A DNA stretch of 64,000 bases, taken from assembly GCF_003286415.2 (NCBI RefSeq), contig NZ_CP043450.1:930001-994000 (forward strand), read 5' to 3'. A program made the position numbers and the translations under genes. Shown here piece by piece: positions 1 through 64,000 of the stretch (position 1 is its first letter; every line of letters begins with the position of its first letter). Under the pieces are notes generated by a model, which saw only the letters and a list, made by a program, of their open reading frames with translations, was not told the origin of the DNA and made no database searches. This DNA is from Mucilaginibacter rubeus (GTDB lineage Bacteria > Bacteroidota > Bacteroidia > Sphingobacteriales > Sphingobacteriaceae).

Positions 1-1
1 C

Positions 2-1408
2 TATAATTATATGAATGGTGCCAATAGAAGCAATATGTTGATGAGTGTTTCGGATGCCTCGGGTACTGAAGCCTACAATAGTAATTATACTTACGATTCC
101 AATGGAAACCAACTAACTGATAGCAAAAAAACGATAGCCACCCCCATTTCGTATAATGAGCTAAATCTTCCATCGCAAGTCAATATCACAACCGGAACTA
201 AGGTACTCAAGTATATTTATGATGCAACAGGCAAGAAACTTGAGCGGCTGACTACTTCGGCTGGGGCAACTGTAGAAGACCGTTTTTATGTGGACGGGAT
301 AGAATATGTTTCCAATGCGATTGAATTGATACATACGCCTGAAGGCAGGACAACGCCTAACGGAGCCGGTGGTGCTTACATTTTTGAATACAATATAGCG
401 GATCATTTAGGTAACGTGAGGGCTGTATTTGGCGATAAGAATAATGACGGGGTGTTAACAGTTGATGAAATATTGCAGACTACCGACTATTATGCATTTG
501 GCAGGCAAATAGCTTATAGCCAAATCCTTGCACCTAACCCGGATAATACGTATTTGTATAGCAATAAGGAGTTACAAAAGGACCTAGGTGAATATGATTA
601 TGGCGCGCGTTTCTATGACCCTGTGATTGCGAGGTGGACGACCGTTGATCCGCTGGCTGAAATTAGTCGAAGATTTAGCCCCTACAATTATGTAGCGAAC
701 AATCCGATGCGGAATATCGATCCTGATGGTATGGAAGTAATTTATGGTGGCGGAGATTTAGGCGGAGATCTATATACAGGAGAAGACGCTGTGAATTTGG
801 GAAAAGGACTGCAAAACGCTCAAAACAAACAACAACAGCACGAAGAACGACATCAAAAAGATAACTCGAAAGATGAAAAAAAAGATAATGGTGCTTTATC
901 AGGTGGAAAATATGATGGACGTACTATTGGTTCTATTAAGCCGATAAGCGATAAGTATCATAGCTTGAAAATTACGACCATTAATAATAGCAAATGGATG
1001 GACGATTTTAATAAAGAACATGAGTTTCTTACTGGTTATGCAGAATGGTCTGATAAGCTAACTGATTTTTTCGGAGCACTTAGCTTCGCCCCCAGTAAGG
1101 AAGATTTGGTGAATTTTGTTAAAAAACCTCGAAAAGGAGTTAAAAACTTTCTAAAAGGCATTACTCCAACAGTTGCAGTAGCGACCACAATAAAATTGCA
1201 AACAATGTCTTTTTCTGAGGCAGCATCGTCGTTAGAAGATATTATGAAAAATTACTTAATCCTGCATAAAGATAACCCATCAGAACAAAAGGGCGTTTAC
1301 ATTATAGATGAAAACTACTGGGTACCTGCATTTGGTGGGGCCGGCAAACAATACACTGATTATTATGACGTTGAAACAAAAAAATTCCTTGGACAGGTCC
1401 ATTTTTAG
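2..1408 (+). CDS. RHS repeat-associated protein, C-terminal part (runs off the left edge)
   Basis: The reading frame is open to the window edge, so the true start lies outside. YD-type repeat sequence fills about the first 180 residues, counting from the ATG at 11. The RHS core hallmark follows, with the motifs YDYGARFYDP, RWTTVDPLAE and NPMRNIDPDGM at about residues 193-240. Established for the family: RHS proteins form a shell that encloses a variable C-terminal toxin released after the core. Here the tip (about residue 242 to 465) starts with a glycine-rich and Gln/Lys-rich linker and ends in a region I cannot assign to a toxin family. A small membrane-protein gene overlaps its 3' end and is an immunity candidate. 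It is probably secreted or surface delivered, which is inference because the N-terminus is missing. Confidence 0.85.
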   Translation, partial: YNYMNGANRSNMLMSVSDASGTEAYNSNYTYDSNGNQLTDSKKTIATPISYNELNLPSQVNITTGTKVLKYIYDATGKKLERLTTSAGATVEDRFYVDGIEYVSNAIELIHTPEGRTTPNGAGGAYIFEYNIADHLGNVRAVFGDKNNDGVLTVDEILQTTDYYAFGRQIAYSQILAPNPDNTYLYSNKELQKDLGEYDYGARFYDPVIARWTTVDPLAEISRRFSPYNYVANNPMRNIDPDGMEVIYGGGDLGGDLYTGEDAVNLGKGLQNAQNKQQQHEERHQKDNSKDEKKDNGALSGGKYDGRTIGSIKPISDKYHSLKITTINNSKWMDDFNKEHEFLTGYAEWSDKLTDFFGALSFAPSKEDLVNFVKKPRKGVKNFLKGITPTVAVATTIKLQTMSFSEAASSLEDIMKNYLILHKDNPSEQKGVYIIDENYWVPAFGGAGKQYTDYYDVETKKFLGQVHF

Positions 1409-1673
1409 TAATAGGGCACAGTTAATCTCGTTTTTGGCAATATTTATTATTCGGATGATATTTCTTCGACGAATCGGAGATAAGGTTCATGAATTGGACT
1501 ATGCCTGGGTGAATTTTATACACCGAAGCGGGGGATTCCTTATAATCTGGAATGCTCTTTTGAATGTATTAGCAAGAAATTACTTAAGCGAGCGAAATGC
1601 CGATATAGTAATTGGGATTATTACAGTAATCAACATTTTTTACTTGGTATTTAATCTTTACTTTCTTGCCTGA
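1365..1673 (+). CDS. Small membrane protein, candidate immunity protein for the RHS tip
   Basis: A 102-residue frame starts at ATG 1365 inside the 3' end of the RHS gene and overlaps it by 44 bases in another frame. An upstream in-frame ATG at 1308 would overlap more. The protein has about three hydrophobic stretches: near residues 19-33 (LISFLAIFIIRMIFL), near the middle (FLIIWNALLNVLA) and at the C-terminus (IVIGIITVINIFYLVFNLYF). Immunity genes of polymorphic toxins normally sit directly downstream of the toxin tip, and membrane-protein immunity factors are common, so the role is inferred from position only. No family was recognised. Confidence 0.5.
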   Translation: MTLKQKNSLDRSIFSNRAQLISFLAIFIIRMIFLRRIGDKVHELDYAWVNFIHRSGGFLIIWNALLNVLARNYLSERNADIVIGIITVINIFYLVFNLYFLA

Positions 1674-1726
1674 GGCAATTTTGTAGCAATGCTTTTTGAT
1701 TGCAATAAGCGACATCATATACTCAC

Positions 1727-4700
1727 TTGTTTTTGAATAATATTTTGTTTAGTCATGAGTTAATTATCTTAAGCAAATTAATACGATGTGTAAGGCGCTG
1801 TGCAATAATGATTCTGGTGATTTTTTGTCATCAGAATCAATATGCGCAAGGGAATGTGCAGTTCCATGTCAATACCCATATCCTTGGCGGTAAAAAAATC
1901 CTGAGAGTAAAATGTGATTTTAATGATCCTTACGCCTGGGTACTGGCAGAGCACAACCAGGTATACCGGATAAACAGCGCTACTAAAAAGGTTGACGATT
2001 TTACCGCTCAGTTTTCCTCATATCATGATTTAACTTTCATTGATATTGCCGGTGAAAGTGCTGATACCGTTTTTATTGCGACCGGCAATAAAATGGTAAT
2101 ACAATACAAAAAGGGAGTCACTAATACCATCTCCGCAGCCCAGGGGCTTGTCGATGATATCAATTCCATAGGTGTTGATTATAGCGGGATATTTTTAACC
2201 GAGACCGCTAATGTGCTCCTCATAGGGACTTTTAACGGTATGTTCCGCTATAATATGGATACGGAGGAGCTGATACTGAGTTCACATAAGGAAGACAGCC
2301 AGATATTTGAAGCGACCTATAAAAAATTATTTCACAGCGGTACTTACGATTCCAGTGGCCCGCAAACAGGTACACTAAGATTTATTCCGACATTGGTATT
2401 TGACGATCATACTTATTTTCCGGGTTATGTGTGGCTGGATGGACAAACGTTTGGTGATCATATTAATACCGCATTTTATACTACCCCGACGATTTATGAT
2501 TCCCAGATCCATCCCAACTTTCTGAATATCTATTGGGGCAATGATAAGGGAATGTTCCAGATAAAAAATAGCGGCAGTTACTATTTGAGTGATAATTATA
2601 AGCATTACCTGGATAATATCCAGGTAAACAAGATTACCAGTATTTACGGGCTCACGGCTTTCGGTGACGGGCACGCCTTTTTTGATGCGGGGCTGATCAA
2701 GGAGAATATGCTGATAGGGACAGATCAGGGCCTGTATTACAGTACGGCCATGTACGACTATTATGGGAATAATAACCAGTTAAATGAATTCACACTTAGC
2801 CATTTTGATGAGCTTGGCAATATCCGGGTGAATGATATTTCAGTGTATCCAAAGTCGACCAGGGAACCGGTTTGCGAGGACGGCTTCTGGCTCGCGACCG
2901 ATGACGGGCTTTATTTCGTTAAGCCTGACTACGCCGCGGCGCTCAATAACCAGCAGGCCAAACTGATCTCTTTTGAAAATGAACCTTATGACCCCGCATT
3001 AAAACGCATTTGCGAGGGTAACGAAGCTCATCTTTTAGCAGATCAATATAACGATGGCAATGCTGCGGTGCAGTGGTATCGTAACGGACAGGAATTACCG
3101 GGAGAAAGCGGCGTAGAACTGGTCACTACAAAGCCCGGCGACTATTATGCGGTATTGTACGATCCCTGCCAGAATTTTCATTTTGAAAGTAACCACCTGA
3201 AGGTGGAAGTGATCTCGGCCCCGATATTCAGCTTTAATTATCCAGACCATAAACAGTATTGCGGTATCTCCGAATTCAAACTGGAAACAGATTATAGCCA
3301 GGCCTATCATTACCGTTGGTATAAAGATGGGGAGCTGCTGGATAAAACAGATAATTTTCTGCTGGTAAACGAAAACGGTACTTATAAAGTTGAAGTCAGT
3401 GCATGTGACGGAACCTGGGTGCCGTCAAAAGAAACGGGGGTGGAGTTTATCAACTTACCTGAGCCTAAAGTTATCCCTGATAAATTCAAGTATTGCGAAG
3501 GAGAAACGGCGCATTTAAATTCCGGTGTGCCGCCAGACGATAGCTATAATATAAACTGGTACCGAGACGGCGAGCCATTAACCGAAAATTTGAACAAGCA
3601 GGAAATAGAGGTGGTTAAACCCGGTAGTTATACAGTTAAATTGACAGCCAAAAACGGCGATTGTTTTAAGGTTTCGGAAGCAGCCGCCCTATCTTTTACG
3701 CCGTTACCACATTTTACATTTGATTATCCGGACGTACTGAGCTATTGTAATGAACCATCGACGATACTCAAAACAACATTAAACCCATCATACCAGTACC
3801 GCTGGTATAAGGATGGTGTCCTAAACGGTATAACGGGCAATGTGCTTACTGTAACCGCTTCCGGTTTGTATGCGCTGGAAGTCAGTTCCTGCGAAGGGAG
3901 TTGGGTCGGGACCAAAAATGTTCAGGTTAACCTGGCGCGTTTACCAAACCCGCAACTAACTGCGGACAAGACCAGTTACTGCACGGGTGATATTGCTAAA
4001 ATCAGCGCCGGTATAAGTCCATCTGCAGATTATGCCATAAACTGGACCAATAACGGTGTCCCCTTGCCAGAGTGGGATGGCCATAGTACAATAAACGCTA
4101 CGGCGGAGGGCAGATACCGGGCAATCGTGACCAGTACGCTTCTACATACTTGTTTTTACGTTTCAACCGAATATGCACTGACATTTAATCCGGAACCTGG
4201 GTTAACGCTTGAACGCAGTACAACTCAAACCTTATGCGATGGACAGTTGCTGACGGTGAGAGCTGTTTACAATGAGGGGAGTATCAGGTGGTCCGACGGG
4301 CAAAGCACGGATCTGATCACGATCACCAGACCGGGGAATTATGGTGTGGGCTTGACGTCCACTACAGGATGCTACAGGCACATAGACTTCGATATAAATT
4401 TTTATGCTTTGCCGGTGATCAATATTCCCGACGCTGTCATTTGTCCCTCAGCTCATCAAACCATTATTTTAACCGCTGACGAAGGTTATTCGACTTATCT
4501 CTGGAACGGCGTAAAAGGTGGATCTCAATTTAGTGTCGATCGTCCGCAAATTGTTCAGCTTACCGTAATCGATAACAATGGCTGCCAGGCCACAAAACAA
4601 ATTACAGTTTCAGAACAATGTCAGGAAACATCGATCCCGAATACGTTTACGCCGAACGGTGATGGGATCAATGATACCTGGGTAATACCTCCGCTTGAAA

Positions 4701-4888
4701 GCGTCCCCGATGTTTCGGTACAAGTGTTTAACCGCTACGGAACGAAAGTTTATCAAAGTAACGGCCTGTATACGCCCTGGAACGGACGGATGGGAACTAA
4801 AAGACTGCCCGCAGGGACCTATTATTACATCATTTCAGAAAAGAAGGCAGGCAAAAAGTTTTCAGGCAATGTGACGTTGATTTATTAA
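1727..4888 (+). CDS. Large secreted protein with gliding-motility-type (T9SS) C-terminal domain
   Basis: About 1050 residues. A hydrophobic stretch followed by YAQ near residues 28-41 looks like a signal peptide. The start is uncertain: TTG at 1727 gives a long N-region, while ATG at 1808 gives a very short signal. The N-terminal 400 residues look like a two-component-regulator/ligand-sensor type beta-propeller. The middle has repeated Ig/PKD-like units of about 90 residues, each with an N-W/Q-WYR/K-DG core (for example QWYRNGQELPG and RWYKDGELLD). The C-terminus has the signature of gliding-motility-associated C-terminal domains (IPNTFTPNGDGINDTWVIP, then VFNRYGTKVYQS, ending in GNVTLIY). 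That domain directs export by the type IX system and surface attachment. Its role in the RHS neighbourhood is unknown. Confidence 0.85.
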   Translation: MFLNNILFSHELIILSKLIRCVRRCAIMILVIFCHQNQYAQGNVQFHVNTHILGGKKILRVKCDFNDPYAWVLAEHNQVYRINSATKKVDDFTAQFSSYHDLTFIDIAGESADTVFIATGNKMVIQYKKGVTNTISAAQGLVDDINSIGVDYSGIFLTETANVLLIGTFNGMFRYNMDTEELILSSHKEDSQIFEATYKKLFHSGTYDSSGPQTGTLRFIPTLVFDDHTYFPGYVWLDGQTFGDHINTAFYTTPTIYDSQIHPNFLNIYWGNDKGMFQIKNSGSYYLSDNYKHYLDNIQVNKITSIYGLTAFGDGHAFFDAGLIKENMLIGTDQGLYYSTAMYDYYGNNNQLNEFTLSHFDELGNIRVNDISVYPKSTREPVCEDGFWLATDDGLYFVKPDYAAALNNQQAKLISFENEPYDPALKRICEGNEAHLLADQYNDGNAAVQWYRNGQELPGESGVELVTTKPGDYYAVLYDPCQNFHFESNHLKVEVISAPIFSFNYPDHKQYCGISEFKLETDYSQAYHYRWYKDGELLDKTDNFLLVNENGTYKVEVSACDGTWVPSKETGVEFINLPEPKVIPDKFKYCEGETAHLNSGVPPDDSYNINWYRDGEPLTENLNKQEIEVVKPGSYTVKLTAKNGDCFKVSEAAALSFTPLPHFTFDYPDVLSYCNEPSTILKTTLNPSYQYRWYKDGVLNGITGNVLTVTASGLYALEVSSCEGSWVGTKNVQVNLARLPNPQLTADKTSYCTGDIAKISAGISPSADYAINWTNNGVPLPEWDGHSTINATAEGRYRAIVTSTLLHTCFYVSTEYALTFNPEPGLTLERSTTQTLCDGQLLTVRAVYNEGSIRWSDGQSTDLITITRPGNYGVGLTSTTGCYRHIDFDINFYALPVINIPDAVICPSAHQTIILTADEGYSTYLWNGVKGGSQFSVDRPQIVQLTVIDNNGCQATKQITVSEQCQETSIPNTFTPNGDGINDTWVIPPLESVPDVSVQVFNRYGTKVYQSNGLYTPWNGRMGTKRLPAGTYYYIISEKKAGKKFSGNVTLIY

Positions 4889-4991
4889 GGTGTCAACGTG
4901 CTTGCCCAACTCATCAGTAAACTTCGCCAGTAAGGAATTAAGCGGCGGCAATTACAAAATATGCAGATGAGCCTTGATCGCATAACCGGCA

Positions 4992-5225
4992 TTAGCCGTT
5001 ACACCCTATTTTCGCCCAAAGCTCAGGAGTGCAATCACCTATAGTCAGTTCCGGCCCGATAGCGGTGTCCAGCCTAAAAACTCCGTCCCGGCTCTTTGGC
5101 TTTGCGGGCATCCTGCTGAAATAGTCGTATAAAGCCCTGTCGCCTGGAGCGAGGCTGTCCCGATAGGCTTTGTCTTCATCCGATAAAGAACTCAAATAAT
5201 CGTATTGTTCTTCATGATAATTTTC
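4992..5225 (-). pseudogene. In-frame 3' continuation of the neighbouring gene behind a TAA stop
   Basis: From the TAA stop at 5226-5228 the same frame stays open for 78 codons down to the next stop at 4992. It encodes an acidic, protein-like sequence (YDYLSSLSDEDKAYRDSLAP, then DRALYDYFSRMP). There is no ATG; the only early alternative start is TTG at 5195. The simplest reading is that this was the C-terminal part of the gene at 5226-5579, cut off by a nonsense change. An independent small gene with a TTG start, or stop read-through, are alternatives. Confidence 0.5.
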
Positions 5226-5579
5226 TTATTCGTCTTTAAATAAAAAGGAATGATAAGGTAATGCAGGAAGGTAATTATTTGTTTTTAGTACCTGCCCGAA
5301 AAAGAAGTCAAGGGCCTCAAAATACATTGCCTTTGGCTTCATAAATCCATCAATTTTCTGATCACAGGCCAATATCGTAAACACATACTGTGACCTGATC
5401 TCCCAATCGTCATAGTTAAAACCCAAAGGCTGCGCATCCACAAAAGGTTGTAACAGCGTGGCCGACAGGATCCGCCCGCTTTCTGTCTCCTTTAGTTCAC
5501 GTTCTTTGATACTCATCTTGAAACTGCCGTCCGGCAGGTAGATCAATTTTTTATCTCCCTTCAAAATATTTAAAATCAT
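5226..5579 (-). CDS. Hypothetical protein, probably truncated by an in-frame stop
   Basis: 117 residues from ATG 5579, overlapping the upstream gene end at 5551 by 29 bases. A longer in-frame start at 5636 lies deeper inside the upstream gene and is less likely. The protein begins MILNILKGDKKL and contains DDWEIRSQYVFTILACDQK. It ends SFLFKDE at a TAA, after which the same frame continues with coding-like sequence to 4992. It belongs to a short minus-strand cluster (6368 down to 4992) between two RHS-type regions. No family or signal peptide was recognised. It could be a cytoplasmic partner of the RHS proteins, but only position suggests this. Confidence 0.55.
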   Translation of the reverse strand: MILNILKGDKKLIYLPDGSFKMSIKERELKETESGRILSATLLQPFVDAQPLGFNYDDWEIRSQYVFTILACDQKIDGFMKPKAMYFEALDFFFGQVLKTNNYLPALPYHSFLFKDE

Positions 5580-5979
5580 ATTCCGCCTTTTCAGCAGGTT
5601 CATTGATGTTATCTGCAATAACTTCTTCCAGGCCATCCAGGTCTATGATCTGAATTTGTTGGATGCCGGCTTTCAGTTTCGAGCTGCAGTAGTATGCTAT
5701 CGCCGCCCTGATGTCCTCAATTGTCGATTTTGCTTTTATCGGTTCACTATTTACAATCAGAAAGGCGTAAACCTGGGTAACCGGGAACAATGTATCCGGA
5801 AGGTCAAGATTATTGATGCGTACGCTGATATAGTTCCCCGTAAGCTCAAACACATCGGTTGCACAATTTTCGCGCTTCTCCCGTTGTGCAGGTGTAATAA
5901 CCCTTAAGGTGATCTCCGTTTCTGTTAAAAAGATCAGGTCATCACCGTCCTGCCTGATGATTTCGAATTTCTTATCCAT
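5551..5979 (-). CDS. Hypothetical protein, 142 aa
   Basis: Starts at ATG 5979 (MDKKFEIIRQDGDDLIFL) and ends FKYFEGR. It is predicted soluble, with a beta-rich N-terminal half (TETEITLRVITPAQREKREN) and a helical C-terminal half rich in Asp and Glu. No family was recognised. It is the second complete gene of the minus-strand cluster: an 89-residue gene lies upstream and a 117-residue gene overlaps its end, consistent with translational coupling. The cluster runs opposite to the flanking RHS and T9SS genes. Confidence 0.6.
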   Translation of the reverse strand: MDKKFEIIRQDGDDLIFLTETEITLRVITPAQREKRENCATDVFELTGNYISVRINNLDLPDTLFPVTQVYAFLIVNSEPIKAKSTIEDIRAAIAYYCSSKLKAGIQQIQIIDLDGLEEVIADNINEPAEKAEYDFKYFEGR

Positions 5980-5994
5980 AATCCCCTCGATTAT

Positions 5995-6098
5995 TTACCA
6001 GGCAAGAGGTCCGTTCAAATCGGTTAACCCCCCGCTGGTAATTTCGTCATTCTGCTCAACTTTTGTTTTGCCGGTCAGAAGCAAAACAATTTGCCTGG
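5995..6098 (-). other. Open coding-like frame without ATG between two small genes
   Basis: About 38 codons are open between the end of the 89-residue gene (6099) and the start of the 142-residue gene (5979). The frame ends in DEITSGGLTDLNGPLAW before a TAA at 5995-5997 and looks like protein. No ATG is available; the frame joins the end of the upstream gene by a -1 shift. It may be the frameshifted C-terminus of that gene, or a tiny gene with a non-ATG start. Confidence 0.3.
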
Positions 6099-6368
6099 TT
6101 ACAACTGCTTTATACTGCTCAATAACTCATCCATTTCACGCTGACAGCCGGTGATTACCGCGGCGACATCTTCCTGTTCGCTTACATTCAACAAGTCACC
6201 ATCATAAATCCAGTTATCCTCCTGGTCAAACAATAATCTTCCCAATTTTAACTCCGGCAATGGCTCATAGAGCCAATAACCACCGGTGGTATCCGGCACG
6301 AGCTGGATCCAGCGTTCCGACCGGGTTTTTGCCCTTACTACCTTATCATCGAATAACTTACTTGTCAT
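6099..6368 (-). CDS. Hypothetical protein, 89 aa
   Basis: The frame extends up to 6479, but the protein-like part starts at ATG 6368 (MTSKLFDDKVVRAKTRSERW). The upstream extension is AT-rich and looks like leader DNA, so I chose 6368. The protein is acidic and soluble, ending REMDELLSSIKQL. It is the first gene of the small minus-strand cluster, and the roughly 350 bases between 6368 and 6715 would hold the divergent promoters. No family was recognised. A -1 frameshift near its end would add 38 coding-like codons. Confidence 0.5.
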   Translation of the reverse strand: MTSKLFDDKVVRAKTRSERWIQLVPDTTGGYWLYEPLPELKLGRLLFDQEDNWIYDGDLLNVSEQEDVAAVITGCQREMDELLSSIKQL

Positions 6369-6714
6369 GTAAAACAAAGGTGAATAAAAATTTGTAAAAA
6401 AGCATAGTGATTTGCTAAGAATATTAGTATAGTTTTGTGGTCCCCAAATTGAAATGAGGCGGTAAAGTCGCTTTCGCATCGAATTTTGTAGTCCTTGATT
6501 TAAAGATATTTTGACAAAATATTTTTTTATTTTTTTTTATATAATATTTATATTTGAACCATAATCAACCTATTTCTTTTCACATGAATTACATCTCTTA
6601 TGAATTTCTGTCAGTCCAATAGCTAATTTCTTGATATTAAGTATGTAGCGTTTTTTGTACGGTAGTTTTTCTGCTATCCGGCAGGTTTATCTTTTTTTAT
6701 AATATCCTAACCTT

Positions 6715-9700
6715 ATGCGAATTTTTTTATTTTGTTTGATTTTATCAACAATCTTTCTTGTTACAAGTTTAGTTGTTAATGCACAAACTGGAAACACGAT
6801 TTCCGGCAACGAGATTGCTACTCCCCCTAATGCTGCCGGGTTTATTCAGTATACTAAAGTACCTGTAGGTGAATTTACCGGAATTCCTGATATAAAGGTT
6901 CCGCTTTACACGATAAAGTCAGATAACCTTAACTTTCCATTATTCTTATCCTATTATGCAAGAGGCGTGCAGCCGAACACACATAGTGGCTGGGTTGGGA
7001 CCGGATGGAATTTAATTGCAGACGGCGTTATAACCCGAAAGATCAATGATTTACCTGATGAGTTTGCTTCGGATTACATTGGTTATAATTCGCCTTATGG
7101 GGATAATATGCATTATGGCTGGTATTTTGGTGCTAATCATACTCAGAATTATTCTATCTCACAATATCAGGGACATGCGGTAAGTACAGGTACTACCAGC
7201 GGATATGTGGTGGTAGACACGGCTCCTGATGAGTTCTCTTTTAGTATCAACGGTATTTCAGGCACCTTTTTTTTAGGCAGTGACGGGAAATGGAAGGTTC
7301 GGTCCGCTGACGGAACCACATTAAGAATCCAGGAAACGGTCGGTTCTGTTACGATAAGACCGCTTGCCAGTTCTTCGAGCCAATTTGATTATCAAACGAT
7401 TAATCCAACGTTCGTACAATTCACGCTGACCGCCGGCGACGGAACTAGGTATATCTTTGGCGGAAATCCTTCTTCCGGAGGCTCGAATACCACCATTGAA
7501 TTTAACCGTAGAGGGCCTTCCAGCGAGAGCTATAATAACAATATGACTGCAATGGCCTGGCACGTATCTGAGATTGACTTGCCAAGTGGAAAAAAGATTA
7601 CTTTCAATTATTTCAGGGATGGCACTGTCTTTACCTATGCACCGTCCATGAGTGAAAATTATGAGGTATACGGGTCGATACCCGGAACTTCCATAAGCGT
7701 TTCCGGAAAAGGGTTTAACGTCGATCCACTTGATTTCAGTATGAACGCAATGGATCCAGTTTATTTACAAACAATTGTATTTCCTGAAGGAAAGGTGGTT
7801 TTTAATGCGGTTCCCTCCAACGAAGTAGATTACCTGGAAGCCCGCAATACGACTAGCATAAGGGACGCAGGAAATGGGTATGCAAAAAACAGTCCAGGGA
7901 TTGTGAATTCTTATAATATTTTTCATACCTATGGCGATCTGGCCAATAATACGCCTTATTTCCCTTTTAACAGTCAAGGCAATCTCGGGGAAATGTGGTA
8001 TAAACTGAATTCGATACAGGTCTATGACAACAATAATAAAAACCTGAAAACATTTAATCTTAGTTATAGCAGTGATGCAAACACACGCTTGTTTCTAAGT
8101 TCAGTTCAGGAAAATGATTTACCGGCTTATACATTTACCTATAATACAACGCCTTTACCCGCATATTGTTCCATTCATACGGATCATTGGGGCTTTTATA
8201 ATGGTCAGAAGACCTTACCGGCTTTTACCTATGATGCTAATAATTTCGTGACCACAGCCTTCCAGGATAGTTATTATCAATTCAGGGAACCTGACCCTGC
8301 TTACGTAACAGCCGGAATTCTGACGAAGGTCACCTATCCGACAGGGGGTTATTCCCAGTTTTTTTATGAACCGAACCAGTATAGCAAATGGGTGGGTTTC
8401 CCCGTAGCAGTAAACACGCTGCCATCTGCAATGACGGGAGCAGGGGTAAGGGTACAGAAAGTGGTAACTACAGACAACGCTAATCTTACTCCGATTACCT
8501 ATGAGTATAAGTATGTTAATAATCTAACCGATAACGTATCCAGCGGGGTATTAGGTATGCCAAAACCTGCATATGCTGTAAATGACCAGGTAACTTATGT
8601 TCGTTACGATAGCAACGGCAATGCGGTTTCACTGGGTTCGGGTGTTAACTTTGGATTTTGGAGCAGCAACTCCATCAATCCCTCACAGAATGATGACGGT
8701 AATATCGTAACCTACAGTAATGTGATTGAACGACAAAGTAACAATGGCGTTTTCAATGGAATGAAGGCCACCGTTTTTACCAACCATGACAACGGTTACC
8801 CCAATAACAATCCTGACCAAATCGCTTTTTCACTATCCGGGGCAAGTCAAAGTTATCTTTTTCACAATAGTAACCGGACTTTTGAACGAGGAAGGATTCT
8901 AACTGAAACTAGTTATGACCAAAATAATAAAATCATTCACCAGCTGCAGTTCACTTACAACGATGATGCAACCCGTTTTGATCAATGTACCAAACTGATC
9001 TTGTCATCTGTTCAGCAAGAATATATTGGAAACTATGCAAACGGGCCCGTAGGTGGTCCGTCGTATATAACGTTCGTCAATAATTCTGCCCTAAGGTTCT
9101 TCTACTATTTCCCTTATTTAAAAAAGAAAGTCGAGACGTTTTATCCTAACGATGGTTCTGTTAATAACACGGTTACAACAACCAATTATGCCTATGACGC
9201 GGTTAATGGAACACGCAACCAGGTTAGTCAGAGCACTGTAGACAGCAAAGGATATACGACGACTAGTCTAACAAAATTTCCATTGGATTACGGAACACCG
9301 TCAAATCCGGAAGATGATTTTACAAAGGGTATTGTCAATCTTCAAAGCAAATCGGCAGTATCGCTGCCCGTGGAATCAATGGTCCAGTTAAATGATGGCT
9401 CAGCCACTACGCAGACTTTATCAGCAACACTGAATTCTTATCATCCTACTCTGCCGGTTGCAAATCTGGTTTACAAGGCACTGATCAGCGATCCCAAAGC
9501 TGCGTTTACCCCATCTACAATCGCAGGAAGCTGTTGCCTGGTTAAAGACGGCACGTATGAGCCACGCATGGTTACTGATATTTTTGATAACAATGGCAAC
9601 ACGCTTTTGGAGCATGTTGTTAATGGCGGCTATAAGGCTTATCAATGGGGTTACAGTAACACTTTTCCGGTAGCCGTATTGTCCAATGCGCCGGCTAACA

Positions 9701-10749
9701 CAACGACCACTATAAACACAACAACCAGCAGCACTGTTGCCATAAGTTCAAGCGGCACGCGAACGGCAACTTTTACGACATCGGCCGCCGGTACGATAGT
9801 ACTGAACCCGGTAGTTTCGTATCCTGATAATTATAATGCTAGGTATACGTTGACGGGGCCTGTTAGCAGCAGCGGAATTCTTTGCGGGAACCAGGCGCCA
9901 TATCCGAACGGAACCTGTAGTTATCCTAGAAGCGCTTCAATAAACGCGCCGGCAGGAACATATACACTAACCGTATCCCTGGCAAGTGGTAGCGCGCCGG
10001 ATCAGGCCATCACCTATGCCTATCTGCAATCGGCAACCAGTGTTAATACGACCAAATTTTATTACGACGGGTTCGAAGAGGGAGATGGCAACACCTTCGA
10101 TGCGAAAACCGGCCATTATGCCTACAATGGACAATTCAATTATACAGTTACCGGATTAAATAACGGGAATTATGTGCTGAGTTACTGGCTCAAAACAAGC
10201 AATGGCTGGTCTTTGACAAAGAGCAGCGTTTCGGTAACGGCAAATAGTTATGCAATATCGGTCAACGGGCAAATAGACGATGTCAGGTTATACCCTGTGG
10301 GATCCTTGCTGGCCACTTACACATATGACCCACTGGTAGGGATGACATCACAGACCGATCAAAAAAATATGGCAACTTATTACGAATACGATAACCTTCA
10401 ACGTCTGACAAATATCAAGGATAAAGATGGGAACATCATCAAAAACATTACTTATCACTACCAGGGGCAGGCTGCACCAAATTATTCAGGTATCGCAATA
10501 TCCAACATAACAGGAACTGCAGTTTCGCTAGGCTGGTCGTTTACTTCTGATGCTCCGACAGCAAGCGCAAGCCTTCAATATACAGACACTTCGACCCAAC
10601 AAGTGTATACTTATAACATCCCAGCCGGGCAAACGTCTACCACATTGGTTGTTCCTGCACAGAACAGGTCTTACAATTTTGTGCTGGTTCAGAACCTTTC
10701 TTCCGGAACACAACTAACTTCTGCGCCTCTCAATGTACATGTAAACTAA
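6715..10749 (+). CDS. Large secreted RHS/YD-repeat family protein with FN3-like C-terminus
   Basis: 1344 residues. The N-terminus is a signal peptide (MRIFLFCLILSTIFLVTSLV, cleavage probably after VNAQ). The next part carries motifs of Bacteroidota RHS partner proteins (NEIATPPNAAGFIQY, VPVGEFTGIPDIKVPLY, WVGTGWNLIADGVITRK), which resemble the SpvB/TcaC-like N-terminal region. A long beta-rich YD-type region follows, including ATYTYDPLVGMTSQTDQKN at about residues 1200-1220. The last 90 residues look like a fibronectin type III domain (GIAISNITGTAVSLGW to the end). It lacks the RHS core and a toxin tip of its own. The next RHS gene starts 5 bases downstream, so the two are almost certainly one operon and probably form a shell and carrier pair (inference). 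Confidence 0.85.
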   Translation: MRIFLFCLILSTIFLVTSLVVNAQTGNTISGNEIATPPNAAGFIQYTKVPVGEFTGIPDIKVPLYTIKSDNLNFPLFLSYYARGVQPNTHSGWVGTGWNLIADGVITRKINDLPDEFASDYIGYNSPYGDNMHYGWYFGANHTQNYSISQYQGHAVSTGTTSGYVVVDTAPDEFSFSINGISGTFFLGSDGKWKVRSADGTTLRIQETVGSVTIRPLASSSSQFDYQTINPTFVQFTLTAGDGTRYIFGGNPSSGGSNTTIEFNRRGPSSESYNNNMTAMAWHVSEIDLPSGKKITFNYFRDGTVFTYAPSMSENYEVYGSIPGTSISVSGKGFNVDPLDFSMNAMDPVYLQTIVFPEGKVVFNAVPSNEVDYLEARNTTSIRDAGNGYAKNSPGIVNSYNIFHTYGDLANNTPYFPFNSQGNLGEMWYKLNSIQVYDNNNKNLKTFNLSYSSDANTRLFLSSVQENDLPAYTFTYNTTPLPAYCSIHTDHWGFYNGQKTLPAFTYDANNFVTTAFQDSYYQFREPDPAYVTAGILTKVTYPTGGYSQFFYEPNQYSKWVGFPVAVNTLPSAMTGAGVRVQKVVTTDNANLTPITYEYKYVNNLTDNVSSGVLGMPKPAYAVNDQVTYVRYDSNGNAVSLGSGVNFGFWSSNSINPSQNDDGNIVTYSNVIERQSNNGVFNGMKATVFTNHDNGYPNNNPDQIAFSLSGASQSYLFHNSNRTFERGRILTETSYDQNNKIIHQLQFTYNDDATRFDQCTKLILSSVQQEYIGNYANGPVGGPSYITFVNNSALRFFYYFPYLKKKVETFYPNDGSVNNTVTTTNYAYDAVNGTRNQVSQSTVDSKGYTTTSLTKFPLDYGTPSNPEDDFTKGIVNLQSKSAVSLPVESMVQLNDGSATTQTLSATLNSYHPTLPVANLVYKALISDPKAAFTPSTIAGSCCLVKDGTYEPRMVTDIFDNNGNTLLEHVVNGGYKAYQWGYSNTFPVAVLSNAPANTTTTINTTTSSTVAISSSGTRTATFTTSAAGTIVLNPVVSYPDNYNARYTLTGPVSSSGILCGNQAPYPNGTCSYPRSASINAPAGTYTLTVSLASGSAPDQAITYAYLQSATSVNTTKFYYDGFEEGDGNTFDAKTGHYAYNGQFNYTVTGLNNGNYVLSYWLKTSNGWSLTKSSVSVTANSYAISVNGQIDDVRLYPVGSLLATYTYDPLVGMTSQTDQKNMATYYEYDNLQRLTNIKDKDGNIIKNITYHYQGQAAPNYSGIAISNITGTAVSLGWSFTSDAPTASASLQYTDTSTQQVYTYNIPAGQTSTTLVVPAQNRSYNFVLVQNLSSGTQLTSAPLNVHVN

Positions 10750-10754
10750 CCCTG

Positions 10755-13700
10755 ATGAATATCAAAATGAAAATCCAAGCTGTCAAGTTTTTTGCGCTAA
10801 TGATCGTTGCCATTCTGCTATCATCGATTGTGTGCGGGCAGGCCTTGGTCAGCAATCCGAGTAATAACCAGAACTACATACTAACGACAGTTCCTAGAAC
10901 CGCCGGTATTAAGAACGTCAACAGTATCTACACAAACGCCCAAAATATTTTTACCGTGTCGCAGACTATCCAGTATTCTGATGGTTTAGGAAGACCGGTA
11001 CAAAGCATTCAGGTTATGGGCAGTCCAACATTTAAAGATGTGGTTCAGCCAATTGCATATGATCAGTTTGGACGCGAGGCTGTAAAATATGAGCCATATG
11101 CTGTGACCGGGGTGAGTGATGGAAGTTTCAAAGCAAACGCTATTAATGATCAGAAAGCATTTTACAATAGTGCCGTCACCCCGGCAAGCGTAACAAAAAC
11201 AGCATTCCCTTTTGCGCAGACGGTATTTGAACAGGCGCCGCTTAATCGCATAACTGAGCAGGGAGCAGCCGGAGATAATTGGCAGCCGGCTGGGACTGTC
11301 GGAACAACTAATCCGGGCCACACTAATAAAATCGGTTATACCTCCAATAATGCATTGGCATGGACAACTGATCAGGACCACAGCCTGATTGTACCGATGT
11401 ACAATGTCGGCATAACGACCACAACCACAAACGGTGTCACTCTGATTTCCCGTTCGCTCACATCGAACGGAAACTATAGCGCTGGCGAGTTGATCGTAAC
11501 CGTGAGCAAAGATGAAAACTGGGTAAGTGGCAGAGCTGGAACTACGGAAGAATATAGAGATATTAACGGAAGGGTGGTGCTCAAAAGGATTTATAACAAT
11601 CCCAATAATGTCCTGCAGGAATTATCAACGTATTATGTATACGATAATTTGGGGAATTTATGTTTTGTATTAACGCCTGGCAGTAATGCTGACAATGCTT
11701 TACCAACACAGACTCTTCTTGACAATTTTTGTTATCAGTATCAATATGATGGACGAAACAGGCTGATCGGAAAGAAAGTTCCGTCCAAAGGCTGGGAGTA
11801 CACCGTTTATAATCAGTTAGATCAGACAGTGGCTACACAGGACGCAAACCAGCGGGCAAAGAATCAATGGCTAATAAAAAAATATGACGCGATGTCCAGG
11901 GTGATCGGCTCATTCTTGTGGACAAACAGTAATACTGGAATCAGCCAGGGACAGTTACAATACAACGTAAAAACACAGAACAGCGCCCTTTGGGAGGCAA
12001 GGGATTACACCAACAATACAACGGTTTATCCAACCGGTTATGTGATAAGCTCTTATCCGAACAACGGCCTGGTTGCACTTAGCCTGAATTATTATGATGA
12101 TTACAATTATGGTGTCCTGCCTACAAAGTATGTTTATCAGCAAGTTTCAGCACAGTTCGCTGCAACAGCAAGTAATACGACAGAAGGACTGCTCGTTGCT
12201 ACGCGCAATGTCGTCCTGAACACAATAACTGCATCCCAGCCTGACATGTTATGGACCATTAATTATTATGACGACCTGGGTAGGGTTGTACAAACCTATG
12301 GGCAGCATTATTTAGGCGGAACGGTTAACATAAATAATTATGATCAACTGTCTACCAGCTATAATTTTAATAATCAAATTTCCGGGACGTTGCGTAAGCA
12401 TTTCAATTCCGCAAGCACAACAACTGCGGCTTTAACGGCTAACCTGAAATACACTTTTGACCAGATCGGTCGCAAGCTGAACTCATCTGAACAGATCAAT
12501 GGAGGCTCAAATATTATTCTTAGTTCTGTTGTATATGATGAAGTAGGGCAGGTTGCAGCAAAGAAATTACATTCGGAAAATAACGGCACCACGTATTTAC
12601 AGACAGTCAGTTATTCTTACAATGAACGTGGCTGGCTTAATCAAAGTTCGGCACCACTATTTGCGATGCAGTTACAATACAATGCTGGAAGCAGCCCTCA
12701 ATATAATGGGAATATCACATCGCAACTATGGGGAACGCCCGGAAATCTAACGAAAAGTTATAGTTATACCTACGATAAACTTAATCGCTTATTATCAGGA
12801 GTAAATAATGAAGGCTACAGCGAGCAGTCTATAACTTATGATGTCATGGGGAATATCCAGACATTAAACAGACTTGCTCCGGGATCTGCAGCGACCAATT
12901 TAACCTATACGTACGCGTCTAATAATCTTCAGGCTATCAGTGGGCTGACAACGACTAATTACGGTTTTGACAGCAACGGTAATATGAACTACGACGCCAG
13001 GAATAAAAATAATATTTCTTATAATCTGGCAGATCTTCCGCAGACCGTGACTGGAAACTCGAACATTACGTACGTTTATGATGTGACGGGGTTAAAGCTA
13101 AGAAGAATCAGCACGAATACAGGTACGACTGATTATGACGGCGGGATCCAGTATGACAATGGTGCCATCAGCTTTATTCAAACGGAAGAGGGAAGGGCAC
13201 TCGTGTCCGGGGGGACAGTTAGTTATGAGTATTACCTTTCCGACAACCTGGGGAATACCAGGATTGGATTTGTAAATTCAGGTGGCACTGCCAGTATTGT
13301 CCAGCAAGATGATTATTATCCTTTTGGCAAGGAAATTCCCCGGTTCGTGAATGGAATTAAAAATGATTATCTGTTCAATGCTAAGGAACTTCAGGAGGAA
13401 ACCGGTGAGTTGGATTATTCCCGTCGTTTTTATGATCCTATTATAGGTCGGTTTACTACAGTGGATCCAATGTCGGAAAAATCCAGGAGGTTCGCCGTTT
13501 ATGCCTATTGTGAAAATAATCCGATCCGAAATATAGACCCGGATGGTATGGTCACAGTCAAAGGCGGGTATGGTGAAGATATCGATGTTTCGCCATTTGA
13601 TACCTGGAGCGCAGATGGCGGGGTCACTGTTACTTACGAAGGCAAGAGCTATAATGGCCTTTACAGCTTTTTTGCCAATAACCTGGATGTAGCTGCCGCT

Positions 13701-14357
13701 TACAACATTCAGACAGGAGCAGACTTGGGAATTAGTCCTTTCTGGAGCTATATGACCAAGTCAGATTTGGTAGCTTTCGTAAAACAAATTTATCCGAATT
13801 TAACACCGGGAAGTCTACAGAATACGGCTGGGCAAATTTTTGAGAAAACGTTCAATAATTTTATGACAACGTATAGTGATAAGGGTTATTCACCTAATAC
13901 CACAGCATTTCCAACTGATGTCGCTGGAAGAAAGGCTGTGATACCTGACGGAATTTCTGCCGCGAAATTCGAGGTGAGGGATGAAGAAGATGCTGTCCTT
14001 GACCGGACTTTGATTCCTTATGTGTCCTGGTACGAAGTCAAAGCGACAGCTTCTGTCATCAGCGGCAGCAGTTTTGGAAATCAGGCAATCGGTCTTGTCG
14101 ACGCACTGTATAAATCCAATCCCGTCGCCGCGCAAGAAGGTTATTCTTCCTTGGTATTCGTAACAACATCAGATGCAACGATTTCTCCCCGATTTGTTAA
14201 CCAAGCTAAGACTGGCTATAATATCAATCTGTGGCAGTTCAGGGCAATCTACAGAAAGACGGATGACGGAATAAAGGTGTCTTTTTACGATCCGGATTTT
14301 GCGGGGGTGTTTTTTAGATGGAATTATATCAGACAGTCTGTATACCTGAGCCATTAA
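10755..14357 (+). CDS. DUF6443-type RHS protein with a C-terminal PD-(D/E)XK nuclease-like toxin
   Basis: 1200 residues. A signal peptide (hydrophobic MIVAILLSSIVCG) is followed by a DUF6443-like region (SQTIQYSDGLGRPVQSIQV), then YD repeats and the RHS core (ELDYSRRFYDPIIGRFTTVD, NPIRNIDPDGM) ending near residue 932. The tip of about 268 residues carries the spaced residues expected of a restriction-endonuclease fold: E1030 in QIFEKTF, D1065 in IPDGI, and E1094/K1096 in YEVKA. From family knowledge, such tips are DNase-type polymorphic toxins; DNase activity here is inference. The gene follows its partner by 5 bases, and the 240-residue gene 12 bases downstream is the immunity candidate. Confidence 0.85.
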   Translation: MNIKMKIQAVKFFALMIVAILLSSIVCGQALVSNPSNNQNYILTTVPRTAGIKNVNSIYTNAQNIFTVSQTIQYSDGLGRPVQSIQVMGSPTFKDVVQPIAYDQFGREAVKYEPYAVTGVSDGSFKANAINDQKAFYNSAVTPASVTKTAFPFAQTVFEQAPLNRITEQGAAGDNWQPAGTVGTTNPGHTNKIGYTSNNALAWTTDQDHSLIVPMYNVGITTTTTNGVTLISRSLTSNGNYSAGELIVTVSKDENWVSGRAGTTEEYRDINGRVVLKRIYNNPNNVLQELSTYYVYDNLGNLCFVLTPGSNADNALPTQTLLDNFCYQYQYDGRNRLIGKKVPSKGWEYTVYNQLDQTVATQDANQRAKNQWLIKKYDAMSRVIGSFLWTNSNTGISQGQLQYNVKTQNSALWEARDYTNNTTVYPTGYVISSYPNNGLVALSLNYYDDYNYGVLPTKYVYQQVSAQFAATASNTTEGLLVATRNVVLNTITASQPDMLWTINYYDDLGRVVQTYGQHYLGGTVNINNYDQLSTSYNFNNQISGTLRKHFNSASTTTAALTANLKYTFDQIGRKLNSSEQINGGSNIILSSVVYDEVGQVAAKKLHSENNGTTYLQTVSYSYNERGWLNQSSAPLFAMQLQYNAGSSPQYNGNITSQLWGTPGNLTKSYSYTYDKLNRLLSGVNNEGYSEQSITYDVMGNIQTLNRLAPGSAATNLTYTYASNNLQAISGLTTTNYGFDSNGNMNYDARNKNNISYNLADLPQTVTGNSNITYVYDVTGLKLRRISTNTGTTDYDGGIQYDNGAISFIQTEEGRALVSGGTVSYEYYLSDNLGNTRIGFVNSGGTASIVQQDDYYPFGKEIPRFVNGIKNDYLFNAKELQEETGELDYSRRFYDPIIGRFTTVDPMSEKSRRFAVYAYCENNPIRNIDPDGMVTVKGGYGEDIDVSPFDTWSADGGVTVTYEGKSYNGLYSFFANNLDVAAAYNIQTGADLGISPFWSYMTKSDLVAFVKQIYPNLTPGSLQNTAGQIFEKTFNNFMTTYSDKGYSPNTTAFPTDVAGRKAVIPDGISAAKFEVRDEEDAVLDRTLIPYVSWYEVKATASVISGSSFGNQAIGLVDALYKSNPVAAQEGYSSLVFVTTSDATISPRFVNQAKTGYNINLWQFRAIYRKTDDGIKVSFYDPDFAGVFFRWNYIRQSVYLSH

Positions 14358-14369
14358 ACAATTAAAACG

Positions 14370-15092
14370 ATGTTGCTTAACTTAGCACTTTTAATTAATT
14401 TGAGAATTTCAGAAGTGAAAAAAGATACTGTAAAGCTAAAAAAGAATGCATTAGCGGCATTTTTGAAAGATCATCACGGGAAGGAGGTAAAAAATGAATT
14501 TACCTCCGATTATGTTCATTACTATGAATGTGATGATAATCGGGTGGTCATCGAGAATACTAAAGCCGGCATGATCTGGATAGAAGCGGATCGTTCTGCA
14601 TATTATGCCGAAAAAAGAGATGTGCTGAAATGGCAGGCATTTGATCCATATGCCTCAAAACAGCAAGAGATCAAATCTGTTGGAAGTGATAGTCATGCAT
14701 TAATCCTTGATCTTTATGAGAAGCTTTCTATTAAGTCTCAAGATTCAATAAGGATGGAAGACCTCGCAAGGCTTGATAAAGCTATTAAAAAATATGGTTA
14801 TGAAAGAGCGATTGAATCCTTGTATGTCAATTTAATAGTTTTTGCAGGTGAGTTTGTTAAACATTATAGGGGTGGACAATGGATTTTGGAAAGTGTGCAT
14901 AACATCCCCGGAGAAGCGATGATGAAGCCAGTATTTGTTGATAGTCAACATAAAAACTATGATTTTGACTTTAATATACTATTATTAAGGACCTTTATTG
15001 AAAAAGGAAAGTTCAGTATGCAAAAGTTAATTCAATCCGCTGTTCAGTTAAACGCATTTCCGGTTGAACAATCTCCACAAGCTAAGTCTTGA
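14370..15092 (+). CDS. Candidate immunity protein for the RHS nuclease tip
   Basis: 240 residues starting 12 bases after the RHS toxin gene, in the position typical of cognate immunity genes. ATG 14370 gives an N-terminus MLLNLALLINLRISEVKK that is slightly hydrophobic but too short to be a clear signal. The rest is soluble, charged and mostly helical (EDLARLDKAIKKYGYERAIE, GEFVKHYRGGQWILESVHN). Immunity proteins that act on cytoplasmic nucleases are normally soluble, which fits. No Pfam family was recognised; the function rests on gene order. Confidence 0.6.
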   Translation: MLLNLALLINLRISEVKKDTVKLKKNALAAFLKDHHGKEVKNEFTSDYVHYYECDDNRVVIENTKAGMIWIEADRSAYYAEKRDVLKWQAFDPYASKQQEIKSVGSDSHALILDLYEKLSIKSQDSIRMEDLARLDKAIKKYGYERAIESLYVNLIVFAGEFVKHYRGGQWILESVHNIPGEAMMKPVFVDSQHKNYDFDFNILLLRTFIEKGKFSMQKLIQSAVQLNAFPVEQSPQAKS

Positions 15093-16169
15093 AAGAGCAT
15101 TGATCTTCAATTCGCCGCCCCGACATTTTTCCGCTGCGCTGCTAAACAGTCAGCCAATGGGATTTTATCAGCCGGCGCACATCATCAGAAACGCAGGAAC
15201 ACGGTGTTAAAATTGTGGAGATTGATGGTGAACTATTCTCAATGAAATAATTTACTCGAAAGCTGGCGTGGAAGTTTTGTCAAATACAGCAGGGAGGCGC
15301 CAGTTCAAAGGCATCCGTAGAGAAGGAGATGGAAAAGCTGGTCATGTAAGACAAAATCATTATAATAAGTGCACCAGCTTTCCGACGCAGGTGTTAATGT
15401 GGCCTCGATGGAAAAATTCGCCAAACCAAATACAGTCCGTCCGGGCATATAAAAATATTGGCCTTTTTATGGGATACATATATCCCGAATAAAAAGTATT
15501 TCCAAATTGTCTCTGGCTCCCTAATCTCTATAAATATAAAGGGTACATTAACTTCAGAAAACGGAAAGCGATCAATTCCTACGGAGTATAGCTTGTTCTA
15601 TGACGGACGTTATCTCTTTCTATATATCGATGGAGCCACATTCAGATTTAAAAAGAAATAGTCAGTACCGATAAATTCATGTAAGATAATATTGTTGATC
15701 ATCAACATACTACTGTCTTTTTCATTGAGTAACACCAATCAGGGAGGAATGAATTTTAGTCAACAAGTGCGCTTTGTTCCAACACATGAATGGTTCGGTA
15801 GTTATTCAGGAAACAATAGCCCTTATAAATGACTTTACTGTTCATGTAACCTTCAGGGCGTGGGAAACCCATCGACCTTCTTTCCTTGGGCATCTTAAGT
15901 GATAGAATGTATTTAATGAGAATAAAAGTATTTTTCAACTATTATTTCGGCCATTTCAGGTCTCCAATTTATAACTTAACCTCACTAATCCATCGAATAT
16001 ATTAGATTTAATCTCAACAAACGAGCACATATTATTTCAAGTACAGAAAACATTTTATAGATCTTTCAATAATAAATTAGAATATTTTAAAAGCGGATAG
16101 GCCAGACCTTCCTTTAGTTGGGATAGAATCAGGTATTGAGCGTTTTACATATTGTTATTATTTATCTTC
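15093..16169 (+). other. Eroded intergenic region with gene fragments
   Basis: No intact gene was found in about 1.1 kb. Short open stretches remain. One at 15458-15661 encodes IPTEYSLFYDGRYLFLYIDG and looks like the C-terminal remnant of a small protein. One at 15268-15492 is probably noise or the same relic in another frame. A minus-strand frame at 15756-15938 has no recognisable content. The base composition is AT-rich. The simplest explanation is decayed toxin/immunity or mobile cargo downstream of the RHS operon. Confidence 0.4.
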
Positions 16170-16580
16170 TTAAGTACAAAATAGCATTATTAAGGTCAGT
16201 CGGCGATTATTTTTGAATACGCAATCATTCCATCCATTTAAGTCTATCAAGACAGATTTGGAGTGAATAGTACCGTTAACGTCCATTTTGTTTTTCGGGG
16301 TGGCTATGCTGATACCAATATTACCGCTTTGTCAATTCTGAAAAAACTTGTGCTGAGTAATTTGGAGGCGCAGATTGGACGGTGGTAAAATTATCAACGT
16401 TTAGCCCATGCACCATTTGTACTTTCTATGAAGGCATTGATGAACCGGCGAAGCCCCAATATTGGTGGTTGAGTTTCTGACAACGTTAGATGTGAGCATG
16501 ATATTTGCATAATCCGATGCATTCTCAGGCGTAACGACCCGAAATTCAGCATCTAAACCGCGCTGTGTCCTCATCCCTGA
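16170..16580 (-). pseudogene. Remnant of a tail-fibre-like repeat protein
   Basis: On the minus strand two coding-like stretches are separated by stops and shifts. The upstream one (about 16575-16440) reads EFRVVTPENASDYANIMLTS and then NVVRNSTTNIGAS. The downstream one (about 16345-16200) reads SGNIGISIATPKNKMDVNGT and then IHSKSVLIDLNGWNDCVFKN. The second matches a pattern common at the C-terminal end of Bacteroidota tail-fibre-like or surface proteins (GNVGIGT..P..KL.VNG.IH.KEV.VDL.GWPDYVF), recalled from family knowledge. Internal stops and loss of frame show that it is broken. Confidence 0.55.
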
Positions 16581-16845
16581 TTATCAGGTTTCGAAGTATT
16601 GATTCTGTCAATTGGTGGGAAGTCATTTTGCTGGGCATTTAAACGGTAAATAACAGGCGATTAATAGGACGGAAGATATAAATAGCTTTTTGTTCATAAA
16701 TAACAATTAGTAGACTATGTTGCTGCGGCTATTAATTCATGGCTTAAGGATTATAAGCTCCAATGATAATAATCACATAATTACCAAGCCAAAGCATCAC
16801 TGATATCAAAAAAAAAAGCACTATCATTACAGACAAATTTCACGG

Positions 16846-17940
16846 ATGCAAGACTATTCGAATACAAAGATATTTTACAATTTACAATGTTGCAGAGGCA
16901 TTGCCGCTGTTATGGTCCTTATGGCACATGCAAACCTAATGGTAGATAAGCAGATGTTTTCCGGCGCTTTTATTATTGGATGGAGTGGCGTAGACTTTTT
17001 CTTTATATTAAGCGGTTTTATTATCTATTACATTAATTTTAAATATGCGGGTAAAAGAAATGAGTTAAAAAAATATTTAAGTAAAAGATTGATAAGGGTT
17101 TATCCGATATACTGGCTTTACACTACAGCTTTTCTGATACTCAATTATTTACTGATTAAATTTGCGGGTAAAGGGATTATCAATTGGATCAGCTTGGATT
17201 TTATGGGGATCTTACGCTCATATTTATTATATCCAACCAATATTGTAAAAAGCGAAATGCCAATTATTCCTGTGGCCTGGACGCTTAGTTTCGAAATAAT
17301 ATTTTACATTATTTTTGGCGTGTACATATTGTCAAATAAAAAGATATTTCAACTCATTGTTGGAATATGGATGCTCTTTGTCGCTTTAAACTTTTTCAAA
17401 GTTATCGATGTAACTCAGTCTCCTTTGTTGTCGACCTTATGTAATGCAAAAAATATTGAATTTATCTATGGATGCGTTATAGCTCACCTATCGTTAAAAA
17501 ATAAAATTAGCCGAAACCGATCTATTGGTATATCGGTACTACTCGTTGGAATGATACTATTAGCAATATCATGGATTAACGAAATGAACCAATGCAGATA
17601 CTTTCCCAAAATGGATAGCTTGAATTTTGGAATTCCTTACAGCCTTATCATTTATGGACTCATATCATTGGAAACATATAATCCAAATAACAAAATTAAG
17701 AATTCATTAGTTTTCCTGGGGGACGCATCATACTCTATATATTTAATGCATTATATTTCCATTGTTATTTTATACGTTATTTTTAAACGTATCATGCACA
17801 ACCATTACGGTGTTTTTGTTATAATAACCACTGTTTTGACAGCCGCAGGATGTATCTGTTATTCCTGGATTGAAATGCCATTGTTAAAGACTATCAGAAG
17901 GTATTCCAAGAAACAAAATACTCCGGTTATCGTCCATTAA
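16846..17940 (+). CDS. Acyltransferase 3 family membrane protein
   Basis: 364 residues from ATG 16846. It has the family's N-terminal pattern: LQCCRGIAAVMVLMAHANL, with the likely catalytic His in the AHANL segment, then GWSGVDFFFILSGFIIYY. About ten transmembrane segments follow. The C-terminal helix LGDASYSIYLMHYISIVILY and the terminal WIEMPLLKTIRRY segment are also typical. Members of this family (OafA/YrhL type) move acyl groups, often acetyl, onto cell-surface sugars at the inner membrane. The target here is unknown. The neighbours are eroded DNA, so it stands alone rather than in an O-antigen cluster, and its composition is AT-rich. Confidence 0.88.
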   Translation: MQDYSNTKIFYNLQCCRGIAAVMVLMAHANLMVDKQMFSGAFIIGWSGVDFFFILSGFIIYYINFKYAGKRNELKKYLSKRLIRVYPIYWLYTTAFLILNYLLIKFAGKGIINWISLDFMGILRSYLLYPTNIVKSEMPIIPVAWTLSFEIIFYIIFGVYILSNKKIFQLIVGIWMLFVALNFFKVIDVTQSPLLSTLCNAKNIEFIYGCVIAHLSLKNKISRNRSIGISVLLVGMILLAISWINEMNQCRYFPKMDSLNFGIPYSLIIYGLISLETYNPNNKIKNSLVFLGDASYSIYLMHYISIVILYVIFKRIMHNHYGVFVIITTVLTAAGCICYSWIEMPLLKTIRRYSKKQNTPVIVH

Positions 17941-18382
17941 AACAGCGATCCAAAATCCACCGCTTTTGTACTTGATAAAGAAACGGGACTGATCACGGAA
18001 GATAAATTTGAGTTCAACTTATTCCTGCAACAAATGGGGACCTCAATTCAAGCCGCATTTGGGAATACTTTGATAATATCAACTACAAAACAAAAGGATT
18101 AGTTTAAGAATGTCCATTCCTTCCTTGCCAGATCCGAGCGGCCTCGCAACCAGGATCTGCCCACTCGGGATGATGATTAATCCGGGCGAAAGAATTAATT
18201 AAAAAAAACATCGTCATAGAAATCAGCCAGAAATGAACCGTTTTCAATTCAAGTCTAAATGTGACTATCGCCCACACCGGTGATGCGGCCTGGATCCAGG
18301 AATCCGGTGCCATACTGCCTGATTCGATCATTGAAGAGATTGGCCTACGGGTCGAAAATGAATATCAATAACCATCAATGCC
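17941..18382 (+). other. Gene remnants between the acyltransferase and the glycosylase
   Basis: Directly after the acyltransferase stop the same frame stays open to 18103 and encodes STAFVLDKETGLITEDKFEF and then NLFLQQMGTS, which looks like a relic of another gene. At about 18235-18371 a plus-strand frame encodes GDAAWIQESGAILPDSIIEE, ending VENEYQ. On the minus strand, 18161-18181 encodes INHHPEW, which resembles the active-site motif of pterin carbinolamine dehydratases, but the surrounding sequence does not hold together. No intact gene was found. Confidence 0.35.
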
Positions 18383-19156
18383 ATGCCGGAAATCCCTGAT
18401 TTAAACATATTCAGCAGCAACCTTTCCCGAAGACTCGTTGGAAAGACCTTGGCGTCAATCCATATCCCGATAAGCCGCCAGCTCAAAGTTTCCGAAAACG
18501 TCATTCAGGAGGCGTTGGAAGGCCAGCCTTTAACGGCCATTAACAGGATAGGCAAGGAATTACACTTTTTATTTGGAAACGGGCATGTATTAAGCATCCA
18601 TCTGATGCTGCACGGCACCATGTACTGGTATGAAAATGAAAATACCAGCCGGTTTACGATTGCGGAATTGCTGTTTGCTGACGGTACCGGATTGGCGGTC
18701 ACCGACTGGCAAAAGGCGGTGATCCTGACGCTTGATCCTAAACCCAACGGAGTGCCGGATGCCATGGACCTGCCGGCCGGTTACCTGAAGACTGCACTCG
18801 CCAAATTGTCCAAGCCCATCAAAACGGTGTTAACCGATGGGAAAACTGTACAGGGTATTGGCAACGCTTATGTGGATGAGATCCTTTACGCGGCAAAAAT
18901 ATCCCCTTTTTCAAAAGCCAACAAAATCCCTGAAGCTCATATTGAGGTCTTAACCCAGGCCATTAAAAATGTGTTAACGGATGCGGAAAACCATATCCGC
19001 GGAAATTTTCCGGATACCATCACTGAAAAGGAACGCGATTTTCTGCAGGTGCACCGGCCGAAGCAAACCCTGACGCTTAAGGGTGAAGTAATACTCAAAG
19101 CCGAGCTGGATAAACGTAAGACGTATTATACGGAAAGTCAGCAGTTATTTGAGTAA
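18383..19156 (+). CDS. Fpg/Nei family DNA glycosylase
   Basis: 257 residues starting MPEIPDL, so the mature N-terminal Pro and following Glu used for catalysis by this family are present. A conserved Lys in NRIGKELHFLF (near residue 57), the segment LSIHLMLHGTMYW and the helix-two-turn-helix around VQGIGNAYVDEILYAAKISP (residues about 156-175) support the call. The C-terminus (KGEVILKAELDKRKTYYTES) has no four-Cys zinc finger, so it resembles zincless family members. Expected role: removal of oxidised bases from DNA with AP-lyase activity. It stands alone in an accessory stretch; the exact substrate cannot be told from sequence. Confidence 0.85.
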   Translation: MPEIPDLNIFSSNLSRRLVGKTLASIHIPISRQLKVSENVIQEALEGQPLTAINRIGKELHFLFGNGHVLSIHLMLHGTMYWYENENTSRFTIAELLFADGTGLAVTDWQKAVILTLDPKPNGVPDAMDLPAGYLKTALAKLSKPIKTVLTDGKTVQGIGNAYVDEILYAAKISPFSKANKIPEAHIEVLTQAIKNVLTDAENHIRGNFPDTITEKERDFLQVHRPKQTLTLKGEVILKAELDKRKTYYTESQQLFE

Positions 19157-19238
19157 GTTCCTGTTAAATTATCATTTGGATCACTGCCTCCTGTAGCGGT
19201 TGAAGATATCGATTGCTAATTTCTTGTAATGTCCGGCA

Positions 19239-19430
19239 ATGAAATATGAGCATATCTTTATTAGCGATCAACTGAAAGGGGCTTCCTTTGTCATGCAGCA
19301 GGCAGCCAGGAATGTAATGGCCGGCGAGCGGATCACTGTAATCTCCCCGACGCAAATCCTGAATGCAGAGACTGAGGCAGCAATAAATGCTTCCAGCAAA
19401 AGTGCCGGTAAAAACAAGTTGATATTCTAG
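19239..19430 (+). CDS. Hypothetical small protein, 63 aa
   Basis: A short frame from ATG 19239 encodes MKYEHIFISDQLKGASFVMQ and continues to KNKLIF. The composition is protein-like, with Ala/Gln/Met-rich helical segments, but nothing was recognised. It follows the glycosylase gene by 83 bases on the same strand. It may be a real small gene or a relic. Confidence 0.35.
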   Translation: MKYEHIFISDQLKGASFVMQQAARNVMAGERITVISPTQILNAETEAAINASSKSAGKNKLIF

Positions 19431-19681
19431 GCAAAGAACTCGGCCACCGGGGTATTACCGTTAACTCATTCATACTTGTGGGTAATTGATCAGGCAAGCA
19501 TAGAAAAGAAAGCAGACTTGCTTTGTCATCGAAAAGTAATCAAAATTCTTTGTAGTAATTGTTTTCGGTTGGATGTCGTTAAATGATAATACATATTAGT
19601 TAATATTATTTCATTTTTTTGCCTATTATTGGTTATAATGAATTTGATTTAGCTTTTTGTTAATTTATTTACCTGTTATAT

Positions 19682-20245
19682 ATGATTGCTGCAACCAAGA
19701 GTGATAGAAATGATATTGTCAGCATGCTGACAGAAGCTTTCGCTGACAATAAAAGTGTCAATTATATCATTGCAGATCCGGGTGACAGAAAACAAATAAA
19801 GGCCCTGATGGGCTATTCATTTGATGTGTGCGAGATGTTCGGGAAGGTTTTTATTACTGAAGACCGCCGGGGGTGTGCACTTCTCCTGTACCCGCAGGAA
19901 AAGCGACCGACTCTTCGTGGGTTTTGGCTTGATATCAAACTTATTTTTCAGGCGGTGGGTATACTGAACATCGGAAAAGCATTAAACCGGGAGTCTGCGA
20001 TTAAAAGATTACAACCGGGGGGAGCGATGGTTTATTTATGGTTTATAGGGGTCAGCCCGGAAAGTCAGCATCATGGGGTAGGATCGAAGCTCATGCAGGA
20101 AATTATCCAAATGGCTGACGATCAAAACCTGCCGGTCCTGCTTGAGACCTCTGTGCCCGAAAATATAGGCTGGTATTCCAGGTTTGGTTTTAAAACTTAT
20201 GCTGAACTCGATTTAAGCTATACTTTGTACTTTTTGCGTCGTTAG
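19682..20245 (+). CDS. GNAT family N-acetyltransferase
   Basis: 187 residues from ATG 19682. The GNAT fold is shown by the beta4 strand GAMVYLWFIGVSPESQHHGV, followed by the acetyl-CoA binding loop GVGSKLMQEI (Q/R-x-x-G-x-G/A pattern as QHHGVGS, about residues 137-143), and by the C-terminal PVLLETSVPENIGWYSRFGF. Such enzymes transfer acetyl from acetyl-CoA to an amine; the substrate is unknown. A LuxR-type regulator follows 17 bases later, suggesting co-transcription. About 250 bases of AT-rich DNA upstream could hold the promoter. Confidence 0.85.
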   Translation: MIAATKSDRNDIVSMLTEAFADNKSVNYIIADPGDRKQIKALMGYSFDVCEMFGKVFITEDRRGCALLLYPQEKRPTLRGFWLDIKLIFQAVGILNIGKALNRESAIKRLQPGGAMVYLWFIGVSPESQHHGVGSKLMQEIIQMADDQNLPVLLETSVPENIGWYSRFGFKTYAELDLSYTLYFLRR

Positions 20246-20262
20246 GAGCGACTGATCAACCT

Positions 20263-21177
20263 ATGCTGGTTTTTGGAACACAAATGCATCTGATCACTTT
20301 TGTATTTGTCGTGTTGGAGTTCTGTATGTTCATTTTCCAGCTGGCCAGGTTTTTCTACCGGCCCCAGGATAAACACCGGGATTACTACCTATTACTTTTA
20401 TTATTGCTGTTGTTTTATAACATCACCGGCGGACTGTTTCCCGACACCTCCTTATCATGGCCGCTATCCATTCAATTGATTATTGCCTACGGCAGCGGAT
20501 TTTTAATGGCCTCTTTCTTCCCGCTCTTCTTTTATAAAGTCATGGACCTGCCCGCATTACGGTGGCATGCCTATTATGGTGTTCCCTTATTTTTGATGCT
20601 GCCTTACCTTATATTTTTTGTGATCGATTATGCTATTAACAGGGATATTGATGCAGACTTAAAGTATGGACTTATAGCACCGTTCATCTATGCGATGGTG
20701 CTGCTTTATGTCATGTTTAAAAGTATCCGTGCAAAATATCTTTTAAAGCGGAACGAAAAGGAGTATTTTGAGGAGATCGCCATGTATCTGGCAGTAAGCC
20801 CCTGGGCGGCTTTAACGCTGTTTGGTGTAGTTGAAGCCAGCCAGGTAACAGAAGTCTTCTGCACGAACACAGGTATTGTTTTCATCACTTTTATTTTTTT
20901 GGCCCAGTCCGTCACGAAAGCGAGACATGAGCAGTTAGCCGAAGTTGTCTCCGGGAAAGAAGTATTTCTGCCGGATTTCGACGCACGCAGCAGGCAGTTT
21001 AAATTAACCAAGCGGGAAATTGAGATCGCCTTGCTTTTTCGTAAGGGACTCACCTATAATGAAATAGCGGATATCTTATTTATATCTGTTAAAACGGTTG
21101 GGAACCACGTTCAAAATATTTATGATAAAACGGGAGTGAACAATAAGGTTGCACTCATTCACAAATTATTTGAATAA
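20263..21177 (+). CDS. Membrane-anchored LuxR-type transcriptional regulator
   Basis: 304 residues. The N-terminal 215 residues contain about seven hydrophobic segments (for example YYLLLLLLLLFYNITGGLF and YGSGFLMASFFPLFFYKVM). The C-terminal 60 residues are a LuxR/NarL helix-turn-helix: FKLTKREIEIALLFRKGLTY, then NEIADILFISVKTVGNHVQN and IYDKTGVNN. The layout suggests a sensor in the membrane with a cytoplasmic DNA-binding tail, a form common in Sphingobacteriaceae. Targets are unknown. It follows the GNAT gene closely and may share its promoter. Confidence 0.85.
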   Translation: MLVFGTQMHLITFVFVVLEFCMFIFQLARFFYRPQDKHRDYYLLLLLLLLFYNITGGLFPDTSLSWPLSIQLIIAYGSGFLMASFFPLFFYKVMDLPALRWHAYYGVPLFLMLPYLIFFVIDYAINRDIDADLKYGLIAPFIYAMVLLYVMFKSIRAKYLLKRNEKEYFEEIAMYLAVSPWAALTLFGVVEASQVTEVFCTNTGIVFITFIFLAQSVTKARHEQLAEVVSGKEVFLPDFDARSRQFKLTKREIEIALLFRKGLTYNEIADILFISVKTVGNHVQNIYDKTGVNNKVALIHKLFE

Positions 21178-21815
21178 GATGGGCGAACAGCTATAGGGAT
21201 AAATACCCATATCTCCATTTTGAGTTAAATTCCCTATATGATGGGCGGGATTTAACGCGGTTATTTGCTTTATAGTTAACCGGTAAAGCAAATTTTGATT
21301 TATGCAGCCACATCACTTTTACTTAATAAGTACCCGGAAGTCATCGTTTCTGATAGCGGAAACCATGGCAAATAGTAGCGGGACTTCGCTGATACAGCCA
21401 TCAGAAATTTTGAGAAACCCTGATGGTTGAAGTTGAATGCATGTATAGGTGTGGTAGCTCACGATTCTCAGAGGCATATCTAAAAACCTGTAGCGAAAAC
21501 CCAGTTTATTTCTGAGAAGAGGGTAAGCACATCTGCGTCGTATCGATTCAACATGCGCTGTGAAAAATAAAGCGTTACCGGTGATGAAAGATTACTCCGG
21601 AACGCTTTGGGCAGCTCCTGACCGACATTTTTCTCAATAGCCCCTATGCATATATTGACAGGCTTCGCTCAACGTCGGCTAAGCGGCGAAGCTTTGCTGT
21701 TCTCTGCTGAAAATATCTGAAAATCAATGCCTATGGTGAAAGTTTACGTATTGGCTGCCGAGTGGAAGTTGTTGCCGGTCAACAGGCTAAAGCAGTTTGA
21801 TTTAAATTAGTTTTT
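21178..21815 (+). other. 638-base region without an intact gene upstream of the tra operon
   Basis: Only short frames are present, with coding-like fragments such as LTDIFLNSPYAYIDRL near 21620-21670 interrupted by stops. An imperfect inverted repeat, GCTTCGC and GCGAAGC, lies near 21664-21692. The region may hold the promoter of the transfer operon and relics from a past insertion. No copy of the tRNA-Leu 3' end was seen here that would mark an element boundary. Confidence 0.35.
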
Positions 21816-22694
21816 ATGATTCAGGAGATTAGTAACCGGCTGTTGGCGCAGTTGGAAAGTGAATTGGAAAAAGTGGCTTTTGAGCACAGAGACGCCTTTG
21901 TCCGCTGGACGAGTGCGTTAAAGTTGATCCGTGATGCACTGGCAAAGCTGAAAGTGCATTTTAAGGATTGCGTCTTTAAGGATAAGGCAGAGGAAATCAC
22001 TTTTTTTAAGTTTATCAAGCCCGCCTTTTATCACTGGAATATCTATTACTCGGAACTCTATGAGATCGAAGTGAACCTGCCCAAGGGCGATGCGGCTAAA
22101 CAACTGGAGTTCCTGGAGCAGGAGTTGCAGTATGTCACCCGTTTCTTTAGGCAATATGCTTTTTTATACCAGTATTATAAGCTGAAGGCGGAGGAACTGG
22201 ACAGCCTCTATTTTATCCGGGGCGCGCAGCCGCAACATATCCTTTTACCCAATATCCCTGACCTGGACCCGGAGTTTTCGACAAGTTGCGATTACCTGTT
22301 TTCGAAGTTTAAGGCTTTTGAGGCTTTGCGGGACTGGCTGGTGGAAAGGGTGCTGGATTTGCGCAGGAGCCCGGCTGCGCCTTTTGATCCGGGTGGGGAA
22401 GCTTCAGTTTTGCACTGGACGGGTGATACGATCAACCTGGCGGAGGTGGGGATCGGGATTTACCAGACGGTTCAGGTGAACAATGGTTCGGCGAGTATCG
22501 CAGATATTTTCAGGGCTTTGGAAGATACGTTTCATGTGAACCTGGGTATTCCTTCCAAACGGGTTTCGGAGTTGCGGCGGCGTAAGCGGCTGGACCGCAC
22601 GCAATACCTGGGTGAGATGCGCGAGAGTATCGAGCGGAAGCTGGATAAGGAGAATGAGTATGACCCGTATAAGAGAGGCCAGGGGAAGGTTTAG
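21816..22694 (+). CDS. rteC: RteC domain protein
   Basis: 292 residues, matching the usual length of RteC (about 280-300). Typical content is a helical N-terminal two thirds (FKFIKPAFYHWNIYYSELYE, QYAFLYQYYKLKAEELDSLY) and a C-terminal segment resembling a DNA-binding part (VNNGSASIADIFRALEDTFH, then GIPSKRVSELRRRKRLDRTQ). In CTnDOT, RteC activates excision genes in response to tetracycline-regulated RteA/RteB. Here it is the first gene of the transfer region, and rteA/rteB are not in the window, so control must differ or lie elsewhere. The gene symbol is by similarity. Confidence 0.85.
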   Translation: MIQEISNRLLAQLESELEKVAFEHRDAFVRWTSALKLIRDALAKLKVHFKDCVFKDKAEEITFFKFIKPAFYHWNIYYSELYEIEVNLPKGDAAKQLEFLEQELQYVTRFFRQYAFLYQYYKLKAEELDSLYFIRGAQPQHILLPNIPDLDPEFSTSCDYLFSKFKAFEALRDWLVERVLDLRRSPAAPFDPGGEASVLHWTGDTINLAEVGIGIYQTVQVNNGSASIADIFRALEDTFHVNLGIPSKRVSELRRRKRLDRTQYLGEMRESIERKLDKENEYDPYKRGQGKV

Positions 22695-22776
22695 GGATGG
22701 GGTTGTGTGGTGTGGCTGGTGATGGGTTGTGATGGTTTGATGATGCTTTTGTAAGGGTTTTGATGGGGGTGGTTTT

Positions 22777-22923
22777 ATGGTTTTTTTAGAGGCTATTGAT
22801 TATTTGAGGGATATCCCTGCTTGTCCCGGTTATAAGCCCGGCGGCTTTGAAATTTTGCTTTTGAAAATCCGGCGCAATGCCGTGCCGGATAAAAGCAAAA
22901 TGTTATGGTTTTTAAAAATGTGA
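22777..22923 (+). CDS. Possible small protein, 48 aa
   Basis: A short frame from ATG 22777 encodes MVFLEAIDYLRDIPACPGYK and ends SKMLWFLKM. Its last 19 bases overlap the start of the next gene (22905), as in translational coupling. The composition is protein-like and the frame fills the gap between rteC and the next tra gene. No family was recognised. Confidence 0.35.
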   Translation: MVFLEAIDYLRDIPACPGYKPGGFEILLLKIRRNAVPDKSKMLWFLKM

Positions 22924-23441
22924 GCTGGCAGGCTTTTTTGGTGGCTGCCCTGGCGCTGGCAGGTGTCTGGTACCTGTTGGTGCTCCCGCTGCTGTACCGC
23001 CGGCAGTTGAAGGATTGGCTGGGCAGCCGGAAGGGTAAGCCAGATTTGAGGCCGGTATGCCGGGATTGGGATGAGGAGATGTTTGAGGAACCGCTGGCGG
23101 AAGCGGAAGATGGGCTGATCGGTCAGTCCAGGTTGCCGGCAGGCCTGTCCCGCGTGGGGATGAATATGTTCGGCTTTGCTGATCCTCTGGAGGCTTCGGA
23201 CGGGTTGCGCGAGCTGCAGCAGGGCCTGGTGCCGGATGTGATCGAGGAGCTGAAAAGCATTTTTCATATCCTGGAAAAGGAACAGGGCGGTAAGGATGAT
23301 TTCATCGCGCTGTTCGCCCTGGTGAAAAGCAAGTATGCGGCGATCCGGGATACGCCCAGCCAGCGGGCGCTGAATGATTACATCCGGGAGAACGCCCTTT
23401 TTCCGATCTCGGATGACGAGTTAACTAACCTCTGGAACTAA
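22905..23441 (+). CDS. Conserved-type transfer-region membrane protein of unknown function
   Basis: 178 residues with one N-terminal transmembrane segment (AFLVAALALAGVWYLLVLPL) and an acidic soluble remainder (WDEEMFEEPLAEAEDG, then IEELKSIFHILEKEQGGKDD). It lies just upstream of traE, where CTn operons often carry an accessory protein. I do not recognise a named family. Composition is GC-rich like the following tra genes, which supports belonging to the same operon. Confidence 0.65.
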   Translation: MVFKNVSWQAFLVAALALAGVWYLLVLPLLYRRQLKDWLGSRKGKPDLRPVCRDWDEEMFEEPLAEAEDGLIGQSRLPAGLSRVGMNMFGFADPLEASDGLRELQQGLVPDVIEELKSIFHILEKEQGGKDDFIALFALVKSKYAAIRDTPSQRALNDYIRENALFPISDDELTNLWN

Positions 23442-23461
23442 CCCTTAACCCTTTAATTTTT

Positions 23462-23854
23462 ATGAAAGCATTTATCAAATTCATTAAATCTCTATATCAA
23501 TTTGTGGTCGCCTGGATCAGGGCTTACCGCGAAGTCCCTGCGTCGCAAAAACGTATCGCGCTGACCAAGGCGCTGATGTTCGGGATGGGCCTGCTGACTT
23601 TCAATATCTGTTTTGGGCAGGACGGCAATTCGGGGATCAACGAGGCGACGACGAAGGTCAAAGGTTATTTCGACAGTGGTTGTAACCTGATGTATGCCAT
23701 CGGTGCGGTGGTCGGGATCATCGGCGCGGTGAAGGTGTTTAATAAGTGGAATGCGGGGGAACCGGATACCAATAAGGTGGCGGCGGCCTGGTTCGGCTCC
23801 TGTATCTTTCTGGTGGTGGTGGCGACGGTGTTGAAGTCGTTCTTCGGTATTTAA
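23462..23854 (+). CDS. traE: TraE-like conjugation protein (DUF4134 type)
   Basis: 130 residues. A signal-like or first transmembrane segment (LMFGMGLLTFNICFGQ) ends in a GQ site at about residue 53. A short glycine-rich stretch and two further hydrophobic segments follow (LMYAIGAVVGIIGAVKVFNK; WFGSCIFLVVVATVLKSFFG). Length, position before TraF/TraG and the KVFNKWNAGEPDTNKVAAAW motif match the DUF4134/TraE family of Bacteroidota conjugative transposons. It is thought to be a VirB2-like small membrane subunit of the mating apparatus. Confidence 0.88.
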   Translation: MKAFIKFIKSLYQFVVAWIRAYREVPASQKRIALTKALMFGMGLLTFNICFGQDGNSGINEATTKVKGYFDSGCNLMYAIGAVVGIIGAVKVFNKWNAGEPDTNKVAAAWFGSCIFLVVVATVLKSFFGI

Positions 23855-23901
23855 TGACCATTTAATCATTCCTTCCCTTTGGGGAGGTCAGGAAGGGTGT
23901 C

Positions 23902-24234
23902 ATGATATATCAGATCAATAAAGGTGTATCCAAACCGATCGTTTTTCGCGGTTTGAAGGCGCAGTATATCGCTTACCTGGCGGTTGGGCTGGTATTGCTG
24001 CTGATCGGTTTTGCGGTGCTGTATATCTGCGGCTTGTCGCTCTGGGTGATCCTGCCGCTGGTGCTGGCTTTGGGTACGGGCCTGTTTTTTTCGGTGTTCC
24101 GTTTATCACACCGTTTTGGGGAGCATGGGCTCACGAAGCATTTGGCCAAAAGGCAGTTGCCGGATCTTATCCGCTGCCATTCACGCCGCTTGTTTATTCA
24201 ATTAAAAGAGTCCTCTCCTGGTGGGAGGATTTAG
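23902..24234 (+). CDS. traF: TraF-like conjugation protein (DUF4133 type)
   Basis: 110 residues with two adjacent transmembrane helices (YIAYLAVGLVLLLIGFAVLY and LWVILPLVLALGTGLFFSVF) after the motif INKGVSKPIVFRGLKAQYI, then a basic tail (HLAKRQLPDLIRCHSRRLF). This is the DUF4133/TraF pattern, a VirB3-like inner-membrane component. It lies between TraE and the TraG ATPase; TraG starts 18 bases later behind an aggagg sequence. Confidence 0.88.
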   Translation: MIYQINKGVSKPIVFRGLKAQYIAYLAVGLVLLLIGFAVLYICGLSLWVILPLVLALGTGLFFSVFRLSHRFGEHGLTKHLAKRQLPDLIRCHSRRLFIQLKESSPGGRI

Positions 24235-24252
24235 GAAGGTTTAGGAGGATTT

Positions 24253-26721
24253 ATGTCGATCAATTTAGAGGATTTATTGCCATTGGTGAAAGTGGAGAAC
24301 GGTGCGGTCCTTTCGGCACACGGGGATATTACAATCGGCTACGAGGTGAAGCTGCCGGAAATTTTTACGCTGTCTGACCGGGATTATGAAGCTTATCACC
24401 AGGCCTGGGTGAAGGCGATTCGTTTGCTGCCGGTGGGTTCGGTGTTCCATAAGCAGGACTGGTGGCTGGAGGATAGCTTCAAGGCGGATTTTGAAAGGGC
24501 GGGTACGGGGTTCCTGTCACGGGCCAGTGAGCGTTTTTTTAATGAGCGGGAATGCCTGGCGCATAGCTGCTATGTCTTTCTGACGCAGAAGCCGAAAGAC
24601 CGCAGGCTGGGTTCTTCGGCGTACAGCAATCTGCTGCGCAAAAGTATTGTGCCGCAGCAAACGCTGAACCCGGTGTTGTTTAAAGATTTCCTGGACAGCG
24701 CGGGGCAGTTTGAACGGGTGCTGGCGGACAGCGGTTTTGTTTCCCTGGTCCGCTTGGGGGACGATGAGCTGGCGGGTACGGCGGGTCAGGCCGGTGTGAT
24801 CGAGCGTTACCTGATGCTTTCGGGTAAGGGGGAACGCCCGGTTTTGCAGGATATTCACATCGCGGATGAGCTGCGGATCGGGAAGCAGCAGGCGGAGTTG
24901 TATACGCTGGCGGATGTGGAGGATCTGCCGCCTTTATGCGGTTCCCGGATCAATTATGATAAATATTCGACGGACCGGACGAAGTTCGCGATCGGCTTTG
25001 CTTCGCCTTTGGGTTGTTTGCTCCCCTGTAACCATATCCTGAACCAGTATGTGTTTATCGGGGATATTGTCAAAACGATCAAACGGCTGGAGGCGAAAAA
25101 GCTGCGTTTGCAGTCCCTTTCGGGCTATAGCCGGGAGAATGCGATTAGTCGGGATGCGGTGAATGATTTCCTGAACGAGGCGATTGGCGAGCAGCGGATG
25201 CCGGTCAAGGCGCATTTCAATGTGCTGTGCTGGTCGGATGATCCTGCGCGGGTACGCGAGCTGAAAAACCTGGTGGGTTCGGCGATGGCGCAGCTGGATG
25301 CGACGGTGCGTTTGGAAACGGATGGTGCGGCGCAGATCTGGTTCGCGGGGATGCCGGGCAATGAGGCGGATTTCCCGATGAACGATACGTTTGATACGTT
25401 CATCGAGCAGGCAGCTTGTTTCTTTAACCTGGAAAGTAATTACCGGGACAGTGTTTCGCCCTTCGGTGTGCGCCTGGGCGACCGTTTGACGGGTAAGCCC
25501 GTACATGTGGATATTTCGGATGAGCCGATGCGCCTGGGTTATATCACGAACCGCAATAAGTTTTTGATCGCCCCCTCAGGCGGGGGCAAGTCTTTTTTCG
25601 CCAATCACCTGATGCATAGTTATTATGCGCAGGGCGCGCATATCGTGTTGCTGGACGTGGGCCATAGTTATAAAGGTTTGTGCGAACTGGTCGGAGGCTA
25701 CTATTTCACGTATTCGGATACGTCCCCGATCCGCTTCAACCCTTTTTATCTAACGGCTGGCGATACGCTGGATACGGAGAAAAAGGAAAGTATCAAGACC
25801 CTGCTGCTGGCGCTCTGGAAAAAGGATGACGAGCCGTATACCCGTTCGGAGTATGTGGCGATATCGAATGCGCTGACAGGTTATTTCGGGCATTTGGAAA
25901 AGCACCCGGATATCTTCCCTTGTTTCAATACGTTTTACGAGTACCTGATGGAGGTCTATATGCAGGTGCTGGAAGATGGCAAGGTGAAGGAGAAAGATTT
26001 TGATGTGGCCAATTTCCTGTATGTGCTTAATCCTTATTACCGGGGCGGGGAGTTCGGTTTTTTATTGAATGCGACGGAAAACCTGGATTTGTTGCATGAA
26101 CGCTTTATTGTGTTCGAGATCGATGCGGTGAAAGACCACCCGATCCTGTTCCCGGTGGTAACGCTGATCCTGATGGAGATGTTCATCAGTAAGATGCGCA
26201 AGCTGAAGGGTATCCGGAAGGTGATTTTAATTGAAGAATGCTGGAAGGCCATTGCCAAGGAAGGCATGGCGGAATACCTGAAGTATTTATTCAAGACCGT
26301 TCGTAAATTCTTCGGCGAGGCCATCGTGGTTACCCAGGAAGTCGAGGATATTATTTCTTCCCCTATCGTGAAGCAGGCGATCATCAATAACTCCGATTGC
26401 AAGATCCTGCTTGATCAGAGCAAGTACCAGAACAAGTTTGATGCGATCCAGGAATTGCTGGGCCTGACGGATAAGGAAAAGGCGCAGGTCCTGTCGATAA
26501 ACCGGGCGAATGACCCGAAGCGGAGATACAAGGAGGTGTTTATCTCGCTGGGTGGCCAGTATTCCAAGGTTTACCGGACGGAAGTAAGTCTGACGGAGTA
26601 CCTGGCTTATACGACGGAGGAAAGCGAAAAGCTGAAGGTGCAGCAGTATGCGCAGCAATACGGCAGTATCCAGAAAGGGATAGCGATGCTGGCCATGGAA
26701 TTAATTACTAAAAAATCATGA
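24253..26721 (+). CDS. traG: TraG-family conjugation ATPase (VirB4-like)
   Basis: 822 residues, the usual length for this family. Walker A is IAPSGGGKSFFANH (about residues 440-453) and Walker B is KVILIEECWKAI (about 656-667). The C-terminal RecA-like half also has the segment VTQEVEDIISSPIVKQAIIN. The N-terminal half (about 1-400) is the VirB4 N-domain. The protein powers pilus assembly and substrate transport at the inner membrane. An aggagg ribosome-binding sequence lies just before ATG 24253. The next gene starts one base after its stop. Confidence 0.93.
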   Translation: MSINLEDLLPLVKVENGAVLSAHGDITIGYEVKLPEIFTLSDRDYEAYHQAWVKAIRLLPVGSVFHKQDWWLEDSFKADFERAGTGFLSRASERFFNERECLAHSCYVFLTQKPKDRRLGSSAYSNLLRKSIVPQQTLNPVLFKDFLDSAGQFERVLADSGFVSLVRLGDDELAGTAGQAGVIERYLMLSGKGERPVLQDIHIADELRIGKQQAELYTLADVEDLPPLCGSRINYDKYSTDRTKFAIGFASPLGCLLPCNHILNQYVFIGDIVKTIKRLEAKKLRLQSLSGYSRENAISRDAVNDFLNEAIGEQRMPVKAHFNVLCWSDDPARVRELKNLVGSAMAQLDATVRLETDGAAQIWFAGMPGNEADFPMNDTFDTFIEQAACFFNLESNYRDSVSPFGVRLGDRLTGKPVHVDISDEPMRLGYITNRNKFLIAPSGGGKSFFANHLMHSYYAQGAHIVLLDVGHSYKGLCELVGGYYFTYSDTSPIRFNPFYLTAGDTLDTEKKESIKTLLLALWKKDDEPYTRSEYVAISNALTGYFGHLEKHPDIFPCFNTFYEYLMEVYMQVLEDGKVKEKDFDVANFLYVLNPYYRGGEFGFLLNATENLDLLHERFIVFEIDAVKDHPILFPVVTLILMEMFISKMRKLKGIRKVILIEECWKAIAKEGMAEYLKYLFKTVRKFFGEAIVVTQEVEDIISSPIVKQAIINNSDCKILLDQSKYQNKFDAIQELLGLTDKEKAQVLSINRANDPKRRYKEVFISLGGQYSKVYRTEVSLTEYLAYTTEESEKLKVQQYAQQYGSIQKGIAMLAMELITKKS

Positions 26722-26722
26722 G

Positions 26723-27115
26723 ATGAAACAGTTGATCAGAAGACAGTTAGTTAGCCGCATGATGATTGCCGGCGCCGCTTTCGTGGGGGCTTGCCAAAGT
26801 AAAAGTGGCAAGGTGCAGGCGTTTATCGATGGGGTGTATGTCAACCGTGCGCGAAGCGAATTTGCGATAGCGGATGATACACTGGGTTTTACGCAGGCGG
26901 ATGGCACGCATTATTACATTACCCGGCGTACGGGTTACCAGGCGATCCGTAACGGGAAGCTCCTGCCGAAGAAATTCAAGCTGGAAAAGGTGGAGGGCGA
27001 CTATGACCCGAATACCCGTTTGCTGAACGAAACGACGACGGGCCGGGTGTTCTATTTCGATCCGGAATCCGGGATGCTGCGGTTAAAGCAGGCGGTATAC
27101 CGCAGGATTAATTAA
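26723..27115 (+). CDS. TraH-like small lipoprotein (DUF3876-like)
   Basis: 130 residues. A basic N-terminus and short hydrophobic stretch end in the lipobox-like FVGAC (Cys at about residue 24), so it is probably a lipoprotein. The rest is a small beta-rich domain (AFIDGVYVNRARSEFAIADD, GTHYYITRRTGYQAIRNGKL). Position between TraG and the TraI-like genes matches the TraH/DUF3876 gene of CTn operons; I assign this on order and size, not on a firm motif. It starts one base after the traG stop. Confidence 0.65.
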   Translation: MKQLIRRQLVSRMMIAGAAFVGACQSKSGKVQAFIDGVYVNRARSEFAIADDTLGFTQADGTHYYITRRTGYQAIRNGKLLPKKFKLEKVEGDYDPNTRLLNETTTGRVFYFDPESGMLRLKQAVYRRIN

Positions 27116-27177
27116 CCCATTTATTTACCACAAACCATTGAAAGTGCCGCATTTGCGTGGTGCTAAAGGAGGCTATT

Positions 27178-27882
27178 GTGTTTAAAAAACTTAAAAAAAT
27201 GATGAAACAGTATATGGTGATCCTGCCGCTTTCTTCGGCGACCATACTGGTTTCCCTGCCGAAGGGCGCTGACGCGCAGTTTGTCGTCGGCTCGGTCATT
27301 AATTCCACGGTGGGCCGGGTGATCCGGGCTATCGATTTGCAGGTGCAGCGTTTGCAGAACGAAACGATCTGGCTGCAGAATGCGCAAAAAGCGCTGGAAA
27401 ACCAGTTATCCAAACTCAAACTCGCGGAGATATCCGATCAGGAGCAGCAGCAACAGCATCTGTTTAAGAAGTATTACCAGGAGCTGGCGACGGTGAAATC
27501 CCTGATCGCTTACTACGGGCGGATTAAGGCCATGACGCAGAAGCAGGCGGCTTTGCTGGGCCAGTATCACCAGGCCTGGGGCTTGCTGAAGGCCGACCGG
27601 CATTTTTCGGTGGAAGAACTGGAGGTTATGCAAAAGGTCTATTCGGGGATTTTGCAGGAAAGCGTGAAGAACCTGGATGAGCTTTTGATGGTAGTGAGCT
27701 CCTTCAAGACGCAGATGACGGATGCGAAGCGGCTGGAACTGATCGACAAGGCGGCGGACCGCATCGATACGAATTGCAGCGACCTGCGGGAATTCAATAA
27801 CCAGAACTATACGCTGAGTATCCAGCGGGCCAAAAGCGAAAACGAGGTGCTCACTTTGAAAAAATATTATGGTTTGGATTAG
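27178..27882 (+). CDS. TraI-like periplasmic conjugation protein (first of three)
   Basis: The frame opens at GTG 27157. The GTG at 27178 follows an aaaggagg ribosome-binding sequence by 5 bases and is preferred, giving 234 residues. A signal peptide (MKQYMVILPLSSATILVSLP, ending ADAQ) is followed by a helical coiled-coil region (LQVQRLQNETIWLQNAQKAL). The C-terminus FNNQNYTLSIQRAKSENEVL resembles VirB5/TraI proteins. The two following genes have the same architecture, and all three share the ending pattern of an aromatic Q-R-x-x-x-E/N run. It probably sits in the periplasm as part of the mating channel or pilus. Confidence 0.75.
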   Translation: MFKKLKKMMKQYMVILPLSSATILVSLPKGADAQFVVGSVINSTVGRVIRAIDLQVQRLQNETIWLQNAQKALENQLSKLKLAEISDQEQQQQHLFKKYYQELATVKSLIAYYGRIKAMTQKQAALLGQYHQAWGLLKADRHFSVEELEVMQKVYSGILQESVKNLDELLMVVSSFKTQMTDAKRLELIDKAADRIDTNCSDLREFNNQNYTLSIQRAKSENEVLTLKKYYGLD

Positions 27883-28561
27883 GCGATTGGTGAAGCCTTC
27901 CCTACCGAGGAGGGTTTGGGTGGGGCTTGTTTGCTTTTTGCTTTGGGCTTTTAGCTTTCAGCTATGTAAAGCGCAAACTTTCGCGGAGTGGTTCAGCCAG
28001 AAGAAGACGCAGATCAAGTACCTCACCCAGCAGATCGCGGCTTTGAACCAGTATGGCAGTTACGTCCGGCAGGGTTACCAGATAGCGAAAGGCGGCTGGA
28101 ACGGGATCGGCAATTGGGTTTTAGCGGAGTTTAACGGGCATTCGGCTTATTACAGTTCCCTGCGGAGGGTGAACCCGGCGATCAGGGATAACCCGAAGGC
28201 CGATAGTACCCTTCTTTATGCGGAGGGGATTCCCCTGGTTTTTGACCGGCTGGATGGGCTTTCAGCCTTGGGGCAGGGCGATCAGGAATATATCGCGAAA
28301 GTCAAAGCGGCGGTGCTGGAGGAAACGGACAAAGATGTTGCCGAACTGGATTTGGTGATGACAGACGGTAAGGTAGAAATGCGGGATGATAAGCGCATTC
28401 GACGCTTGGATCTGATCTACGAGCGGGTTCGGGATAAGCTGGGGTTCAGCATTTCGTTTGGCAATGCGGTGCGGGTACTGATCGTGCAGCGCAGGAATTC
28501 AATAAACGATATCAACACTTTAAAAAGCATTTATGGAAAGGATGAACAAGGTGAAAGGTAA
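27869..28561 (+). CDS. TraI-like periplasmic conjugation protein (second of three)
   Basis: 230 residues, overlapping the previous gene by 14 bases. A signal peptide (VWVGLVCFLLWAFSFQLCKA, cleavage near AQT) is followed by helical regions (WFSQKKTQIKYLTQQIAALN, then QYGSYVRQGYQIAKGGWNGI). The C-terminal VRVLIVQRRNSINDINTLKS parallels the first and third proteins. Overlapping starts imply translational coupling. It is a likely paralogue of its neighbours in the VirB5/TraI role; the specific function is not known. Confidence 0.7.
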   Translation: MVWIRRLVKPSLPRRVWVGLVCFLLWAFSFQLCKAQTFAEWFSQKKTQIKYLTQQIAALNQYGSYVRQGYQIAKGGWNGIGNWVLAEFNGHSAYYSSLRRVNPAIRDNPKADSTLLYAEGIPLVFDRLDGLSALGQGDQEYIAKVKAAVLEETDKDVAELDLVMTDGKVEMRDDKRIRRLDLIYERVRDKLGFSISFGNAVRVLIVQRRNSINDINTLKSIYGKDEQGER

Positions 28562-29219
28562 AGCGCGAAAGGTAAAATGTTTGCTATCGCGCCTGGTCGG
28601 TTGGTGTTGCTTTCTGCTTTGCGCTTTCAGCTTTCGGCCTGCCCGGGCGCAGGTCGCTACCGGGCAGGATATGCAGCAGTTGCTGTATGATATCGAGAAG
28701 CTGACGCAGTTCAAGGCGATCCTGTCGGATATGCAGAAAGGCTATTCGATCTTAATTCAGGGCTACCAGCAGGTGAAAGACCTGGCGCAGGGGAATTTTA
28801 AGCTGCACAGTGTGTTCCTGGATGGCCTGTTGCTGGTCAACCCGGAGGTGGCCAGGTATGCGCGTGTGGCGGATATTATCAGTGCAGAGGCCGGTATCGT
28901 TTCGGAGTATAAACAGGCTTTGGGCCGGTTCCGGGGCGGTGGTTTGTTTAACGCGGCGGAACTCGATTACCTGGGCCGGGTGTATGCGCAGCTGACGGCT
29001 GCGGCGCTGGATGACCTGGATGCGCTGACGAATGTGATCACGGCTTCCAAGCTGAGAATGAGCGATGATGAACGGTTGTTGGCCATTGACCGCATTTACG
29101 CTTCGGGGAGCAATAAGCTGCAATTCCTGCGCGATTTTAACCGGCGTACGGCGGTGTTGCAGGTGCAAAGGCAGCAGGAACAGCAATTCGTTAACCATTT
29201 AAAATCCCTGTACCCATGA
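28533..29219 (+). CDS. TraI-like periplasmic conjugation protein (third of three)
   Basis: 228 residues. ATG 28533 (or 28542) lies inside the previous gene. The N-terminus has a basic segment, then VGWCCFLLCAFSFRPARAQ as signal peptide. The mature part is helical (QQLLYDIEKLTQFKAILSDM; GYSILIQGYQQVKDLAQGN) and ends FNRRTAVLQVQRQQEQQFVN. The tandem of three similar genes suggests duplication and divergence. TraJ starts inside its stop codon region (ATGA). Confidence 0.7.
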   Translation: MERMNKVKGKARKVKCLLSRLVGWCCFLLCAFSFRPARAQVATGQDMQQLLYDIEKLTQFKAILSDMQKGYSILIQGYQQVKDLAQGNFKLHSVFLDGLLLVNPEVARYARVADIISAEAGIVSEYKQALGRFRGGGLFNAAELDYLGRVYAQLTAAALDDLDALTNVITASKLRMSDDERLLAIDRIYASGSNKLQFLRDFNRRTAVLQVQRQQEQQFVNHLKSLYP

Positions 29220-30421
29220 AAAGTAAAGTTTTTGATAAAGTTTTAAGGATGGGTATGGCACTGCTACTGCTGAGTGCTACTGCCACAACGGTTAACGCCC
29301 AGGATATCAGTTCCAGCCTGAAGGGGATGCAGCCGGTATTGAACAAGGTGTATGACCAGATGATCCCGATGTGCGGGAACCTGATTGATGCGGGGCGCGG
29401 TATCGCCGGGTTCGCGGCTTTGTGGTTCATCGCTTCGAGGGTCTGGAAACAGATCGCGCGGGCGGAACCGATCGATTTTTACCCGCTGTTAAGGCCTTTT
29501 GCTTTGGGGATCGCGATTTTATTGTTTCCGGCGGTGATCGGGTTGATGAACGGGGTGATGCAACCGGTGGTTTCGGCGACGAACAGCATGGTGAAAAATT
29601 CGGATAACAGTATCGCTTTGCTATTGAAGCAAAAGGAAGATGCGATCAAGAATTCTTCGGCTTACCAGATGTATGTGGGCGATGACGGGAATGGTGACCG
29701 CTCGAAATGGTACCAGTACACGCACCCGGATGACCCGGCGGGTGACCAGGAAGGGATGTTTTCGGCTTTGGGCAATGATGTGAAATTCTGGATGGATAAG
29801 CAGGCTTACAATTTCAGGAATAACATCAAGCAATGGCTGAGCGAGGTGCTGCAGGTATTGTATGCGGCGGCGATCCTGTGTATCAATGTGATCCGGACGT
29901 TTTACCTGATCGTGCTGGCGATCCTGGGGCCTTTGGTGTTCGGCTTCGCGGTGTTCGACGGCTTGCAGCATACGCTGACGCAGTGGATCGCCCGCTATAT
30001 CAATATTTTCCTGTGGCTGCCCATCGCGAATATTTTCGGTTCGATCATCGGCCAGGTGCAGCAGGAAATGCTTAAGCTGGATATCTCGCATATCAATAGC
30101 AATGGCGATACTTTCTTCAGCCAGACGGATTTTGCGTACCTGATTTTTCTCTGTATCGGTATCGTCGGGTACTTTTCGGTGCCGAGCGTGGCCAATTATG
30201 TCATCCATGCGCATGGCGGTAACGGGTTGCTGAATAATGTGACGCGGATTACGCACAGCGTGACGAATACGACGGTCAGCGCGGCCTCCGGTACGGGTTC
30301 TGTTTTAGGCGACCGGATGGAACAGGGCGCGGCGAATATCTGGCATGCACCGGGTAATTTCCGGAAGGGTTATGACAGCGGTGGCAGCGATTATCAGAAA
30401 AGTAAACTCAAAGGAGATTAA
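29216..30421 (+). CDS. traJ: TraJ-like conjugation membrane protein (VirB6-like)
   Basis: 401 residues. An N-terminal signal-like segment ending NAQ (about residue 29) is followed by about five to seven membrane spans, including GRGIAGFAALWFIASRVWKQ, AIAILLFPAVIGLMN-like and TFYLIVLAILGPLVFGFAVF segments, and IAYLIFLCIGIVGYFSVPSV-like spans near residue 310. The size, position after the TraI-like genes and YINIFLWLPIANIFGSIIGQ motif fit the TraJ family of Bacteroidota conjugative transposons. It probably forms the inner-membrane channel. The start overlaps the upstream stop by four bases. Confidence 0.9.
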   Translation: MKSKVFDKVLRMGMALLLLSATATTVNAQDISSSLKGMQPVLNKVYDQMIPMCGNLIDAGRGIAGFAALWFIASRVWKQIARAEPIDFYPLLRPFALGIAILLFPAVIGLMNGVMQPVVSATNSMVKNSDNSIALLLKQKEDAIKNSSAYQMYVGDDGNGDRSKWYQYTHPDDPAGDQEGMFSALGNDVKFWMDKQAYNFRNNIKQWLSEVLQVLYAAAILCINVIRTFYLIVLAILGPLVFGFAVFDGLQHTLTQWIARYINIFLWLPIANIFGSIIGQVQQEMLKLDISHINSNGDTFFSQTDFAYLIFLCIGIVGYFSVPSVANYVIHAHGGNGLLNNVTRITHSVTNTTVSAASGTGSVLGDRMEQGAANIWHAPGNFRKGYDSGGSDYQKSKLKGD

Positions 30422-30430
30422 GGAGGGCGT

Positions 30431-31054
30431 ATGTTTCAACACTTCAAAAATATTGACCGTGCTTTTAAGCACATTAAACTGTTCAGCTACCTGCTGATTT
30501 TATCCTGTGTTTTGATTTCGGGTTTCGCGATCTGGAAGAGTTATGAAAGCGCTTCGGATTTCCGCAGCCATATCTACGTGCTGGCCAATGGTAAGGCTTT
30601 GGAAGCGATCGCGCAGGGCAGGCGGGATAATATCCCGGTGGAGCTGCGCGACCATATCAAGGTGTTCCATGAGGCTTTTTTTAACCTCGATCCGGATGAT
30701 AAACAGATACAGGCGACGGTTTTAAGGGCTTTGTACCTGGCGGATGGTTCGGCTAAAACGGCTTATGATAACCTGAAAGAGGCGGGCTATTACAATAACC
30801 TGGTTTCGGGGAATATCAGCCAGCAGGTGACGGTGGACAGTATCCGTTTGGATATGAATGTTTACCCTTATGGGTTTACCTGTTATGCGCGGGAAAAGCT
30901 GGTGCGCAGTACGTCGGTGACGACGCGGTTTTTGGTGACGCAGGGCTTTGCCCGCAATGTTTCCCGCAGCGATAATAACCCGCACGGGTTTCTGATCGAA
31001 CGCTGGGAAACGATCAGGAACGAGGATGAACAGGTAAAAAGTAAGCGGCCATGA
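30431..31054 (+). CDS. traK: TraK-like conjugation protein (VirB8-like)
   Basis: 207 residues, with the N-terminal motif HFKNIDRAFKHIKLFSYLLI, one transmembrane helix (LILSCVLISGFAIWKSYESA) and a periplasmic domain containing VTVDSIRLDMNVYPYGFTCY and REKLVRSTSVTTR. This is the classical TraK layout; members resemble VirB8 and scaffold the mating channel. A strong aaggagg sequence lies just upstream of ATG 30431. Confidence 0.92.
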   Translation: MFQHFKNIDRAFKHIKLFSYLLILSCVLISGFAIWKSYESASDFRSHIYVLANGKALEAIAQGRRDNIPVELRDHIKVFHEAFFNLDPDDKQIQATVLRALYLADGSAKTAYDNLKEAGYYNNLVSGNISQQVTVDSIRLDMNVYPYGFTCYAREKLVRSTSVTTRFLVTQGFARNVSRSDNNPHGFLIERWETIRNEDEQVKSKRP

Positions 31055-31275
31055 ACTTATTAAAACGGAAGACGAAACGCGGTGCAGCGCCGGCGCTTTG
31101 GCTGCTGCGTTTCCCGGCGGGCCTGGAATTGCGGCAGCGCAGGGCGGCGGACTGGTTAAGCCGAAAAACGCAGTACTGGAATAAAGGTTCCTGGCTGGTA
31201 GCGCTGGTCTTGTTCGTGGTGCTGTTCGGGAGTTGCTGCTTGTATTTGTGTATCAAAGTATTTATTCATTTCTAA
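31051..31275 (+). CDS. TraL-like small membrane protein
   Basis: 74 residues starting within the last codons of traK (ATGA overlap). A basic N-terminal half (KRKTKRGAAPALWLLRF) precedes one transmembrane helix (SWLVALVLFVVLFGSCCLYL). Size and position between TraK and TraM fit TraL. The assignment rests on synteny. Confidence 0.75.
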   Translation: MNLLKRKTKRGAAPALWLLRFPAGLELRQRRAADWLSRKTQYWNKGSWLVALVLFVVLFGSCCLYLCIKVFIHF

Positions 31276-31286
31276 TCAAAAGATTT

Positions 31287-32363
31287 ATGACAACACCAGA
31301 AAAAAGGAAACTGGTCATGCTGCTGGTGCTGCCGGTGTTCGTGCTGTTGTTTTCCGCTTTGGGCTTTTATGCTTTGGGCGGCGGGCAAGGTACGGATACG
31401 GTAAACGCAGCGGAGCGAAAGCCCGGTATCAATACAGCGCTGCCGGGGGCGCAATTGCAAAAGGACGGCCCGGCGGATAAAATGGGGCTGTATGAAAAAG
31501 CGCAGCGGGACAGTGCGACAGAAAAGTCGCATTCGGCTGCCGGGGCCTTCGCGGCTTTGGGCTGGGATACGGCGAAGTTTAACAGGCCGGCGAACACGGC
31601 GGCTGATAATGAAAAGCGGATTCAGGAAAGGCTGGCGGCGATCAACCGGCAGATCAACCAGCCGCCACCGCAGCCATCGAGGACGATTGCCGCTTTGCCT
31701 GCGGCCGACAACGAGCAGGCGGAACAGTTAAAGCAACTGGAAAAAATGCTGAGGCAAAAACAGGTGGAAAGTTCAGCGCCCGATCCGCAGATGGCGCAGC
31801 TGAGTGCGATGCTGGATAAGATCAAAGAGATCCAAAACCCAGCTTTGGTGCCGGATAAGGTCAGGGCTGCGGAGGTTGGTGCTGTTCCGGTGCCGGACAG
31901 CGCTTTTAAAGCGATACCGGCACTGATCGATGGGAACCAGAAGGTCCCACCAGGTGGCGTGGTGAAATTGGTTTTGGCGGATACGGTGCGGGTTGCCGGG
32001 ATGCTGCTGGAAAAAGGGCAATCGCTTTGGGGAGCCTGTTCGGTGACGAACCAGCGGCTGTTGCTGGATATTAAAAATATCCGTTTGGGCAGTTCGATCA
32101 TCCCGGTGAACCTCACCGTGTTTTCGCTGGACGGCATGGCGGGTATCGCGGTGCCGGAAGCGGAACTGGGCGCGGCGGCCGGGCAGGGCGCAGACGGCGC
32201 GTTGCAGGGCATGCAGTTCCCGTCCGGGGACTACTCGCTGGGCAGCCAGGCGGCCGTGGCGGGTATCTCGGCGGCGAAAGGGCTTTTGGGCAAAAAGGCA
32301 AAACGCATTCGGGTGAAACTGCATGGCGGGCAGCAGGTGCTGTTGAGGCTTAACGGGCATTGA
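31287..32363 (+). CDS. traM: TraM-like conjugation protein (VirB10-like)
   Basis: The frame is open from 31233, but ATG 31287 (MTTPEKRKLVMLLVLPVFVL) gives the normal TraM start, just after the traL stop; 358 residues. An N-terminal transmembrane helix is followed by a Pro/Gln-rich linker (RQINQPPPQPSRTIAALPA) and a C-terminal conserved domain (GGVVKLVLADTVRVAGMLLE, LWGACSVTNQRLLLDIKNIR) that matches the Bacteroidota TraM family. It spans inner membrane to periplasm in the mating channel. In canonical operons TraN follows; here a different gene starts two bases after the stop. Confidence 0.92.
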   Translation: MTTPEKRKLVMLLVLPVFVLLFSALGFYALGGGQGTDTVNAAERKPGINTALPGAQLQKDGPADKMGLYEKAQRDSATEKSHSAAGAFAALGWDTAKFNRPANTAADNEKRIQERLAAINRQINQPPPQPSRTIAALPAADNEQAEQLKQLEKMLRQKQVESSAPDPQMAQLSAMLDKIKEIQNPALVPDKVRAAEVGAVPVPDSAFKAIPALIDGNQKVPPGGVVKLVLADTVRVAGMLLEKGQSLWGACSVTNQRLLLDIKNIRLGSSIIPVNLTVFSLDGMAGIAVPEAELGAAAGQGADGALQGMQFPSGDYSLGSQAAVAGISAAKGLLGKKAKRIRVKLHGGQQVLLRLNGH

Positions 32364-32364
32364 T

Positions 32365-33633
32365 ATGTACCTGGAAACCAAACATGCGCCGGCGATCATC
32401 AGGCTGTTGGAAGATGCGCAGGATGTGGGGATGAACTACGTGGTGTTCGAAATGTGGCCTTGCGAAAGGTCGCTGCACCCGGCTGACCTGGATTTTTTCG
32501 ATACGCTGGGTGATGCGCTCGATCACTGGGAACGTAAGGTAGACCTGGGTTCCCTGCCCGCCGAGGTGGATCACCCGGTTTATTACCGGCACGTCGATCA
32601 GTTGCTGATCGATATGAAAGAAGCGAATGGTTTAACAAACGATAAAGAAATGAATTACAACAATCTGGAAAATCTGAAAGAAGAACTTTCCAAACTGGGT
32701 TTTGGAAAAAAGGTAACGGAGGACATGCAAAAGCAAATGGAAAAAGGCGTGAGCGATTTCCAGCTGCATGACCGGGTACAGGGGAATAAGGGACAGGTTG
32801 ACCTGACGCTGCATTTCCGGCAGTCGGGCCAGTCCGAAAATTATTACCTCAACAAGTTCGAGGTAAGTTTACTGAACGGCAAACCACTGGGCGAAGGGGA
32901 AAAATACATGGTGGTCAACCCGGATATCCAAAAAGAAGGGAAACCGCTGGTACGCTCCTTCGAACGTGCGGCGGACGCGATAGAGTTTTTTAAAGGGCAG
33001 AACGGTAACGCGGTGCTGGCTTCGGGTAAGGACTGGGCGCACAAGACGGAACTGGCCCGGATGGAGAACGGAAATACCAATTACGTGGAAAAAGATTTTA
33101 ACCGCACTTTCCGTAACCCGGGGATCAGCCAGACGGTGTTTGTCGAGCGCGGCAAAGGTTTTACGTCGGAACAGGCGGTGAACCTGATCCAGGGCCGGGC
33201 GGTATTCCGGGATGATTTGATCAAACTGGGCGGTGAGCCTTACGCGGCCTGGAACAAGCTGGATATGGACAGCCAGAAGGATAAGTACCATAACTTCCAG
33301 ATGCTGCAATATCACGTGCCGACCTTTGGTTTCGACCTGAAGGAAACCTTGGGGAAATTCAATATTAAGGAACTGGCGGATGAAAAGAAAATGGAGGCTT
33401 TGGTGAAATCCTTCGAGCAGGGTAACCGCCCGCTGGTAACTGTCGTAAAAGACGGCCAGGAGGTGAAATTGTTTGCCGAAGTGCAGCCACGTTACAGCCA
33501 GCTCAATTTCTTCCGGGAAGATGGCCGGTCGGAGAAGCGCGAGCAATTCCTGAAACCGGAGTTCCTGCAGGACCTGAAGCTGAACAAGGACAAGGGCCTG
33601 GGTAAAGTGCAGGAACAGGGTATGTCAGTATAA
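32365..33633 (+). CDS. Unknown conserved-type transfer-region protein, 422 aa
   Basis: It starts two bases after traM, where TraN would be expected, but has no signal peptide or beta-barrel features. The first 75 residues (APAIIRLLEDAQDVGMNYVV) may be a separate small domain. From residue 94 the sequence MNYNNLENLKEELSKLGFGK begins a soluble region with NYYLNKFEVSLLNGKPLGEG and HVPTFGFDLKETLGKFNIKE, and it ends in a segment with FAEVQPRYSQLNFFREDGRS. I recall similar proteins in Bacteroidota mobile elements but cannot name the family. The N-terminal part may be a fusion of two genes usually kept apart. Confidence 0.65.
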   Translation: MYLETKHAPAIIRLLEDAQDVGMNYVVFEMWPCERSLHPADLDFFDTLGDALDHWERKVDLGSLPAEVDHPVYYRHVDQLLIDMKEANGLTNDKEMNYNNLENLKEELSKLGFGKKVTEDMQKQMEKGVSDFQLHDRVQGNKGQVDLTLHFRQSGQSENYYLNKFEVSLLNGKPLGEGEKYMVVNPDIQKEGKPLVRSFERAADAIEFFKGQNGNAVLASGKDWAHKTELARMENGNTNYVEKDFNRTFRNPGISQTVFVERGKGFTSEQAVNLIQGRAVFRDDLIKLGGEPYAAWNKLDMDSQKDKYHNFQMLQYHVPTFGFDLKETLGKFNIKELADEKKMEALVKSFEQGNRPLVTVVKDGQEVKLFAEVQPRYSQLNFFREDGRSEKREQFLKPEFLQDLKLNKDKGLGKVQEQGMSV

Positions 33634-33704
33634 GGGTATTGTTTATCTTTGCCGCCTTTTGATTTGAAAAACAACAAAATCATTTATCATTAAATTTTAA
33701 GAGC

Positions 33705-33884
33705 ATGGAAAAAATTGCAGAATTGAAAGCATTGGTGGAAACCGCGGAAAAAGAAGGTGCCGCGTTTTATGAAAAAGGCAACAAAGCAGCGGGTACCCGT
33801 TTGCGTAATGCCTTACAGCAGATCAAAGTTTTAGCGACGGATCTGCGTAAAGACGTAACCGAAAAGAAAAACGAAACGAAATAA
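33705..33884 (+). CDS. Histone H1-like small DNA-binding protein
   Basis: A 59-residue lysine-rich protein, starting MEKIAELKALVETAEKEGAA and containing GNKAAGTRLRNALQQIKVLA. The pattern of a short helix, then FYEKGNKAAGTR, then a basic tail matches the small histone H1/Hc1-like proteins common in Bacteroidota chromosomes and mobile elements. It probably binds DNA non-specifically and compacts it. It is a single gene between the tra operon and the cargo, followed by a strong terminator. Confidence 0.85.
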   Translation: MEKIAELKALVETAEKEGAAFYEKGNKAAGTRLRNALQQIKVLATDLRKDVTEKKNETK

Positions 33885-33913
33885 GTATTCATTCACGCTT
33901 AACGAATTTGGGT

Positions 33914-33948
33914 AAAGCCCTGCCGATGTCCGGCAGGGCTTTGTTGTT
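33914..33948 (+). terminator. Rho-independent terminator after the H1-like gene
   Basis: Hairpin with arms AAAGCCCTGCCG and CGGCAGGGCTTT around a short loop, then a T-rich tail. It separates the H1-like gene from the cargo genes. Confidence 0.85.
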
Positions 33949-34037
33949 TCATTCCAATGAGCTGAAGTATATTTCGAATTTGATAAAATAGCGCAATAAA
34001 TACTATTTTGCATGATAAATCTTAACACAAAACCTGT

Positions 34038-35717
34038 ATGGACAAGGATATTTCTAAACCTAATAACAACATCATTTGGTCGGGTGCAGCCGGTGAAGAG
34101 CTTTTTATCATTTTCATAGAAGCTTACCTGCAAAGCTCTAACAGACAATATTTGACTGCGCTCAGACTGGAAAAGCTGTTGGTTATCTTTTTTAAGATTG
34201 GTATACTGCATGACTTTTTTGATGTCAATAAAACAGATACCGATGACCAATTGCTCAGCGTCAAATATTATTTGCACGGCTCTATATTAACTACCGCAAA
34301 ACAAAATCGAAAGAAGGATCAATATTACCTGCATAAAACAGGCACTTACTTTAGTAAAAAATTGGTAGAGGACAAGATTTTGATTAAGGATGAAAGTCAG
34401 TATTTTATCAGCCCCCGACATGCGGTTGCGCATGATAATCCAAACAGCGTTAGAGCCAGGTATATGGGTGAATTGTTGTCGCTCGTATTGGAAAATGAAA
34501 AATATATCAATGACCGGGAGTTAGTGATCCTGACAAGCTGTTTTAGCACTAATGATATCACGGGCTCGTTATTTGCAGAGCTTAAGTTATTCAAGTCTTC
34601 CTACTTCAGTTTTGAGAAGAAAAATGTATCTGAGAAAATTCCTGCATTGCGAAATCAACAATTCTTTATTGCCATAAACAGTGGCCTTTTTAAATTCAAA
34701 AGTTTTTTACGAAAGGAGCCATCAGAGATCATTCAAAGAGTGGCAGAGAATCTTGACTCCGATAACCGGCACACCTGGAATAGCCTTTGGCCAGAAGCTG
34801 ATCTTGATTTTAACCTGATCGATGAAGTTACCTTGATACCTATTCTGGATTACGGTATATTGATTTATAAACTCAATATATTGATTCGTTGTATGGATAA
34901 TTATTTCCGCAAGGATAAATCCAAACAAGATGAACTTACTAATCTCACGGAGGATTTTAAGTCTGTGATTAGCTTAAACCTGCCTTCCAAATACCAGGTT
35001 TTTGTCAATCATGATCTGATCGCCTTTCATGGCCAGTTTAAGAGAAATATTCAATATGACCACCTAGCGCGGGAATTAACCACCCTACTGGAATTGTTTG
35101 ATGATACGGGCGTAAAACTGAAGTCCCCCCAAATAAATAACAAAAAAGACGGCAAACGCAAGCTGAAACAACCTGATATTGTTAATGTCCTTTTAGCCTC
35201 TCCGGGCGATACGCAAATTGAAAGAGCATTTTTACTGGATAAGCTGGAGCGCAAATTCCGTACGGACGGTCATGAAGCACATTGTCAGAGGCGGCTGATC
35301 GTTCATGCCTGGGAAGATATTGCCACGCAAAGTGGTTATGCCCAAGATATTATCAACTATAAGTATTTAAAAAACGTTGATATTGTGCTTGCTGTTTTTA
35401 AACATAAACTCGGTACGCCCACGAGTCATTCCAATGGCTCCATTCGTGCCGAATCGGGAACGGCTGAGGAACTTTTATATGCGATCAATAACAATGCGTC
35501 AAAATACCCATTGGGTATGGCTTATTTTTATGAACGCCCGCCAAAAGTGCAGCTGGACGCGCCCGATTTTCAAAAAGTGATCGATGAATGGGAGCGGTTG
35601 AAAAAATTCAAGGACAGCATCAAGACAAAAATTATGTATAAATCCTATGATGGTAAACTGGATCTGTTAAATAAAGCCTGCGTTGATGTGGCTCAAAATA
35701 TCAATGAGTTATTTTAG
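34038..35717 (+). CDS. DUF4062/TIR-like domain protein, candidate defence effector
   Basis: 559 residues. The C-terminal part (about 378-485) has the pattern of DUF4062/TIR-like domains: IVNVLLASPGDTQIERAFLL, HAWEDIATQSGYAQDIINYK, YLKNVDIVLAVFKHKLGTPT and SGTAEELLYAI. Such domains occur in STAND, NLR-like and other immune effectors, where they may act on nucleotides; whether this one is active is unknown. The N-terminal 370 residues are mostly helical with a winged-helix-like segment (HKTGTYFSKKLVEDKILIKD) and no recognised family. It lies in AT-richer cargo between the GC-rich tra operon and the integrase module. Confidence 0.65.
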   Translation: MDKDISKPNNNIIWSGAAGEELFIIFIEAYLQSSNRQYLTALRLEKLLVIFFKIGILHDFFDVNKTDTDDQLLSVKYYLHGSILTTAKQNRKKDQYYLHKTGTYFSKKLVEDKILIKDESQYFISPRHAVAHDNPNSVRARYMGELLSLVLENEKYINDRELVILTSCFSTNDITGSLFAELKLFKSSYFSFEKKNVSEKIPALRNQQFFIAINSGLFKFKSFLRKEPSEIIQRVAENLDSDNRHTWNSLWPEADLDFNLIDEVTLIPILDYGILIYKLNILIRCMDNYFRKDKSKQDELTNLTEDFKSVISLNLPSKYQVFVNHDLIAFHGQFKRNIQYDHLARELTTLLELFDDTGVKLKSPQINNKKDGKRKLKQPDIVNVLLASPGDTQIERAFLLDKLERKFRTDGHEAHCQRRLIVHAWEDIATQSGYAQDIINYKYLKNVDIVLAVFKHKLGTPTSHSNGSIRAESGTAEELLYAINNNASKYPLGMAYFYERPPKVQLDAPDFQKVIDEWERLKKFKDSIKTKIMYKSYDGKLDLLNKACVDVAQNINELF

Positions 35718-35723
35718 AGTAAG

Positions 35724-35764
35724 GGAAAATGCGCTGCCAATGGCCGAGTTGGCAGCGCATTTCC
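35724..35764. terminator. Bidirectional terminator between convergent genes
   Basis: Long perfect hairpin: arms AATGCGCTGCCAA and TTGGCAGCGCATT, extended by GGAA/TTCC, around an 8-base loop. A-rich and T-rich flanks suit both directions. Confidence 0.9.
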
Positions 35765-35767
35765 TGT

Positions 35768-36130
35768 TTAGTCTTTAATCAGTCGCCCGATGACCGCTCT
35801 GTCATTTTCGCGCTGCACCACGATGTTGCAGAGGATCACCAGCCTTTCCTGGATCATCTGGAAATCTAAGAATCGGGTAAGTACCTTATAAACACCACCC
35901 TTTGATGTGAACTCGGGATTTTCCATTGTTCCGCCAGTCATTTCTTTAGTTTCCAGGCCCAGAAAGTCACCGGGAAGCGGCAGATCGCCGACACTATCTG
36001 CATGAAGGCCGTAATCGGTCATATCTTCTTCGTACGGACGTCCGTTGCCATCGGGGTCGAATTCCTGTATCCTGACCCATACATTTTTTCTTTGTGTAAG
36101 CGCTAAGCCTTCTGATGATTCCAGTGACAT
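35768..36130 (-). CDS. Hypothetical protein, 120 aa, downstream partner of the KAP NTPase
   Basis: Starts MSLESSEGLALTQRKNVWVR, then EFDPDGNGRPYEEDMTDYGL, and ends RAVIGRLIKD. It is acidic, soluble and has no recognised family. It starts 62 bases downstream of the KAP gene on the same strand, so co-transcription is likely. It ends against a strong bidirectional terminator. A role with the KAP ATPase is inferred from the operon only. Confidence 0.65.
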   Translation of the reverse strand: MSLESSEGLALTQRKNVWVRIQEFDPDGNGRPYEEDMTDYGLHADSVGDLPLPGDFLGLETKEMTGGTMENPEFTSKGGVYKVLTRFLDFQMIQERLVILCNIVVQRENDRAVIGRLIKD

Positions 36131-36192
36131 GATGTTAAGTGTTTAAGGTTTATATATTCTGTTAAATTTATTTAGCTGTTGATGCGAGGTAT

Positions 36193-39156
36193 CTAAATGG
36201 TTTTGAGTTTCTTAATAACTGCATCCGTTTCTTTTTTATATCCGAGTTCAGCTACTTTGTTGCTTTGAATATAGGTGATAAGATCGCCGGCATCCACCTT
36301 GCTTATTCTGGCGATGGGAAGGATCAGGTGTAGCGTACTTTGGGTTTGTTGCTGGTCAAGTAAATTGGATTTGATCGTGTTGATCAACCCATTGATATGC
36401 TTTTCTTCACCGTTCAATGCGATGATCTGCAACATTTCATAATTGTTTTTATACCGGCTGATGTTGTTTTTGTCGGTCATCAGGTCGAAGGCTACGGTTT
36501 GTATGGCGGGTGACAGCCGTTTAAACTCTGCTTCCGGCATTTCGAACAGCAGGTCGGCAACCATTTTATTGGCTCTTTCCTGGCTTAAATGCGCCAATAA
36601 CAGCGGATCGTGATCCGCATTGGCCTTGACCTGATCCAAAATGCGTGATAAATGGGTTTTTAATTCATTATCCGTATAGTCCGGCGTATTTTCCTGCCGG
36701 TATAGGGTCTTCAGCAGGATTGCATTGGTTTCCTCATTGATCACCGAAAAAGCGTTGATTATGCCTTTAAGCGGCGCGGTGTCCAGGTCAGGATATTCTT
36801 CGATCGTGCTGAAGAATTTGGCTTTCACAGCATCTTCGCCATATTGCATGATCAGTTCACTGATCCAGGTCGCCGAATCCGGGTGGGCGCAGGTCAGGCG
36901 ATAACACTCAAATAAATAAGAAACTGTTTCTTCCAGGGTGCCTTCAGGTAAATTGTGCAGGTATTTTTGCATGCCACTGCCGGGTAATCTTTTGGAGGAA
37001 AATAAGGTTTGGTTCAGATTGGTGATCCCATCAAGAATTCGCTGATCAGATTGTAAGTTTCTCGAAGCCGTTAAAATGGGATCGAGCGTATGAATGATCT
37101 GCCATTCGCTGTCCGGCGTATTGTTAATTGAAAATTGCGCGAAGTTAAATAAAGGGAAAAGTAATTGATTTTGCTCAGTTAAATTGGTTGCGAGGTATAG
37201 CCACTGTTCCTTGCTATTGTCATCATCCCAAATCCGCTGTTCTCCATTGACCAGATAGTCATGAATGATCATATCAGTATATAACAGGTCCAGTTGCCAA
37301 CCGCTTAACTCACGATCTAATTTGTCGGTCAGCTTTTTATTGTTCAGGTAACTACGGAAACTCTTGGCGGCGAGGATAAGTTGATCCGTCCCGGCGGCGC
37401 GGTAGTAGGCCTGGTATAATTCAAACTGCGGACTATCGTAAAATTTACTTTCTTCCACGGTAAAGTCATTTAAAGCGGAAGCGATGCCTTTGTCCATAAA
37501 GGACAGTTTTCGCGCCAGCGCATGATTGCTGAAGGCAACCAGGTTAGCCATGTTTTTGGTGTTGCTCACATAAAGGGCAATGTTCTTCCGCAGTTCATTT
37601 TCTAATCGGCCATAATAACTATCACTGAGTTCCGGCGCGTAAGTCAGGAAAATGTAGATATTATCCAGCAGGTTAGGTATATCGGTAGTGGTAAGTTTAT
37701 TCTTTATGGCCTTATTCAGACTAAAGAGGAAAAAATCAATAATGTTCTCTTTGATATACCCGGTTTCCTTCAATATTTCCCCAAGACCGGGAAAATCTTT
37801 AGCCTGGATTGCTGTTAATATCTTCTCCGGCAGGACATCATAATTGTCACTGTTGATCAGGATTTTTTGCAGGGTATCAAAACCCAGGTTCCTTGTACTG
37901 ACAAAGGTGGCATCTAAAAAAGCGGTATATCCATCCGGATCCTTTTCTTTGGTACTGTGATACCCTTCCGTAAGGAAGGTTTCGGGGTTCAGACAAAGCG
38001 CTTTATAATGGTTGTGCCATTCCTCGCGGATGATGAGGAATTTACAAATGGCGATCTCGTTATCTTCAGAGAACTTTTTTCCGTATTTATCTTTCATTAA
38101 TACCATTTCCAGTTGCAGGTTGTTATAAAACTGGATGATCCTGCGCGGGTTTGAGGCATATTCCTTGGCGATGATATTGATGGTGTCCGGTTTGAAACCT
38201 AATTTATTCTGGTTGTTGATCTGTGCTGCGAAATCAAATATCTCTGTCACCTTATAAGGTTTGATCCGGACGGTTACATTGAAATATTTTCGCAGAAACT
38301 CTTCACTTTCTTTTAACCCTTCTGCTTCTCCTTTAAAAATATGTTTCTTCAGTGCGTTGTCATCAACGGGGATCAGGAAAATTACATCCAGTCTGGTATC
38401 GATAAAATTCTTGGTATTGGTTAAAAGCTCGTACGCGGTTTCTTTATGGCAGCGATCAATATTGTCGATAACGATCACCAATTTATCAATATCGCCGTCT
38501 TCCTTGCCTTTAATGAAGTTGGCCATTTTCTCTATGCCGGTTTTCTTTTTAAGCGCTTTGCCGACGATCTCGTTAAAGCATTCTTCAAATTGTTCGGGAG
38601 CAAAAAAGTAAGGCTGTTGCGTGGTGACTTTATATTCATTGAACGCTTTTGAAAAAACATTGGTCAGGAAACCAAGCATGGAAAGGATGATGGCCAGTGT
38701 TATGGTACCGGAACCAGGCGTTTTGAATATCGAATACGCACCCAGAAGCAAAAGTAAAGCGATTACGATCAGTGTCAGGTAGGGCAGGTTGAACTTACGT
38801 GTGACATCGACTTCGGTGTTTTTACTCATGTAAAAGGATGACATTTTCTCTGTCTGTTCCAGTCCGAGCGCGTGCTGTACTTTCAACAGGAACATACGTC
38901 TGAACGAATCGTTAGCGTATTTCCAGGCATCGTAGATCACAAATTGAACACGCTGGTTTTTGTCCTTATCTAATTCTGTAGTTAATGTTTTAATAATGGA
39001 CGATTTACCGGAACCCCATTCACCGAAAAGCCCTATGGTCATAGGCGTGCTCTGCGGCGCGTTCAGGATCAGGTCCTTTAAAGAGTGTGCATAGGATTTG
39101 GTGTGGAGAAGATCTTTTTCATTCAGGTCCACCTCCTTATCGATGAGTAGGTTCAT
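36193..39156 (-). CDS. KAP family P-loop NTPase with membrane segments
   Basis: 987 residues from ATG 39156 (an upstream in-frame ATG at 39186 is less likely). Walker A is FGEWGSGKSS (about residues 44-53). Two transmembrane helices (LTLIVIALLLLLGAYSIF; TITLAIILSMLGFLTNVFS) lie between Walker A and Walker B, a hallmark of KAP NTPases. Walker B is KLVIVIDNIDRC (about 225-236), followed by ELLTNTKNFIDTRLDVIFLI and sensor-like NPRRIIQFYNN. The last 550 residues are helical repeats of unknown family. KAP NTPases sit in several anti-phage contexts; here the neighbour genes are a 120-residue protein and a divergent nuclease. Confidence 0.88.
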   Translation of the reverse strand: MNLLIDKEVDLNEKDLLHTKSYAHSLKDLILNAPQSTPMTIGLFGEWGSGKSSIIKTLTTELDKDKNQRVQFVIYDAWKYANDSFRRMFLLKVQHALGLEQTEKMSSFYMSKNTEVDVTRKFNLPYLTLIVIALLLLLGAYSIFKTPGSGTITLAIILSMLGFLTNVFSKAFNEYKVTTQQPYFFAPEQFEECFNEIVGKALKKKTGIEKMANFIKGKEDGDIDKLVIVIDNIDRCHKETAYELLTNTKNFIDTRLDVIFLIPVDDNALKKHIFKGEAEGLKESEEFLRKYFNVTVRIKPYKVTEIFDFAAQINNQNKLGFKPDTINIIAKEYASNPRRIIQFYNNLQLEMVLMKDKYGKKFSEDNEIAICKFLIIREEWHNHYKALCLNPETFLTEGYHSTKEKDPDGYTAFLDATFVSTRNLGFDTLQKILINSDNYDVLPEKILTAIQAKDFPGLGEILKETGYIKENIIDFFLFSLNKAIKNKLTTTDIPNLLDNIYIFLTYAPELSDSYYGRLENELRKNIALYVSNTKNMANLVAFSNHALARKLSFMDKGIASALNDFTVEESKFYDSPQFELYQAYYRAAGTDQLILAAKSFRSYLNNKKLTDKLDRELSGWQLDLLYTDMIIHDYLVNGEQRIWDDDNSKEQWLYLATNLTEQNQLLFPLFNFAQFSINNTPDSEWQIIHTLDPILTASRNLQSDQRILDGITNLNQTLFSSKRLPGSGMQKYLHNLPEGTLEETVSYLFECYRLTCAHPDSATWISELIMQYGEDAVKAKFFSTIEEYPDLDTAPLKGIINAFSVINEETNAILLKTLYRQENTPDYTDNELKTHLSRILDQVKANADHDPLLLAHLSQERANKMVADLLFEMPEAEFKRLSPAIQTVAFDLMTDKNNISRYKNNYEMLQIIALNGEEKHINGLINTIKSNLLDQQQTQSTLHLILPIARISKVDAGDLITYIQSNKVAELGYKKETDAVIKKLKTI

Positions 39157-39310
39157 AAATGTGCAGTAGGGTTTAGAAATTGGCAAAACGAATATACGAG
39201 TGTTTGACCTATTTTTGAGCAGGCTTAGTTATTGTCTTCAAAAAAATAAAGATCATTTAATGGCCTTTTCGGATATTTAAGGGATTTAATATACCAAATA
39301 AACGATCATA

Positions 39311-40177
39311 GTGGCTAAAAATACAGAGCGGGTCGCGTACCTGATTATTAATAAAGAGGACTTTAAACGTAAAGTTGCAGATCGGTTGGCCATTGGCCAG
39401 GAATTCCTGACGCGTAAGATTTCGGATTTGGACGGAAAGGATAAATGCTGGAAGGAGTTCATGGATTGGGATCATTACAATCTGGAAATGATCAAGCAAG
39501 CTTTTGAATATCCTGATAATGTTTACGGTGAAGAATACAAGCGTCATACAGGTGCTCCCGGTGCCTATTTCGGGGGATCATATACACCGCCATCCTTCGA
39601 AGAGTCGCTTGAAAACATACGCAAAGAGATGGGGTACCAGGTATCGAAGCTGAAGCGTTTTGGAGATAAGATCGAATTATTGCGGGTTAAGCCCGGTTCG
39701 ACAATTCTGGTAGAGGCATCTCAACTGGACAATTTGTTGCGCTTGCTGAAAAGGTTTCATAAGGTTGTACAGGAATTGCGTGATCGCCGGGCGGATCGGG
39801 AACCTGTTTTGATCGTCGATGAATATGATGTACAATACGTTTTAAAGGCGCTGTTGAAGCTGTATTTTAACGATGTACGACCAGAGGAGTTTTCACCAAG
39901 TCATGCGGGCGCCAACACACGGATCGACTTTGTTCTTAAGGAGGAAGGTATTGTGCTGGAAACCAAGATGACCCATGAAAGGCTAAAAGCGAAGGCGTTG
40001 GGCGAAGAATTATTAATTGATATCGGACGATATAAAAACTATCCGGATTGCACTGATCTGGTCATCTTTATATATGATAAGGGCGATCACATTATCAATA
40101 AACAAGGATTTGCAGCCGACCTGGAACAGCAATCGACTCCCGGATTTAAAGTATCAGTGGTGATTATACCGGACTAA
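39311..40177 (+). CDS. PD-(D/E)XK nuclease-like protein (DpnII/MboI-like C-domain)
   Basis: 288 residues starting at GTG 39311. The C-terminal domain has the PD-(D/E)XK residues E171 (DEYDVQY), D206 (TRIDFVL), and E217/K219 (LETKM), then the conserved run ALGEELLIDIGRYKNYPDCT and DLVIFIYDKGDHIINKQGFA. It resembles REase-like domains attached to defence proteins (recalled family: REase_DpnII-MboI). The N-terminal 165 residues include EFMDWDHYNLEMIKQAFEY and may act as a sensor or partner domain. It is divergent from the KAP gene with a 154-base gap, so a shared promoter region is likely. Confidence 0.8.
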   Translation: MAKNTERVAYLIINKEDFKRKVADRLAIGQEFLTRKISDLDGKDKCWKEFMDWDHYNLEMIKQAFEYPDNVYGEEYKRHTGAPGAYFGGSYTPPSFEESLENIRKEMGYQVSKLKRFGDKIELLRVKPGSTILVEASQLDNLLRLLKRFHKVVQELRDRRADREPVLIVDEYDVQYVLKALLKLYFNDVRPEEFSPSHAGANTRIDFVLKEEGIVLETKMTHERLKAKALGEELLIDIGRYKNYPDCTDLVIFIYDKGDHIINKQGFAADLEQQSTPGFKVSVVIIPD

Positions 40178-40200
40178 TTAAAAGTAATTTTAGGGAAAGG

Positions 40201-40653
40201 TCAGGATGATTCGCCTGGGTTAAATCCCCAACCGTTCTGATCCGTTGCGTTGAAAATGGAAAGCCGGCTTTTGTCGATAATAAGTGCCAGTTTTGATTCG
40301 CCTAACTCCGCCCAACCGATCTCAAAACAAAAATAACGGGTACTGCCGTTCTCCAGCGGTTGGCTACCAGTATAGAAGCTGCGGTCAAATCCCTGGAAAT
40401 ATAATACGACATAGTCAGCGATCCATTCGTCGCGACCGGCCAGGGCTTTTTTTAACAGTTTGTAATTTCGTTCGATAGTCCTGATAACTGCCGTGTGCTT
40501 ATCCTGAAATCCTGCCATGGCATCCAGTTTATGCCGTTCGCGGGTGGCCCGTGCGCGACATACATCATCACAATAACGCTTATCGGTGCGCCCCGAAAAT
40601 ATTTCCTTACCGCAGCTTTCGCAACGCCTTTTGGTATGGGTGTCGTTTGTCAT
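40201..40653 (-). CDS. Zinc-ribbon protein, 150 aa
   Basis: The frame is open to 40758, but ATG 40653 (MTNDTHTKRRCESCGKEIFS) is the likely start. An N-terminal four-Cys zinc ribbon (C-x2-C in RCESCG and C-x3-C in YCDDVC) is followed by a helical, then beta-rich domain (YFCFEIGWAELGESKLALII). The fold of the C-domain is not recognised. It converges on the nuclease gene, ending 23 bases from its stop, and runs away from the RadC-like gene. Confidence 0.75.
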   Translation of the reverse strand: MTNDTHTKRRCESCGKEIFSGRTDKRYCDDVCRARATRERHKLDAMAGFQDKHTAVIRTIERNYKLLKKALAGRDEWIADYVVLYFQGFDRSFYTGSQPLENGSTRYFCFEIGWAELGESKLALIIDKSRLSIFNATDQNGWGFNPGESS

Positions 40654-40752
40654 GGTTGATGCTATTATAAACGAACGCGTCCGGTTATAATTGATTGCGT
40701 TCCGGTTAATTTTTTTTCTGTCGATAGCTTTGATCCAAAAGGAGGCAGTAAC

Positions 40753-41346
40753 ATGCACATCAACATTTTAGCGGAAGAAAAATTCTCTTATTACCACCGG
40801 CATTATAATATCTCGGTGAACCAGGCGGTCAATCATAGCACTTATCTGCGGTTGGCCTGTACAGAAAACCGTAGCGGTGAATGGGAAACACAGACCATGC
40901 GCTTTTTTGAGGGCGATATCGGGCGGTTTATCGAGTCGCTGAACTCGGTGTTTCGCACGGCGGCGTATCGCACGGATCTTGATAGGAAGGGAAATTTGAC
41001 GGCATCGCCGGAGCATATAAAAGGCATCAAAAGCTGGGCTGCCAGTGAACGTCCCCGGGAGAAACTGATGGAGCAAGGCAGGGAAGTATTGAGTGATGCG
41101 GAGTTGCTGGCGATGCTGATCTGTGCTGGGCTGCCGGGCCTGACGGCAGTCGATCTGGCGGAACAGGTACTGGCGGTAGCGGGCAATGACCTGAAGCGGT
41201 TGGCCGCGTTGAAGGTGGAAGACCTGATGACCATACGGGGCATTGGACACGCGCGGGCTTTGTCGGTCATTTCGGCGATGGAGCTGGCGGTCCGACTGGC
41301 GGCGCGGGAACAGCCTGTACAGTTCTTGAAATTGATCCGGACATGA
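40753..41346 (+). CDS. RadC N-terminal domain protein lacking the JAB/MPN domain
   Basis: 197 residues. The C-terminal half (about 95-190) matches the RadC/UPF0758 helix-hairpin-helix domain: SERPREKLMEQGREVLSDAE, LLAMLICAGLPG and IRGIGHARALSVISAMELAV. The metallopeptidase-like part with its HxH...D residues, normal for RadC, is absent and the protein ends LKLIRT. The first 90 residues (HINILAEEKFSYYHRHYNIS) are an unrelated module. RadC-type proteins are common in mobile elements. The next gene starts within its stop codon (ATGA). Confidence 0.75.
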   Translation: MHINILAEEKFSYYHRHYNISVNQAVNHSTYLRLACTENRSGEWETQTMRFFEGDIGRFIESLNSVFRTAAYRTDLDRKGNLTASPEHIKGIKSWAASERPREKLMEQGREVLSDAELLAMLICAGLPGLTAVDLAEQVLAVAGNDLKRLAALKVEDLMTIRGIGHARALSVISAMELAVRLAAREQPVQFLKLIRT

Positions 41347-41684
41347 ATGTATTTATCGAACTCCAAAACGGGTTGATGGCCTGGCGGGATATGGGACATG
41401 GCCTATGGCCTTTCCGGGATTGGCCGGATAACGTCTTGATCAATTATATATCGACCTTGCAGCAGCGCTGTTGTATGGATATGCCAGTTTTCTTCCGGGC
41501 TGATTCCGGGAAGGCGCTTGTTCATTTGATCCGCTATGTCCTGGATTCGTTGCCGTCAACGGACACTTGTCGGGATGACGATCCCGCGATCTTATTGGAA
41601 ACCATCCTTTTCGCACTAATCGGCCTGCTTTATGATGAAGAACCCGGCGAACTCACCATCGAAGAAATTTTAGCAAATTATTAA
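41343..41684 (+). CDS. Hypothetical protein, 113 aa
   Basis: Starts within the stop codon region of the RadC-like gene, implying translational coupling. It contains MNVFIELQNGLMAWRDMGHG and ETILFALIGLLYDEEPGELT, ending EEILANY. It is acidic and soluble, and no family was recognised. It is the last gene before the large structured region. Confidence 0.6.
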   Translation: MNVFIELQNGLMAWRDMGHGLWPFRDWPDNVLINYISTLQQRCCMDMPVFFRADSGKALVHLIRYVLDSLPSTDTCRDDDPAILLETILFALIGLLYDEEPGELTIEEILANY

Positions 41685-41825
41685 GTCAGCGGTTACAGCC
41701 GCTCCGTTGCACTTCGCCGCTTCACCGCGTTTTCGGCAACATGGCCTCGTACCTCGGCCATTATTGCCTGTTGTTCCCTTTTTTCATTTTAATGAAGCCT
41801 GGTTAACTCATCCAATTTTTCCCCA

Positions 41826-41996
41826 CTGGCTTTTTCGCAAGCAAATTTCTGAACGGCGGCTTGCCTGCCAAGACCTGGCCCTGCGGGTTTGCTGGAAAAA
41901 AATCTTCCCTGCCGCTGCGCGGCGAGGTATTTTTTTCCGCAAAGTCTTGTCCTGCAAGCCGGCCGTGTTCAGGTGAGGGTGCTTACAAAAAGCCAG
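41826..41996. repeat. 171-nt imperfect inverted repeat forming one very long hairpin
   Basis: The region 41685-42148 has no gene. Most of it can fold on itself: outer arms CTGGCTTTTT (41826) and AAAAAGCCAG (ending 41996); next AACGGCGGCTTGC and GCAAGCCGGCCGT; then TTTGCTGGAAAAAAAT and ATTTTTTTCCGCAAAG; closing on GCCGC-TGC-GCGGC (41911-41923). A second short inverted repeat, GAGGG and CCCTC, follows at 42057-42099. Possible roles are an origin of replication or transfer, a structured RNA, or a transcription barrier; none is shown. Confidence 0.75.
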
Positions 41997-42148
41997 CGAG
42001 GCGTATGCCGAACTGCGATTGATAAGCATGACGAATATGGACGCGCAGCAAAAAAGAGGGCCGCCGGGCGGGACGGAAAACAAAGACCGCAGACCCTCAC
42101 AAGGATTAAAAATTGAATTGAGTACAAACCATTTAAAAATTAAAGATC

Positions 42149-42760
42149 ATGGAAACTAAAGATGTAAAAAAAGCAAGTGAAACAACTGCTAACACCAATA
42201 CCAACAAACCCGCTAATAACAATAACATGCGCCCGAGCATTCCGGGAAAGGAGGTCAAAAATGAACCTGCTAAAGATCAAAGCCCTGCTCAAGGTGCGCA
42301 GGCTGCGCCCGGAGTGGAGACCAACGAGGTTAAGGCCGGTTATAGCCCTGCCGAAAATCAGCAACCTGAAAACGTTACGAAACCCGCCGAAACGCAGGCC
42401 GTAGCAGCACAAGCCGAGCAGAGCAAAAAGGAAATTAAAGCCGTGCTGCAGGAACAAAATGTTCGGGGTTTGGAGGATACCGTTAAACTGGTGGAGGTTT
42501 TGGGTAAGAAGATCGCCCAAAAGAATAAGCTGAGCAATACCATTACCAATCTGGACAGTTTCATGGTTACGCAGAACGACGATAAAGACGATGTGGCCGG
42601 GGACAGCAAATTTCAGCGTTGCGAATTGACCATATCGGATGATGACGGCGAAGAATTCACCACCAAAAACCCTTTCATTATCGCCAAAGTGGTCGACATG
42701 GTAAAAGGCCTGTGTATTGAAAAACTGGCCGAGGTGGAAGCTTCTATTGTAATTCCTTAA
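42149..42760 (+). CDS. Unknown element protein with low-complexity N-terminus, 203 aa
   Basis: ATG 42149 starts a Thr/Asn/Ala/Pro-rich disordered N-terminal 90 residues (ETTANTNTNKPANNNNMRPS). The C-terminal 110 residues are ordered: LEDTVKLVEVLGKKIAQKNK, LSNTITNLDSFMVTQNDDKD and a beta segment FQRCELTISDDDGEEF, ending CIEKLAEVEASIVIP. I recall similar proteins in PRTRC-like or DUF932 clusters of Bacteroidota mobile elements but cannot assign a family. It begins a run of short genes ending with DUF932. Confidence 0.6.
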   Translation: METKDVKKASETTANTNTNKPANNNNMRPSIPGKEVKNEPAKDQSPAQGAQAAPGVETNEVKAGYSPAENQQPENVTKPAETQAVAAQAEQSKKEIKAVLQEQNVRGLEDTVKLVEVLGKKIAQKNKLSNTITNLDSFMVTQNDDKDDVAGDSKFQRCELTISDDDGEEFTTKNPFIIAKVVDMVKGLCIEKLAEVEASIVIP

Positions 42761-42831
42761 TCAGAGTGACGGCCTGTGCGCTCCGGTGTACAGGCCGTTT
42801 GTTGATGGTCGAACTACTAAAATCAAGAACC

Positions 42832-42960
42832 ATGTTAGAGTTATTTATCGAACTGACCGACCAGATTTTTTGGAGCGGTTACGCCGAACAACTGGCGAAG
42901 GAACAGCCCGCAGTTTTTCAGATGGAACTGGCGGAATTTATGAACTGCTATAATTTCTGA
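42832..42960 (+). CDS. Hypothetical small protein, 42 aa
   Basis: The frame opens at 42766, but ATG 42832 gives a compact protein (MLELFIELTDQIFWSGYAEQ, then LAKEQPAVFQMELAEFMNCY). The next gene starts 5 bases after its stop, and the run of small genes toward DUF932 supports a real gene. No family was recognised. Confidence 0.5.
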   Translation: MLELFIELTDQIFWSGYAEQLAKEQPAVFQMELAEFMNCYNF

Positions 42961-42964
42961 ACCT

Positions 42965-43132
42965 ATGGAAGATACGATCTTTTTACTGGTCAGGGTGACG
43001 ATACAGTCCAGCCACAAAACGGTGCATGATGCCATTACGGAAATTCAGCAAAAAGCAACCTGTACCATCAGCGACACCAAAAAGGTGAAGGTCAAAAAAC
43101 TGGAATTCATGGACTACAAACTCAAATCTTAA
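42965..43132 (+). CDS. Hypothetical small protein, 55 aa
   Basis: Starts MEDTIFLLVRVTIQSSHKTV and ends VKKLEFMDYKLKS; short, basic, with a beta-like start and end. It lies 5 bases after the previous gene and 5 bases before DUF932, so it is probably in the same operon. No family was recognised. Confidence 0.65.
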   Translation: MEDTIFLLVRVTIQSSHKTVHDAITEIQQKATCTISDTKKVKVKKLEFMDYKLKS

Positions 43133-43137
43133 TCATT

Positions 43138-44145
43138 ATGGAAACTTTAAGCAATCAGCATATCAAGCCCAAAGTGTGGCAGATGATCGGTAAAACGATC
43201 AATAAAAATTCGACGAGCGCCGAAGCGATACAACAGGCGGAACTGGATTTCGAGGTATTGAAGCACCCGAACACGCATATCCTGCCAAGTGGCAACCATG
43301 TCATTTCCGACAAAAGTTTTTACACGTTCCGGACGGACACCGAGGCGATTTTGGGCGATAAGATCGGCAGGGACTACAAAGTGGTACAAAATACCCATGC
43401 CTTTGATTTTTTCGACAGCATTGTCGGTGGCCGGGGCGGTATCCAGTATGAAACCGCCGGGGCGCTGGGTTATGGCGAAACGATCTTTATTACGGCCAAA
43501 CTGCCTGGACATATCCGAGTTGGGCGGGATGACCTGATCGACCAGTACCTTTTTCTGACCTCGACCCATGACGGTATGGGTTGTATTAATATCGCTTTTA
43601 CCCCGGTGCGGATTTGGTGCAGCAATACTTTAAACGCCGCTTTGAAAAATTGCAGCAATTGTATCAAAATCCGTCATACCGCCAGTGCCGAGGAAAAACT
43701 GAAAAGCGCACATACGATGTTAGGCCTGTCAGACCAGTTGGCGACTGAATTGTCGGCGATATTCAACCGCTGGACACGCGTCAAAATTACCGATCCGCAG
43801 GTGAAACGGCTGATACAACTGGCAATAGTGCCGAATAAGGAAACTTACGAAAAGCTGAAAACGGGCAAAGAGGATGAATTATCGAGCCATTACAATAATA
43901 TGGTGAGCAGCGTTTTCGATTATGCCATGACCAGCCCGACCCAGCAGGAGAATACGACCCGTGGCACGTTGTTCGGGGCGTACAACTGTATTACGGGCTA
44001 CTTTCAGAATGTTCGCAATTTCAGGGATGAGGAAAGCAAGTTTAAATCCATCATGTACGGTACAGGATTGCAAAGAGGGCAGACCGCTTTTGACCTGTGT
44101 TCGGATTTTGCCAGGCAGGGCAATGCAGCTTTAGTCCTGAATTAA
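43138..44145 (+). CDS. DUF932 family phage/plasmid-like protein
   Basis: 335 residues, normal for DUF932. Typical content includes the segment TFRTDTEAILGDKIGRDYKV, then VQNTHAFDFFDSIVGGRGGI, ALGYGETIFITAKLPGHIRV, DQYLFLTSTHDGMGCINIAF and TPVRIWCSNTLNAALKN. DUF932 proteins are common on plasmids, phages and integrative elements of Bacteroidota; their biochemical role is not settled. A hairpin terminator follows directly. Confidence 0.9.
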   Translation: METLSNQHIKPKVWQMIGKTINKNSTSAEAIQQAELDFEVLKHPNTHILPSGNHVISDKSFYTFRTDTEAILGDKIGRDYKVVQNTHAFDFFDSIVGGRGGIQYETAGALGYGETIFITAKLPGHIRVGRDDLIDQYLFLTSTHDGMGCINIAFTPVRIWCSNTLNAALKNCSNCIKIRHTASAEEKLKSAHTMLGLSDQLATELSAIFNRWTRVKITDPQVKRLIQLAIVPNKETYEKLKTGKEDELSSHYNNMVSSVFDYAMTSPTQQENTTRGTLFGAYNCITGYFQNVRNFRDEESKFKSIMYGTGLQRGQTAFDLCSDFARQGNAALVLN

Positions 44146-44150
44146 TCCGC

Positions 44151-44174
44151 AAGGGGGAGCAATCCCCCTTTATC
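44151..44174 (+). terminator. Terminator after the DUF932 gene
   Basis: Short hairpin AAGGGGG-AGCAAT-CCCCCTT followed by TATC. It lies six bases after the DUF932 stop. Confidence 0.75.
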
Positions 44175-44197
44175 ATTTACCCTCAATTTTAAAAATC

Positions 44198-44743
44198 ATG
44201 AAAACGATAGAACAATTAACCAATGTGGAGAAAGCCAAAATCATGTTCGACCTATTCCGGGACGAAATACCGGAGTTGCTGAACTATATGGAAGAAATAA
44301 ATGCCAAGATCGAAACGGATAAAGAACCATTGATCGCTGGTTGGAATAACCCCTTTTTTAATTACCAGCAATGGTTGAACCTGAGTGATCAGGTAGCCGG
44401 GGCGATTAAACGCTACGGTAAAAACCTGACCAAAAGCGGCAATGTGTTTTCCGAGCAGCTGTTTGGTGGTTATACGGCCATATTCAGCAACCATTGTATG
44501 GAGCAATACGGTTTGCACAGGGCTAAATCGCCTCGTTTTGCAGTGGCGGTTACATTGTTTTACCTGCCCTTGAAACAGTCAGAGCCGGGAGATCATCAGT
44601 ACCTCGTATTGGAAACACATGGGGGTGCAGCCTATGCGGTCATTTGTACCGATCAGGATGGCAATACGCTGGTTTTTGAACATCGAAAAGATGCCGAGGC
44701 CGAAGCTGCCGATTGTCAGGAGGGCTTGGTTGTTGAAATATAG
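44198..44743 (+). CDS. Hypothetical protein, 181 aa
   Basis: Starts MKTIEQLTNVEKAKIMFDLF. The middle holds NNPFFNYQQWLNLSDQVAGA and FGGYTAIFSNHCMEQYGLHR, and the end has YAVICTDQDGNTLVFEHRKD. It is soluble with no recognised family. It lies after the DUF932 terminator on the same strand and before a GC-rich inverted repeat. Confidence 0.65.
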   Translation: MKTIEQLTNVEKAKIMFDLFRDEIPELLNYMEEINAKIETDKEPLIAGWNNPFFNYQQWLNLSDQVAGAIKRYGKNLTKSGNVFSEQLFGGYTAIFSNHCMEQYGLHRAKSPRFAVAVTLFYLPLKQSEPGDHQYLVLETHGGAAYAVICTDQDGNTLVFEHRKDAEAEAADCQEGLVVEI

Positions 44744-44758
44744 CCGCAAAGGCCGGGT

Positions 44759-44788
44759 CGCCCGCTGTTGCTCCGCAACAGGCGGGCG
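44759..44788 (+). terminator. GC-rich hairpin, possible terminator
   Basis: Arms CGCCCGCTGTTG and CAACAGGCGGGCG (one bulge) around CTCCG. T-rich sequence follows only about 20 bases later, so the terminator role is less certain. Confidence 0.5.
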
Positions 44789-44962
44789 TTGCTCCCGCAA
44801 GTAAGGGGTTTTTAAGTTTTTTAGATCGGATCTATCTGTGTTCATTCGATATTCTGATTATAATATACCTTATGCTGCTTTTCGTAGTCTATATTCTTTG
44901 ATATCATCAAATCATCCATTACGTTAGGTTTTTAATGATTGTAAATGCTGTATGTTTTAATA

Positions 44963-46192
44963 TCAACCTATTAGATGGCGTTTGGTAATTAATTGGATAA
45001 TATCGTCGCTGACTTTATTATCAGTAAGTTTGGCATAATGTTGTGTCTGTTTAATCGATGAATGTCCCAGTATTTTGGAAACTGTTTCTATGGGAACTCC
45101 ATGACTCAATGTAACCGTAGTAGCAAATGTGTGCCTTGCGATATGGAAGGTAAGCGGTTTATCTATATCACAAGTATCAGCTATTTCTTTCAGATAAGAA
45201 TTCATCTTTTGGTTGCTTAAAATAGGCAGGAGTAATCCGCTTACAACACATCTTGGATGCGCTTTATATTTCTCAACGATGGCTAGGGCCTCTGGCATGA
45301 GGGGCATTCTTGTCGAAGCGCCGGTTTTCTGCCGATTTGTAAAGATCCATAGCATTTTATCGATGCCGATATGGAGTTCATCTGTCCGTAATTTTTGGAC
45401 ATCGGCATAAGAGAGACCAGTGTAGCAACTAAAAATGAAAATGTCCCTTACGCTTTGTAATCTTTCGTTTTTAAAATTTTTGGTGGCAATGGCATTTAAT
45501 TCATGCTCGGTTAAAGCGTGCCGCTGAACAGGCTTTTTAGTGAATTTGAAGTTTGCGAAGGGATCAGATGACAGCCATTTGTTTTTAACCGCAATTAAAA
45601 CAATCTTTTTAAAGTTTGACAGATATTTCATGGTTGAGTTATGGTTGCATTTTTGAATGCCCTTCAGCCAGAAATCAAATTCCGCTATCGTTTCATGATT
45701 CAGTTTTCTGATGTCAAGATCTTCAATACCGTATTTCCATTTAAGGAAGCTTCTTGTGTGCTCCAATGTTGTGGCGTATCGCTTGATGGTATTGCTTGCA
45801 AATTCCTTCCCTTCAAGTGCTTTCAATTGTTGGTTATGCTTGTTAAATACTTCAATGATTGTCTTTTTATCTTCATCGGCACCTGTCATATTCTTTTTGA
45901 TGGCCTCCGCTGTTAGTTCTTTATCAGTTTCCATCAGTCGCCGTTTTGCCTGGTAGACCTGCTGTGTAAGCGTATCCAGAAAGGCGTTTAATTCCTTCGT
46001 CGTCTCTTTGCTACCGGTTGACCGTCCAGTCTTTGGACTCCAGGTAGAGGTGTGGCATTTTCTTTTGGTAGATAGCTCACTGGATTTCCCATCAACTGTA
46101 ATTCTCAGGTAGATAGGATAAATACCATTTGGGCTGTTTTTGGGTTTGCGCATAAAGAACATTAACCCGAAGCTTTTTTCCAACATAATCAT
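44963..46192 (-). CDS. Tyrosine recombinase/integrase
   Basis: 409 residues with an arm-binding N-domain (GIYPIYLRITVDGKSSELST), a SAM-like core-binding domain (about 110-215) and a catalytic domain. Catalytic residues seen: Lys289 in RQKTGAS, His350 and Arg353 in HIARH, His377 in LGHSS and Tyr386 in QTQHYAKL. The usual first Arg is replaced by Ser261 (TGLSYADV), as known for the CTnDOT integrase IntDOT. It reads away from tRNA-Leu, 245 bases upstream, so it is probably the integrase of the island. ATG 46192 or 46186 is the start. Confidence 0.92.
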   Translation of the reverse strand: MIMLEKSFGLMFFMRKPKNSPNGIYPIYLRITVDGKSSELSTKRKCHTSTWSPKTGRSTGSKETTKELNAFLDTLTQQVYQAKRRLMETDKELTAEAIKKNMTGADEDKKTIIEVFNKHNQQLKALEGKEFASNTIKRYATTLEHTRSFLKWKYGIEDLDIRKLNHETIAEFDFWLKGIQKCNHNSTMKYLSNFKKIVLIAVKNKWLSSDPFANFKFTKKPVQRHALTEHELNAIATKNFKNERLQSVRDIFIFSCYTGLSYADVQKLRTDELHIGIDKMLWIFTNRQKTGASTRMPLMPEALAIVEKYKAHPRCVVSGLLLPILSNQKMNSYLKEIADTCDIDKPLTFHIARHTFATTVTLSHGVPIETVSKILGHSSIKQTQHYAKLTDNKVSDDIIQLITKRHLIG

Positions 46193-46284
46193 TCAATAAA
46201 AAAGTTAAACAAATGTCGATTTTGATGGCCTTTTTATCAAGATGTTCATGTGTAGAACATGTTGACATACAGTGTGTTGTAAGC

Positions 46285-46340
46285 TTTTCGTTGAACGATT
46301 TTGATTGCTCTTGCGAGTTCAACGAATCGTTCAACGAAAA
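46285..46340. repeat. Perfect 16-bp inverted repeat upstream of the integrase, likely arm sites
   Basis: TTTTCGTTGAACGATT (46285-46300) and its exact complement AATCGTTCAACGAAAA (46325-46340) are 24 bases apart. The nonamer TTCAACGAA occurs three times: 46318-46326, 46330-46338, and inverted at 46287-46295. Position between integrase and tRNA-Leu suggests integrase binding sites or an autoregulatory operator. Confidence 0.6.
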
Positions 46341-46375
46341 CATGCGGTTGAATGAATCTTTTGGAGGGGTTTTAA

Positions 46376-46412
46376 AAGAAAAAACCCCTAAATCATTTGA
46401 TTTAAGGGCTTT
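46376..46412 (-). terminator. Terminator downstream of tRNA-Leu
   Basis: On the minus strand: GCCCTTAAATCA-AA-TGATTTAGGGG followed by a T-rich run. It lies about 25 bases beyond the 3' end of tRNA-Leu. Confidence 0.75.
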
Positions 46413-46436
46413 TGAAGCGATTTTACTCTGCATTTG

Positions 46437-46521
46437 TACTCAGAGCGGGAATCGAACCCGCACTCCGTTTACGGGAACAGGATTTTAAGTCCTGCGTGTC
46501 TACCAGTTCCACCATCTGAGC
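46437..46521 (-). tRNA. tRNA-Leu (anticodon UAA)
   Basis: An 85-nt class II tRNA on the minus strand. The acceptor stem GCTCAGA pairs with TCTGAGT, the D-arm starts TGGTGGAACTGGTAGACACG, the anticodon loop is CTTAAAA (anticodon TAA), a long variable arm (TTCCCGTAAACGGAGT) follows, and the T-loop is GGTTCGATTCC. CCA is not encoded. Its 3' end points to the integrase, as expected of an integration site. Confidence 0.95.
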
Positions 46522-46537
46522 AGGTGTCTAACCTTTT

Positions 46538-46572
46538 AAAAATAAAACCCTTCTTTCAATCAGAAGGGCTTT
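46538..46572 (-). terminator. Terminator between tRNA-Gly and tRNA-Leu
   Basis: On the minus strand the hairpin AGCCCTTCT-GATTGAA-AGAAGGGTT is followed by a T-rich run. It lies just downstream of tRNA-Gly, so the two tRNAs may be separate transcripts. Confidence 0.7.
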
Positions 46573-46573
46573 G

Positions 46574-46646
<73 letters not shown>

Positions 46647-46769
46647 GTTGGTATTTCCTCGTTTGGAGTTGGCTTTCGTTTTACCGTTTGCTTATCTCGT
46701 TTGCGGGAGTGCAAATATAGGCAGAAATGAATAGTCTGCAAGGAAAATTTTCATTTTTTTGAAAATAGT

Positions 46770-47252
46770 TTATAACTCGCTGTCTTTCAAAATATCTAAT
46801 ATCAGCTCGGCCTCAAATCCGCGGCCCATTGCGTACTGCTGGAGTTTGTAGCGGCGCTTTAACTGGTTCTTTTCGGTTAGGGTGGCTGCTTTTTTTTGTA
46901 AAAGATGGGTTAAGGAGGCCAAATAATCGTCAAGGTCAATGTTCAGGAGTGCCTTTTTGATCAATACATCAGGGATCCGTTTAAGTTTAAGCCCTTGTTT
47001 TATTTTAATGCGCCCCCACGCTTTTTGGTTGAATTTACTTTTGGCGTAAATTCTTGCAAAGCGTTCTTCATTCAGAAAGTTACCCTCTATTAACTGACTT
47101 ATGATGTGTTCAACAGCATCAGGCCATAATCCCCACTCGTAAAGTTTATCCCTAACTTCCTGCTGGGCACGTTCCTGGTAGGCACAAAAATGCTCGGCTT
47201 TGGCAAGGGCAACTTTCTCGTCAGTAATTTTAATTGATTTGGGCTGATCCAT
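46770..47252 (-). CDS. recX: RecX family regulatory protein
   Basis: 160 residues, the usual RecX length. Motifs include ALAKAEHFCAYQERAQQEVR, IISQLIEGNFLNEERFARIY, KSKFNQKAWGRIKIKQGLK and the C-terminal KRRYKLQQYAMGRGFEAELI. RecX binds RecA filaments and inhibits RecA; here recA is not adjacent. It is divergent from murF-alr with a 60-base gap and marks the return to core chromosome. Confidence 0.9.
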   Translation of the reverse strand: MDQPKSIKITDEKVALAKAEHFCAYQERAQQEVRDKLYEWGLWPDAVEHIISQLIEGNFLNEERFARIYAKSKFNQKAWGRIKIKQGLKLKRIPDVLIKKALLNIDLDDYLASLTHLLQKKAATLTEKNQLKRRYKLQQYAMGRGFEAELILDILKDSEL

Positions 47253-47312
47253 TTAAAAATCAAAATTCGTTAAAAATTATTCTATTTGTTTTAATATCTC
47301 CAAATTAGCAGC

Positions 47313-49775
47313 ATGCCCAATAACACGTACACGATATCTGCCATAAAAACGATCATCAAAGCCGATGGTAATATAGTTGAGGAATATACTATTAGCGCGC
47401 TTTTTACCGATAGCCGCCGGATCAATAACCCCGCCGAGGGATTGTTTTTTGCCTTGAGCGGGAGGCGTAATGGCCACGAGTTTGTTGCCGAGGCTTATGC
47501 CGGCGGCGTGCGCAATTTTGTGGTGGAGCATGGTCCGGAGTTTAACCTGCCCGGCGCTAACTTTCTGATAGTACCCGATCCGCTTGCTGCACTGCAGGCA
47601 TTGGCCGCGTATCATCGGAGCAGGTTCAAACTGCAGGTTATTGGCATTACAGGTAGTAATGGTAAAACAATAGTTAAGGAATGGCTTTACCAGTTGCTTT
47701 CGGCCGATAAGAATATTGTACGTAATCCTAAAAGTTATAACTCGCAAATTGGCGTGCCCTTATCGGTATGGCAAATCAACGACCGGAACGACCTGGGCAT
47801 TTTTGAAGCGGGTATCTCCACCGTAAATGAAATGGATAAGCTGGAGGCCATCATCAAACCCGAAATAGGGGTGCTTACCCATATGGGCCCTGCACATGAT
47901 GAGGGATTTGAATCGCCAAGGCAGAAACTTTTGGAAAAGTTGGGGTTGTTTAAAAACAGCAAGTTACTTATACATAATTATGATCAGCTGATTGGTTACG
48001 AAAAGGATATCGCGGCCAAAGAAACTTTTACCTGGAGCCGTAAATTCCGCGAGGCTGATCTTTATGTTTTCAGCGAGACGGTGATCTCTAAAAATTATTA
48101 CTTCCGTGGCCGCTACCAGGGTAAGGAGATAGAGTGCCTTGTCCCGTTTACCGATCAGGCATCGGTTGAAAACGCGATTACCTGCTGGGCTACCATGCTG
48201 GCTTTAGGTTACAGTCCGGTAGAGGCCGATAAGCGTATTGAACGCCTTGCTCCGGTAAGCATGCGGTTGGAGTTAAAAAATGGGGTAAACAACTGCTCTG
48301 TTATTGATGACTCCTATAATTCAGATCTGCAGTCGCTTGAAATAGCGCTTAACTTTTTATCGCAGCAAAATCAACATCAAAAAAAGACGCTCATCCTGTC
48401 TGATATTTACCAATCGGGCCTGCAGCAGGATGTATTGTATAAGCAGGTTGGCGAACTGATCAGGGCTAAAAAGATCGACAAGTTTGTGGGGGTTGGTGAA
48501 GCCTTGCTTAGCCACCAGCAATATTTTGATGTAGCCGAGCAGCATTTTTTTGCCGATACCACCACGCTGCTTCAGCAATTAAAAGCGCTTAGTTTTAAAG
48601 AAGAAACCATCCTGATCAAAGGTTCGCGCAGTTTTGAGTTTGAGCAGGTTAGCCGCGCCCTGGCGCAAAAAGCGCACGAAACGGTAATGGAAATTAACCT
48701 GAACTCTTTACTAAACAACCTTAATTTTTATAAATCAAAGCTTAAGCCGGGTGTAAAGGTAATGGCTATGGTAAAGGCTTTTAGTTATGGCAGCGGTACG
48801 TTTGAGGTGGCCAATATGCTGCAATATAATAAGGTTGATTACCTGGCAGTGGCTTATATAGATGAAGGAGTGGCTTTACGCCAGGCAGGTATCATCCTGC
48901 CCATCAAAGTGCTTAACCCCGAAGCATCGGCATTTGATAAGCTTATTGAATATAAGCTTGAACCGGTAATTTACAGTTTCGGTTTGCTGGATGATTTTGT
49001 GGGTTATGCTTCGGCTCAGGGCATTTCGGGTTACCCGGTACACCTTAAAATCGATACGGGCATGCACCGGCTTGGTTTTGAAAACTACGAGATAGAAACC
49101 CTGTGTGATATGCTGGAGGCTAACCGGTACGTAAGGGTGCAGTCGGTATTTTCGCACCTGGCGGCCAGTGAAGCACCGGAGCATGATGAGTTTACCAAGA
49201 AGCAGATTAAGCGATTTGAAAAAGCTTTTAAAGAGATAGAACGTACACTGGGATACAAGGTGATCAAACATATTTGCAATACGGCGGGCATTATCCGCTG
49301 GCCATCGGCACATTATGATATGGTTAGACTTGGGATTGGGTTGTATGGGATTGATTCATCGGTGCCGGCTTCTGACGCCGGTTTGCAGCCAATAGCCAGC
49401 TTAAAGACAAGCGTTGCCCAGGTTAAAAAGATTGGGGCAGGGGAAACCATCAGCTACAGCCGCAGCGGCAGTCTGGCTAAAGATGGTAAAATAGCTACTA
49501 TCCGCATTGGTTATGCCGATGGTTACCTGCGTGCCTTTGGCAAAGGTGTTGGCAAAATGCTGGTAAAAGGTAAGTTAGTACCTACCGTAGGTAATATCAC
49601 CATGGATATGTGCATGCTGGATGTAAGCGGACTGGACGTGAGGGAAGGTGACGAAGTAATCATATTCGATGAGCACCAGCGGATTGAAGAACTTGCCAAG
49701 CAAATAGGTACCATCCCTTATGAAATATTAACCAATATTTCACAAAGGGTAAAAAGAGTGTACTTTTACGAGTAG
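47313..49775 (+). CDS. Bifunctional MurF ligase / alanine racemase
   Basis: 820 residues. The N-terminal half is MurF: ISALFTDSRRINNPAEGLFF, ATP loop GITGSNGKTIVKEW (about residues 111-124) and the ligase C-domain segment VIDDSYNSDLQSLEIAL. From about residue 455 it is alanine racemase: the PLP lysine is K488 in MVKAFSYGSG, with LKIDTGMHRLGF, and the C-domain DGKIATIRIGYADGYLRAFG. It supplies D-Ala from L-Ala and joins D-Ala-D-Ala to the muropeptide precursor in the cytoplasm. This fusion is known in Bacteroidota. Confidence 0.95.
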   Translation: MPNNTYTISAIKTIIKADGNIVEEYTISALFTDSRRINNPAEGLFFALSGRRNGHEFVAEAYAGGVRNFVVEHGPEFNLPGANFLIVPDPLAALQALAAYHRSRFKLQVIGITGSNGKTIVKEWLYQLLSADKNIVRNPKSYNSQIGVPLSVWQINDRNDLGIFEAGISTVNEMDKLEAIIKPEIGVLTHMGPAHDEGFESPRQKLLEKLGLFKNSKLLIHNYDQLIGYEKDIAAKETFTWSRKFREADLYVFSETVISKNYYFRGRYQGKEIECLVPFTDQASVENAITCWATMLALGYSPVEADKRIERLAPVSMRLELKNGVNNCSVIDDSYNSDLQSLEIALNFLSQQNQHQKKTLILSDIYQSGLQQDVLYKQVGELIRAKKIDKFVGVGEALLSHQQYFDVAEQHFFADTTTLLQQLKALSFKEETILIKGSRSFEFEQVSRALAQKAHETVMEINLNSLLNNLNFYKSKLKPGVKVMAMVKAFSYGSGTFEVANMLQYNKVDYLAVAYIDEGVALRQAGIILPIKVLNPEASAFDKLIEYKLEPVIYSFGLLDDFVGYASAQGISGYPVHLKIDTGMHRLGFENYEIETLCDMLEANRYVRVQSVFSHLAASEAPEHDEFTKKQIKRFEKAFKEIERTLGYKVIKHICNTAGIIRWPSAHYDMVRLGIGLYGIDSSVPASDAGLQPIASLKTSVAQVKKIGAGETISYSRSGSLAKDGKIATIRIGYADGYLRAFGKGVGKMLVKGKLVPTVGNITMDMCMLDVSGLDVREGDEVIIFDEHQRIEELAKQIGTIPYEILTNISQRVKRVYFYE

Positions 49776-49790
49776 AAATCTGGGGTTAAA

Positions 49791-50381
49791 ATGAACAAGG
49801 TAGCGCGGGTATTATTCAGGTATTTTGTAAAAGGGATGTTGGTTGTTGTACCGGTAGGAGCGGCTATTTTCCTGATGTACTGGGCTGTGGCCAGTATTGA
49901 TAAAGCCCTTAACCTGAGTGATTTGTTGGTTGATAAAGCCGGAAAGCATGTATATATCCCCGGCCTGGGCATCCTGAATGTGGTTGTAGTGATCATGGTA
50001 ATGGGGGTGCTGGTTACCAACGTAATTACCGAGCCCATTAAAGCCTGGTTCAGACGCTGGTTTGCGCGTTTGCCTATCTTTGCGTTCCTGTATTCCTCAA
50101 TAAAAGATCTCACTGAGGCTTTTGTTGGTGAAGAGAAAAAGTTCAACGAACCGGTACTGGTAGAAGTTAATGAGTTTGGTTTAAAAAAGATAGGTTTCCT
50201 TGTTCAAAAAGATCTGGCAAAGATCGGTTTGCCCGGTGAGGTTGCCGTATATTTCCCATATTCCTATTCGTTTGCCGGCCAGGTGGTTATTATTGCTGCC
50301 GATAAGGTAAAGCCGATGGATAAAAGTGCGGCAGATGTCATGAAGTTTGTGATATCGGGCGGCGTGAGCGGGTTGGATTAA
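49791..50381 (+). CDS. DUF502 family membrane protein
   Basis: 196 residues with two N-terminal transmembrane helices (GMLVVVPVGAAIFLMYWAVA; IPGLGILNVVVVIMVMGVLV). The DUF502 pattern follows: PIKAWFRRWFARLPIFAFLY, SSIKDLTEAFVGEEKKFNEP, VLVEVNEFGLKKIGFLVQKD and VAVYFPYSYSFAGQVVIIAA. The function of the family is unknown; members are inner-membrane proteins. It lies 16 bases after murF-alr, so it is probably co-transcribed. Confidence 0.92.
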   Translation: MNKVARVLFRYFVKGMLVVVPVGAAIFLMYWAVASIDKALNLSDLLVDKAGKHVYIPGLGILNVVVVIMVMGVLVTNVITEPIKAWFRRWFARLPIFAFLYSSIKDLTEAFVGEEKKFNEPVLVEVNEFGLKKIGFLVQKDLAKIGLPGEVAVYFPYSYSFAGQVVIIAADKVKPMDKSAADVMKFVISGGVSGLD

Positions 50382-50388
50382 CTTTTTG

Positions 50389-50505
50389 AGCTCCCCTCTT
50401 GAGAGGGGGCGAGGTTGGCGAGAGCGTAAGCAGGGATGTGTTTATACGATTAGCCGATAAATGCAGATACACACCCCTACACTCCTCTCAAGAGGGGAAT
50501 CGCAC
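50389..50505. repeat. REP-like inverted repeat
   Basis: CTCCCCTCTTGAGAGGGGGC at 50391 and ACTCCTCTCAAGAGGGGAAT at about 50480 form inverted arms around about 65 bases, and each arm is itself palindromic. Such CTCCCCTCT units are common between genes in related genomes. Confidence 0.65.
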
Positions 50506-50562
50506 TTGCCCTTACTTTCTTTCCTGCTTCCTTAAAATTAATAATTATGTTTTGTGTTGGAA

Positions 50563-51819
50563 TTACGGTACCGCTCCCACTTCTTTTGAATCAACCACCC
50601 CGGTTTTCTTAAAACTCCTTATCGCTAAGAAAACCGCTATCAGCATCAAGACCGCTCCCAAAATATAAGGCGCACCCGGAAAATAAGTTGATGTATTACG
50701 ATGGGTAAATAAATGAAATACTGAGCTCATCAATAGTGGCCCTATGATCACCGCCAAACTGCTGATACTGGTTAATGAGCCTTGCAACTCGCCTTGCTCT
50801 TTTGGGGATACCGTACTGGTGATCATGCCCTGTAATGATGGCCCCGAAATGCCGCCGAGGCAGTAGGGTACCATGAACGCGTACATCATCCACCCCTGGT
50901 TGGCAAAAGCTATGAGCGTTAAGCCGATGGTATAAAACAGGAGCCCGGCTACGATATTTTTTTCCTGGCCAAATTTGGGGATGGTGTATCTGATCAATCC
51001 TCCTTGTATAGCTACCAGCACAATGCCAATAAAAAATCCTAAAAAGCCAATGCTTTTAAGGGCCCAGTCGAATTTTTCGGTTACGTAAAACGATAGCACA
51101 TATTCAACCGCTTTTTGCGCTATATATACTAATGAGAACGCTCCTATCAACCCGGTTAAAGATTGATAGCGCGACAGGTTGCGTAATGAGTTTATAGGGT
51201 TAGCCTTTTTCCACTCAAAACGCCTGCGGTTTTTGATATTTAACGATTCGGGCAATACAAAGTATCCATAGGTGGCATTTAGCAAAGCCAGTCCTGCAGC
51301 CAGCATAAACGGGAACCGCACATTCAGCGCGCCCAAAAAGCTTCCGGTACCTATACCAATGATAAACCCAAGTCCTGATGCAGCCCCAACCAGGCCGAAG
51401 TTAGCCGCGCGGTTTTTGCCGGTGCTGATATCTGCGATATAAGCTGTTGCAGTGGTATTACTGGCCCCTGCAAAGCCCGCTATAGCACGACCAATAAACA
51501 ACCATGCAACAGTAGGGGCAAAGGCCATAAAAACATAATCTATTCCAAACCCGACAAGCGAACCTAATAACACTGGTCTGCGCCCATACCTGTCGCTCAG
51601 GTTACCCAATAATGATGAAAACAGGAATTGCATAGACGCATAAGTGAAAGTAAGATAGCCGTTGTACTGCGCGGCGGTACTCACGTCCATATTGCCCAGT
51701 TTTTCGAGCAGCGAAGGCATTACCGGGATAATGATACCTAAACCCAGCACATCAATAAAAAGCGTTACGAAGATAAACCCTAAGGCGGCGGTATGTTTTT
51801 TTTTAGGTTTGGCGCTCAT
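50563..51819 (-). CDS. MFS transporter, TetA-like family
   Basis: 418 residues and about 12 membrane spans. The signature motifs are [20 protein letters not shown] in the first span and the MFS motif A loop [20 protein letters not shown]. Other motifs are GRAIAGFAGASNTTATAYIA and a PEQGELQG-like segment (SPKEQGELQGSLTSISSLAV) in the second half. Members export drugs such as tetracycline, but the substrate cannot be told. A close paralogue is encoded at 52476-53741, with an exonuclease gene between. Confidence 0.88.
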   Translation of the reverse strand: MSAKPKKKHTAALGFIFVTLFIDVLGLGIIIPVMPSLLEKLGNMDVSTAAQYNGYLTFTYASMQFLFSSLLGNLSDRYGRRPVLLGSLVGFGIDYVFMAFAPTVAWLFIGRAIAGFAGASNTTATAYIADISTGKNRAANFGLVGAASGLGFIIGIGTGSFLGALNVRFPFMLAAGLALLNATYGYFVLPESLNIKNRRRFEWKKANPINSLRNLSRYQSLTGLIGAFSLVYIAQKAVEYVLSFYVTEKFDWALKSIGFLGFFIGIVLVAIQGGLIRYTIPKFGQEKNIVAGLLFYTIGLTLIAFANQGWMMYAFMVPYCLGGISGPSLQGMITSTVSPKEQGELQGSLTSISSLAVIIGPLLMSSVFHLFTHRNTSTYFPGAPYILGAVLMLIAVFLAIRSFKKTGVVDSKEVGAVP

Positions 51820-51868
51820 TAATAATGATAAAGGTTTAAGCAGGTCAAAAGTTTTATTATGAGGTATT

Positions 51869-52387
51869 TTACAACTTTATCTTTAACCCGTGTTCATATT
51901 TAAGGATAAGCAGTGCTTCGGCGTTGCCTTTGGCATCATCAACCGGATGATGGGTGTGTGATGTCCGGCGCAGGTGTTTAAAGTTCTGGAACATATCATT
52001 CACCATACCTTTGTACAGGCTGCCCAGGTTTTGCGAGCTGAAGCCAAAAGGATTATTGCCAGTAAAATGATGGAAATACCAGCAAACGAACATCCAGTCA
52101 AAACCATTGTTATCGCTGATAAAATGAGGTTTATCGCGGCAAACGCGTTTTAACCAAGCGGCAAAATCATTCATCACCTTTGCCGGATCATCAAAATTTA
52201 ACGTTTCCTCGCGGGTATGCCCGAATACCGCCAGTGCTTCGGGAATGTAGTTTTCAGAAATAGGCTTTAGCTGCCCGTAAAAAGTTTCTTTGAGGCCGTC
52301 TTGTACCAGCACTGCTCCAAACGAGATCATAGAATAGTCGCCCGGAATTGGGCCATCACTTTCTATATCTACCATAATGTAAGCCAT
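51869..52387 (-). CDS. DEDDh 3'-5' exonuclease-like protein
   Basis: 172 residues. The exonuclease motif I is MVDIESDGPIPGDYSMISFG (Asp7, Glu9), motif II includes NGFDWMFVCWYFHHFTGNNP, and motif III is HHPVDDAKGNAEALL with the His and Asp of the DEDDh type. It resembles RNase T/DnaQ-like exonucleases, so it may process RNA or DNA 3' ends; the substrate is not known. It is in a minus-strand run with the two MFS genes. Confidence 0.85.
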   Translation of the reverse strand: MAYIMVDIESDGPIPGDYSMISFGAVLVQDGLKETFYGQLKPISENYIPEALAVFGHTREETLNFDDPAKVMNDFAAWLKRVCRDKPHFISDNNGFDWMFVCWYFHHFTGNNPFGFSSQNLGSLYKGMVNDMFQNFKHLRRTSHTHHPVDDAKGNAEALLILKYEHGLKIKL

Positions 52388-52475
52388 TGTATTAATTATT
52401 ATAATTTGTATTTGCTTTAAACAAGCATGTTAATTATCTATAATATACAAAAAATAAATCATCAATGCAACGTTA

Positions 52476-53741
52476 TCAATGCAACGTTGCCATGGTATCA
52501 ATATCCTTTGCCGAGGTTTTCTTTACGTTTTTAAAATTGCGTATAGCAAGCAAAGCGCTTATCAGCATCAGTATCGCACCTAAAATAAATGGTGCTCCCG
52601 GTAAAAAGAAAGGTCTTTTATCGTTGGTGAAGTAATAAAACAAGGTAGTCATTACCCAGGGGCCAAAAATAGCGCTCAGGCTCATGAGGCTGGTTAAGCC
52701 GCCTTGCAACTCGCCTTGTTCATTGGCCGGTACCTGGTTAGTCATAATGCCTTGAAGTGCCGGGCCTGCAATGCCGCCAAGCGCGTAAGGTACCATAAAG
52801 GCAAACATCATCCAGCCTTGCGTAGCCATAGCAAACAGGATAAGGCCAACGCTGTACAGCAGCAAACCAACCCAAATGCAACGTTCCATGCCCAGTTTAG
52901 GTAGTATAATGCGCATTAAACCTCCCTGTACAAGGGCTATCATTAGGCCAATAAAGGCCAGGGAATAACCAACGGTATCCTCGCCCCATTTAAATTTTTC
53001 GAAAGTGAAATACGTCCAAACGTTTTGTACGGCTTGTCCGGCAAAATATACCAGGAACAGCGACAGCGCCAGGCCCATTACCGATGGGTATTTTTTTAAT
53101 TGCAATAATGAACCCAGCGGATTTGCCCTTTTTATATCAAAGGGGCGACGATGCGCGTCATCAAGCGATTCGGGCAGGATAAAGAACCCATAAATGGCGT
53201 TTAAAAATGCTAAGCCTGCGGCCGCGAAGAATGGATATTGAACATCCATTTTACCCAATACACCGCCAATGGCCGGACCAATAATAAAACCAAGACCAAA
53301 GGCAACACCAATCATCCCAAAGTTTTGGGCACGTTTTTCGGGCGTACTTACGTCGGCAATGTAGGCCGAGGCTGTTGTAAAGCTGGCGCCGGTAATACCT
53401 GCAATGGCGCGTCCTAAAAATAGCCAGCCTATAGATGGGGCAAAAGCAAGGAACAAATAATCGACACCAAAACCTAACAGCGAGCAAAGTAAAACCGGGC
53501 GGCGGCCATATTTATCGCTCAGGTTACCAATCATTGGCGAAAACAGAAATTGCATCACTGAGTAGGCCAGTGTTAAAAAGCCGGCGTAAAGCGAAGCCTC
53601 ACTTAAACCCGCGTGGATTAGTTTTTCAATGAGCTTGGGTAGTACCGGTATAATGATACCTAAGCCTACTACGTCAATCAGTAAAGTAATAAAAATAAAG
53701 CCTAAAGCCTTCTGTGGTTTATTTTGGGCGGAAGTGTCCAT
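52476..53741 (-). CDS. MFS transporter, TetA-like family (paralogue)
   Basis: 421 residues and 12 predicted spans. It has [60 protein letters not shown] and [20 protein letters not shown], closely matching the gene at 50563-51819. The two probably arose by duplication. Substrate unknown. The start region is divergent from the thioredoxin gene at 53835. Confidence 0.88.
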
Positions 53742-53834
53742 GGTGCAAAGTAAATTATTAAGGTTAATAATTGTTAAAATAATTGTATTTAAAATAATTT
53801 GTCCCTAACTTCAACTATATAATTAGTTAAACCT

Positions 53835-55787
53835 ATGAAACCACACAAATCAATCTTGCTGGTGCCGGCTTTGCTGGCCATGCAATGCGCTTTCGCGCAA
53901 ACCGAGCACCTCACATTATCAAATAATTATCCTGAAGCGTCAGAAAAAATAAGGATCAAATATGACCCTGCCGGAACGCCCATAGCAGGAAAAAAGGATA
54001 TCGCCGCGGAGATATATTACATTGATGGGAGGGATAATCCTGCAGTTGATATTAATCTGAAAGCGGAAGGAAGTTTATTATCGGGGGAGTTTACCATTCC
54101 GGCTACAGGTAAGGCTTTCTTTATAAAAATATTTAGCGACGGTGATATTGATAATAATAACGATAAAGGGTATGCGTATTTGGTTTATAAGGATAAAAAG
54201 CCTGTTCAGGGCGCTTATGAGTCAAAAGGCTATATATTAACAGGTGCTGGCAGCAATTTGGCTAAAATAAAGATCGATCAGGAAGAAGGTTTGGCAATGT
54301 TCAAAAAAGAATATGATACCTACCCGAACGGCGAAAAAACATATCAGTTTACATACTATTATATTTTAGCTAAGAAAAAAGATCCGGCTACTACTGCCTT
54401 GTTAAACGCGAAGGTTAAATCGCTTGAAAAAAGCACGGTGGAGAAAGATCTTATCCTTGCTGCTAATATTCTGAACTGGCGAAGCCAAAAAGCATCTGCC
54501 GATTCGTTGGGTGAAATAATTAAAGCTAAATATCCCAAAGGCGAATCGGTGAAAAATGATACCGAGTTTGCTATGATGCGCGAAAAAGACCTGCAAAAAA
54601 AAGATTCTCTTTATAAATCTTATATAGCCAAATTTCCTGAAATGGCCACTGATAAAGGATCAAGGATTGACTATATAAGAGGGCAGTTAGCTTCAGGTTT
54701 TTTAAGAGCGGGTGATTCCGTGGCGTTTAATAAATATGCAACGTTAACTCAAAACAAAATGAGCGTGGCAACCAGCTATAATAATATAGCTTATGAATGG
54801 GCCCAAAAGGGCGAGAATCTTCAGAAAGCTGAAGAGCTGTCAAAGCAAACTTTGGATATTATTGGCGAAAAGATGAAGAACCCCATGGTGTCGTCGTTTA
54901 TGTCGGTAAATGATGCGAAAAAGCAAAATGAACTTGTTTATAATATGTATGCTGATACTTATGCATTCATTTTATATAAAGAGAAAAAATATGATGAGGC
55001 GCTTAAATATCAGAAAGAAGTTTACGCCACCAATAAGGATAATGACCCTACCACAAACGAGCATTATGTACTTATTCTGAATGCCCTCGGTAAATACGCC
55101 GAATCAAAAGAGGTAATTGAAAACGCGTTTAAGGCTGCTAAAGTTTCTCCGGTTTTAAAAGAAGAATTGAGAAAGGCTTACGTAGGTGTAAAGGGCAGCG
55201 AGACTGGGTATGATGAATACCTGGCCGGATTAGCAGGTGTTGCAAAAGATAAAAAGAGGGAAGAAGTGGCTAAACAAATGATCAATCAGCCAGCCACTAA
55301 ATTTGCGCTTAAGGATTTTGCGGGAAACAATGTTTCGCTGGCCGATTTAAAAGGCAAAATTGTAATAGTGGATTTTTGGGCTACATGGTGCGGCCCTTGT
55401 AAAGCTTCTTTCCCCGGAATGCAGATGGCCGTAAATAAATATAAGGACGATCAGGATGTGAAATTCCTGTTTATTGATACCTGGGAAAATGGTGATAATT
55501 ATATTGATGGCGTAAAGAAATTTATTGCCGATAATAAATACACTTTCAACGTGCTGATTGATGAGAAGGGTGGTGATGGCAGGCAATCAAAAGTAGTAAC
55601 ACAATTTGGGGTAACCGGTATCCCAACCAAGTTTATCATTGATAAAAGCGGAAATATCCGTTTTAAGGTTGTAGGTTTTGATGGTTCGGCCGAGGGATTG
55701 GTAGATGAAGTAAGCGCGATGATTGATATGGCAAAAGAGCCCGCTTCCTTTGAAACTGCGGCCTCCCCAAAGCAAAGTATGAAATAG
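53835..55787 (+). CDS. TlpA-like thioredoxin-fold protein with TPR-like region
   Basis: 650 residues. A signal peptide (ILLVPALLAMQCAFAQ) is followed by a beta-rich N-domain, a helical TPR-like middle (about 200-460; for example YDEALKYQKEVYATNKDNDP) and a C-terminal thioredoxin domain. The active site is FWATWCGPCK at about residues 514-523 (CxxC), then VTGIPTKFIIDKSGNIRFKV with the cis-Pro. Members are periplasmic thiol-disulfide reductases of the TlpA/ResA type. The partner is not known. Bidirectional terminator downstream. Confidence 0.9.
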   Translation: MKPHKSILLVPALLAMQCAFAQTEHLTLSNNYPEASEKIRIKYDPAGTPIAGKKDIAAEIYYIDGRDNPAVDINLKAEGSLLSGEFTIPATGKAFFIKIFSDGDIDNNNDKGYAYLVYKDKKPVQGAYESKGYILTGAGSNLAKIKIDQEEGLAMFKKEYDTYPNGEKTYQFTYYYILAKKKDPATTALLNAKVKSLEKSTVEKDLILAANILNWRSQKASADSLGEIIKAKYPKGESVKNDTEFAMMREKDLQKKDSLYKSYIAKFPEMATDKGSRIDYIRGQLASGFLRAGDSVAFNKYATLTQNKMSVATSYNNIAYEWAQKGENLQKAEELSKQTLDIIGEKMKNPMVSSFMSVNDAKKQNELVYNMYADTYAFILYKEKKYDEALKYQKEVYATNKDNDPTTNEHYVLILNALGKYAESKEVIENAFKAAKVSPVLKEELRKAYVGVKGSETGYDEYLAGLAGVAKDKKREEVAKQMINQPATKFALKDFAGNNVSLADLKGKIVIVDFWATWCGPCKASFPGMQMAVNKYKDDQDVKFLFIDTWENGDNYIDGVKKFIADNKYTFNVLIDEKGGDGRQSKVVTQFGVTGIPTKFIIDKSGNIRFKVVGFDGSAEGLVDEVSAMIDMAKEPASFETAASPKQSMK

Positions 55788-55814
55788 CAGATCAATTACT
55801 AAAACTATACCAGC

Positions 55815-55850
55815 AAAAAATGCCGCCCTAACGGAGCGGCATTTTTTATT
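55815..55850. terminator. Bidirectional terminator
   Basis: AAAAAATGCCGC and GCGGCATTTTTT flank a 9-base loop between the convergent thioredoxin and LOG-like genes. Confidence 0.9.
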
Positions 55851-55860
55851 TTGAAGCCTG

Positions 55861-56568
55861 TTAAAAGTTTGGCTTAAGTACGTATTTGTTGTAGAACCGG
55901 GTGATGTGCTCAACCGCTTCTTCGGCGGTATCAACAACGCGGTACAGGTTAAGATCGTCGGGGTTGATGTTGTGCTGTTCGTTCAGCATTTTTTCTTCAA
56001 CCCAGCTAAACAGGCCTTTCCAGTATTCAACCCCAACAAAAATAATAGGGAAGCGGGCAATTTTACCAGTTTGGATAAGGGTGATAGCCTCGAATGATTC
56101 ATCCATAGTGCCAAAGCCTCCTGGCAAAATGATAAAACCTTGCGAGTACTTCATAAACATAACCTTGCGGATAAAGAAGTAGTCAAACTCCATGATCTTA
56201 TCCCTGTCGATATATTTATTGTGAAACTGCTCAAAAGGTAATTCGATGTTCAAACCTACCGATTTACCGCCGTTTTCATAAGCCCCTTTGTTGGCTGCCT
56301 CCATGATACCGGGGCCACCGCCTGATATTACACCGTAACCATGCTCGGTAAGCAGGCGGGCGGTATCTTCGGCCAGTTTGTAGTATTTGTTATCGTTATG
56401 TGTGCGTGCGGATCCGAAGATGGATACGCAGGGGCCAATTTTAGCCAGTTTTTCAAAGCCGTCAACAAACTCGGCCATTATTTTAAATATCTGCCAGGAG
56501 TCGGTAACTTTAATTTCCTGCCAGTCTTTGTTCTCAAACGCTTGTCTTATTTTATCTTCACCTGTCAT
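55861..56568 (-). CDS. LOG family protein (TIGR00730 type)
   Basis: 235 residues. The family motifs are SGGGPGIMEAANKGAYENGG and LPGGFGTMDESFEAITLIQT, with the Rossmann strand VSIFGSARTHNDNKYYKLAE. Proteins of this group are nucleoside-monophosphate phosphoribohydrolases, known as cytokinin-activating LOG enzymes. In bacteria they may remove riboside phosphates; the substrate here is not shown. The gene is followed by a terminator and preceded by a repeat-rich gap. Confidence 0.9.
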   Translation of the reverse strand: MTGEDKIRQAFENKDWQEIKVTDSWQIFKIMAEFVDGFEKLAKIGPCVSIFGSARTHNDNKYYKLAEDTARLLTEHGYGVISGGGPGIMEAANKGAYENGGKSVGLNIELPFEQFHNKYIDRDKIMEFDYFFIRKVMFMKYSQGFIILPGGFGTMDESFEAITLIQTGKIARFPIIFVGVEYWKGLFSWVEEKMLNEQHNINPDDLNLYRVVDTAEEAVEHITRFYNKYVLKPNF

Positions 56569-56579
56569 AGCCTTTTATA

Positions 56580-56725
56580 TAGTCCGGAAGTCGGGGAAGT
56601 CCGAAAGTCCGGAAGTGGAATACATTTGTCTTACTTTACGCAAAGTACAAAGAAAATAGATTTCGATTAGGTAATTGTTAAGTTTTTAACTTTCTGATTG
56701 ACGGACTTCCCCGACTTTCCGACTT
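56580..56725. repeat. Inverted repeat made of tandem 8-9 bp units
   Basis: Left arm (56581-56616) is a run of AGTCCGGA, AGTCGGGGA, AGTCCGAA, AGTCCGGA. The right arm (56695-56725) is a complement of such units (GGACTTCCCCGACTTTCCGA) and contains the 3' end of the symporter gene, whose last residues (KVGEVRQSES) are encoded by the repeat. Compare the similar GTCATT-unit array at 60668-60813. Confidence 0.65.
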
Positions 56726-58170
56726 GAAAAGGCCAGGAGCCCGATAAATGTGATTAATCCGTTTACAGTGATGAGCTCATTACCAAAAAAATATCCGCCT
56801 AAAATTGATTTTGATTCGGCATTTAAAAAATAACATATAGCAGGAGAGAGTACGCAAATGAAAGGTACCAGCTTATCCCTTACCTGCCTGTTGCCTACAA
56901 ATAAGCCAAACGAATAAAGTCCAAGTAAAGGGCCATAAGTATAAGAGGCAACGCTGAATATGGCGCTTACCACAGCCTCATTATTAATGGCATTGAATAT
57001 GATAATGGTCAAAAACATCAGCCCCGAAAAGGCTATGTGCACCCAATGCCTAACCGCTACCATTTTTTTGCTGTTCACATCGCTGCGTTTGTTGAAGCCT
57101 AAAAAGTCGACACAAAAAGAAGTGGTAAGCGCGGTGAGTGCCGAGTCGGTAGTGGCAAAGGTAGCTGCAGTTAATCCCAGCATAAACACCATAGCCGGTA
57201 CGATGCCTAAATATTGCAGCGCTATGGTAGGATACAGGTAGTCGGTTTTAGTAACATTGATACCGTTTTTAGCCGCGTACATATAAAGCAAGGCGCCAAC
57301 GCTTAGGAAAAAGATATTGATCACCACAAAAACACCCACAAAGCTGAACATGTTTTTTTGTGCCTCTTTGATGTTTTTAAGGCTGAGGTTTTTCTGCATC
57401 AGGTCCTGATCAAGTCCGGTCATGCCAATGGTAATGAACATGGCCCCTAAAAATTGTTTACCCAGGTGCAGCTTGCTGCTCATGAAATCGTTAAAGAAAA
57501 ATATTTTGGAATAGCTGCTGTTTTTGATGGTTTCGGCAGCTTCGAAAATGTTCATGTGCAGGCTCTGGCAAATAAAGTATATCGACAGGAAAACAGAAAG
57601 CACCAGGAAAAACGTTTGCAGGCTATCGGTAATAATAATGGTCTTTAACCCTCCTTTAAAGGTATACGACCAGATAAGCAACAAACAAATGAGTACTGTA
57701 ACTGCGAAGGGTACATGATAACTATCGAAAATGAATTTCTGCAATACGATAACTACGAGGTACAACCTGAATGCCGAGCCGATTACCCGGCTCACTAAAA
57801 AGATAGCGGCAGCGGTTTTATAGCTCCAAACTCCCAAAGCCCCTTCAATGTAGCTGTAAATAGATGTAAGCTTAAGCCTGTAGTATAATGGAAGCAATAC
57901 GGTGGCGATAATGATAAACCCTGCAGCGTTTCCCAGCACAAACTGGAAGTAAGCAAACTGATCGGTACCAACCTTGCCCGGCACAGAGATGAATGTAACC
58001 CCGCTCAAGGCTGTGCCTATCATCCCAAAGGCAACCAGGTACCATTTGGAGTTTCGGTTGGCTACGAAGAAGGTATCATTATCTGACGATTTTTTTGATG
58101 TGAGCCAGGAGATGATAAGCAATACCAGAAAATAACCGATGATAAATGATAATAATACTCCGGGCGACAT
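56686..58170 (-). CDS. Sodium:solute symporter family protein
   Basis: 494 residues and about 13 spans. SSS-type motifs: FVANRNSKWYLVAFGMIGTA, LSGVTFISVPG near residues 50-60, IYSYIEGALGVWSYKTAAAI, GLDQDLMQKNLSLKNIKEAQ and TAATFATTDSALTALTTSFC. Such proteins couple Na+ to uptake of sugars, amino acids or similar; the substrate is not known. The C-terminal tail (after LAFSSR) is encoded by an intergenic-type repeat and is probably dispensable. Confidence 0.88.
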   Translation of the reverse strand: MSPGVLLSFIIGYFLVLLIISWLTSKKSSDNDTFFVANRNSKWYLVAFGMIGTALSGVTFISVPGKVGTDQFAYFQFVLGNAAGFIIIATVLLPLYYRLKLTSIYSYIEGALGVWSYKTAAAIFLVSRVIGSAFRLYLVVIVLQKFIFDSYHVPFAVTVLICLLLIWSYTFKGGLKTIIITDSLQTFFLVLSVFLSIYFICQSLHMNIFEAAETIKNSSYSKIFFFNDFMSSKLHLGKQFLGAMFITIGMTGLDQDLMQKNLSLKNIKEAQKNMFSFVGVFVVINIFFLSVGALLYMYAAKNGINVTKTDYLYPTIALQYLGIVPAMVFMLGLTAATFATTDSALTALTTSFCVDFLGFNKRSDVNSKKMVAVRHWVHIAFSGLMFLTIIIFNAINNEAVVSAIFSVASYTYGPLLGLYSFGLFVGNRQVRDKLVPFICVLSPAICYFLNAESKSILGGYFFGNELITVNGLITFIGLLAFSSRKVGEVRQSES

Positions 58171-58260
58171 AGATGTGTGTTATAATGTTTTTCTAAAGTC
58201 GGAATCTTTTTTTAAAAAAGGTAATTATTGTTGGATGGGATTTTGCCTGCATGTATTAAA

Positions 58261-58345
58261 TGTCATTGCGGAGCGGAGCGCGGCAACCGCATACTTTACA
58301 GGGCGGCTATGCTTCCGTGCGATTACCGCGCTGCGCTCAATGACA
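58261..58345. repeat. REP-like inverted repeat
   Basis: TGTCATTGCGGAGCGGAGCG and the near complement CGCTGCGCTCAATGACA form the ends of an 85-base element between the symporter and recR. It shares GTCATTGCG with the element at 61855-61930. Confidence 0.7.
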
Positions 58346-58405
58346 TGAAAGAGATGCAATGCGTACACAGAATGCAATCACACAAAAATTATTTACCTTC
58401 GCGTA

Positions 58406-59032
58406 ATGAATTTTTCGTCCAAATTACTGGAAAATGCTGTTGCCGAATTTGCTAAGTTGCCGGGTGTTGGTCAGAAAACCGCACTGCGTTTGGTGTTGCA
58501 TTTACTTAACCAGGATAAGCAGGATGTTGAGCGTTTTAGTACGGCGGTAACTAAACTACGGAACGAAATACAGTTTTGCCGCGTTTGCCATAATATATCT
58601 GATTTGTCGGTTTGCGAGATCTGCTCATCGCACCGTCGTGATCATAGCCTGATTTGTGTTGTTGAGGATACCCGCGATGTGATGGCTATTGAAAATACCA
58701 ACCAGTTTAATGGCGTTTATCATGTGCTTGGCGGATTAATATCGCCAATGGATGGCGTTGGGCCATCAGACCTGCAGGTGGATACCCTGGTTGAGCGTCT
58801 TAAACCAACAGTTGATAATGAGGTGAAAGAGGTGGTTTTTGCCCTCAGCGCTACCATGGAGGGGGATACAACACTGTTCTATCTTCATAAAAAATTAAAA
58901 AGTTTCAATATTACCATTACAACTATAGCTCGTGGCATAGCTTTTGGTGGTGAATTAGAGTACGTGGACGAGATAACTTTGGGCCGCTCCATAGCTACCC
59001 GCGTTCCGTATGAAAATTCACTATCAAAGTAA
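58406..59032 (+). CDS. recR: Recombination protein RecR
   Basis: 208 residues. It has the helix-hairpin-helix KLPGVGQKTALRLVLHLLNQ, a four-Cys zinc finger (FCRVCHNISDLSVCEICSS), the Toprim domain (SLICVVEDTRDVMAIENTNQ) and the C-terminal GVGPSDLQVDTLVERLKPTV. RecR with RecF/RecO loads RecA at gaps. ATG 58406 gives the standard start; the next gene follows after 2 bases. Confidence 0.96.
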   Translation: MNFSSKLLENAVAEFAKLPGVGQKTALRLVLHLLNQDKQDVERFSTAVTKLRNEIQFCRVCHNISDLSVCEICSSHRRDHSLICVVEDTRDVMAIENTNQFNGVYHVLGGLISPMDGVGPSDLQVDTLVERLKPTVDNEVKEVVFALSATMEGDTTLFYLHKKLKSFNITITTIARGIAFGGELEYVDEITLGRSIATRVPYENSLSK

Positions 59033-59034
59033 GC

Positions 59035-59868
59035 ATGAAACTATCTATAGTTGTTGTAAGCCATAACTCCTGTAACCTGCTCAGAATTGCCCTGAATGCA
59101 GCGATCAGGGCTGCCCAGGACGTAAGTCACGAGGTTTTTGTGGTCGACAATGCCTCGGCCGACAAGTCCCTGACCATGCTTAATACCGAATTTCCAGATG
59201 TGAAAATCATAGCCAACGATAAAAACGAGGGTATGGCCCGTGCCTATAACCATGCGCTTAAGCTGGCTATTGGCGAGTATATTTTACTGGTCAATGCGGA
59301 TACAATTACAGGCAAAAAGACGGTTGAGAAAGCTTTAGGGTTTATGGATATGCACACCGATGCCGGTGGTTTAGGCGTGCGCATGATAACTCCTGAAGGT
59401 AAATTTCTGAAAGAGTCAAAACGCGGCTTTAATAAGCCATGGGAAACCTTCTTTAAGTTAACCGGTCTGGCAAAGCATTTTTCAAAATCAAGGCTTACCA
59501 ATCCGGAAAGTAAGGATTGGGTAGAGGAGTTTCAGACTTCCGAATCGGATATTATTAACGGCGCCTTTATGTTGCTACGTAAGGAAGCACTTAACCATAT
59601 AGGCCTGATGGATGAACGTTTTCATACTTATGGTTATGATATCGATTATTCGTACCGGATCAGGCTTGCCGGGTTCAAAAATTACTACTTCCCTAAAACA
59701 TATATCATCAACTTTAACATACAAAACAAGGTTAAATTTAGCTGGACACACCTTAAGGAATATTATGGCGCGATGATTATCTTCGCCTCCAAATATTTAT
59801 TTAAGGTGCCCGAACTTAAGGTGGAGGGCATCCCCCAGCTAATTCCTCCTTCGTATGAAGTTAAATGA
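59035..59868 (+). CDS. Glycosyltransferase family 2 protein
   Basis: 277 residues. GT-A motifs: LSIVVVSHNSCNLLRIAL, FVVDNASADKSLTML, NEGMARAYNHALKLAIGEYI and the DxD-like VNADT. After the GT2 domain, residues about 170-260 hold GAFMLLRKEALNHIGLMDER and FHTYGYDIDYSYRIRLAGFK. The acceptor is unknown; such enzymes build surface sugars or lipids. It starts 2 bases after recR and overlaps the SDR gene by 14 bases, an operon-like set. Confidence 0.9.
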   Translation: MKLSIVVVSHNSCNLLRIALNAAIRAAQDVSHEVFVVDNASADKSLTMLNTEFPDVKIIANDKNEGMARAYNHALKLAIGEYILLVNADTITGKKTVEKALGFMDMHTDAGGLGVRMITPEGKFLKESKRGFNKPWETFFKLTGLAKHFSKSRLTNPESKDWVEEFQTSESDIINGAFMLLRKEALNHIGLMDERFHTYGYDIDYSYRIRLAGFKNYYFPKTYIINFNIQNKVKFSWTHLKEYYGAMIIFASKYLFKVPELKVEGIPQLIPPSYEVK

Positions 59869-60670
59869 TAAGGTTGTTATAATTACCGGCGCTTCGTCAG
59901 GTATCGGAAAATCACTTGCTTATGAATGTGCTAAGCGCGGCGCCCATGTAGTGTTGGCAGCAAGGCAATACGTTACCCTTTGCCAGATCACCGAAAAACT
60001 ACAGCAGGAGTATAAGATCAAAGCCCTTGCTATACAATGCGATGTAACCATTGAGGAAGATTGCAAACAGCTCATTAAACAAACCCTTACCACATTTGGT
60101 AAAGTTGATGTGTTAATTAACAATGCAGGCATGTCTATGCGGTCATTGTTTAAAGATGCCGACCTTAAAGTGCTTAAAACTTTAATGGACGTTAACTTTT
60201 GGGGTACCGTTTACTGCACCAAATATGCCCTGCCCGAAATTATTAAAACTAAAGGAAGCGTAGTAGGCGTATCATCTATAGCAGGCTATAAAGGGTTGCC
60301 GGGCCGCTCGGGCTATTCGGCATCAAAATTTGCTATGAATGGCTTTTTAGATTCCTTACGGGTTGAAAACCTGAAAACTGGCGTACATGTATTAACCGCC
60401 TGCCCGGGTTTTACAGCATCAAACATCCGCAATACAGCCTTGAACAGCGAAGGTAAACAGCAAGGTGAAAGCACCCTTGAAGAACAAAAAATGATGACCA
60501 GCGATGAGGTAGCAAAAATCATAGCCGATGGCATAGAAAACCGAAGCCGCACCCTCATCATGACCGGCCAGGGAAAACTAACTGTAGCCCTCAGCAAATT
60601 TATCCCTGCATTTTTAGATAAGATGGTCTATAACGTTTTTACAAAAGAACGGGATCCGCTTTTGCGTTAG
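59855..60670 (+). CDS. Short-chain dehydrogenase/reductase family protein
   Basis: 271 residues. Cofactor loop VVIITGASSGIGKSLA (TGxxxGIG, about residues 8-23), NNAG motif at about 88-91 (LINNAGMSMRSLF), catalytic Ser in VVGVSSIAGYKG and YSASK (Tyr-x-x-x-Lys). It uses NAD(P)H and oxidises or reduces an unknown substrate. The start overlaps the GT2 gene. The tail ends in an array of repeats. Confidence 0.93.
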   Translation: MKLNDKVVIITGASSGIGKSLAYECAKRGAHVVLAARQYVTLCQITEKLQQEYKIKALAIQCDVTIEEDCKQLIKQTLTTFGKVDVLINNAGMSMRSLFKDADLKVLKTLMDVNFWGTVYCTKYALPEIIKTKGSVVGVSSIAGYKGLPGRSGYSASKFAMNGFLDSLRVENLKTGVHVLTACPGFTASNIRNTALNSEGKQQGESTLEEQKMMTSDEVAKIIADGIENRSRTLIMTGQGKLTVALSKFIPAFLDKMVYNVFTKERDPLLR

Positions 60671-60813
60671 TCATTTCTGTTAGTCATTAGGTCATTGTGT
60701 CATTATTTCATTGGGTCATTACTTTTAAGGCTATAAACATGACTTAATGACCCAATAACCAACAACGCTCTCAAAGCGATAAAATGACTTAATGACGCAA
60801 TGACCTAATGACC
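60668..60813. repeat. Inverted array of tandem GTCATT octamers
   Basis: Left arm from about 60679: GTTAGTCATTAG, GTCATTGT, GTCATTAT, TTCATTGG, GTCATTAC; 8-bp period. The right arm is the complementary type (AATGACCC, AATGACGC, AATGACCT, AATGACCA). The right arm overlaps the stop codon and last residues of the Kir gene (60805). Confidence 0.7.
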
Positions 60814-61752
60814 AACAAGATCATACGCGCTTATCCTGCTCAAATCCAATACAACGCGGCCTGTTTCATCACGCTCAAATACGGGTTTAAATTTGGCATC
60901 CCATATAAAATCATCGTACTGATAGGAGGTACGTGAATGGATGGTTTGCGAAAACGTATCGTCGAATGTTTTTAGGCTGACGGTCAACCCGGCTTGCCTG
61001 CGTTGAAGCTCTTCCGGGGTAATATCTTTGATTGGGCTGTTATCATCAAGGGGATGAACCACTGTCCAGTTCAGTGTAAGGATACTAACGCGGGTGCGTT
61101 CCAGTTCCAGCTGAAAGAATTTACGTACCGTTTTGCCGTTCTCCTCGTCGTTATAGCTAAAAACAACTTCCATCTCTAAATCGATAAGGATGTTTTTGCG
61201 CTCATTAGCCAAGCGAAACATCAGGCCTCTGCCGCCATCACGATAAGGAGCTATAAGCACATTGCGGCTGTACATGATCTTGGCCGATGGGCGTGAAAAA
61301 CGCCCGTAAAGCAGGCCGGTTGCCAATGCGAAGGCCAGTAAACCCATCATAGATTCCAGCGCGGCTATGGTATTAGGTATGATACCTTTAGGACTGATAT
61401 GCCCGTAACCTACGGTTGATATGGTTTGTGCCGAAAAAAAGAAGGCATCCATAAAACGGTCGAAATCGGTGTTTCCGCTTTTACCGTCTAAAACATCTGA
61501 ACCTAATGAAAAGTAAATCAGGGCGAAAATAATATTGACAGTAAAGTATGCGCTGAAAACAATAACCCAGAACTTGCGCCAACTCATTGTGATCAGCGAA
61601 TGGTAATTATTAGCTGTACTTAAAAAAGGCAGACCGGTACGTTTTACATTGATGGTACCATCTTTATTGATAACCGGCTGGCTTTTCATAACCGGCTGGG
61701 TACCAAAACCAAGATCGTCTTCCGGATTAATTTTCTCTTTACGTATAGCCAT
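60805..61752 (-). CDS. Kir-type (inward rectifier) potassium channel
   Basis: 315 residues. Two transmembrane helices flank the pore loop: WVIVFSAYFTVNIIFALIYF, selectivity filter TISTVGYGHISP, and SMMGLLAFALATGLLYGRFS. The C-terminal cytoplasmic beta domain (SRNVLIAPYRDGGRGLMFRL, RTRVSILTLNWTVVHPLDDN) matches the bacterial KirBac family. It carries K+ across the inner membrane. The last three residues (VGH) come from the repeat array. Confidence 0.9.
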   Translation of the reverse strand: MAIRKEKINPEDDLGFGTQPVMKSQPVINKDGTINVKRTGLPFLSTANNYHSLITMSWRKFWVIVFSAYFTVNIIFALIYFSLGSDVLDGKSGNTDFDRFMDAFFFSAQTISTVGYGHISPKGIIPNTIAALESMMGLLAFALATGLLYGRFSRPSAKIMYSRNVLIAPYRDGGRGLMFRLANERKNILIDLEMEVVFSYNDEENGKTVRKFFQLELERTRVSILTLNWTVVHPLDDNSPIKDITPEELQRRQAGLTVSLKTFDDTFSQTIHSRTSYQYDDFIWDAKFKPVFERDETGRVVLDLSRISAYDLVGH

Positions 61753-61854
61753 GGGTTGATTAGTGACTTATGATCGATTGATAAATCAACAACTAAATTA
61801 TTGAAATTATGCGAACCGCAGATTGCTCAGAAGTATTTAAAACAAAAAAGACGT

Positions 61855-61930
61855 CATTGCGAGGCACGAAGCAATCCCCGATTTGCATAGCCGACCTGTA
61901 AAGTTAGGGGTTGCTTCGTGCCTCGCAATG
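61855..61930. repeat. REP-like element, 24-25 bp near-perfect inverted arms
   Basis: CATTGCGAGGCACGAAGCAA (61855) and TTGCTTCGTGCCTCGCAATG (ending 61930), extended by CCCC/GGGG, around about 27 bases. Related to the repeat at 58261-58345. It lies upstream of the trp promoter. Confidence 0.85.
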
Positions 61931-62002
61931 AGGCTCTTATTAAGGTGATTTAAATAGCTTTTCAATATTTAAATCAATAATTCACCAACTAAATAAATTC
62001 TG

Positions 62003-62033
62003 TTTGTTTTTATAAAAACTATTTACATATTTG
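62003..62033 (+). promoter_or_regulatory. Bacteroidota-type promoter of the trp leader
   Basis: -33 box TTTG (62003-62006), 19-base spacer, -7 box CATATTTG (62026-62033), close to TAnnTTTG. The leader ATG is at 62049, so transcription likely starts near 62040. Confidence 0.75.
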
Positions 62034-62048
62034 TGCCAACAAGTAACA

Positions 62049-62090
62049 ATGAACAAATTAAACAACAATTGGTGGTGGCTTAACGAGTAA
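62049..62090 (+). CDS. trpL: trp operon leader peptide with three Trp codons
   Basis: A 13-residue frame, MNKLNNNWWWLNE, with TGG-TGG-TGG at 62070-62078. It sits about 15 bases after the promoter and just before a hairpin terminator, and it precedes trpD. This is the textbook layout of Trp-codon attenuation: stalling on Trp codons when tryptophan is scarce would favour an antiterminator. Ribosome-binding sequence is not strong. Whether the system works is inference. Confidence 0.85.
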   Translation: MNKLNNNWWWLNE

Positions 62091-62096
62091 TCGTAA

Positions 62097-62158
62097 GGCA
62101 ATTCCATGTTTGTTTGAAAAATATATTCAGGAGGGTTGCCATACGGCAGCCCTTTTTT
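62097..62158 (+). terminator. trp attenuator: terminator with competing antiterminator
   Basis: The terminator GGGTTGCC-ATAC-GGCAGCCC (62133-62152) is followed by TTTTTT. The 5' arm can alternatively pair with GGCAATTCC (62097-62105) through GGCAA/TTGCC and CC/GG, an antiterminator. It lies between trpL and trpD. Confidence 0.8.
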
Positions 62159-62169
62159 GTTGCCTTGCC

Positions 62170-62262
62170 CCGGCCCCCTAAAGGGGAGTGAAAGACAGGG
62201 GGAGAGATTGAAAAGGATAATTTATGCATATTAACTCCCCGTCAGCTGGCGGGGTTGGGGGG
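62170..62262. repeat. REP-like GC-rich inverted repeats before trpD
   Basis: CGGCCCCCTAAAGGGGAGTG at 62171 and AACTCCCCGTCAGCTGGCGG at 62233 are typical intergenic repeat arms. The open frame upstream of trpD (residues encoded from 62224) is made of this repeat. Confidence 0.55.
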
Positions 62263-62265
62263 CAA

Positions 62266-63255
62266 ATGAAACAGATACTTAATCATCTTTTTGAGCACAA
62301 AACCTTTAGCAGGGAACAGTCTAAAGGTATTTTGATGAACATTGCGCAGGGAAAGTACAACAACGCGCAAATGGCTGCCTTTATGACGGCTTATTGTATG
62401 CGGAGCATTACCGTTGAGGAACTGGAAGGTTTCCGTGATGCCATGCTGGAGCTTTGCCTGCCTGTAGATCTGGAAACCGATGGACTTATCGATCTCTGTG
62501 GTACCGGCGGCGATGGTAAGGACACCTTTAACATTTCAACATTGGCATCATTTGTAGTTGCGGGTGCAGGTTATAAAGTAGCCAAGCATGGTAACTACGG
62601 TGTATCGTCGGGTTGTGGTTCGTCAAATGTGATGGAATACCTGGGATACCGGTTTACCAATGATATGGATAAGTTGAAACGCAGCACCGATGAAGCTAAT
62701 ATCTGTTTTCTGCATGCACCGCTGTTCCACCCGGCTATGAAAACGGTAGCGCCTATCCGTAAGGAGTTGGGTGTGAAGACCTTCTTTAATATGCTGGGCC
62801 CTATGGTTAACCCGGCTAAGCCCGACAACCAGTTGGTAGGGGTATTTAACCTGGAGCTTGCCCGTGTATACGCCTATCTGTACCAAAAATCAACTACAAA
62901 GTATACCATCATAAACGCGTTGGAAGGTTATGATGAGATCTCACTAACCTGCGATTTTAAAACCTTCTCGGCCGATGGCGAAAAGATCAACAGTGTTGAA
63001 GACCTCGGCTTTGAATTGCTCGATCCTAAAGAGATCATCGGCGGTGATACTGTAGAGGCTTCGGCTACAATATTCAGCAACGTGCTTAAAGGCGATGGTA
63101 CTAATGCCCAAAATAATGTTGTGCTGGCCAATGCTGCGTTAGCTATCAGAACCATAAACCCGGAAAAGACTTTTGGCGATTGTTTTTATGAAGCCGAAGA
63201 AGCACTGCTTGGAAAAAAAGCCTTGAAAAGCTTTAATAATTTATTGCAGAATTAA
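62266..63255 (+). CDS. trpD: Anthranilate phosphoribosyltransferase
   Basis: The frame opens at 62224, but ATG 62266 (MKQILNHLFEHKTFSREQSK) gives the normal start and 329 residues; the extra 14 come from a repeat. Motifs: DLCGTGGDGKDTFNISTLAS (PRPP site), GVSSGCGSSNVMEYLGY and NMLGPMVNPAKPDNQLVGVF. It converts anthranilate and PRPP to phosphoribosyl anthranilate, the second step of tryptophan synthesis. It is the first structural gene behind the attenuator; trpE and trpG are not in between. trpF starts 3 bases later. Confidence 0.95.
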   Translation: MKQILNHLFEHKTFSREQSKGILMNIAQGKYNNAQMAAFMTAYCMRSITVEELEGFRDAMLELCLPVDLETDGLIDLCGTGGDGKDTFNISTLASFVVAGAGYKVAKHGNYGVSSGCGSSNVMEYLGYRFTNDMDKLKRSTDEANICFLHAPLFHPAMKTVAPIRKELGVKTFFNMLGPMVNPAKPDNQLVGVFNLELARVYAYLYQKSTTKYTIINALEGYDEISLTCDFKTFSADGEKINSVEDLGFELLDPKEIIGGDTVEASATIFSNVLKGDGTNAQNNVVLANAALAIRTINPEKTFGDCFYEAEEALLGKKALKSFNNLLQN

Positions 63256-63258
63256 GCC

Positions 63259-64000
63259 ATGAAAATAAAGGTTTGCGGTTTAAAACATCCTGAAAACATT
63301 GAAGCGGTCGCTGCTTTACAGCCCGATTATGTAGGCTTTATTTTCTATGATAAAACACCGCGTTATGCAGCCGGTTTGTCAGCAGATGCGCTGCAGGCTA
63401 TCCCAGCTTCAATTCAAAAGACAGGGGTTTTTGTAAACGAGAGCGCCGAAAATATAGATAAGTTGATTGCTGAATATGGCTTTAACGCTATTCAATTGCA
63501 TGGCGATGAAAGTCCGGAGTTTTGTGCAGCTTTTAAAGGTAGGGTAACTGTAATAAAGGCATTTGGACTTAACGAAGATTTTGATTTTGAACAATTAAAA
63601 GATTACGCCAACAATGTTGATCTTTTCCTGTTCGATACCAAAACTAAAATATATGGTGGCTCGGGCAAAACGTTTGACTGGACTATTCTTGATCAATACA
63701 AATTGGATATTCCCTTCTTTTTATCAGGAGGGATAGGTCCCGAAAATATAGCTGAAGTTAAAAATATCACGCATCCCCAATTTTATGGGGTTGACCTTAA
63801 CAGCAGGTTTGAAATTGAACCGGGCTTAAAGAATATCGAAAAACTAAAAGACGCATTTAACATCGTCAAAAATAAAATACAGCAGATGAAATACGGAGTT
63901 AACGAACAAGGTTATTATGGCGATTTTGGGGGAGCATACATTCCCGAAATGTTATACCCTAACGTAGAGGAATTAAGGCAGCAATACCTCACTATTTTAA
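63259..64000 (+). CDS. TrpF fused in frame to TrpB (runs off the right edge)
   Basis: The first about 205 residues are phosphoribosylanthranilate isomerase: MKIKVCGLKHPENIEAVAAL, YVGFIFYDKTPRY, IQLHGDE and LFDTKTKIYGGSGKTFDW, ending in LSGGIGPENI and GVDLNSRFE. No stop follows. The same frame passes the tryptophan synthase beta start (ATG 63886, MKYGVNEQGYYGDFGGAYIP), 209 codons after the trpF start, and runs off the window. So the two look fused, with trpC missing between. The alternative is internal translation at 63886 or a lost stop. It isomerises PRA to CdRP and, in the second part, makes tryptophan from indole and serine. Confidence 0.85.
   Translation, partial: MKIKVCGLKHPENIEAVAALQPDYVGFIFYDKTPRYAAGLSADALQAIPASIQKTGVFVNESAENIDKLIAEYGFNAIQLHGDESPEFCAAFKGRVTVIKAFGLNEDFDFEQLKDYANNVDLFLFDTKTKIYGGSGKTFDWTILDQYKLDIPFFLSGGIGPENIAEVKNITHPQFYGVDLNSRFEIEPGLKNIEKLKDAFNIVKNKIQQMKYGVNEQGYYGDFGGAYIPEMLYPNVEELRQQYLTIL

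Follow-up and report, generated by a model that had tools for sequence, protein, structure and literature searches.

What is the role of a hairpin of more than 150 nt that lies in a conjugation-type element of Mucilaginibacter rubeus, between a RadC-like gene and a DUF932 gene cluster? The window analysed here (the whole stretch, 64,000 nt in length) comes from a 7.6-Mb single-contig genome, and an initial annotation of it had put forward a transfer origin, a replication origin or a structured RNA as possible roles for the hairpin. The intergenic gap occupies 41685-42148, the 464 nt that had been described, and its only open reading frames of at least 80 aa are an 89-aa plus-strand and a 91-aa minus-strand frame, TTG start. 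It is flanked by the RadC-like gene with its small-ORF partner on one side and, on the other, by the gene at 42149 and then the DUF932 gene:

40753-41346, plus strand: RadC-like gene, UPF0758 N-terminal part only
41821-42001, minus strand: the hairpin, proposed from its folding and conserved pairing to be active when the minus strand is single-stranded
42149-42760, plus strand: first downstream gene, with no match in Pfam or NCBIfam; its family comes first downstream in 39 of 109 copies
43138-44145, plus strand: DUF932 gene
44963-46192, minus strand: tyrosine recombinase adjoining two tRNA genes (46437-46646)

On folding, the 171-base hairpin was found at 41826-41996, as annotated. As RNA, this segment reaches -79.3 kcal/mol (plus strand, z -5.5) and -84.0 kcal/mol (minus strand, z -7.1), with none of 200 shuffles equalling either value; the segment 41820-42002 folded as single-stranded DNA gives -49.4 (z -5.5) for the plus and -57.4 (z -7.1) for the minus strand. 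The perfect tip GCCGC-TGC-GCGGC was located at 41911-41923, and the base extends to approximately 41821-42001 with 15-nt arms that are 87% complementary. Interpretation as a terminator only was rejected, the GC-stem tip with T-runs on both strands being one part of a hairpin of more than 150 nt with a conserved outer stem. The hairpin is single-copy in its own genome, where the remaining DNA matches span 19-40 nt with E-values of 0.15 or worse and a covariance model recovers one place, plus a weak opposite-strand match there; a MITE or other repeat was rejected on this single-copy status.

The element carries families of the conjugation type (RteC, DUF4134, TraG, TraJ and TraM), a resemblance to CTnDOT-type conjugative transposons, from which it differs in that no PF03432 relaxase lies within 65 kb of the window hairpin. 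Because of this lack, the window copy may be defective or may need help in trans. Two further genes of the element are likely defence cargo, namely a KAP-family NTPase gene (36193-39186, minus strand) and a DpnII/MboI-type restriction endonuclease gene (39311-40177, plus strand).

The initial annotation had named absence of conserved pairing in related elements as the result that would refute it, and a covariation check on relatives, set beforehand, found the pairing to be conserved. In an alignment of 26 sequences, 91.3% of cells are paired, two-sided changes occur in 79 cells as compared with 31.7 in shuffles, and the covariation score is 0.321 against 0.120 in shuffled and at most 0.119 in slid alignments. 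The pairing is maintained by compensatory change. Conserved pairing, in an element that bears conjugation genes, makes a role at a single-stranded stage plausible. Read on the plus strand, the core opens with CAAG and the side hairpin GCCC-TGC-GGGT; a variable tip follows between an A-tract and a T-tract, and CTTG closes the core, the A-tract and T-tract being invariant in all 26 rows of this alignment (A1). In the window these elements, together with the boxes proposed for the 5' arm, are:

41842-41849, minus strand: proposed -7 box 5'-GAAATTTG-3', which agrees with TAnnTTTG at five of the six bases that this consensus specifies; the central AAATT stays open when the minus strand folds
41869-41872, minus strand: proposed -33 element CTTG, which reads CAAG on the opposite strand and is separated from the -7 box by a distance of 19 nt
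41878-41888, plus strand: conserved side hairpin GCCC-TGC-GGGT, 5' arm
41895-41903, plus strand: A-tract pairing with the T-tract at 41929-41937, possibly an UP-like element
41911-41923, plus strand: variable tip
41946-41949, plus strand: CTTG of the 3' arm, which pairs with CAAG

Two tip types occur intermixed in close relatives (alignment A1, window 41904-41928), namely ATCTTCC...GGTATT and ATCTCCAC...GTAGTATT. Conservation of the flanks in the window's class is higher on the gene side (0.72, then 0.56) than on the far side (0.51, then 0.35), and it is mixed in the class associated with DUF6943.

Relatives of the hairpin are widespread. They were detected by DNA search in 34 of 149 genomes of the genus, and by the covariance model, built from the 26 sequences, in 79 of 201 genomes of the family (15 of 23 genera) and 33 of 394 Bacteroidota genomes (19 of 171 genera), the own genome being included each time and no genome giving more than five covariance-model matches; the three genome samples overlap, and the figures are lower bounds because stricter filters were applied in searches of more than 40 genomes. 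A scan of named genomes for the core pattern gave 59 stretches, from Mucilaginibacter, Pedobacter, Flavobacterium, Lutibacter, Marivirga, Saprospiraceae, Cyclobacteriaceae and Bacteroidales, with one record labelled Alphaproteobacteria; some of these copies, for example L064, are without the hairpin fold. For detailed comparison, 137 chosen loci yielded 167 matches, reduced to 146 on dropping 21 overlapping second matches and finally to 122 non-redundant copies, and counts over this family are inflated by shared ancestry. In three loci a second, weaker hairpin match lies about 1.1-1.7 kb upstream on the same strand (L056:1148-1272, L071:6471-6588 and L087:57-174).

Using blastn, the hairpin gave three weak matches among 72,556 plasmids and one among 50,697 phage records, and an SSB-class copy gave no match to the plasmids. 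Such counts understate membership, since the covariance model detects copies in a plasmid of B. fragilis (L096, 36.9 bits) and in the phage record matched by blastn (L095, an unverified faecal contig of 7.2 kb, 39.9 bits). A strong member (L094:197-364, 65.5 bits), recovered by the core-pattern scan, resides in a contig from a viral collection that encodes a terminase, a lysozyme and an integrase along with a portal match below its cut-off. The hairpin family is not confined to conjugative elements, as this strong copy in a phage-like contig indicates, which lowers the odds of the promoter reading developed below.

The 5' arm of the hairpin also holds a recurrent motif. The primary sigma factor of Bacteroidota recognises TAnnTTTG at -7 and TTTG near -33, according to the accessible text of two reports (PMC7366714, PMC2483708). 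In many copies CAAAnnTA, the reverse complement of the -7 consensus, is found just outside the core on this arm. Of the 122 copies, 52 have the exact TAnnTTTG in the minus-strand sequence of the 5' arm, with 5.0 expected and a maximum of 10 in 200 shuffles, whereas the plus-strand version is present in 0 of 122 copies and the 3' arm holds it in 1 of 120. Only 3 of the 39 copies of the window's class have the exact box. The distance from the -7 box to CAAG, obtained for 44 of the 52 exact copies, is 19-23 in 29 copies, 15 in five, 32-37 in eight, and 8 and 17 in one each. In the fold, pairing is 0.09-0.31 at five of the box positions in the 41 copies of the window's sequence type, with flanks at about 0.86-0.93, and this opening is much weaker in the 52 exact-box copies, where pairing across the box is about 0.46-0.85. 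As a check on the consensus in the host, 153 regions from 464 kb (400 kb of host genome and the window) contained TAnnTTTG 27 times in sense and 11 times in antisense orientation; in the same sample GAnnTTTG showed no sense enrichment (7 vs 10) and no -33 peak was seen. In 208 regions of the fetched loci, TAnnTTTG occurred 17 times in sense and 16 times in antisense orientation.

The two strands are not equivalent in folding. Since 242 control segments showed the same lean (186 vs 49), raw strand differences were discounted and the comparison was repeated with shuffles controlling for composition. So controlled, the minus strand is the better-folding one in 108 of 122 copies, by a mean of -2.9 kcal/mol, and is so in every class (37/39, 14/16, 11/13 and 46/54); the first 60 eligible upstream segments, used as the fold control, are also minus-leaning (40/60, mean -1.1).

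Gene orientation was compared on the two sides of the hairpin. Amongst the 110 of 122 copies that are flanked on either side by 900 nt or more, one has no downstream gene, and in 94 of the remaining 109 the first downstream gene is co-oriented, being opposite in 15; open reading frames were called crudely, and some first genes overlap the hairpin and are possibly spurious. By homology, this first gene belongs to the family of the 42149 gene in 39 cases, to DUF6943 in 16, to SSB in 11 and to DUF932 and DUF6266 in two each. A scan of ten further first genes returned ArdA, a RadC domain, PcfK, AbiEii and a D-Ala ligase domain once each, and five matched nothing. In one genome (G621) the hairpin sits between an integrase gene and a series encoding SSB, DUF932, PRTRC E, an uncharacterised protein, PRTRC B and ThiF. 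A block of more than 7.3 kb, starting just before this integrase gene, is common to four places in G621 (L169, L170, L171 and L172) at 99.9% identity or higher, and these blocks are a recent multiplication of one element. Copies of the DUF6943 class are found in islands without a known relaxase (none in G205), one near a TssF gene and one near an integrase. A recurrent island of this kind (L132:5710-10693, with relatives L133, L040 and L090) comprises about 1 kb of mostly non-coding DNA, the hairpin and the DUF6943 gene, followed by variable cargo (TIR-domain and DUF2971 proteins in L132) and then by opposite-strand genes for a DUF5675-like and an approximately 252-aa protein.

The direction of transfer may be gauged from the relaxase. 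A PF03432 relaxase gene was found within 65 kb of 24 of 65 hairpins (41 genomes), with none near the other 41, the window's included; in 21 of the 24 the nearest one is on the same strand (p 0.0003). Transfer genes conventionally enter the recipient last, and if they do so here, it follows from this orientation that the minus strand would be the one transferred.

We consider that the hairpin is best explained, with a probability of roughly 0.55, as a predicted Frpo-like single-stranded-DNA (ssDNA) promoter of a CTnDOT-type integrative and conjugative element (ICE), and probably also as a site for priming the second strand. The element would enter the recipient as a single minus strand, and this strand would fold. 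The fold would rebuild a promoter for the primary sigma factor: the stem would hold the -33 element, on the side of the tip, and a pre-opened bubble would contain or adjoin the -7 box, on the side of the base, with the A-tract at the position of an UP element. RNA polymerase would then start near the base and exit along the 5' flank, using the same strand as template, and the geometry points to the following start area:

41982-41989, plus strand: predicted start of plus-sense RNA made from the folded minus strand

The downstream genes would thus be transcribed into plus-sense RNA at a stage when the second strand has yet to be made, an RNA that in relatives would cover the genes for SSB, DUF932, ArdA and PRTRC proteins, while in duplex DNA the promoter would fire leftward, away from these genes. 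It is proposed more tentatively, at somewhat less than even odds, that the relatives form a phylum-wide Bacteroidota class of ssDNA promoters with -33/-7 boxes and, in some of them, a pre-melted -7 box, which would fire only on the unpaired transferred strand, so that SSB, DUF932, ArdA and PRTRC genes would be expressed early. What favours the promoter reading is the conserved hairpin, the recurrence of the -7 box on the minus strand, the better folding of that strand, the co-orientation of downstream genes, the same-strand relaxases and a design like that of Frpo. Points against it are the -7 box of the window, which is one base off, the scarcity of the exact box in the window's class, the weaker bubble in exact-box copies, the variable distance to CAAG, the host sample with neither sense enrichment of GAnnTTTG nor a -33 peak, the minus-lean of the control segments, the 15 opposite downstream genes, the DUF6943-class islands lacking a known relaxase, the distance of more than 65 kb that any relaxase must have from the window copy, and the phage-like copy.

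Known systems offer useful comparisons. The Frpo (ssi-type) ssDNA promoter of the F plasmid was reportedly described by Masai and Arai in 1997. In Frpo a single strand folds and thereby rebuilds -10/-35 boxes upstream of leading genes including ssb (PMC9849209, PMC11541004, accessible text), and leading regions typically contain genes for SSB and for anti-restriction functions (PMC11541004, accessible text). The hairpin resembles Frpo1 and Frpo2 of the F plasmid leading region, as that design is described, in being a long stable stem-loop of one strand (minus-strand DNA in the window) with candidate promoter boxes in the stem. It shares with Frpo an AT-rich stretch beyond the -35-type box at the UP position, where an UP function would be expected, and a place upstream of SSB and other leading-region-type genes in the family; in the window itself a gene without an assigned function comes first and DUF932 second. 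As in Frpo, copies in Bacteroidota sometimes come in pairs a few kb apart (4.9 kb in G496 and 6.7 kb in G169). In contrast to Frpo, the Bacteroidota hairpin has candidate boxes of the -33/-7 type rather than TTGACA/TATAAT, possesses a conserved side hairpin and an A/T stem core, and lies mostly in chromosomal elements. Because the window's boxes agree only in part and the activity is predicted, the hairpin is a candidate rather than an established member of the Frpo group.

A structured RNA, whether a plus-strand leader ahead of the downstream genes or a small RNA of the minus strand such as a 6S-like promoter mimic, would account for the covarying conserved fold, its fixed place upstream of co-oriented genes and the conserved gene-side flank of the window's class, and is nevertheless unlikely. 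Within this part of the initial suggestion, the leader is disfavoured because the opposite strand is the better folder in most copies, and the recurrent sigma box points instead to a promoter on the single minus strand. Against a minus-strand RNA, the histogram of minus-strand -7 boxes is without a pile-up to the right of the hairpin. What is kept in two different genera-level classes is a sigma box and not an RNA motif. An RNA described in Rfam was rejected, there being no family match to the hairpin: only tRNA matches reach the gathering score, and a relaxed search adds four chance-level matches (E 4.5-9).

The origin part of that suggestion fares better in one of its forms, a second-strand (primer) origin being compatible with the data. 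A single-strand origin (sso) that primes second-strand synthesis and drives no gene expression would follow the same strand logic and suit the relaxase orientation, and RNA polymerase reads sso elements as folded single strands (PMC4595007, accessible text). We regard an sso alone as rather improbable: it leaves the regular place upstream of co-oriented SSB, ArdA and similar genes unexplained, and it overlaps with the preferred ssDNA-promoter reading, as Frpo does both. The sso1 of ICEBs1 is likewise an ICE-borne single-strand fold, priming by polymerase being a general model for many such origins; it lies just downstream of the relaxase gene and consists of three stem-loops (both from the accessible text of PMC4595007), whereas the Bacteroidota hairpin is one long hairpin upstream of operons and far from the relaxase.

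Distinctly improbable is a conventional minus-strand promoter that works in duplex DNA and fires leftward to produce, for example, a non-coding or antisense RNA, with the inverted repeat acting in regulation. The -33/-7 boxes would work in duplex DNA too, and in the DUF6943 class the mostly non-coding DNA of about 1 kb on the left is conserved; against this, there is no consistent leftward target, since the gene on that side is plus in 61, minus in 45 and absent in four of 110 copies, and the left flank of the window's class is poorly conserved.

Least credible is a DNA site cut or recombined by proteins (an oriT, a transposon end or a MITE), for which nearby conjugation genes, outer arms resembling terminal repeats and several copies in some genomes could be cited, given that the recurrent place upstream of certain genes, the single copy in the own genome and the four G621 copies travelling inside shared blocks argue otherwise, and that the hairpin is not adjacent to the relaxase gene, which where present is 6.8-64 kb away (24 cases), a distance on which identity with oriT was rejected. 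Judged by the relaxase distances of the 65 cases, nothing marks the hairpin as an oriT, and no oriT was located.

The ssDNA-promoter reading also has to be placed against the literature. A 2024 survey mapped thousands of Frpo-type promoters using known Frpo/ssi sequences as queries and, for four islands, TTGACA/TATAAT boxes, and its main text contains no word beginning with Bacteroid (PMC11541004). In a literature search with bioRxiv and most subscription papers outside its scope, the terms 'ssDNA promoter' and 'single-stranded DNA promoter' were not found together with Bacteroid- among the matches listed; some of these carry both a word beginning with 'frpo' and Bacteroid-.

If the hairpin is indeed an ssDNA promoter, conjugative elements of Bacteroidota would use a Frpo-type mechanism adapted to their own RNA polymerase. 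One could then tell from the hairpin which genes are expressed first in a new host, which would help in the search for anti-defence genes and in understanding the role of DUF932 and PRTRC genes. It would also offer an answer to the priming of transferred ICE DNA, which the ICEBs1 paper of 2015 called 'virtually unknown' (PMC4595007, accessible text), and it would imply that the DUF6943 islands, which bear the same hairpin, also pass through a single-stranded stage.
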